In this document: positions 1 to 23,639 of the stretch, one piece after another
Numbering within the stretch: position 1 is the stretch's first letter
Layout: each line of letters begins with the position of its first letter
IMG/VR virus record: IMGVR_UViG_3300045999_006921
Coordinates: 1-23,639 of that record
Reading direction: 5' to 3' (one strand)
DNA length: 23,639 nucleotides
From: a virus
Made by a program: the position numbers and the translations under genes
The notes under the pieces: model-generated
Database searches by the model: none
What the model saw: the letters and a program-made list of their open reading frames with translations, nothing else
Told to the model about the DNA's origin: nothing

Positions 1-520
1 AAGTATCAATCAAATCAAGCATCATTTGAAGAACTTGCTCCGCTGTTTGTTCGTTTGGTCGCATCAAAATTAAGTCACCCACATCCACTCCCAATTTTTC
101 AGCCCAAGCCGCATCAAGCGTATTTTCCGCATCAACATATACAACTTTGCGCCATCCAGATTCCTCCAACTCCTCAATTCGTTCTTTGAGTTTTTTTATC
201 TTATCCGCATCTGATTTGTTCGCCTTTTCTTCAAGTTCTGCCAACTTATGCTTTGCGAATTGATGAGCATCCTGCCACTCTGTTTTTGCCTTCTTCTGTG
301 CTTGGGCTGTGATATCAAGCGCTGATGTTGTTTTGCCTCCTCCTTCGCTTCCAAAGAACTCTGTTGCCTTCCCAATGGGAATGCCTCCATATGATAAATA
401 GTTGGCTCTTGGGCTGGAGAATGGTATCTTGTCCACATATACCATACCAGTTCCCTGCTGAATCAACTCTGATTTGTACTTCTTATTTATCTCTTGCATT
501 GCCTTTTGTAATGGATTCAT
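1..520 (-). CDS. recA: RecA-like recombinase (C-terminus beyond window edge)
   Basis: Strand-exchange ATPase for homologous recombination and recombination-dependent phage replication. The frame is open from an ATG at 520 to the left edge, giving 173 codons of the N-terminal half. Visible motifs are GGIPIGKATEFFG at residues 45-57, a Walker A loop GSEGGGKT at 57-64, and a Walker B-region block with D130, E132 and LGVDV at 143-147, followed by LILMRP and EQ.AEQVL, all arranged as in RecA. Between Walker A and the VVYVDAE strand is a roughly 40-residue charged, probably coiled-coil insert (about 80-121) that bacterial RecA lacks. The ATG overlaps the dUTPase stop as ATGA, with an upstream AGGGAGGA, so the two are translationally coupled. 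The family call is firm; loop L1/L2 and the C-terminus cannot be assessed. Confidence 0.93.
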   Translation of the reverse strand, partial: MNPLQKAMQEINKKYKSELIQQGTGMVYVDKIPFSSPRANYLSYGGIPIGKATEFFGSEGGGKTTSALDITAQAQKKAKTEWQDAHQFAKHKLAELEEKANKSDADKIKKLKERIEELEESGWRKVVYVDAENTLDAAWAEKLGVDVGDLILMRPNEQTAEQVLQMMLDLIDT

Positions 521-939
521 GTTGAGCCAAATCCTCCCTGCCTCAAGTTTTCAACTGGAGCATCATCATCAACTTTGAGATATTTGGCAAATATTCCTTG
601 TGCCACTCTATCTCCCCGCTTAATCTCAAATGGCTCTTCTCCATGATTCACCATCAGCAATTTAATCTCATTGCCAAAATAATCTGAATCAATTGTTGCT
701 GGAGCATTCATCAAAGTTATCATATAACGATATGCCAAGCCACTTCTGGCTCTCAATTGGAGTTCCTCATCATTCTCCATATAGGCTGTTAAGCCAGTTC
801 TTATTACTTTCATTTGTTTAGGCTCAATCAATGCATCTTGAGCGCTGTGAATGTCGTATCCTGCTGAAAAATGTGTTTGCCTTCTTGGAATTAATATTTT
901 GCCCTTGAACTCTGGCATTGCTTGGAATCCTCTTGCCAT
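517..939 (-). CDS. dut: dUTP pyrophosphatase (trimeric dUTPase)
   Basis: Hydrolyses dUTP to dUMP and PPi, keeping uracil out of phage DNA and supplying substrate for thymidylate synthesis (ThyX is in the same operon). The protein is 140 aa, normal for the trimeric family. Motifs from the chosen start: AGYDIHSA (26-33), ARSGLA (64-69), the nucleoside pocket NAPATIDSDYFGNE (78-91) with catalytic D84, GDRVAQGIF (109-117), and the C-terminal arm RQGGFGST (133-140). Motif 3 has Ala where Gly is usual and lacks the common Arg after Tyr, but the catalytic Asp is kept. A GTG three bases upstream is also in frame; the ATG at 939 sits better behind GGGGGAG (5-nt gap). The stop overlaps the recA start. 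Confidence 0.95.
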   Translation of the reverse strand: MARGFQAMPEFKGKILIPRRQTHFSAGYDIHSAQDALIEPKQMKVIRTGLTAYMENDEELQLRARSGLAYRYMITLMNAPATIDSDYFGNEIKLLMVNHGEEPFEIKRGDRVAQGIFAKYLKVDDDAPVENLRQGGFGST

Positions 940-951
940 CACATCTCCCCC

Positions 952-1443
952 TCAATTCATGTTTGATAGATTGGATTCTTGAATCCTTTTGGATAGAACT
1001 TTTTTAACTCCGCTGAAAATATGCTCTGCCATATCCAGTTTGAGCCTCAATTGCTTATAGGCTCTTGTGAATGCAACTTCAATGATTGCCTCTTGAATTG
1101 TCATGTTCTCTGCTGTTTTTGTCTTGTCTTGAATTGTTCCATCAGCAAGCAAATACTTTTGATTGAAAATGGCTGATTTTTGGGCTTTGGCTGTATCGCA
1201 TTCAATCCCTAATATCTCAAGCCCACTTGATGCAAAATACATAAGAAGAGGCAATTTGAGAGTGATTCTATCCAATTCCTCATTGCTCAAATCATTCTTC
1301 TTCTCCAGCGCTTGCTTCATATCTGCCAACAAATCTTCAAGTTCTCTATCATATTTGCTAACAATCTGCTCTACAATCTGCTCTACAATAATTGAGTTCT
1401 GCTCAACATTGCTCTTTAGAGTTCGCAATTTCTCCTCATTCAT
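952..1443 (-). CDS. Conserved phage protein of unknown function in the recombination operon
   Basis: I do not recognise a named domain. The product is about 163 aa, charged and largely helical, with a probable N-terminal coiled coil (Glu/Lys/Asp-rich, about residues 1-60) and a more hydrophobic middle (LKLPLLMYFASSGLEILGIEC). It sits between the RecU-like resolvase and dUTPase/RecA genes, so a recombination-accessory role is possible, but only from context. An ATG at 1455 is also in frame but abuts the GGAGG with no spacing; the ATG at 1443 has a 12-nt gap and overlaps the resolvase stop, so it is preferred. A 12-bp direct repeat in the gene makes the peptide repeat IVEQIVEQIV. Confidence 0.8.
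   Translation of the reverse strand: MNEEKLRTLKSNVEQNSIIVEQIVEQIVSKYDRELEDLLADMKQALEKKNDLSNEELDRITLKLPLLMYFASSGLEILGIECDTAKAQKSAIFNQKYLLADGTIQDKTKTAENMTIQEAIIEVAFTRAYKQLRLKLDMAEHIFSGVKKVLSKRIQESNLSNMN
1361..1389. repeat. 12-bp tandem repeat, about 2.4 copies, inside a coding gene
   Basis: The unit acaatctgctct occurs twice head to tail (1361-1372 and 1373-1384), followed by a partial acaat. It is in frame and encodes VEQI repeats in a predicted coiled coil, so it is probably a replication-slippage expansion rather than a regulatory site. Confidence 0.85.
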
Positions 1444-1936
1444 AAAATGGCTCATCCTCCATGCTTAACTCCTGCAACAATTTCAATGCATCATATTTAT
1501 ATCTTGTTCGCTTCATCTGTGAATCCACTCTCACTCCAAAGGCTTTGGAATAGTCAAGATTGATGGATGCCAGCCCATTGAGCCGCATCTGCTCAATATC
1601 CTTGATGTTCATGAAATATGTTTGAGGCTCATCTTCAATTCCTTCCAATCTGAAGTTGAGAACTGCTCCAGCCACAACTCCATATATCTTGGATTTTTGG
1701 AGCAATCCAGAATGTTGTTTGTGGCTCAAGGCTGATAATGGTATGGAATCGCCTTGATATGATTTGCATTCAAAATAGAATTGATGTGGATATCTATAAG
1801 CCACATAATCTGAAACATTGGCAACATTTTTTCGCATCTGCCAAGCATCAAAAAATCTATCCACTGATACATCATCCAATCCTCTCAAGGATGCCACAAA
1901 ATCCTGCTCAAATCGCTTCCCATTATTTTTTGGCAT
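1436..1936 (-). CDS. RecU-like Holliday junction resolvase / PD-(D/E)XK endonuclease
   Basis: Predicted nuclease that resolves recombination junctions, of the type used in Firmicutes and their phages. The 166-aa protein begins GKRFEQDF (residues 6-13, E10), then a catalytic D43 in NVSDYVAY (40-47) and an E56-C-K58 motif in FYFECKSY (53-60), followed by SIPLSAL, the order seen in RecU. It is somewhat shorter than cellular RecU (about 200 aa). A GAGGAG lies about 7 nt before the ATG. The gene overlaps the DUF3310 gene upstream by 14 bp and the unknown gene downstream by 8 bp, so it is embedded in an operon that ends in RecA. Another small phage PD-(D/E)XK nuclease is the alternative, but RecU fits best. 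Confidence 0.85.
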   Translation of the reverse strand: MPKNNGKRFEQDFVASLRGLDDVSVDRFFDAWQMRKNVANVSDYVAYRYPHQFYFECKSYQGDSIPLSALSHKQHSGLLQKSKIYGVVAGAVLNFRLEGIEDEPQTYFMNIKDIEQMRLNGLASINLDYSKAFGVRVDSQMKRTRYKYDALKLLQELSMEDEPFYE

Positions 1937-2243
1937 GGCTCATCTCCTCAATCAACTTTGTGAGATACCATTGGGCTTTTTGCAAATCCTCCAGCCCATT
2001 CTTATTTTCGTATCTGGAGATATATTTGATGATGTTGCCTTGTAAATATCCAAAGAACTGCTCTCTGCCCATTTTCGCCTTCATATAGTCTATTGTTTCA
2101 ATGCCTCCGCTTGTATAATGAGCGGGATGATTCACCACATCATTTGATGCTTTTACTTTTGTTTTCATATCAAGAACATAGCGCCTTCCATCGTACTCAA
2201 TAACTGTTGGAACATCTTTTCTTTTTTTTATTATCTTAATCAT
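1923..2243 (-). CDS. DUF3310 family protein (phage nucleotide kinase-like)
   Basis: Carries the hallmark DUF3310 sequence: VNHPAHY (37-43), GGIETIDY (46-53), then GYLQGNIIKYISRY (65-78) and NGLEDLQKAQWYL (82-94). The family is widespread in phages. T7 gp1.7, a nucleotide kinase, is usually associated with it, but that activity is not established for this protein. The N-terminal 35 residues (Lys-rich with YDGRRYVLD) lie outside the core. The position directly after ThyX, with an 8-bp overlap, suits a role in nucleotide metabolism. AAGGAG lies about 10 nt before the ATG. The domain call is sure; the biochemical role is tentative. Confidence 0.9.
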   Translation of the reverse strand: MIKIIKKRKDVPTVIEYDGRRYVLDMKTKVKASNDVVNHPAHYTSGGIETIDYMKAKMGREQFFGYLQGNIIKYISRYENKNGLEDLQKAQWYLTKLIEEMSHAKK

Positions 2244-2943
2244 GTTTCAACAACTCCTTCATTGAGATTGGGAATTGTTCTTCTGCAAAATGCTTCACTG
2301 CTTCTGCATAGACTTGAATCTCTTTTTGTGCATCATGGGCAATCCGCTGATTGATAAAATGGGCAACTCCTGCAAGGCTGGCGCTCCAATACCATCTGAC
2401 ATATAAAGCATAGGCTGGAAGGAACAATCTGGCTTGTTCAGCGCAAATTCCCATCTCCATTGCCTTCTCATATGCTTGAACTCCCTTCATAATATGCTCC
2501 TTGAGCGCTCCAGTTGCTTTGGATGCTCCAGCATCATCATAGAGGAACATTGGCAATCCAGAGCCTTGTTTGCTGTTCTCTGGCTTCATTCTCCACTCAT
2601 GAGCCTCTGGAATATGGAACTCTGGCTCTTCTGTTATATAGCGCCTTGAGGATTCATTCCAAGCCACCATATTATCTTGATGTGAACTGCCCACAATATA
2701 CTTCCACCATTGCCTTGCAACAAGCAATGGAGCATATACCTCAAACTGCATGAAACAATGTCTGAATGGGCTTGTATGTTCATTTTGAGCAAGGAACTTG
2801 ATGAGCCTTGCATCCTTCTCACTCATCTCTGTTGATTCCTTATCATATGAAACTCTGGCTGAATTAACAACTCTTAAATCATTGCCCATCACATCAACAA
2901 GCCTCACATATCCCTTATCAAGAACTCTCAACAACTTGCTCAT
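2236..2943 (-). CDS. thyX: Flavin-dependent thymidylate synthase
   Basis: Makes dTMP from dUMP using FAD, NADPH and methylene-tetrahydrofolate. At 235 aa it has normal ThyX length. Visible features are HTSPFRH (56-62), a modified signature beginning VARQWWKY (75-82) and ending WNESSRRYI (95-103), and the C-terminal FINQRIAHDAQKEIQ (196-210) with R200 in the substrate-binding region. The signature departs from the textbook RHR-x7-S spacing: an insert of roughly eight residues (SSHQDNMVA) precedes NESSRRY, a form I associate with some phage and bacterial ThyX branches. GGAGG is 6 nt upstream of the ATG. It overlaps its upstream neighbour by 26 bp and works with dUTPase in the same operon. Confidence 0.95.
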   Translation of the reverse strand: MSKLLRVLDKGYVRLVDVMGNDLRVVNSARVSYDKESTEMSEKDARLIKFLAQNEHTSPFRHCFMQFEVYAPLLVARQWWKYIVGSSHQDNMVAWNESSRRYITEEPEFHIPEAHEWRMKPENSKQGSGLPMFLYDDAGASKATGALKEHIMKGVQAYEKAMEMGICAEQARLFLPAYALYVRWYWSASLAGVAHFINQRIAHDAQKEIQVYAEAVKHFAEEQFPISMKELLKHD

Positions 2944-3214
2944 CTGATTCCTCCGCTCTCAAGATATTCACAAATATTGGAGTATGCTCTCCAACATATG
3001 CTCCAATAACATTATACTCAAAAAACTCAATAGCATCTTGCAAATCCATTCCATCTCTATCCATCAGAATTTTGATGCATCTGCTGGAATCATACACTGC
3101 AACTGCTTTGGATTGAAGATGAGCATATCCGATAATTGCATCATCAAATCCATCAGCCAACAAAATCTCCTCATCAATCCAAGCAATCATTTTTTTGATA
3201 TCATCATTGTTCAT
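2918..3214 (-). CDS. Conserved small phage protein, unknown function
   Basis: A 98-aa acidic protein. The block FDDAIIGYA near residue 23, then AVYDSSRCIKILMDRDGM and FFEYNVIGAYVGEHTP, resembles a hypothetical protein I have seen in many phages and some bacteria; I know no biochemical role for it. It has no membrane segment or signal peptide. GGAGG lies 6 nt before the ATG. The gene overlaps both neighbours (DndC-like and ThyX), so it is co-translated with them. I call it a real gene because of the spacing, ribosome binding site and recognisable conserved motif. Confidence 0.85.
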   Translation of the reverse strand: MNNDDIKKMIAWIDEEILLADGFDDAIIGYAHLQSKAVAVYDSSRCIKILMDRDGMDLQDAIEFFEYNVIGAYVGEHTPIFVNILRAEESDEQVVESS

Positions 3215-4523
3215 TTGTTTCCTCCGTCATAAATTTTTTTTGTTTTCTTAATTCCTTAAATTTTTCAACAATTATTTTATTTTCTTCTGTTGGCTCTTTT
3301 TTGTATTGTTTCAATGCTTTGAGATATTCATTGTGAGCGCTTATTGCAATTTCGCCAAGTTGAAAATCTCCAGAATTATGTTCAAATGAATCATTCAAAT
3401 ATGGCTTATTATTAAAATCTTCAAGCCACTGATTTTTAATAAAATCAATTTCTGATTCTTCTATCAAAGTAACTTTTTCCAGCCCCATATAAGAGCGCAA
3501 AATATTACAATCTTTTTGAGTTTCTAATAATTTATCAAGCAATTTTTTTCTGTACTCAAGAGAATAGCATCCTTTTCCAAATCCAGAGCAAATTCCTCTT
3601 CTTGTGTAACCGCTTCTATTTTGAGGATTTTTTTCTGCATTATCTCCTTCAATCATAAATTTTCTAAACTCTGTCAAAGGCTCAAGCCACTCATATTTTA
3701 TTGCCATTTGCTCTGTGGATTTATCTTTTGATATTGGGGGACAAGTCCAGCATCCAAACCTTGCTGAACAAGCATTATTGTTTTTTGTGGAAGCGCCTTG
3801 AGGATTATTCACTCCGCATTCTCCAGTTGCATCCTTATATAAATTTCTTATATCCCTACTGCTTCCCCAAAGCAATTTTTGAGATAAAATTATCCATATC
3901 TCTTCAGTTGTAAAATCTTGAATGGCTGAATATACTTTTGAAATACTGTGAGAACTCTGCCCAAATCTGCTTTTTTCTCCAACAAATCTCTCATCTTCTG
4001 TATTGTATTTTTCAATAGTTCTTTTTCTTCGTTTGCTTTCATCAAGTCTTGAGCCAACAAACATCAAACAAATATTCTTATCCGATAAAAAATTATTGAT
4101 AGGCTCTATCTTTAATTTGTGCGTACACCATCTCGTTGAAGTGTTTTTTGGAAGTGGATATCCTTTTCCAATTACAAGATAAAAAAAGGATTGAGCATCT
4201 TTTCTCATTACCATATCCACTTCAACTGGCAAATTATTTTGTTTTACATATTGTTTTAATAAATTGACTTGAATATGTGCATACTCATCAAGGATAGGAT
4301 TTTCCATCATAGTATTTGACATAACAACATATAGAGTTCTTTTTTTCTGCTGTTCCTCTGGAAGCATTTTTATTGCTTGTAATGTCAAATTTAGAAGAAC
4401 TGTTGAATCCTTCCCTCCGCTCCATCCAAGAGCAAAATTGCCAACAAAATCATCTGATGCCCAAATATCTGCAATTTCTGCAATTCGTGAAACAATTTTT
4501 TGATTTAATTTTAATTCATCCAT
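3204..4523 (-). CDS. DndC-like ATP-pyrophosphatase (PAPS reductase family)
   Basis: A 439-aa protein of the adenylating sulfurtransferase fold, closest in layout to DndC of DNA phosphorothioation. Numbered from the chosen start: PP-loop SGGKDST (35-41); SNTMMENP (69-76); IGKGYPLP (118-125); RWCTHKLK (131-138); VGSRLDESKRRKR (156-168); and a Cys cluster C236, C252, C258, C261 in an ACSARFGCWTCP context, fitting an Fe-S site; C312 and C319 are further Cys. A longer start at 4631 would bury 116 bp in the upstream gene. The ATG at 4523 has GGAGG 8 nt upstream and an 8-bp overlap, so it is used. Sampled 60-bp lines are 25-30% G+C against 43-50% in flanking genes, suggesting recent acquisition. No dndA, B, D or E lies in the window, so its product could also be a tRNA or nucleotide modification. 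Confidence 0.88.
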   Translation of the reverse strand: MDELKLNQKIVSRIAEIADIWASDDFVGNFALGWSGGKDSTVLLNLTLQAIKMLPEEQQKKRTLYVVMSNTMMENPILDEYAHIQVNLLKQYVKQNNLPVEVDMVMRKDAQSFFYLVIGKGYPLPKNTSTRWCTHKLKIEPINNFLSDKNICLMFVGSRLDESKRRKRTIEKYNTEDERFVGEKSRFGQSSHSISKVYSAIQDFTTEEIWIILSQKLLWGSSRDIRNLYKDATGECGVNNPQGASTKNNNACSARFGCWTCPPISKDKSTEQMAIKYEWLEPLTEFRKFMIEGDNAEKNPQNRSGYTRRGICSGFGKGCYSLEYRKKLLDKLLETQKDCNILRSYMGLEKVTLIEESEIDFIKNQWLEDFNNKPYLNDSFEHNSGDFQLGEIAISAHNEYLKALKQYKKEPTEENKIIVEKFKELRKQKKFMTEETNEQ

Positions 4524-5313
4524 CAATTCCGCCTCCAAACTTTCTGCAATTATTTGTGAATGGGCAATATTTGCAATCCTTCTTATCCTGCTCTGAAACT
4601 TCTGGAACTCTGTTCTCTCTGATATGCTCATTCACTGTTTCAATTCTGGCATATACTCTCTCAATTCGCTCCTCTTGTGATATCTCCACAAGATAGGCTT
4701 TTTTGGCGCAAACATCACGATTCTCATATAAGAAAATCACTTTGGAGATGCCCAATGCCACTGAATATGAAGAGGCTTGATATCTATGCTTTTCCTCTGG
4801 AGCGTTCCTGCCTTGCCATTTGAAACTGGCTTCAGTTTTTATCTCCAAGATATAGTGGATGCCATCAATCTTGAGGATGCCATCACACATGAAACTCAAG
4901 TTTAGAACATCATTGAACAACTTTGTTTCCATGCCCATCTTTTCAATCACTCTTGTTCCATGAGGCTTATGCTCCTCAATGAATGCTCCAACATCAACAA
5001 AATCAACATTGAATCCATGCTCTCTCATGCTTGCAATGTGCTTTTGAATCCGCTCATGCCTATCTGTTCCGCTTTCGTTGATGCCCACCAATCCAGCATC
5101 AGTTGGCTTGCTCAAATCAATATCTGCTCCAGTAACTTCAAAAAACATCCTTCTCATGCATCCACCTAATGAAGATGGCTTGAATGTTCTGGATGGGCTT
5201 CTGGGCTTCTGATTCTTGCTTGTTGCCTCGCTCAATTCATACAAAAAGCGCTCTTCTAATGTTTTTTCTTTTGTTGCATTGTTTATCATTTTTGCCAAGT
5301 TTTTCAATCCCAT
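4516..5313 (-). CDS. Cas4/RecB-like PD-(D/E)XK nuclease with predicted Fe-S cluster
   Basis: Predicted 265-aa DNA exonuclease of the Cas4/AddB-C-terminal type. Visible features: an N-terminal C52 in LGGCMRRMFFE (49-59); H86 in GTDRHERIQ (82-90); D144 in CDGIL; E157-x-K159 in ILEIKTEASFKW (155-166); Q179 in HRYQASSY (177-184); and C-terminal C247, C250 and C256. One upstream and three C-terminal cysteines is the Cas4-type 4Fe-4S arrangement. There is no CRISPR array or cas1/cas2 here, so this is a phage replication or recombination nuclease rather than an adaptation protein. It has a strong start (AGGAGGTG, 7-nt gap) and is the first gene after a family A promoter. Its stop overlaps the DndC-like start. 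Confidence 0.9.
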   Translation of the reverse strand: MGLKNLAKMINNATKEKTLEERFLYELSEATSKNQKPRSPSRTFKPSSLGGCMRRMFFEVTGADIDLSKPTDAGLVGINESGTDRHERIQKHIASMREHGFNVDFVDVGAFIEEHKPHGTRVIEKMGMETKLFNDVLNLSFMCDGILKIDGIHYILEIKTEASFKWQGRNAPEEKHRYQASSYSVALGISKVIFLYENRDVCAKKAYLVEISQEERIERVYARIETVNEHIRENRVPEVSEQDKKDCKYCPFTNNCRKFGGGIDG

Positions 5314-5336
5314 TTGGATTCACCTCCTCTCTTTAG

Positions 5337-5366
5337 ATAATACAAAAAAGCCATCCAGATTGTAAA
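5337..5366 (-). promoter_or_regulatory. Predicted family A promoter for the nuclease-to-recA operon
   Basis: On the minus strand TTTACA (5361-5366) is followed after 18 nt by TATTAT (5337-5342), then CT, AGGAGGTG and the nuclease ATG. The same layout recurs at 8783-8811, 12572-12601 and 14428-14457. Here the -35 lies in the loop of the preceding terminator hairpin. Confidence 0.7.
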
Positions 5367-5376
5367 CTGGAAGGCT
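5344..5376 (-). terminator. Predicted rho-independent terminator after the 47-aa gene
   Basis: Minus-strand stem AGCCTTCCAG / CTGGATGGCT (5367-5376 with 5349-5358, one A-A mismatch), 8-nt loop, then a run of six T. It starts 7 bp after the 47-aa gene stop and physically overlaps the next promoter. Confidence 0.75.
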
Positions 5377-5383
5377 CTTGTTC

Positions 5384-5527
5384 TTAATGTTTTGGCAATG
5401 TTACTTGCATTCCCTCATCATATGCCCAGTGATAAAAAGTCACTGTGTCAGTTGTTTCTTTTGCCACATACCAATTAATTGGTCGATATCCCGCTTTTGC
5501 TAAAATCTTTGCATAAAATGTTTCCAT
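5384..5527 (-). CDS. Small phage protein (47 aa), unknown function
   Basis: A 47-codon frame starting METFYAKILAKAGYRP and ending EGMQVTLPKH, with many aromatic residues (Trp and Tyr in NWYVAKE and FYHWAYDEG). No known family recognised. It has a clear start (GGAGG, 8-nt gap) and its own predicted promoter (5577-5605) and terminator (5344-5376), making a single-gene transcription unit between the DNA polymerase and nuclease operons. Small proteins expressed alone this way in phages are often host-takeover factors; that is inference only. Confidence 0.75.
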   Translation of the reverse strand: METFYAKILAKAGYRPINWYVAKETTDTVTFYHWAYDEGMQVTLPKH

Positions 5528-5571
5528 TGTTTTTGCCTCCAGTTTGTTTGAGTTTTTGATTCCTTGCCTTG

Positions 5572-5622
5572 AGAAAAGAATATCACAATATTATCCACAT
5601 TGCAAGAGGCAATTTGAAAAAA
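5572..5622. repeat. 51-bp duplicated promoter region, copy 1
   Basis: Matches 16803-16853 with a single difference (C for T at 5596). Both copies lie just after a terminator and upstream of a small gene. The repeat holds the family B promoter plus two small dyads: ATTGC-n5-GCAAT over the -35 and AATAT-n4-ATATT near the -10. Confidence 0.92.
5577..5605 (-). promoter_or_regulatory. Predicted family B promoter for the 47-aa gene
   Basis: Minus strand TTGCAA (5600-5605), 17-nt spacer, TATTCT (5577-5582) preceded by TGA, i.e. an extended -10. Conserved in the second copy at 16808-16836. The leader to the start codon is about 45 nt. Confidence 0.7.
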
Positions 5623-5634
5623 GTTTTTTGATGC

Positions 5635-5657
5635 AAAAAAGAGCCATTGCTGGCTCT
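5635..5657 (-). terminator. Predicted rho-independent terminator after polA
   Basis: Perfect 7-bp stem AGAGCCA / TGGCTCT closed by a GCAA tetraloop, followed by TTTTTT on the minus strand, 6 bp beyond the polymerase stop. Confidence 0.9.
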
Positions 5658-5663
5658 CCTTGT

Positions 5664-7874
5664 TTATGCATTCCATTTATCAGATATGGCAACATCAACT
5701 TTCATTGGAACTTTGATTCTGGCTCTTGCAACTTCAATCATTAACTCCTGCATTCGCTCTGATGCTTCCTGCTGATGCTCTGATGGGCATTCCACAATAA
5801 TCTCATCATGAACTGTTAAGATGATGTTTGCATTCCATATCTTCATCTGTTCATCTTTAGCAATTGCCAGCATTGCAAGTTTTGTGATATCTGCTGATGA
5901 GCCTTGAATAACACTGTTCACGCTTTGGCGCTCTGCCTCTGCAATCTTGCCTCCATTATCAATCACTCTCACTGCATATTGCCTTTGGATGCCAGCCTTC
6001 ACTTGCTCCTTCTCATCCCATCTGCAATTGTTCAGTTGCAATGTAAAATAATCTGCTTCAGCATCCTGCAAAGATTGCCCATTGAAGCGCTCAAATTGAT
6101 ATTGAGGCAATTGAATATCTGGAAGCCTCCGCTTCCTTCCATACGCTGTTTGGACAAATCCAAAGCGCTTTGCATTGTGCTTTGTTCTGTGGATGTATTG
6201 AGCGACTTTTTCAAAGGAATCAAAAAACATATCTATAATTCGCTTGGCTTCATTCTTGTTGATATTCAATTGCTCTGCAATGGCATTTGCTCCTCTTCCA
6301 TACATCAATCCAAGAACAACGCTTTTCATGCTGTTCCGCATCTTCTTCCCTTCATCATTCTTGCTTCCGTCTGGATGGAACTCTTTGCAATGCTCATATG
6401 GCTTTTTATACACTTCTGAAGCAATCCATGAATATAAATCTTTGCCAGTTGCGTATGCCTCAATCATCTTATCATCATCTGCAACATGCGCCAATACTCT
6501 TGGCTCTTGCTGTGAATAATCGCAACTGATAAAAACATTGCCATCTCCAGCAACAAACATTTTTCTGATGTTCTTATCATGTGCTGGAATGTTCTGCAAG
6601 TTTGGCTCACTTGAACTAAATCTGCCAGTTTTTGCGCCAAACTGATTGAATGATGCATGAATCCTGCCAGTTTGCTCATTCACTACTTTTGGCAATTTCT
6701 CAATATAAGTGGATAACAATTTGGATAATTCTCTGTACTTGAGCAAAGATTTGAAGAACTGTCCGCATTTTTTATGATTTGCGAATACTTCAAGAATCTC
6801 CGCTCCAGTTCCTCTTGGCTTTTCTTTATCAACTGGCTGGAAGCCCATCACATCATAGATGATGATTGATAATTGCAATGGGCTTCCCAGATTCACTGGA
6901 GTTGATAATTTGGCTCTTTTTTCAGCCTCCAAGCCACTCAAATCAAGTTTAGATACGATATCAAGGCAATCTTGTTTTATATGCTCAATTTGCCCATTAT
7001 AATCAATTGCCAACTGTTCCGCATATGGAACATCAAGAAGAACTCCACAATCCTCAATATCTGCAATCACATCAAGCAATGGAACTTCTGTTTGATGGAA
7101 GAACTCTGCCGCATCTTGCAATCCTCTTGAGATGCATTCATCCTTATTTGGATTCAAGAATGGCTCTTGAAACTGGTATAATTCAAATGTTTTCAGCGCA
7201 TCTCCTGCCGCATAGAGATAAGCCAAATCAATTGGAACATGATTGAATCCCATATCCTCAAAATAATCTGAATAGTTGCCTCCAGCATCAGCGCCTTCAA
7301 CATACTTTGCATGGAGTGTTTTGAGTTTGTGAGGCTCATTTTCGTTGAGATAATTTCCAGCCAGTGATGTATCAAAATGAGCCTTGATTCTGATGCCCAT
7401 AGAATGCCTCAAGAATCTTATATCAAACTTGGCATTGTGCAAAATCCACTTGATGCCATCCAATGAGTTCAATGCATCAGCGACAACTTGAACTGGAATT
7501 TGCTCTGGAATCAGCGCTCCATTGGAATCAATGTGCCTCAATGGGATATATACTGCCTTTTCATTTGGAGTGAATAGGCAAATTCCAACAACTTCATTGC
7601 CCATTGGATTCAATCCAGTTGTTTCAGTATCAATTGAAGCAATGCCATTCTTCTTGATTGATTCAATGTATTGAAGGAACTCATCTGTTGATTGAATGCA
7701 TCTGAACTTGTTGGCTTGTCGCAACAACTGTTCATCCATGCTGGCTTGTTGGATGATGCCTTGAATCTTGTTTGCTTTTCGCTTCTCTGTTGATACTGTT
7801 TTCTTTGGCTTTGTTGTTGCCTTCTTTGCAATCGAATCAATCACATCTGTTGTTGCTCTTACTTCTGGAATCAT
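5664..7874 (-). CDS. polA: DNA polymerase I-like replicative polymerase (family A)
   Basis: Phage replicative DNA polymerase, 736 aa, with a proofreading and a polymerase domain but no 5'-3' exonuclease domain, as usual for phage family A enzymes. Exonuclease motifs: D82-T-E84 in ASIDTETTG, N147 and D151 in LHNAKFD, Y221/D225 in YAAGD. The proofreading site therefore looks intact. Polymerase motifs: A at D452 in CDYSQQEPR (451-459), B with R513, K517, Y525-G526, and C at H689-D690-E691. Motif A has Gln-Glu-Pro in place of the bacterial Ile-Glu-Leu. An ATG 39 bases upstream exists, but the one at 7874 follows GGGGAGG by 7 nt and is used. A strong hairpin precedes the gene and a terminator follows. 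Confidence 0.97.
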   Translation of the reverse strand: MIPEVRATTDVIDSIAKKATTKPKKTVSTEKRKANKIQGIIQQASMDEQLLRQANKFRCIQSTDEFLQYIESIKKNGIASIDTETTGLNPMGNEVVGICLFTPNEKAVYIPLRHIDSNGALIPEQIPVQVVADALNSLDGIKWILHNAKFDIRFLRHSMGIRIKAHFDTSLAGNYLNENEPHKLKTLHAKYVEGADAGGNYSDYFEDMGFNHVPIDLAYLYAAGDALKTFELYQFQEPFLNPNKDECISRGLQDAAEFFHQTEVPLLDVIADIEDCGVLLDVPYAEQLAIDYNGQIEHIKQDCLDIVSKLDLSGLEAEKRAKLSTPVNLGSPLQLSIIIYDVMGFQPVDKEKPRGTGAEILEVFANHKKCGQFFKSLLKYRELSKLLSTYIEKLPKVVNEQTGRIHASFNQFGAKTGRFSSSEPNLQNIPAHDKNIRKMFVAGDGNVFISCDYSQQEPRVLAHVADDDKMIEAYATGKDLYSWIASEVYKKPYEHCKEFHPDGSKNDEGKKMRNSMKSVVLGLMYGRGANAIAEQLNINKNEAKRIIDMFFDSFEKVAQYIHRTKHNAKRFGFVQTAYGRKRRLPDIQLPQYQFERFNGQSLQDAEADYFTLQLNNCRWDEKEQVKAGIQRQYAVRVIDNGGKIAEAERQSVNSVIQGSSADITKLAMLAIAKDEQMKIWNANIILTVHDEIIVECPSEHQQEASERMQELMIEVARARIKVPMKVDVAISDKWNA

Positions 7875-7898
7875 GTTGAATCCTCCCCATAGTGTGCA

Positions 7899-7925
7899 AA
7901 TGCCCATCAGCATTTGATGGGCATT
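7899..7925 (-). promoter_or_regulatory. Perfect 11-bp hairpin in the SSB-polA gap
   Basis: AATGCCCATCA and TGATGGGCATT (minus strand) pair perfectly around a 5-nt loop. The hairpin ends about 24 nt before the polA ATG and about 13 nt before its GGAGG. No T run follows, so it is not a classic terminator. Attenuation, RNase processing or a protein-binding translational operator are candidates. Confidence 0.7.
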
Positions 7926-7951
7926 GCTTAATCAGATTTAATTTTTCTTTT

Positions 7952-8566
7952 TTAGAATGTATCTGTGCCTTTGTTGACTGTTCCTCTTGGCTGAATTGTT
8001 GGAGCGCTTGCATCATAATCTCCTGCCAGAATCGCTCTCATCTCATCATGGCTCTTCTTTAGAACAAATCCTCCAAGCAATTGAGTTGGCGGAGGAAAAT
8101 CAACTGAACTTTTTCCATCCTTATCAAGTGGATAAATTTCATAAGTTGTTTTTGTGTCGCCTTTTTTGCCGAATCGTTGAATCTCAAATGGGCGCTCAAT
8201 CAGTGAGCCATATTTGTTCATCAATCCAAGAATCTTTGGAACAAATGTTTGCCCGCGCTCCCAAATCTTCAACTTGCCATCTCTTGTATCAAATACTTGC
8301 AGGAACAATCTCAATTGAGGCTTGTTGCCGCTTAAGCATAATGGGCAATCATTCTCTTGTGAACATTCAATCCAACGCTTTTTGCCATTCAACTCTACTT
8401 GATGAACAATCATCCAATCATGCTCTGGAGCAAGTTCTGCCCCATGAATGAATCTCACAATTGCTGAATCCTTATCATTCTCTAATGCAAAGAACTCTGT
8501 TTTTGTTCCATTTGCTCCTGCTTGAAACTTTTGCATTGCTTGGTTTAAGTCGTTTATTTTTGCCAT
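7952..8566 (-). CDS. gp32-like single-stranded DNA-binding protein
   Basis: Predicted 204-aa ssDNA-binding protein that coats the fork and aids the polymerase encoded downstream. Diagnostic is a zinc-site pattern H55-x12-C68-x5-C74-x2-C77 (IVHQVEL...IECSQENDCPLC); T4 gp32 uses His-x12-Cys-x9-Cys-x2-Cys. It also has an OB-like stretch RLFLQVFDTRDGKLKIWE (86-103) and RPFEIQRFG (125-133). The C-terminus (GTVNKGTDTF) is not strongly acidic, unlike most SSBs. GGAGG lies 9 nt before the ATG. It stands between a 57-aa gene and polA in one unit driven by the 8783-8811 promoter. The family is likely from the zinc pattern and context. Confidence 0.82.
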   Translation of the reverse strand: MAKINDLNQAMQKFQAGANGTKTEFFALENDKDSAIVRFIHGAELAPEHDWMIVHQVELNGKKRWIECSQENDCPLCLSGNKPQLRLFLQVFDTRDGKLKIWERGQTFVPKILGLMNKYGSLIERPFEIQRFGKKGDTKTTYEIYPLDKDGKSSVDFPPPTQLLGGFVLKKSHDEMRAILAGDYDASAPTIQPRGTVNKGTDTF

Positions 8567-8586
8567 GTTCTTCTTCCTCCGTTTTT

Positions 8587-8760
8587 TTAATTTGTTTTTG
8601 TCGTTGAAACTGAATCCAATAAGCCTTTTGCAATGTGATATACTGTTGAATCAGATAACTTGCCGCAATCAGCATTCACTTTTTTCTTGTCTATCGTTAT
8701 AACAATTGCCCTGCCATTGATGATTGCTGGAATGTTCTTCATCAAAGTTATAATCCGCAT
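8587..8760 (-). CDS. Small phage protein (57 aa), unknown function
   Basis: A 57-codon frame beginning MRIITLMKNIPAIINGRA and ending SVSTTKTN, basic, with alternating hydrophobic stretches suggesting a small alpha/beta fold. No family recognised. The start is well supported: GGAGGT with an 8-nt gap, right after a family A promoter. It is the first gene of the SSB-polymerase unit, 20 bp before the SSB start, which implies a role in DNA replication or early takeover, by position only. The internal Met 7 has no ribosome binding site of its own. Confidence 0.78.
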   Translation of the reverse strand: MRIITLMKNIPAIINGRAIVITIDKKKVNADCGKLSDSTVYHIAKGLLDSVSTTKTN

Positions 8761-8782
8761 TGCACTCCACCTCCATATTAAG

Positions 8783-8811
8783 ATGATACAAATTACATAT
8801 CGAACTGTAAA
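8783..8811 (-). promoter_or_regulatory. Predicted family A promoter for the SSB-polA unit
   Basis: Minus strand TTTACA (8806-8811), 17-nt spacer, TATCAT (8783-8788), then CTTAAT and GGAGGT. It overlaps the last codons of the sigma-like gene. It departs slightly from the other three sites (spacing 17, TATCAT for TATTAT). Confidence 0.65.
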
Positions 8812-9452
8812 CTTGCCAACTTTACCTTCAAAGAGTTCTTGATGTTGTTTGCATTTGCTCTGCTGAATCCCATATGATTTGCAAAATCTGCCATGCCTTC
8901 TCCATTATCTCCTTTGAAGCCTTTTCCATACTTCATGAAATAATCAATGAATGCCTTTTCTCCATCATTCAACTCAATGTGGCTGATGAACTCCTTAATA
9001 TTTGCGCTTCCAAAATCTGCTTCAGTTGCAATTTCAAATGGCTTGATATTTCCATTATCATCATAAGTTGCAAGTTCTTCAAATGATACTGCATCATACT
9101 TGGAGCGCTTGATTGCATTTTTTGCTTTTACAATGTTTAAGAATCTTCTGTGAAGGATATAATGCAAATATGTTGAGAATTGAGTTCCTCCGTTGATATC
9201 ATAATCATCAATAACATCAGAGAATATTGCCAAGCATTCTCCCTCAAAATCATCTTGGCTAAAAGATGATTTGAATTGATTAAATTCTTTGCCCATGATG
9301 CCGTCATTCCGAATAAATAGCAATGCAACTGCTGATTGATTGCCTTGCTTTGCCTCCATGACAACTTGCTCATCTTTCATTTTTTGGATTGCTGAATCAA
9401 GTTCAGCAACAATTCTAAATCTCTGCTTTTCTGTTTGGAATAGTTTTCCCAT
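8793..9452 (-). CDS. RNA polymerase sigma factor-like protein
   Basis: A 219-aa protein resembling a sigma-70-superfamily factor with regions 2 and 4. Region 2 is suggested by AKQGNQSAVALLF (34-46) and DYDINGGTQFSTYLHYILHRRFLN (83-106), where FSTYL..IL.RRFLN recalls the 2.2-2.4 helices; SFEEL and DDNG follow, as in the sigma linker. A C-terminal HTH (about 187-212, ADFANHMGFSRANANNIKNS) would be region 4. A longer start at 9500 overlaps the predicted promoter; the ATG at 9452 with GGAGG 8 nt upstream is used. It is the only gene between its own promoter (9491-9520) and the next one. It may redirect host polymerase to phage promoters. Divergence is high, so a HTH regulator is possible. Confidence 0.72.
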   Translation of the reverse strand: MGKLFQTEKQRFRIVAELDSAIQKMKDEQVVMEAKQGNQSAVALLFIRNDGIMGKEFNQFKSSFSQDDFEGECLAIFSDVIDDYDINGGTQFSTYLHYILHRRFLNIVKAKNAIKRSKYDAVSFEELATYDDNGNIKPFEIATEADFGSANIKEFISHIELNDGEKAFIDYFMKYGKGFKGDNGEGMADFANHMGFSRANANNIKNSLKVKLASLQFDM

Positions 9453-9490
9453 AGTTTGTGCCTCCTCATTTTTAATTCCTAACATCCATA

Positions 9491-9520
9491 ATATTACCAT
9501 GTAATATATATGTATTGCAA
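9491..9520 (-). promoter_or_regulatory. Predicted promoter and operator dyad for the sigma-like gene
   Basis: Minus strand TTGCAA (9515-9520), 18-nt spacer, TAATAT (9491-9496) with TGG before it (extended -10). A perfect inverted repeat ATATTAC-CAT-GTAATAT (9491-9507) covers the -10, suggesting a repressor or autoregulatory site. Confidence 0.55.
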
Positions 9521-9536
9521 GGATGAAATATAATAC

Positions 9537-10526
9537 CTATGAAACAAAATGCTTCACTTGGAGGCTCTGGAGTTGTTCGATTGTGCAATCATTAACATCC
9601 TTCACTCCTGCTGGCAATATAGCCTCATAGATTATTATACCTTCTTTTTTTCGTTTTCGTATCTGTTCAGCGCCTTTTTTTCCTGCTTCATCATTATCAA
9701 GAGCCAAAGTGATGCTCCGCAAATATCCGCTTGTTAGCAATTCCAACTGGCGCTCTGATGGAACTGCTCCCATCAATGCCACTGCTGGCTTGCCAACTGC
9801 CCACAATGTAAGAGCATCAATGATGGATTCACATATAAAAACATCCCGCTTTCCAGCCATCATTGCTTCATGCAATCCATACACAATTGAGCCTTTTTGG
9901 ATGTTTGATTGATTCAAAAAATTCTTGTTTGATATGGCTCTCCTTTGGATGAATGCAACTTTTCCAGCCAAATCTTTCACTGGGAATGTGATTGAATCTG
10001 TTGCCTTGTCATAGCCCACATCAAAGCGCTCAATCACTTCATCTGTGAGTTTCCTTTGATACATATAGGAATGAGTGAATCTATATGATGCCAGTTCTTG
10101 CTCACTGATGAAGGATGGCTGATATATTGAGCGCTCCATGTTCAAATCCAATGGCTTCCTATGCTCTGGCTCAACTGCCCCATAGTTCACCATGAGCCAT
10201 TGTATGCCATACATTCCAGCATCATCATAGTTGAAGCATCTGGAGATGAACTCTGCAAAGTTTGCTCTGAATCCACAAGCAAAGCAATGAACTGTACCAA
10301 CTGGAACTTCTTTGCCATCCATTGTTAGTTTGCGCTTTGTTGTAATTCCGCATGAGGCTTTGCGCTCCTGCCCTTCAGAATGGATTGGGCATGATATCAT
10401 CAAATTATCTCCTAATGGCTTGATATCAGCAAGCAAGCGCCTTCCGTTTGAAGATAGTTCTTGCCGCAAAGCAAAAACTATCTCCCCCACATCTTCATGA
10501 ATCATCAATCCTGCAACTTCAATCAA
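9537..10526 (-). CDS. DNA primase (zinc-finger plus TOPRIM)
   Basis: Synthesises RNA primers at the replication fork. The 329-aa protein starts with a DnaG-like zinc site (C46 and H49 in ISCPIH, C59, and HCFACG with C81 and C84), then a core region, then a TOPRIM fold: E233 in FICESIIDAL and D277-x-D279 in LALDNDEAG. The helicase-interacting C-terminal domain of bacterial DnaG is not apparent, normal for short phage primases. The start is TTG at 10526, overlapping the helicase stop by 3 bp and preceded by GGGAG; an ATG at 10505 is in frame but lacks a good ribosome binding site. Third gene after the loader and helicase. Part of the loader-helicase-primase set typical of this phage type. Confidence 0.95.
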   Translation of the reverse strand: MIEVAGLMIHEDVGEIVFALRQELSSNGRRLLADIKPLGDNLMISCPIHSEGQERKASCGITTKRKLTMDGKEVPVGTVHCFACGFRANFAEFISRCFNYDDAGMYGIQWLMVNYGAVEPEHRKPLDLNMERSIYQPSFISEQELASYRFTHSYMYQRKLTDEVIERFDVGYDKATDSITFPVKDLAGKVAFIQRRAISNKNFLNQSNIQKGSIVYGLHEAMMAGKRDVFICESIIDALTLWAVGKPAVALMGAVPSERQLELLTSGYLRSITLALDNDEAGKKGAEQIRKRKKEGIIIYEAILPAGVKDVNDCTIEQLQSLQVKHFVS

Positions 10527-11839
10527 AATAAATCACTCCCATTGTTGCCTTGTGTCAATTCTGCTCTGCCAGTAAATCCATCTACTTGGAGAAAAGGCTT
10601 CACAATGCCTCTATCAATATCCCACATCATCAGCAACTCTTGATTGTTCTTGCCATATCTGTTCTTTTTGATGGATAGTTTCATTGTTGAGCCAATTTGT
10701 TTGATTCCAATCACTCTTGTTGCATTCTGCCCAACTCCATCTGATTCTGCAATTTGATGAAGTTCTGGCGCTTCACTGCTCTCTCCCTTTGCCTTTTGTT
10801 TCACTGATTCTCTGCTGGCTTGTGCTGGAGCAATGATTGGGATTCCATAGCGCTCTGATACCAAATACAAATCCTCTGCAATGTGAGTGAACTTGATTCT
10901 TTCATGCTCTCCTCTGTTCGCTCGATAATCTGCCATGAGGCTCAATTGGTCGATTCCAACAATATCTGGCTTATGCTTTTCAATTAGCGCTTGCAACTTT
11001 GGAATATCAAGCCGCTCTCCGCCTAAATCTTTTGGAGTAACAACAACAAATGGAGCATTGCTGATTTTGCCTTCCTTCAAATCACTGATAAATTGAAAAT
11101 ATTGCTCTCTGCTGATTGCCTCTTCAGATGTTCCAAGATTCTCCAATCCCTGCATCAAAGCCTCATTGCTGAAGTTCTGTGTCAATGTGTCAAATCTGAA
11201 GCCAACTGTTGTTTTGCTCATCTCTCCAGAATACAAGAGAATCTTTTTGCCTTCCATCCATGCCTTAACAAGAAAATAAAGCATCACCCAACTTTTTCCT
11301 TCATTTGTTCTCCCAACAATCATAATCAAATCCTCTGACATCCATCCATGAGTGATTGCATCAAGTTCTGCAATGCCACTGCTGATTCCAAGAATGCCTC
11401 CTCGATTGGCTCTAAACTCAAACTCATTTTTCCGCTCATCAGCATTGGCAACAATATCATATCCTTCTCTGAATCCAATGCTCAACTGGCTTATCTTCTC
11501 AATCTCTGCCTTTGTATATGATACCGCATCAATGGCATTGCTTCTCACTTTGTCTGCAATTGTATTGATAACTGGAACAATTTTTGAATAAATGAATTGT
11601 TCAAACAACTGCTCAACAAGAAACTTTTCAGATTCCGCCACATCAAGCAACTGGAACTCTTGGAACTCCATCAAGAATGTTGGAACATCTGGAACATTGC
11701 CATATGCCATGTAATGATTCATGATGAACTTGAACTGGCGCTTATATGCCATAAAATGCTCTTCTGTGAGGCTGTTGTTCTTGATGATGGCAACTGATTT
11801 TTGAGCCAAAATCTTATTGATGATTTGCAATTCTACCAT
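10523..11839 (-). CDS. dnaB: DnaB-like replicative DNA helicase
   Basis: Ring helicase that unwinds the fork and works with the primase encoded next. 438 aa from the chosen start. N-terminal helical domain (about 1-125), then a RecA-like core: Walker A GRTNEGKS (176-183), catalytic E206 in YSGEM (203-207), Walker B D297 in IVGIDQLS (293-300), and Q340 in APAQASRES (337-345). The C-terminal NRYGKNN (393-399) matches the usual R-finger region. A longer start at 11947 would overlap the loader by 107 bp; the ATG at 11839 follows GGAGG by 10 nt. It begins one base after the loader's stop codon, and its own stop overlaps the primase TTG. Confidence 0.95.
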   Translation of the reverse strand: MVELQIINKILAQKSVAIIKNNSLTEEHFMAYKRQFKFIMNHYMAYGNVPDVPTFLMEFQEFQLLDVAESEKFLVEQLFEQFIYSKIVPVINTIADKVRSNAIDAVSYTKAEIEKISQLSIGFREGYDIVANADERKNEFEFRANRGGILGISSGIAELDAITHGWMSEDLIMIVGRTNEGKSWVMLYFLVKAWMEGKKILLYSGEMSKTTVGFRFDTLTQNFSNEALMQGLENLGTSEEAISREQYFQFISDLKEGKISNAPFVVVTPKDLGGERLDIPKLQALIEKHKPDIVGIDQLSLMADYRANRGEHERIKFTHIAEDLYLVSERYGIPIIAPAQASRESVKQKAKGESSEAPELHQIAESDGVGQNATRVIGIKQIGSTMKLSIKKNRYGKNNQELLMMWDIDRGIVKPFLQVDGFTGRAELTQGNNGSDLF

Positions 11840-11840
11840 C

Positions 11841-12545
11841 TCAATCAATCCTCCTATCTCTCTGTTTGAACTCCACAATCTGACATTGCCCAATGATTCT
11901 GCTGGCAATTCGCTCTCCCATGAACTTCTCATGAGCCAAATCTTCAAGCATGATGTTGGATGTGAAGATTTGAGATAAGTTGTTTGAGTATCTATGATTG
12001 ATGAAGGAATATAAGCGCTCTCTTACCCAATTGCTTGGAACTTCTGTTCCGATATCATCCCATATTACCAAATCAGCATTCATGATGGATTCAATCTTTT
12101 GATTGGCTTCTTCCCTATGCTCTTCAGAATCCATTGCTTGCCGCATATCCTGCAAGAAGGATGGAACATTGATGAAGATTCCTCTGCATCTCAAATCATT
12201 CCTCAATGCTACATTCTTAAAATGCTCATTCATAATCTTGCAAGCCCAACTTGTTTTTCCATTGCCTCTGTTCTGGCTCATGATATATAAGCCATTGCCT
12301 TCTTTGATGTTTCGCTCAACATCCTGCATCCAATCCCTCAAGAATACATATGCCATCTTATCCTGCTGTGAATCTGGAGCATCAAGATTCAAAATCAACT
12401 CTCTTTGATATCTCTTTGGCATATGGCTCAAGGCATAGATGTTATTCAACTGATGCCATCCTATGCAATCCCATCCACATTTGCTTGGGAATCCTTTGCA
12501 ATACGATTCCGCCCAACATCCGCCAATCCAATCCTTTTTGTTCAT
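11841..12545 (-). CDS. DnaC/DnaI-like helicase loader (AAA+ ATPase)
   Basis: Loads the DnaB-like helicase encoded directly downstream. 234 aa. The N-terminus has C10, C16, C23, C27 and H31, fitting a small zinc-binding domain like that of DnaI. The AAA+ core has Walker A SQNRGNGKT (90-98), Walker B LVIWDDIG (159-166), sensor I IFTSN (193-197) and an arginine-rich GERIASRI (210-217) with candidate Arg finger. GGAGG lies 9 nt before the ATG. It is the first gene after the family A promoter at 12572-12601, so loader, helicase and primase are made together. Confidence 0.93.
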   Translation of the reverse strand: MNKKDWIGGCWAESYCKGFPSKCGWDCIGWHQLNNIYALSHMPKRYQRELILNLDAPDSQQDKMAYVFLRDWMQDVERNIKEGNGLYIMSQNRGNGKTSWACKIMNEHFKNVALRNDLRCRGIFINVPSFLQDMRQAMDSEEHREEANQKIESIMNADLVIWDDIGTEVPSNWVRERLYSFINHRYSNNLSQIFTSNIMLEDLAHEKFMGERIASRIIGQCQIVEFKQRDRRID

Positions 12546-12571
12546 TGTTGTTCTCCTCCTCTCTGCTTGAG

Positions 12572-12601
12572 ATAATACAGATTTTTTTGCTGATATGTAA
12601 A
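12572..12601 (-). promoter_or_regulatory. Predicted family A promoter for the loader-helicase-primase unit
   Basis: Minus strand TTTACA (12596-12601), 18-nt spacer, TATTAT (12572-12577), CT, then AGGAGG and the loader ATG. The inverted repeat at 12600-12641 abuts the -35. Confidence 0.7.
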
Positions 12602-12641
12602 TTGGGGCAAAATTGCCTATTTAAGACACTTTGCCCCAATT
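12600..12641. promoter_or_regulatory. 12-bp perfect inverted repeat upstream of the loader promoter
   Basis: Arms aattggggcaaa (12600-12611) and tttgccccaatt (12630-12641) with an 18-bp spacer; the direct repeat attgcctat also occurs next to each right flank (12612-12620 and 12639-12647). There is no T run on the minus strand. It touches the -35, so operator, activator site or weak terminator are possible. Confidence 0.7.
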
Positions 12642-12646
12642 GCCTA

Positions 12647-13570
12647 TCAGAATTTCAAAGAATCTTCTGAATTGCCAGAATGGGCAATTTCACCGCCAAA
12701 TTGATTGTATTTGAATCTCCGCTCAACTGGAATCAACTTCTTCTTTGCTGTGTCCATCAAATCAACAATCTGCTTTGTTCGATTGCTTAACATATTGAAT
12801 GATAGCCTATCATAACGATTAGGCAAATTGTGATATTCGTCAATCATTAAATCAATGAACTCGACTGCTTTATCTCTGGGAATGTTGTTGCTCTGAAGGA
12901 TGCAATCCCTCATGATGCCTACATCCCTATACATATTGAATACAATTGGAAACTGGCTGAAGCGCTCATTGTGTTTTCTAATGAAATAAAGCGCCAAATC
13001 CCTATCTGATACCTTATCCCAATTCAATCTGCCTTCTTTAGCCTCTGCAATGTGCAGGATGGAGATATCATCATGGCTCAACTTCTTCTTCTTTGCGCTT
13101 GCGCCTCCTGCTTTAGCAGGAGCAATTGTTTTTTTCTTTTCTTTAGTCTTTTTCTTTATTTCCTTATTACTCTTATTATCTTTATTATATATGAGTGAAA
13201 TATCTTTCCTATCACTCTGCTCTTTTGGCTCACTTCCAGTCTCTTGATGTGCAATATTCTTCCTATCTTGATGAGAAACATCCTTCCCATCACAAAGCGA
13301 AAAAAAGCCTTTGATTCTGTATCTGTTCGCTTTTTGAACTCCCTGCCGCTCTGAATCAATCCATCCAGCCTCAACAAGTTCTTTCAGATAATCGCCAACT
13401 CTTCTGGCTGATACATTCAAAGCCAATCCAATACATTCCCTTCCCACAACTGCTGTTCCGCTCTCTCCAGCGTATGATGCAAGAACTGCATAAGCCGCTT
13501 TTGCATATACTGATAACTTGGAATCCATCACAACAAGTTGAGGGATAAGAACAAATTCATCTTTGTTCAT
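12647..13570 (-). CDS. Winged-helix replication initiator-like protein
   Basis: A 307-aa protein, probably the phage replication initiator. The N-terminus (1-90) is a HTH_36-type winged helix: IPQLVVMDSKLSVYAKAAYAVL (9-30), then VGRECIGLALNVSARRVGDYL and the wing QGVQKANRYRI. A Ser/Asp/Lys-rich linker (about 95-165, with DGKDVS, DRKNIA and DRKDIS repeats followed by KKKTKEKKK) links it to a mostly helical C-terminal domain (ISILHIAEAKEGRLNWDKV...). The order DNA-binding domain, linker, C-terminal part is seen in phage initiators of Gram-positive hosts, including DnaD-like ones. AAGGAG is 7 nt before the ATG. It precedes loader, helicase and primase, which strengthens the role. The linker DNA may contain the origin. 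Confidence 0.82.
   Translation of the reverse strand: MNKDEFVLIPQLVVMDSKLSVYAKAAYAVLASYAGESGTAVVGRECIGLALNVSARRVGDYLKELVEAGWIDSERQGVQKANRYRIKGFFSLCDGKDVSHQDRKNIAHQETGSEPKEQSDRKDISLIYNKDNKSNKEIKKKTKEKKKTIAPAKAGGASAKKKKLSHDDISILHIAEAKEGRLNWDKVSDRDLALYFIRKHNERFSQFPIVFNMYRDVGIMRDCILQSNNIPRDKAVEFIDLMIDEYHNLPNRYDRLSFNMLSNRTKQIVDLMDTAKKKLIPVERRFKYNQFGGEIAHSGNSEDSLKF
13105..13293. other. Candidate replication origin inside the initiator gene
   Basis: The linker region has three parts. There are four degenerate 11-mers (minus-strand consensus near GTGATAGGAAG) at 13205-13215, 13233-13243 (weak), 13259-13269 and 13283-13293, spaced 28, 26 and 24 bp. A pyrimidine-rich, very A+T-rich tract spans about 13128-13203. 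A perfect 7-bp stem lies at 13105-13111 with 13116-13122. Origins lie inside initiator genes in lambda and many phages of Gram-positive hosts. The repeats also encode similar peptides, so coding may explain them. Confidence 0.4.
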
Positions 13571-13607
13571 TATCCCACTCCTTCAGCATCTATTCAGTTG
13601 CAATCAA

Positions 13608-13796
13608 CTATGGCAACAATTCCTTGAGTTGCTTTTCAATCTCCGAATATACTGTATTCCATGCCCGCTCTTTGATTGCCTCTGTTGAATCTGCTGGCTC
13701 GACTTCAATCTCAATGGAGCAATTCAATTTGTGCCAATTGCCTCTCACTTCAACTGATGTTCCATATTCTGCTCTGAAACTCTTAACTCTCGCCAT
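13608..13796 (-). CDS. Small conserved phage protein (62 aa), unknown function
   Basis: A 62-aa protein starting MARVKSFRAEYGTSVEV, with a Trp in GNWHKLNCSIEIEVEP and a C-terminal helix (AWNTVYSEIEKQLKELL). It resembles short phage proteins that I know only as hypothetical. A longer start at 13919 would overlap the previous gene by 137 bp; the ATG at 13796 has AAGGA 8 nt upstream and a 14-bp overlap, so it is chosen. It belongs to the unit leading to the initiator gene. Confidence 0.75.
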   Translation of the reverse strand: MARVKSFRAEYGTSVEVRGNWHKLNCSIEIEVEPADSTEAIKERAWNTVYSEIEKQLKELLP

Positions 13797-14040
13797 TGCC
13801 ATCATCCTTGAGGCTGTTGTTCGTGATTTTGAGCGCCTTCTCTGAAACTGGAATCTCTTCAATTGTGATTGTGATTTTGGCTTCAAATGTTCCAAACTTG
13901 TTTTCCTCTGAATTGCCAATCTCTCTGTTCAAAATATCAACAAGGCTCTCTCCATTGATATTCACATTCCACTCATTGATGCAAACATCCGCTCTCTCTG
14001 CCTTCAATTGAAGAACTCGCTTTGCAATTTTGCTCATCAT
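13783..14040 (-). CDS. Small phage protein (85 aa), unknown function
   Basis: An 85-aa acidic protein with an amphipathic N-terminus (SKIAKRVLQLKAERADVCI) and a beta-rich middle (WNVNINGESLVDIL, then FEAKITITIEEIPV). No family recognised. It begins with two consecutive ATG codons; the first overlaps the preceding stop as ATGA and lies 6 nt after GGAGG. It is flanked by overlapping small genes in the unit that ends with the initiator. Confidence 0.78.
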   Translation of the reverse strand: MMSKIAKRVLQLKAERADVCINEWNVNINGESLVDILNREIGNSEENKFGTFEAKITITIEEIPVSEKALKITNNSLKDDGNGES

Positions 14041-14405
14041 TTTTTTCCTCCCTTAATGGATAAAGTTTCAACAATCTTTTTCTCCATGCATTCTTCAATC
14101 TCTGAAGCGTTCAACTCGCCATTGAAAATCATGGATTCAAGAATCTGCTCATCCACAACTTCAACTGTTTTGATTGCTTGATTCAAGCCCAATTGCTTCA
14201 CTTTATCCAGCAACTTCTCTTGATTCATGCTCACTCGCTCCTGCTTGCCAAATACTGCTTTGATTGCTCCTGCAACAACTTCCTTCAAGCCATTTGCCTT
14301 CATGAACTCTTTAATTTCTGCATTTAATGGTTTTTTAAGTTCTTCAAGTTGTTTTGTTTTTGCATCCAGTTGAGCATAGTTTGTTACTTTTTCGATAATA
14401 TCCAA
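14037..14405 (-). CDS. Coiled-coil small phage protein (122 aa), unknown function
   Basis: A 122-aa mostly helical protein: an N-terminal coiled coil (KVTNYAQLDAKTKQLEELKK), a central AIKAVFGKQERVSMNQEKLL, then a helical end (ECMEKKIVETLSIKGGKK). The layout resembles small early proteins found beside recombination or replication genes in Gram-positive phages; I know no proven function. The start is TTG at 14405, 8 nt after AGGAGG. A longer frame from 14486 is ruled out because the predicted promoter and terminator lie inside it. First gene of its unit. Confidence 0.78.
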   Translation of the reverse strand: MDIIEKVTNYAQLDAKTKQLEELKKPLNAEIKEFMKANGLKEVVAGAIKAVFGKQERVSMNQEKLLDKVKQLGLNQAIKTVEVVDEQILESMIFNGELNASEIEECMEKKIVETLSIKGGKK

Positions 14406-14427
14406 TTTGTTCACCTCCTCTATATAG

Positions 14428-14457
14428 ATAATACAAAAAGAGTATTCAAATTGTAAA
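14428..14457 (-). promoter_or_regulatory. Predicted family A promoter for the initiator unit
   Basis: Minus strand TTTACA (14452-14457), 18-nt spacer, TATTAT (14428-14433), CT, then AGAGGAGGTG. It begins two bases after the T run of the terminator at 14460-14482, so termination and restart are packed together. Confidence 0.72.
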
Positions 14458-14459
14458 TT

Positions 14460-14482
14460 AAAAAGGATGCATTCCTGCATCC
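14460..14482 (-). terminator. Predicted rho-independent terminator after the MerR-like gene
   Basis: Perfect 7-bp stem GGATGCA / TGCATCC with a GGAA tetraloop, followed by TTTTT on the minus strand. It starts 8 bp after the MerR-like stop. Confidence 0.85.
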
Positions 14483-14490
14483 CCATTCAA

Positions 14491-14802
14491 TTATTGTTTT
14501 TTTCCTCTGGTTCCCCATCTTGTTCTGCTATGCTCTGCCATGATTCCATAAGCAATTTTCCCTCTGAACTGTTGGAGCGCTTCAACTGCTTCTTCATTGA
14601 AAAATCTTGTTGCTCTGTTATCCATGTTCATTTTTGCATTTGGAAGCATTCTCACCATCTCTTTTTCTTCTGTGGAAGGCTCTGGCTTTTCAGCCACAAC
14701 TTTTCCCCATTTATACCAATTTTTTATTGTTTGATTTGTAACTCCAAGAATTTTTGCAACTTCGCTAATGCTAAAGAAAATTTCATTATCAATTGTTTTC
14801 AT
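14491..14802 (-). CDS. MerR-like helix-turn-helix DNA-binding protein
   Basis: A 103-aa protein. Residues 9-31 (FSISEVAKILGVTNQTIKNWYKWG) match the N-terminal HTH of MerR/excisionase-type proteins. It continues with VVAEKPEPSTEEKEM and a Phe-Asn-Glu-Glu-Ala-Val-Glu region (FFNEEAVEAL) before a basic tail. It lacks a cysteine-rich effector domain, so it is a stand-alone DNA binder, perhaps a transcription regulator or excisionase-like factor; no integrase is visible. GGAGG is 8 nt before the ATG. It follows the SNF2 helicase by 3 bp and ends just before a terminator, so the two are co-transcribed. It may act at the adjacent promoters. Confidence 0.8.
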   Translation of the reverse strand: MKTIDNEIFFSISEVAKILGVTNQTIKNWYKWGKVVAEKPEPSTEEKEMVRMLPNAKMNMDNRATRFFNEEAVEALQQFRGKIAYGIMAEHSRTRWGTRGKKQ

Positions 14803-14805
14803 TGT

Positions 14806-16506
14806 TTATTCCTCCCCAAGAATTTGATATATCAATTTCATTTGCTCTGCCTTGCTTCCAGATGCCGCTCCATCAACTAACTCTTCAGCCAAGAACTTCT
14901 TACTTTCAACAATGGCTTCAATGTTCTCATCAATAGTATCTTTGCAAACAAGACTAATGATGTTCACTGTTCCAGTTGTTCCGATTCTGTGCGCTCTATC
15001 CTCTGCTTGCTCAACTGTTGCCATGTTCCATGCTTTGTCCATGAAAATCACTGTGGATGCTTTTGTCAATGTCAATCCAGTTCCCATTGCTCCTACTGTT
15101 CCAATGATAAGTTTGCATTTTGCATCTTCTTGGAATCGCTCAACTTCTGCTTGTCTATCCTTTGTGCTTCCAGTGATATATGCTGGATTGTATTGGCTCA
15201 ATTCACTCTTCACGATTTGAGCAACTTCCTCCCAATTAGAGAATATAATTGCCTTCTGCCCATTCTCAACAAGTTCCTCCACAATCTCCTTCAATCGCTC
15301 CATTTTGGCGCTCTCCGCTATTGAATCAGATAAGATTGATGTATGTGCTGTTACTTGGCGCAATCTGATTAACATTGCCAGTGGATTTGGATTGAGTTCA
15401 ATTTTCTTTATGTTTGCCTTCAACATATTCTTTACTTCTTTGTATAGTTGCGCTTGCTTGGGCATCATATCCACATACTCTGTGGAGCGAATCTTTGGAG
15501 GAAGATTAAGAACTTCATCTTTTTTTCTTCGCAACATCATTTTGCCAAATCTTGTTCTCAATTCATCCATATTTTTATATCCAACAATTTGATAGTTGCC
15601 ATATCCGCCCATGACACAATATCTTGCTCTGAACTGATAGAATGAGTTTTTTTCCGCATCCAGCCACCTCATGATGTTGTATAAGTCCAATGCTTGATTC
15701 ATCAGCGGAGTTCCAGTAAGCGCCAATTTGAAGCGGGATTTGAGGCAATGAATGGCTTTTCCCTGCTGGCTCTGTGCATTCTTTGCTTTGTGAATCTCAT
15801 CCACAATTACCATTCCAATTGTTCCGCTCATTGTGAGTTCCTTTAACTTCTCTTGAATCTCTTTGCTTCTCAATGTTTCAACATTTGTGATGATAAAGAA
15901 TTCTTGAATATCACTGCTCAAATGCTCCAAGCGCTCTTTCACTCCGCCCTCTTTTGTTCTGCCTTTTGCATCAAATTTTGTTCCAAGAATAATTGCTTGC
16001 TCGTTTGAGTGTATGGCAACTTCCTTGAGCCAATTATGCTTCAATGAGTTCACTCCGCAAACAATGAGGCAATGCCTCATCAAATGTTTTCTGCTCACTG
16101 CAATATCAATGGATTGCTTTGTTTTGCCCAATCCTTGCTCATCTCCAAGCAGGAATTTCTCATGAGCCTTTGCATATTGGAATGCATGAATCTGATGCTC
16201 AAATGGCTTTGTTTTGAACTCAAAATCCAATTGAGGCTGTTCTTCATATTTCACGATTGAAGCAATTGTTTTTGAGCCATCTGTGATTGCTTTTCCTTTG
16301 ATTGTGATTTGCTCTCCTGCAAACATCTCAAATAATTCTGGAAGGCTTGATGTTGGCAACTCCCACTCCTTACTTGATGGAATGAAGAATCTCACTGGAA
16401 GGCTTTTTATTTTTGCCACGTTCTCAAGCGAATATGGGAATGATACAAAAAGCGCTTCTCCATCCTTCTTGAGATTGATTGCTGGCTTCACTGTTGCTTG
16501 AATCAT
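14806..16506 (-). CDS. SNF2-family DNA helicase/translocase
   Basis: A 566-aa SF2 translocase. Residues 1-95 form an N-terminal extension that may be HARP-like (EWELP near 47-51). The helicase core shows motif I GDEQGLGKT (121-129), motif II DEIH (236-239), motif III LTGTPL (263-268), and motifs V and VI GTGLTLTKAS and QAEDRAHRIG (475-484, 500-509), a set diagnostic of SNF2 proteins. In phages such proteins are thought to remodel or unwind DNA during replication or recombination; the target is unknown. AGGAGA lies 8 nt before the ATG. It is in a unit with the 54-aa gene upstream and the MerR-like gene downstream. Confidence 0.95.
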   Translation of the reverse strand: MIQATVKPAINLKKDGEALFVSFPYSLENVAKIKSLPVRFFIPSSKEWELPTSSLPELFEMFAGEQITIKGKAITDGSKTIASIVKYEEQPQLDFEFKTKPFEHQIHAFQYAKAHEKFLLGDEQGLGKTKQSIDIAVSRKHLMRHCLIVCGVNSLKHNWLKEVAIHSNEQAIILGTKFDAKGRTKEGGVKERLEHLSSDIQEFFIITNVETLRSKEIQEKLKELTMSGTIGMVIVDEIHKAKNAQSQQGKAIHCLKSRFKLALTGTPLMNQALDLYNIMRWLDAEKNSFYQFRARYCVMGGYGNYQIVGYKNMDELRTRFGKMMLRRKKDEVLNLPPKIRSTEYVDMMPKQAQLYKEVKNMLKANIKKIELNPNPLAMLIRLRQVTAHTSILSDSIAESAKMERLKEIVEELVENGQKAIIFSNWEEVAQIVKSELSQYNPAYITGSTKDRQAEVERFQEDAKCKLIIGTVGAMGTGLTLTKASTVIFMDKAWNMATVEQAEDRAHRIGTTGTVNIISLVCKDTIDENIEAIVESKKFLAEELVDGAASGSKAEQMKLIYQILGEE

Positions 16507-16556
16507 TTTTCATCTCTCCTTGTTCAATAGTTTTTGAATCCACTTGCTATGCAGGA

Positions 16557-16574
16557 GGCTGGATTGCTCCAGCC
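16557..16574 (-). other. GNRA-type hairpin between the 54-aa gene and the SNF2 gene
   Basis: GGCTGGA and TCCAGCC pair perfectly around a GCAA tetraloop on the minus-strand RNA, 18 nt after the 54-aa stop. No T run follows, so it is not a classic terminator. It may be an mRNA stabiliser or processing site in the SNF2 leader. Confidence 0.5.
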
Positions 16575-16591
16575 ATGCTCATCTGCTTGCC

Positions 16592-16756
16592 TTACTGTGT
16601 GATGAAGTCGATGAGTGTCTTTACTTCCTTCAAGTCATCCAGCCATCCAGTTACTCTAATTATTCCGAGTGTTTTATCATCTCTTAACGCTGATGATTTT
16701 CCATCTGGCAGAGTCTCGATTGTATATCCTTTGTACTGCTCCACTTGCTTTGTCAT
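16592..16756 (-). CDS. Small phage protein (54 aa), unknown function
   Basis: A 54-codon frame starting MTKQVEQYKGYTIETLPDG, then LGIIRVTGWLDDLKEV. The GYTIE.LPDGK part resembles small phage hypothetical proteins. GGAGG lies 10 nt before the ATG, and the leader CTGGAGGCAAA is nearly the same as before the 47-aa gene at 5384-5527. It is the first gene after the duplicated family B promoter, so it is controlled in parallel with that gene, although the two proteins share no obvious sequence. Confidence 0.75.
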   Translation of the reverse strand: MTKQVEQYKGYTIETLPDGKSSALRDDKTLGIIRVTGWLDDLKEVKTLIDFITQ

Positions 16757-16802
16757 ATTGTGTTTGCCTCCAGTGTTTTTGTTAGTTTGTGTTTCGCTTA
16801 CA

Positions 16803-16853
16803 AGAAAAGAATATCACAATATTATCTACATTGCAAGAGGCAATTTGAAAAAA
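16803..16853. repeat. 51-bp duplicated promoter region, copy 2
   Basis: Matches copy 1 at 5572-5622 in all but one position. Here, too, a terminator is directly upstream and a small gene directly downstream, so the duplicated piece seems to be a movable promoter cassette. Confidence 0.92.
16808..16836 (-). promoter_or_regulatory. Predicted family B promoter for the 54-aa/SNF2/MerR-like unit
   Basis: Minus strand TTGCAA (16831-16836), 17-nt spacer, TATTCT (16808-16813) with TGA before it (extended -10), inside the 51-bp repeat. Confidence 0.7.
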
Positions 16854-16872
16854 ATGAAAAAAAGTTTTGAAC

Positions 16873-16900
16873 AAAAAAAGAGCCATGAAAATCATGGCTC
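16873..16900 (-). terminator. Predicted rho-independent terminator after the lysin gene
   Basis: Perfect 9-bp stem GAGCCATGA / TCATGGCTC, 3-nt loop, then TTTTTTT on the minus strand, 10 bp after the lysin stop. It separates late genes from the early region. Confidence 0.92.
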
Positions 16901-16910
16901 AAACAAGCAA

Positions 16911-17606
16911 TCACTGCATCTCTTGCCCAGTGATTCTCCGCAACTCATTTGCCAATCTGTGAACATCTTGGCGCTCCTCAATGCTTCTTGCTCTTGCCCA
17001 TTCTTGCTGAAGAATCTTGAGGATTCTATTTGCATCCTGCTTGGATATTGGCGCATCAGCTATTTGTTTTGGCGCTTCATTTGGCTTCTGGGCTGGCTTT
17101 GTTGCTGGAGCAGGAGTTGATGCCTTTGGCTTCTCTTCCTCTTGTTTTGGCGCTGTTTTTGGCTCAAGAACTTGCTTATCATAAACTGTTAAGCCCAAGC
17201 GCTCAATCAATTTGATGAGTTTTTGTGGATAAGTCGGGTCTGTTGCATATCCTGCCTTCCAAATTTCTGTGCAAGCCTCTTTGTAATTTGTTTCGCCTTT
17301 TACTTTTGCATATCTTGGCTTGTTGAGTAGTTTGGCATGGTCTATGATTGAGCCTTCAAATGTTTCATATCTTCTGAATCCAGCAACAATTGTTATCCAT
17401 TTACCATTCACAAATTCCTTTGTTTCAAAATCTCCGCCACTGCCCTTGATACCAAATAAGTTGTTGTTTTTTTGTGTCAATCCAGATTTTCCCCAATTAC
17501 TTTCCAAAATGGCTTGAGCCACAACAAGAGATGGCAAAATCTTATATTCTGCATAGTTCTTGATTGCAAAATTTGCAACTTTTTCAATGAATGCTTTGTT
17601 GCTCAA
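16911..17606 (-). CDS. Endolysin: GH73-like glucosaminidase with C-terminal wall-binding-like domain
   Basis: Cleaves peptidoglycan glycan chains for host lysis. 231 aa. The N-terminal domain (about 1-140) has ILPSLVVAQAILESNWGKSGL (23-43) with probable catalytic E35, NNLFGIKG (48-55), and AGYATDPTYPQKL (118-130), features of the glucosaminidase (LYZ2) family. A Pro/Lys/Ala-rich linker (about 148-185) leads to a short helical C-terminal domain (PISKQDANRILKILQQEW..., 186-228) of the kind found at the ends of Gram-positive phage lysins. No signal peptide is present, so export depends on the holin. The start is TTG at 17606, after GGGAGAGG; no in-frame ATG lies near. It overlaps the 71-aa gene by 23 bp. 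Confidence 0.92.
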   Translation of the reverse strand: MSNKAFIEKVANFAIKNYAEYKILPSLVVAQAILESNWGKSGLTQKNNNLFGIKGSGGDFETKEFVNGKWITIVAGFRRYETFEGSIIDHAKLLNKPRYAKVKGETNYKEACTEIWKAGYATDPTYPQKLIKLIERLGLTVYDKQVLEPKTAPKQEEEKPKASTPAPATKPAQKPNEAPKQIADAPISKQDANRILKILQQEWARARSIEERQDVHRLANELRRITGQEMQ

Positions 17607-17799
17607 ATGAATCCTCTCCCATCACTTCAATAAGTGTCTTCAATCGCTGAATCTCTCTTGCATGAGAATCTAATTGCTCCATCAGCAAGTGAACAAGCCC
17701 AAACAATTTGGCAACTTTGAGCCGCTTCCCTGCTTCATCAGAGTTCAAATAATTATTTACAATTAAATCATTTATATTCAAGGCTTCTATATCAATCAC
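17584..17799 (-). CDS. Small protein (71 aa) between holin and lysin
   Basis: A 71-aa protein with GTG start, mostly helical, starting MIDIEALNINDLIVN and containing LFGLVHLLMEQLDSHAREIQ, no transmembrane segment. Its GTG shares one base with the holin stop and its end overlaps the lysin start, so it is a member of the lysis cassette. Its ribosome binding site is weak (GGGGCGGA), suggesting coupling to holin translation. The position suggests a lysis-timing accessory role, but nothing in the sequence proves it. Confidence 0.65.
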   Translation of the reverse strand: MIDIEALNINDLIVNNYLNSDEAGKRLKVAKLFGLVHLLMEQLDSHAREIQRLKTLIEVMGEDSFEQQSIH

Positions 17800-18206
17800 T
17801 ATTTTCCGCCCCGCTTCGCAATCTGATTGATTGTTGATTTGATGAATGCTGGCAATGGAACTCCTAACTTGCCCATATTTTCAATGATTGATAAGCCCTC
17901 TCTGCCTATATAAAAATATAGCGCAATCGTTCTGAATACTGGCTCATTGTTGTTTAACATGGTATCAAACATCACTGCAATCATAATGACAACAAGAGTG
18001 ATTCCCTTGCGAATCCCTCCCCAATACATCACATCAGATGATAAGTTCTTATTTTTGATGCCAGATAGAACTCCAGTTGCATAATCAAGAACAACAAAGA
18101 ATACAAGTATTTGAATAAGCATATCCCATCCCCCCAACCAAAATGTAATAAGTGTTCCGATTGCTGAAAAGATTGTTGGAATGCCATAAGCAACTTCTGT
18201 TTTCAT
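17799..18206 (-). CDS. Phage holin (holin_4 / toxin secretion-lysis type)
   Basis: Forms the membrane lesion that lets the lysin reach the wall. 135 aa, with hydrophobic segments at about 9-26, 29-48 and 68-86 (GITLVVIMIAVMFDTML) and a fourth weaker one near 92-105. LDYATGVLSGI (40-50), the GGIRKG turn and the downstream EGLSIIENMGKLGVPLP (104-120) are characteristic of the phage_holin_4 family of Gram-positive phages. It ends with a basic tail IAKRGGK. Start at 18206 with AAGGAG about 9 nt upstream. It is followed by the 71-aa gene and the lysin, the usual cassette. Confidence 0.93.
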   Translation of the reverse strand: MKTEVAYGIPTIFSAIGTLITFWLGGWDMLIQILVFFVVLDYATGVLSGIKNKNLSSDVMYWGGIRKGITLVVIMIAVMFDTMLNNNEPVFRTIALYFYIGREGLSIIENMGKLGVPLPAFIKSTINQIAKRGGK

Positions 18207-18210
18207 CTTC

Positions 18211-19062
18211 TCACTCTCCTTTATAAGATGATAAAAATGCAGGAATATCAGAATATATTTTGATGGCTCTTGCTCCCTGCAATCCGCTCATCTCTACAAT
18301 ATTTATGCCAGTTTTGTTGATTCTATATCCTTTTGTTTTTGCATAGCCACTCCATGATAGGAATGTAGATGCATTCACAAAAAATTGTTCCCTTACAACT
18401 GGCTTCTTGTTTCTCAAATCTATATCCATATATATTTCAGATGCCCAATGCCTTCTGTGAGTATGCTCCCCCCAAATCACATCAACTCTGAATTCTTCGC
18501 CTTTTTTCTGCAACTTTGCCAAGTTCAGATTGTTGCCAGTTGAGCCAGAGATATGATGCAAAAAATGAGTATATGCATTTTTGCCCACTGAAAATTGCAA
18601 GATTGCCATATCGCCAAAATAGCGTATATTTAGCATATCACATAGCCACTCCATAGGAGATATATCATTGAACTCTTGACTTCTTGTGCCATCATGATTG
18701 CCATCAATTTTTCCAATGATTCTATCTTTGATAGGCTCAAGATATTGGAGCAATCCCTTCTTCACAAGTTTCCCATTTTCAAACTTGCCTTTGATTTGCT
18801 CTTTTGGTGTCATATCCTCTTCAAATTGGGATGATTTTGAGCCTTTGTTGGCATGATTGATTGAATCGCCTCCCAAGAATACAAAAAAGTTTGGAATGCT
18901 CTGAATCACTTGGATTGTTGCCTCAAATCCTTCTGCATCAAATCCCTTATGCCCAACATGAATATCGCTCAAATCAGTGAAAAAAACTTGCTCCGCATCT
19001 GCTCTTATATAAGTATAATGCCCAGCCAAATCAGATTCTAATTTTTTGATATTATCATACAT
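18211..19062 (-). CDS. Metallophosphoesterase (calcineurin-like)
   Basis: Predicted metal-dependent phosphodiesterase or phosphatase, 283 aa. All five family motifs are intact: D33-x-H35 in LSDIHVGH (31-38), G65-D66 in FLGGDSINH (62-70), N122-H123-D124 in DGNHDG, H170 in HFLHH, and H200-x-H202 in WGEHTHRRH. A long variable region (70-115) lies between the second and third motifs. GTG and ATG codons at 19071 and 19068 are too close to AAGGAG; ATG at 19062 (8 nt away) is preferred. It lies between Tal and the holin, where a tail fibre or baseplate gene is usual, so it is either a virion-associated enzyme or an inserted accessory gene. The substrate (DNA, nucleotide or wall polymer) cannot be told. 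Confidence 0.9.
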   Translation of the reverse strand: MYDNIKKLESDLAGHYTYIRADAEQVFFTDLSDIHVGHKGFDAEGFEATIQVIQSIPNFFVFLGGDSINHANKGSKSSQFEEDMTPKEQIKGKFENGKLVKKGLLQYLEPIKDRIIGKIDGNHDGTRSQEFNDISPMEWLCDMLNIRYFGDMAILQFSVGKNAYTHFLHHISGSTGNNLNLAKLQKKGEEFRVDVIWGEHTHRRHWASEIYMDIDLRNKKPVVREQFFVNASTFLSWSGYAKTKGYRINKTGINIVEMSGLQGARAIKIYSDIPAFLSSYKGE

Positions 19063-19074
19063 TATCATCACTCC

Positions 19075-20790
19075 TTAAAATGATGGAATCCAATTTGTTC
19101 CATTCCACTTCAAAGTCATATTTACTTGTGGAGTAACTGTGTAAGCAACATCTTTCATTCTGTTCAATGTTGAATCTGCCTCAAGCAATGTATTCAATGC
19201 TGTTGGTGTCCAAATTGTTCCATTCCAAGATAAAACAGAATTAGTTGTTGGAGTTCCGATATATCCAACATCCTTCATATTATTCAAAGTTGAATTTGTT
19301 TCAAGAGATGCATTGATTGTTGCATCAGATACTATGTTTGATAATGTTCCAGATGTTGCCCTTATTTGTGGAACTGCTGAATTTTGATGTTTGATTGAAA
19401 TTCCAGCGCCATGAGAATTAAATAGCAGGATATCGCCATTCTCATTGAAAAATAGCGCTCCTTTGTTCCCTTGATTGTTCAATGATATAAGCATCCCATC
19501 CCGCATTTGTCCAAGAATCATATGCCCACTATATTCTGCATTGAATCCATCATCAATGGCTTTTTTTGTTTCAATATATACTCCATCAAGTTTTGCAGGA
19601 TTGATTGTTTGATTTCCTTTTAATGTAAGCGAATCAACAACTTGCTTTGTTTTCACAAAATCTGCAAATGTAAGGAATATGTTTCTTTGGATGCTCTCAA
19701 ATCTTGCCTTTGATTTCTCTGGCTCATATGGCATCCGCTCATATTCTGTAACTCGAACAAGTTGGCTTGGCTCTCCCTCTTCTGATAACTCATCTGAAAA
19801 GAACTTCACAACATCTCCAATGCCAAAGTTCTCAAAATCATATTCAAACTCTGGAAGGCTCTTGATATCAACAACTGCAATATCAAAATTGATTTTGGGC
19901 TTATTTACACTTTGAAAATGGATTTTGCTTGCCCAATACAACTCATCCAGATTTTCAATATCACTGAACTCTTTGAAGCCAATTCTCTGCTTTGGAGCGC
20001 TCACTTCAAAATAACTCTCTCCCAATGGCATTGTAATATAATCAACTGGATTGAGTGGATTGCCATATTCATCAAATGTGATTGTATGATTATCAAATTG
20101 CCGCCCATCCTTGCCATAATAAAATACTTTTGTTCTGTACTCTGTTTTATCAATTTCCTTTTTGATGCTCTTAATGTTTTTGCCAATTCGCAAATGAAGA
20201 TTCTCCTTGATTGAGCCTCTTCCGCCTCCAGTATATGTTCCAGATGAATATTGAGGAACTCTGATTCCTATTTCAAACTTATCTGCAAAGTTGGGCATAT
20301 TGGAGCATTCAACTTCTCCGCCAATGCTTTGAGCCAAATCATATATGCATTGATAGACGTTCTTCAATTCAAGAACTTCAAAATCATATCCAACAAAATC
20401 ATCAATCCAAGAGGCTGTTTGGAACTTTCCACTTGGAAGCAAATCATTCAATATATGCTGAAGCGTTTGCCCAATATATTGCTTATTATCAACAACTGAA
20501 TTGATGAGTTCAAATTTGATATGCTCTGCCTCAATGGATGCTTCAATTGTTCCGCTTGTTGATTTGTCAAATGTTATCCTTCTGATACAAAAAACAATAT
20601 TATCAACTTTGATATATTCAGCATCATCAATAACTTGCTTGAGTTTTGTATCATATGGAACATTGAGGCTCAATGAGAATTCCCCATCAAGCCTCTCCAC
20701 AATTTTCACTTCAGATGCATTTTCCAGAATCGCCAATCCAAATGATTGGAATTGAACTTCAGTTGCATCATATAGAATTGGATAATTCAA
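19075..20790 (-). CDS. Tail-associated lysin / receptor-binding protein (Tal)
   Basis: A 571-aa minor tail protein of the prophage endopeptidase-tail type, at the tail tip. The N-terminal part (about 1-350) resembles gp27-like baseplate-hub domains: YDATEVQF, then LDGEFSLSLNVPYD (34-47) and the IE.EAEHIKF region (about 80-92). Middle region: GYDFEVLELKNVYQCIYDLA, GVYIETKKAID. The C-terminus (499-571) has two repeats STLN.MKDV.Y..TP followed by WNGT.W.P, typical of phage fibre parts that touch the receptor. I see no clear peptidase motif, so lytic activity is not supported. TTG start at 20790, 7 nt after GAGGTG. Dit lies just upstream. Confidence 0.88.
   Translation of the reverse strand: MNYPILYDATEVQFQSFGLAILENASEVKIVERLDGEFSLSLNVPYDTKLKQVIDDAEYIKVDNIVFCIRRITFDKSTSGTIEASIEAEHIKFELINSVVDNKQYIGQTLQHILNDLLPSGKFQTASWIDDFVGYDFEVLELKNVYQCIYDLAQSIGGEVECSNMPNFADKFEIGIRVPQYSSGTYTGGGRGSIKENLHLRIGKNIKSIKKEIDKTEYRTKVFYYGKDGRQFDNHTITFDEYGNPLNPVDYITMPLGESYFEVSAPKQRIGFKEFSDIENLDELYWASKIHFQSVNKPKINFDIAVVDIKSLPEFEYDFENFGIGDVVKFFSDELSEEGEPSQLVRVTEYERMPYEPEKSKARFESIQRNIFLTFADFVKTKQVVDSLTLKGNQTINPAKLDGVYIETKKAIDDGFNAEYSGHMILGQMRDGMLISLNNQGNKGALFFNENGDILLFNSHGAGISIKHQNSAVPQIRATSGTLSNIVSDATINASLETNSTLNNMKDVGYIGTPTTNSVLSWNGTIWTPTALNTLLEADSTLNRMKDVAYTVTPQVNMTLKWNGTNWIPSF
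19078..19296 (-). repeat. Two in-frame C-terminal repeats in Tal
   Basis: Units at 19177-19296 and 19078-19176 (40-codon period, the second cut at the stop) encode STLNNMKDVGY.GTP...LSWNG and STLNRMKDVAY.VTP...LKWNG. The DNA is diverged, so the duplication is old. Confidence 0.85.
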
Positions 20791-20810
20791 ATTTAATCAC
20801 CTCAATTTTA

Positions 20811-21659
20811 CTATAAAAATCTTGCTCTGAATATAAACTCAATAGATTCCCCAATTTCCAATCCATCAATATTTATATTATTAACTCCAGATAACAGATG
20901 CCAAAATTCTCCCTCAATGAATTGAAGAGCATTCACAAATGTTCCTCCGCCACCCTCAAGAGTATAAGCCATGTATTTTTCCATATCAATATACACTTCA
21001 TTATCTGGAAAATCAGTGAGCAATATTTGCTTTGAATATATTTCTCCGCCGATTACTCCATTATTCCAAATTTTGATTGGAGTTGTTCTTCCAGCGATAT
21101 TGAACAATACTACCCTCAATAGTGGATAAGCATTTGATGTGCCATAGTTATTGATTGGAGTGAGGAATGGATTTGTGCCAGTTTCAATGTAAGTGTAAGA
21201 ATCAGTTTCATTAATATCACGATATGGAAACATTGGAGAATTTTCATCATAAGCATCTTTTGCCAACTCCACTCCATATGCAAATGGCTCACATCTGAAT
21301 TGAAGAGTGAACTCTCCAAATGTAACAACTTGCTCCAAATCAATCTGATTCTGCAATCTGCCCAAATAAAACAAATCAATCTCATCTGAAAATATCAACT
21401 GCTGTTTTTTGCCATTGCCATATAGCCATGATGCAACTTGGCGCATCTTATATCTCAAATCGCCAACATTGCTTGTTATAAAACAACATTCAATATCAAT
21501 GATTCTATCCTCCAGAGTTCCATCTGAAAAATCATAATTGCCATCTCTGCCAATGATGTATTCATATCTTTGCCTTATCACTGGAAGCGCCATTCTGTTC
21601 TTGGATTTGACAACAAGCCCAATTTCAGATGCCCATTTGCTTCCAAACTTAAAATCCAT
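20811..21659 (-). CDS. Distal tail protein (Dit)
   Basis: Forms the hub between tail tube and Tal at the tail tip. 282 aa. The N-terminus MDFKFGSKWASEIGLVV with the later GRDGNYDFSDGTL (37-49) and SWLYGNGKKQQLIFSDE (77-93) fits the Sipho_tail/Dit N-terminal domain; the second half (EGEFWHLLSGVNNINIDG) is galectin-like beta strand. Length is normal for short Dit proteins. ATG at 21659 with GGGGAG about 10 nt upstream. It is 6 bp after the tape measure stop and about 20 bp before Tal, the conserved siphovirus order. Confidence 0.9.
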   Translation of the reverse strand: MDFKFGSKWASEIGLVVKSKNRMALPVIRQRYEYIIGRDGNYDFSDGTLEDRIIDIECCFITSNVGDLRYKMRQVASWLYGNGKKQQLIFSDEIDLFYLGRLQNQIDLEQVVTFGEFTLQFRCEPFAYGVELAKDAYDENSPMFPYRDINETDSYTYIETGTNPFLTPINNYGTSNAYPLLRVVLFNIAGRTTPIKIWNNGVIGGEIYSKQILLTDFPDNEVYIDMEKYMAYTLEGGGGTFVNALQFIEGEFWHLLSGVNNINIDGLEIGESIEFIFRARFL

Positions 21660-21665
21660 AGCGCA

Positions 21666-23639
21666 TCATCTCCCCATCTTCCTTGTTGCCAATTCAAGAT
21701 ATCCAGCCGATTCTTTCGCCCATGCATCTGCATCCACTTTATCCTTTAATGTTACACTTTGAATGCTAATAAGTGGAGCATTATAATTTGTTGTTTTATT
21801 GTTTGAGTTGTTCATTGGCTTGAGCATTCTCTGGCTTCCAATACCTCCAGCAATTTGACTTCCAAACTCAAGATTCTTTTGAATATCCATAGCGCTATTG
21901 GCATTCTTTATTTTCTCAATTACATCTTTTAATTTATCCGCCTTTGGCTCAAATTGCCCCATTCCTAATCCAAATTGCTCAACCAATCCCGCTCCTGCTT
22001 TATAGAATGAGCCTTGATATCCATTGATTGTATCAACAAGAGTTTGCATTGTGTTTCCAGTTTTTGTTGCAATATTTATCAAAGATGCTTCAACTTGCCC
22101 TGCTTTTGTTTCTGCATCTTTTGTCAAAGCCTCTGCCCTTGCCTCCGCCTTCTTTTTTGCCGCCTCTTCCTCTGAATCAATAGCGCCAAGCATCTCATTT
22201 TTGAGTTGCTCATTTGCATCCTTCTTCATATCATTCATTAAATTCTGAATATCTTCTCTTATCTTTGCAAGTTGTTCCCTGCCCTTTTTGGATGTTGCTG
22301 ATGAGAATATAGATTCCTGCTCCCTCAATTTGCTTAACTCATCCAACTGCTTCTTTTTATCCTCACTCTTTTCTTGCTCATTGAAAATATCCTCAATCTG
22401 TTTTCGCTTTGCATCATATACATCTTCTATGGCATTCAAATCAGCGTTCTTTGCTTTTTCTATATCTGCCAATGTTTTATCCAAAATTTTATCTGAAGCA
22501 TCTTTGGCATAGTCCACTTTCTTATCCCACAAATCAGCCTCAATTTTTGCTCTTTCTTCTCCAATTACTTCCGATTTTGCAAGTAATTTTTCAATTTCTG
22601 TTATCTCTGTTCTTGCGCCATCCCTACTCAATTTCGCCATTCTGGAGATTCTTGTTTGAGCATCAGCAATAATTTTTTGTGAAACATCTCGAACAACATC
22701 TAACTTCTTCTTTTCAAGTTCCCACCAAAATTCGCTTCCCTCTTTTGTTGCTTTGTTCAACTTGCTCTGCATTTTAACATAAGCGCTATATTCTTCATTC
22801 AAACTTATTTGATTAAAATCTTTTTTTCTTTGAATATATTTCATAGATTCTTCAAATGCTTTTTTCTGTGCTGATTCTGCAACTTCCTTTTTATCTGGAG
22901 TTTCTTTAGATTTTGGAGTCACTGGGCTTGGCGCTGTGAGTTTTGTTGGAGCAATCGAACTTGAAGAGGATTTGATGTTATCTATAATTTTTTGAAGATT
23001 TGCAATCTCTAATTCCATGTTTGAGATTTGTTTTTTATCCGCCTTTTTCTTATCCTCAACTGTTTTTGCGCTTCTATCTGTATATGTCAATGAGCCACTT
23101 TGGTCTTGAACTTGAACTCCTCCAGCGACTTGTGATAGTCTTTGAGTTGCCATCATTGCTTTGATAATATTTAATTGCTCAACAAGCGCCTTCATTTGTG
23201 CTTGCTTCGCCTTCATAAGTGATTGCAAATATTTATTATCAATTTCACTTAAAGCATTGAGCGCTTCTACAACTCCCGCTTGTGCAAGTTTTTTTACATC
23301 TGCAATGGCTGAAACAACTCCAGCCTTTGCAAGTTGAATTGTTTGCTCAATCTTTTTTCTCTTCTCTTCTTCAGCCTTCAATGCATCCTCTGCTGATGTT
23401 TCTTTTGCTTTTTCAATTGCTTCTTCTTCAGCCGCCGCTTTTTTCTTTGCCTCCACGTTTTTCTCAACTTCTTCTCTTGTTTTAACATAGGCACTTCTAA
23501 TATTATCTTGAGTTCTAACAATTTCTTCTTGGTTATTTCTCATAGATTGAGTTGCATCATTACTTGCATTTTTTATTTTTGAATATGATTCATCGCTCAT
23601 CAATCCAATTTTATTCATTCCCCAAGCAATTTTTTCAAT
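21666..23639 (-). CDS. Tail tape measure protein (N-terminus beyond window edge)
   Basis: The open frame continues past the right edge; 657 codons are visible, so the ATG at 23618 is an internal methionine, not the start. Long Lys/Glu/Ala-rich coiled coils dominate (for example EEVEKNVEAKKKAAAEEEA, KVEDKKKADKKQISNMELEI-like stretches and DDIEKAKNADLNAIEDVYDA-like stretches), with a Ser run (SSSSS) and Pro-rich linker in the middle. The C-terminal NGYQGSFYKAGAGLVEQFGLGM and QIAGGIGSQRM recall tape measure ends. It is followed directly by Dit, the diagnostic neighbour. The protein sets tail length and is ejected during infection. G+C falls in parts of this gene. Confidence 0.88.
   Translation of the reverse strand: MEKIAWGMNKIGLMSDESYSKIKNASNDATQSMRNNQEEIVRTQDNIRSAYVKTREEVEKNVEAKKKAAAEEEAIEKAKETSAEDALKAEEEKRKKIEQTIQLAKAGVVSAIADVKKLAQAGVVEALNALSEIDNKYLQSLMKAKQAQMKALVEQLNIIKAMMATQRLSQVAGGVQVQDQSGSLTYTDRSAKTVEDKKKADKKQISNMELEIANLQKIIDNIKSSSSSIAPTKLTAPSPVTPKSKETPDKKEVAESAQKKAFEESMKYIQRKKDFNQISLNEEYSAYVKMQSKLNKATKEGSEFWWELEKKKLDVVRDVSQKIIADAQTRISRMAKLSRDGARTEITEIEKLLAKSEVIGEERAKIEADLWDKKVDYAKDASDKILDKTLADIEKAKNADLNAIEDVYDAKRKQIEDIFNEQEKSEDKKKQLDELSKLREQESIFSSATSKKGREQLAKIREDIQNLMNDMKKDANEQLKNEMLGAIDSEEEAAKKKAEARAEALTKDAETKAGQVEASLINIATKTGNTMQTLVDTINGYQGSFYKAGAGLVEQFGLGMGQFEPKADKLKDVIEKIKNANSAMDIQKNLEFGSQIAGGIGSQRMLKPMNNSNNKTTNYNAPLISIQSVTLKDKVDADAWAKESAGYLELATRKMGR

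Follow-up and report, generated by a model that had tools for sequence, protein, structure and literature searches.

The stretch of DNA analysed here (hereafter the window) is 23,639 bases long and makes up the entire public record IMGVR_UViG_3300045999_006921, a partial tailed-phage genome with tail and lysis genes towards the high coordinates and a replication operon on the minus strand. Within this operon lies a gene for a DndC-like protein (Table 1). A longer version of its frame opens at ATG 4631, but ATG 4523 is the likely translation start, since TTTGGAGGCGGAATTG, with a GGAGG ribosome-binding site, is found directly upstream of it, whereas no Shine-Dalgarno site precedes ATG 4631 (both read from the sequence). 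The gene is tightly packed in the operon, as it overlaps the Cas4-like ORF by 8 nt at its start and the phrog_13182 ORF by 11 nt at its stop; the reading frame and the Cas4-like overlap claimed in an earlier prediction, made from the sequence alone (hereafter the original prediction), were thus confirmed. Promoter and terminator scans of the window stayed at chance level, and no tRNA or Rfam matches were found in it. Between the tail genes and the holin, an ORF of 286 aa (18211–19071, minus strand) displays motifs of calcineurin-like phosphoesterases recognisable by eye (DLSDIHVGH, GGDS, GNHDG and GEHTH), with no Pfam match at E 0.01.

Table 1. Features of the window. Motif coordinates were computed from the start at 4523; residue numbers are those of the 439-aa protein, and DndC cysteines are numbered as in E. 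coli B7A DndC (PMC12193691).
Feature	Coordinates	Strand	Evidence
dUTPase	517..942	-	TIGR00576, 121 bits
Holliday-junction resolvase, Dp-1 gp12 orthologue	1436..1936	-	phrog_843; Dp-1 gp12, E 4e-9
DUF3310 protein, inserted-cassette member	1923..2243	-	PF11753, 89.8 bits
ThyX thymidylate synthase, inserted-cassette member	2236..2943	-	TIGR02170, 121.7 bits, above cut-off
phrog_13182 protein, 98 aa, inserted-cassette member	2918..3214	-	phrog_13182, 105.6 bits
DndC-like [4Fe-4S] PP-loop sulfurtransferase gene (predicted), 439 aa	3204..4523	-	TIGR03183, PF01507, PADLOC DndC, tree, AlphaFold2
Cys cluster C...FGCWTC, residues 252-261 (C252 = Cys273, C258 = Cys280, C261 = Cys283)	3741..3770	-	15/15 clade members
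GEC, residues 234-236 (C236 = Cys262, first of the DndC-specific pair)	3816..3824	-	alignment
RWCT, residues 131-134 (C133 = Cys146, Fe-S ligand)	4122..4133	-	alignment, tree set
PP-loop SGGKDS, residues 35-40	4404..4421	-	alignment; 14/14 clade members spanning the region
Cas4-like PD-(D/E)XK nuclease, Dp-1 gp11 orthologue	4516..5313	-	phrog_1706, 170 bits; 37% identity to Dp-1 gp11
DNA polymerase I, Dp-1 gp71 orthologue	5664..7913	-	PF00476; 39.6% identity to Dp-1

From helicase to UvsX, the operon is collinear with that of Streptococcus phage Dp-1 (helicase, two small genes, DnaC, DnaB, primase, sigma factor, SSB, PolA, Cas4-like nuclease, Holliday-junction resolvase, gp13, UvsX), which, together with profile annotation, bears out the replication-operon context originally proposed. 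In Dp-1, however, the Cas4-like gene gp11 and the resolvase gene gp12 overlap with no DndC/ThyX cassette between them, and a queuosine/7-deazaguanine gene set follows PolA; in the window the DndC-like, phrog_13182, ThyX and DUF3310 genes occupy 2,580 bases between the Cas4-like and resolvase genes. A scan for the Cas4-like gene yielded 80 related loci (L145–L224), of which 71 showed both flanking genes: the gap was at most 50 bases in 42 and at most 300 in 56 of them, and it never exceeded 2,082. Within the stretch examined, none of the 80 carried the window-type DndC, ThyX or phrog_13182. Nucleic-acid modification genes are frequent in this phage group: the replication region of 31 of the 80 Cas4 neighbourhoods contained queuosine/7-deazaguanine-type genes (Tgt/DpdA-like, QueC, QueD, QueE, GTP cyclohydrolase). 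One Dp-1-like relative (L169:19503-20411) encodes a 302-aa PAPS-reductase-type PP-loop protein with a weak match of 25 bits to the DndC profile. Separately, DnaN lies immediately upstream of the Cas4-like gene in the majority of Dp-1-like relatives, whereas the window has none at 5313–5664 and passes directly from PolA to the Cas4-like gene.

The DndC-like gene had the lowest G+C content (31.7%) and the lowest GC3 (22.0%) of the 26 genes in the window, against 38.6 ± 2.4% (z = −2.9) and 36.6 ± 4.8% (z = −3.0), respectively, in the remaining genes, and its codon usage was the most deviant among genes of at least 150 codons. The original prediction had therefore judged the direction of the difference correctly and overstated its size: single 60-nt lines of the gene range from 22 to 47% G+C, and neighbouring genes have 36–43%, not 43–50%. 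Because of this odd composition and the absence from the same place in the 80 relatives, acquisition as an accessory cassette, and with it the late arrival suggested earlier, is supported.

Judged from its sequence, the product is a DndC-type protein, not CysH, TtcA or SspD, though an atypical one. It scored 221.6 bits against TIGR03183, 248 bits against the PADLOC DndC profile and 34 bits against PF01507, compared with 34 bits for SspD and for BrxP, 20 for CysD and 13.5 for CysH. The layout of PP-loop, RWCT and cysteine cluster claimed for it was upheld by profiles, alignment and phylogeny, and is shared with the DndC of Dnd systems (TIGR03183; E. coli B7A and Salmonella), the Salmonella protein of locus L005 having its cysteines at exactly the E. 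coli B7A positions (146, 262, 273, 280 and 283). All four Fe-S cysteines (146, 273, 280 and 283) are present in the window protein. So is the C262/C273 pair, a conserved feature of DndC that APS reductase lacks (PMC12193691) and that we found missing from CysH, TtcA and the viral PAPS reductases of the type seen in Pseudomonas phage Dobby. In our reading it is the DndC-specific dyad that PMC10853773 and PMC12839542 mention in passages without residue numbers; BrxP is reported to lack the dyad (PMC12839542). The protein is called atypical because it falls short of the curated TIGR03183 cut-off of 290 bits, lacks the C-terminal region for DndD docking and belongs to a separate clade.

SspD and BrxP are enzymes of the PAPS-reductase type that serve other phosphorothioation systems (Ssp and BREX type 4, respectively). 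The Dobby-type proteins share the PF01507 PP-loop, RWCT and CxxC, are likewise found in early or accessory regions of phages, and often lie, in viruses as in bacteria, near a DNA methyltransferase. An AlphaFold2 model of the window protein (mean pLDDT 85.7, 35 aligned homologues) gave, in Foldseek searches of the PDB, the [4Fe-4S] tRNA thiolase NcsA as best match (E 2.9e-6), followed by CysH (E 9.8e-6) and, at lower rank, CysD, TtuA and LarE. Sequence searches of the PDB returned only weak PP-loop and kinase matches, and DndC was among the matches of neither search. The modelled fold thus assigns the protein to the PP-loop sulfur family without separating the members of that family.

Relatives were collected by scanning IMG/VR, GTDB genomes and plasmids with alignments as queries, which proved necessary: single-sequence viral scans with the DndC-like protein and with the DNA polymerase of the window gave no matches. 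A 12-kb megablast query likewise matched no phage record, and among 50,697 phage records there was no relative above 33% identity. In a maximum-likelihood tree the window protein and 14 others formed a 15-member clade (support 99/98), with the DndD-linked DndC proteins on the opposite side of one branch, also at 99/98. The Dobby-type PAPS reductases fell on a different branch and TtcA was a distant outgroup, so that the protein groups with DndC and not with PAPS reductases or tRNA thiolases, its likeness to NcsA being confined to the fold.

Thirteen of the 15 members come from viral records (Bacillota phages), one from a 53-kb phage-plasmid of Halobacillus litoralis SaN21-8 with terminase and capsid genes and one from a contig of Lysinibacillus capsici PB300; together the related copies form a phage-borne family spread across very different phages. 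Identity to the window protein is only 28–40%, yet every one of the 15 members has retained the five DndC cysteines. Clade proteins are shorter than the DndC of Dnd systems (most 386–440 aa versus about 530), and in the alignment homology stops before residues 433–482 and the C-terminal helix, the parts of DndC reported to dock DndD (PMC12193691). We considered this loss as proof of independence from DndD and rejected it, given three short DndC proteins (L018, L019 and L027) that also lack the region and yet are linked to DndD; the loss may therefore be counted as supportive evidence only.

Profile searches agreed with the claim that no desulfurase, DndB, DndD or DndE gene accompanies the DndC-like gene, within a record that is a fragment of its genome and with profiles that may miss diverged proteins: home-made DndB, DndD and DndE profiles found no match in the window, nor did DndE and cysteine-desulfurase profiles across all 23,639 bases. 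The same held in the clade, with DndD in 0/14 records, DndE above cut-off in 0/15 including the window (one 16-bit match was at chance level) and a cysteine desulfurase in none of the phage records. Among 261 genomes of the Lysinibacillus order, seven carried a canonical DndC, each with a DndE a few kb away (six above the family cut-off, one just under it); the sole phage-type DndC, which represents one clade member, occurred in a genome with no DndE or DndD anywhere. All ORFs of 14 phages were clustered, taking 12 records that are complete or almost so, 21 kb of another and the window itself. The DndC-like family alone ran through all 14, no other family occurring in more than eight, and so no constant phage-encoded partner emerged from this comparison of neighbours. 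Viral records with DndC homologues, some of them short or fragments, contained DndD in 5 of 32 cases. Matches labelled as faecal phage (L002–L004) were rejected as phage parallels, being bacterial-type Dnd clusters in which dndC lies with dndB and/or dndD, or in a Dpt-like mobile element.

From these observations we tentatively infer an active accessory sulfurtransferase of the DndC type, with a [4Fe-4S] cluster, that would draw on host sulfur and act on nucleic acid, most likely phage DNA. A host cysteine desulfurase of the IscS/SufS type would load sulfur onto the DndC-type cysteines and cluster, in line with the replacement of DndA by IscS in known systems (PMC10853773); the PP-loop would adenylate the target, and sulfur would pass to nucleic acid synthesised while the phage replicates, most probably the phage's own DNA, which might then escape host nucleases. 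The gene was, on this reading, gained in one cassette together with phrog_13182, ThyX and DUF3310 and is translated within the replication operon. DNA is favoured as the target because the active site is of the DndC type and the surrounding genes make and repair DNA. In Streptomyces lividans, however, phosphorothioation depends on each of DndA, C, D and E (PMC2653506). With DndD and DndE essential there, modification of DNA by DndC alone is without precedent, and would need a new way of presenting DNA; otherwise RNA or a nucleotide would be the target. Protection of phage DNA by phosphorothioation, as originally proposed, was for this reason not confirmed, DndD and DndE being absent here. The TIGR03183 score below cut-off, the tRNA thiolase NcsA as best fold match (slightly ahead of CysH) and the lack of DndC among the PDB matches also count against the favoured explanation, and the window being a fragment, Dnd partners may lie elsewhere in the same phage.

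PP-loop thiolases such as TtcA, NcsA and TtuA work without DndD or DndE. Thiolation of RNA (e.g. tRNA) or of a nucleotide or base, for which a host desulfurase would suffice and which might aid phage translation or evasion of tRNA-cutting defences, is the strongest competitor, albeit a rather unlikely one. NcsA as the nearest solved fold, the lack of a conserved partner across phages and the nearby nucleotide genes ThyX and dUTPase would all fit it, but the sequence and the C262/C273 pair are of the DndC type, and TtcA lacks the pair and is distant in the tree. We regard as distinctly unlikely that the protein cooperates with Dnd, Ssp or BREX-4 partners of the host, supplying or redirecting modification so that phage DNA passes as self. 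Its complete active site and its putative specificity-loop positions, unlike those of Dnd-system DndC, speak for this; against it stand the DndD-docking region missing throughout the clade (though also from the three short DndD-linked proteins) and the rarity of Dnd in the one host order surveyed (7/261 genomes), with none in the genome where the phage-type gene sits. Slightly less probable still is a decoy or inhibitor, that is, an inactive DndC mimic titrating host DndD or IscS against sulfur-based defence. The single-gene state and missing C-terminus could fit a dominant negative, but a decoy would have no need of the five cysteines and PP-loop kept over deep divergence, the part that was lost is the very surface that binds DndD, and one host genome is without Dnd; this idea, also raised originally, was accordingly weakened. 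An assimilatory PAPS/APS reductase acting as an auxiliary metabolic gene, the usual label for PF01507 matches in viromes, is hardly tenable: the PF01507 score, PHROG matches named PAPS reductase and CysH among the best fold matches speak for it, but the CysH signature is missing (a score far below the profile cut-off of 165 bits, and none of the C-terminal ECGLH in which E. coli CysH ends), the C262/C273 pair is present and the protein groups with DndC.

Returning to the sulfurtransferase reading, known Dnd chemistry takes at least four proteins, and here a single DndC-type gene stands in a phage. In the literature we searched, no phage was reported to encode phosphorothioation or any other modification of its DNA with sulfur, and no lone phage DndC was linked to a tested function. 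The family suggests that one protein might modify nucleic acid with sulfur, and being monophyletic, keeping its active site and lacking a constant partner, it makes the question of whether DndC can act alone directly testable. A bolder version, which we hold to be doubtful, is that one phage relative of DndC, freed from DndD and DndE, would put sulfur into the backbone or bases of replicating phage DNA using housekeeping sulfur of the host, as a one-gene system across unrelated Bacillota phages. The findings also suggest that some virome genes labelled cysH and assigned to sulfur metabolism may be nucleic-acid sulfurtransferases.

Lone DndC genes on other branches occupy replication modules too, which, like the frequent modification genes of the Dp-1-like relatives, speaks for the favoured explanation. 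On a 52.8-kb viral contig (L040:8747-11983), a dUTPase, an N6/N4 methylase fragment, a DndC of 418 aa and ThyX are consecutive; in L012:9986-11026 a lone DndC directly follows a DNA polymerase-like ORF and is itself followed by a small nuclease-looking ORF; and in the cultured Sinorhizobium phage AP-20-A the predicted DndC p002 (PHROG_424) is numbered beside the DNA polymerase I p003 (PMC13299392). The latter, and a gene of the S. meliloti prophage phiT073-031, are predicted single phage-borne DndC-like genes known from published descriptions. L012, L031 and L024 make up a second viral DndC lineage (at most 346 aa), whose proteins differ little between the three records. Other lone DndC genes (L036:9358-10554 and L016:9917-11533) lie not with replication genes but within or next to what look like phage structural genes. 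Finally, two virus-classed contigs carry small dnd clusters (L018:6237-11364 and L019:4717-9687), each composed of a short DndC, DndD and a third protein of ~510 aa that seems to resemble DndE at its start.
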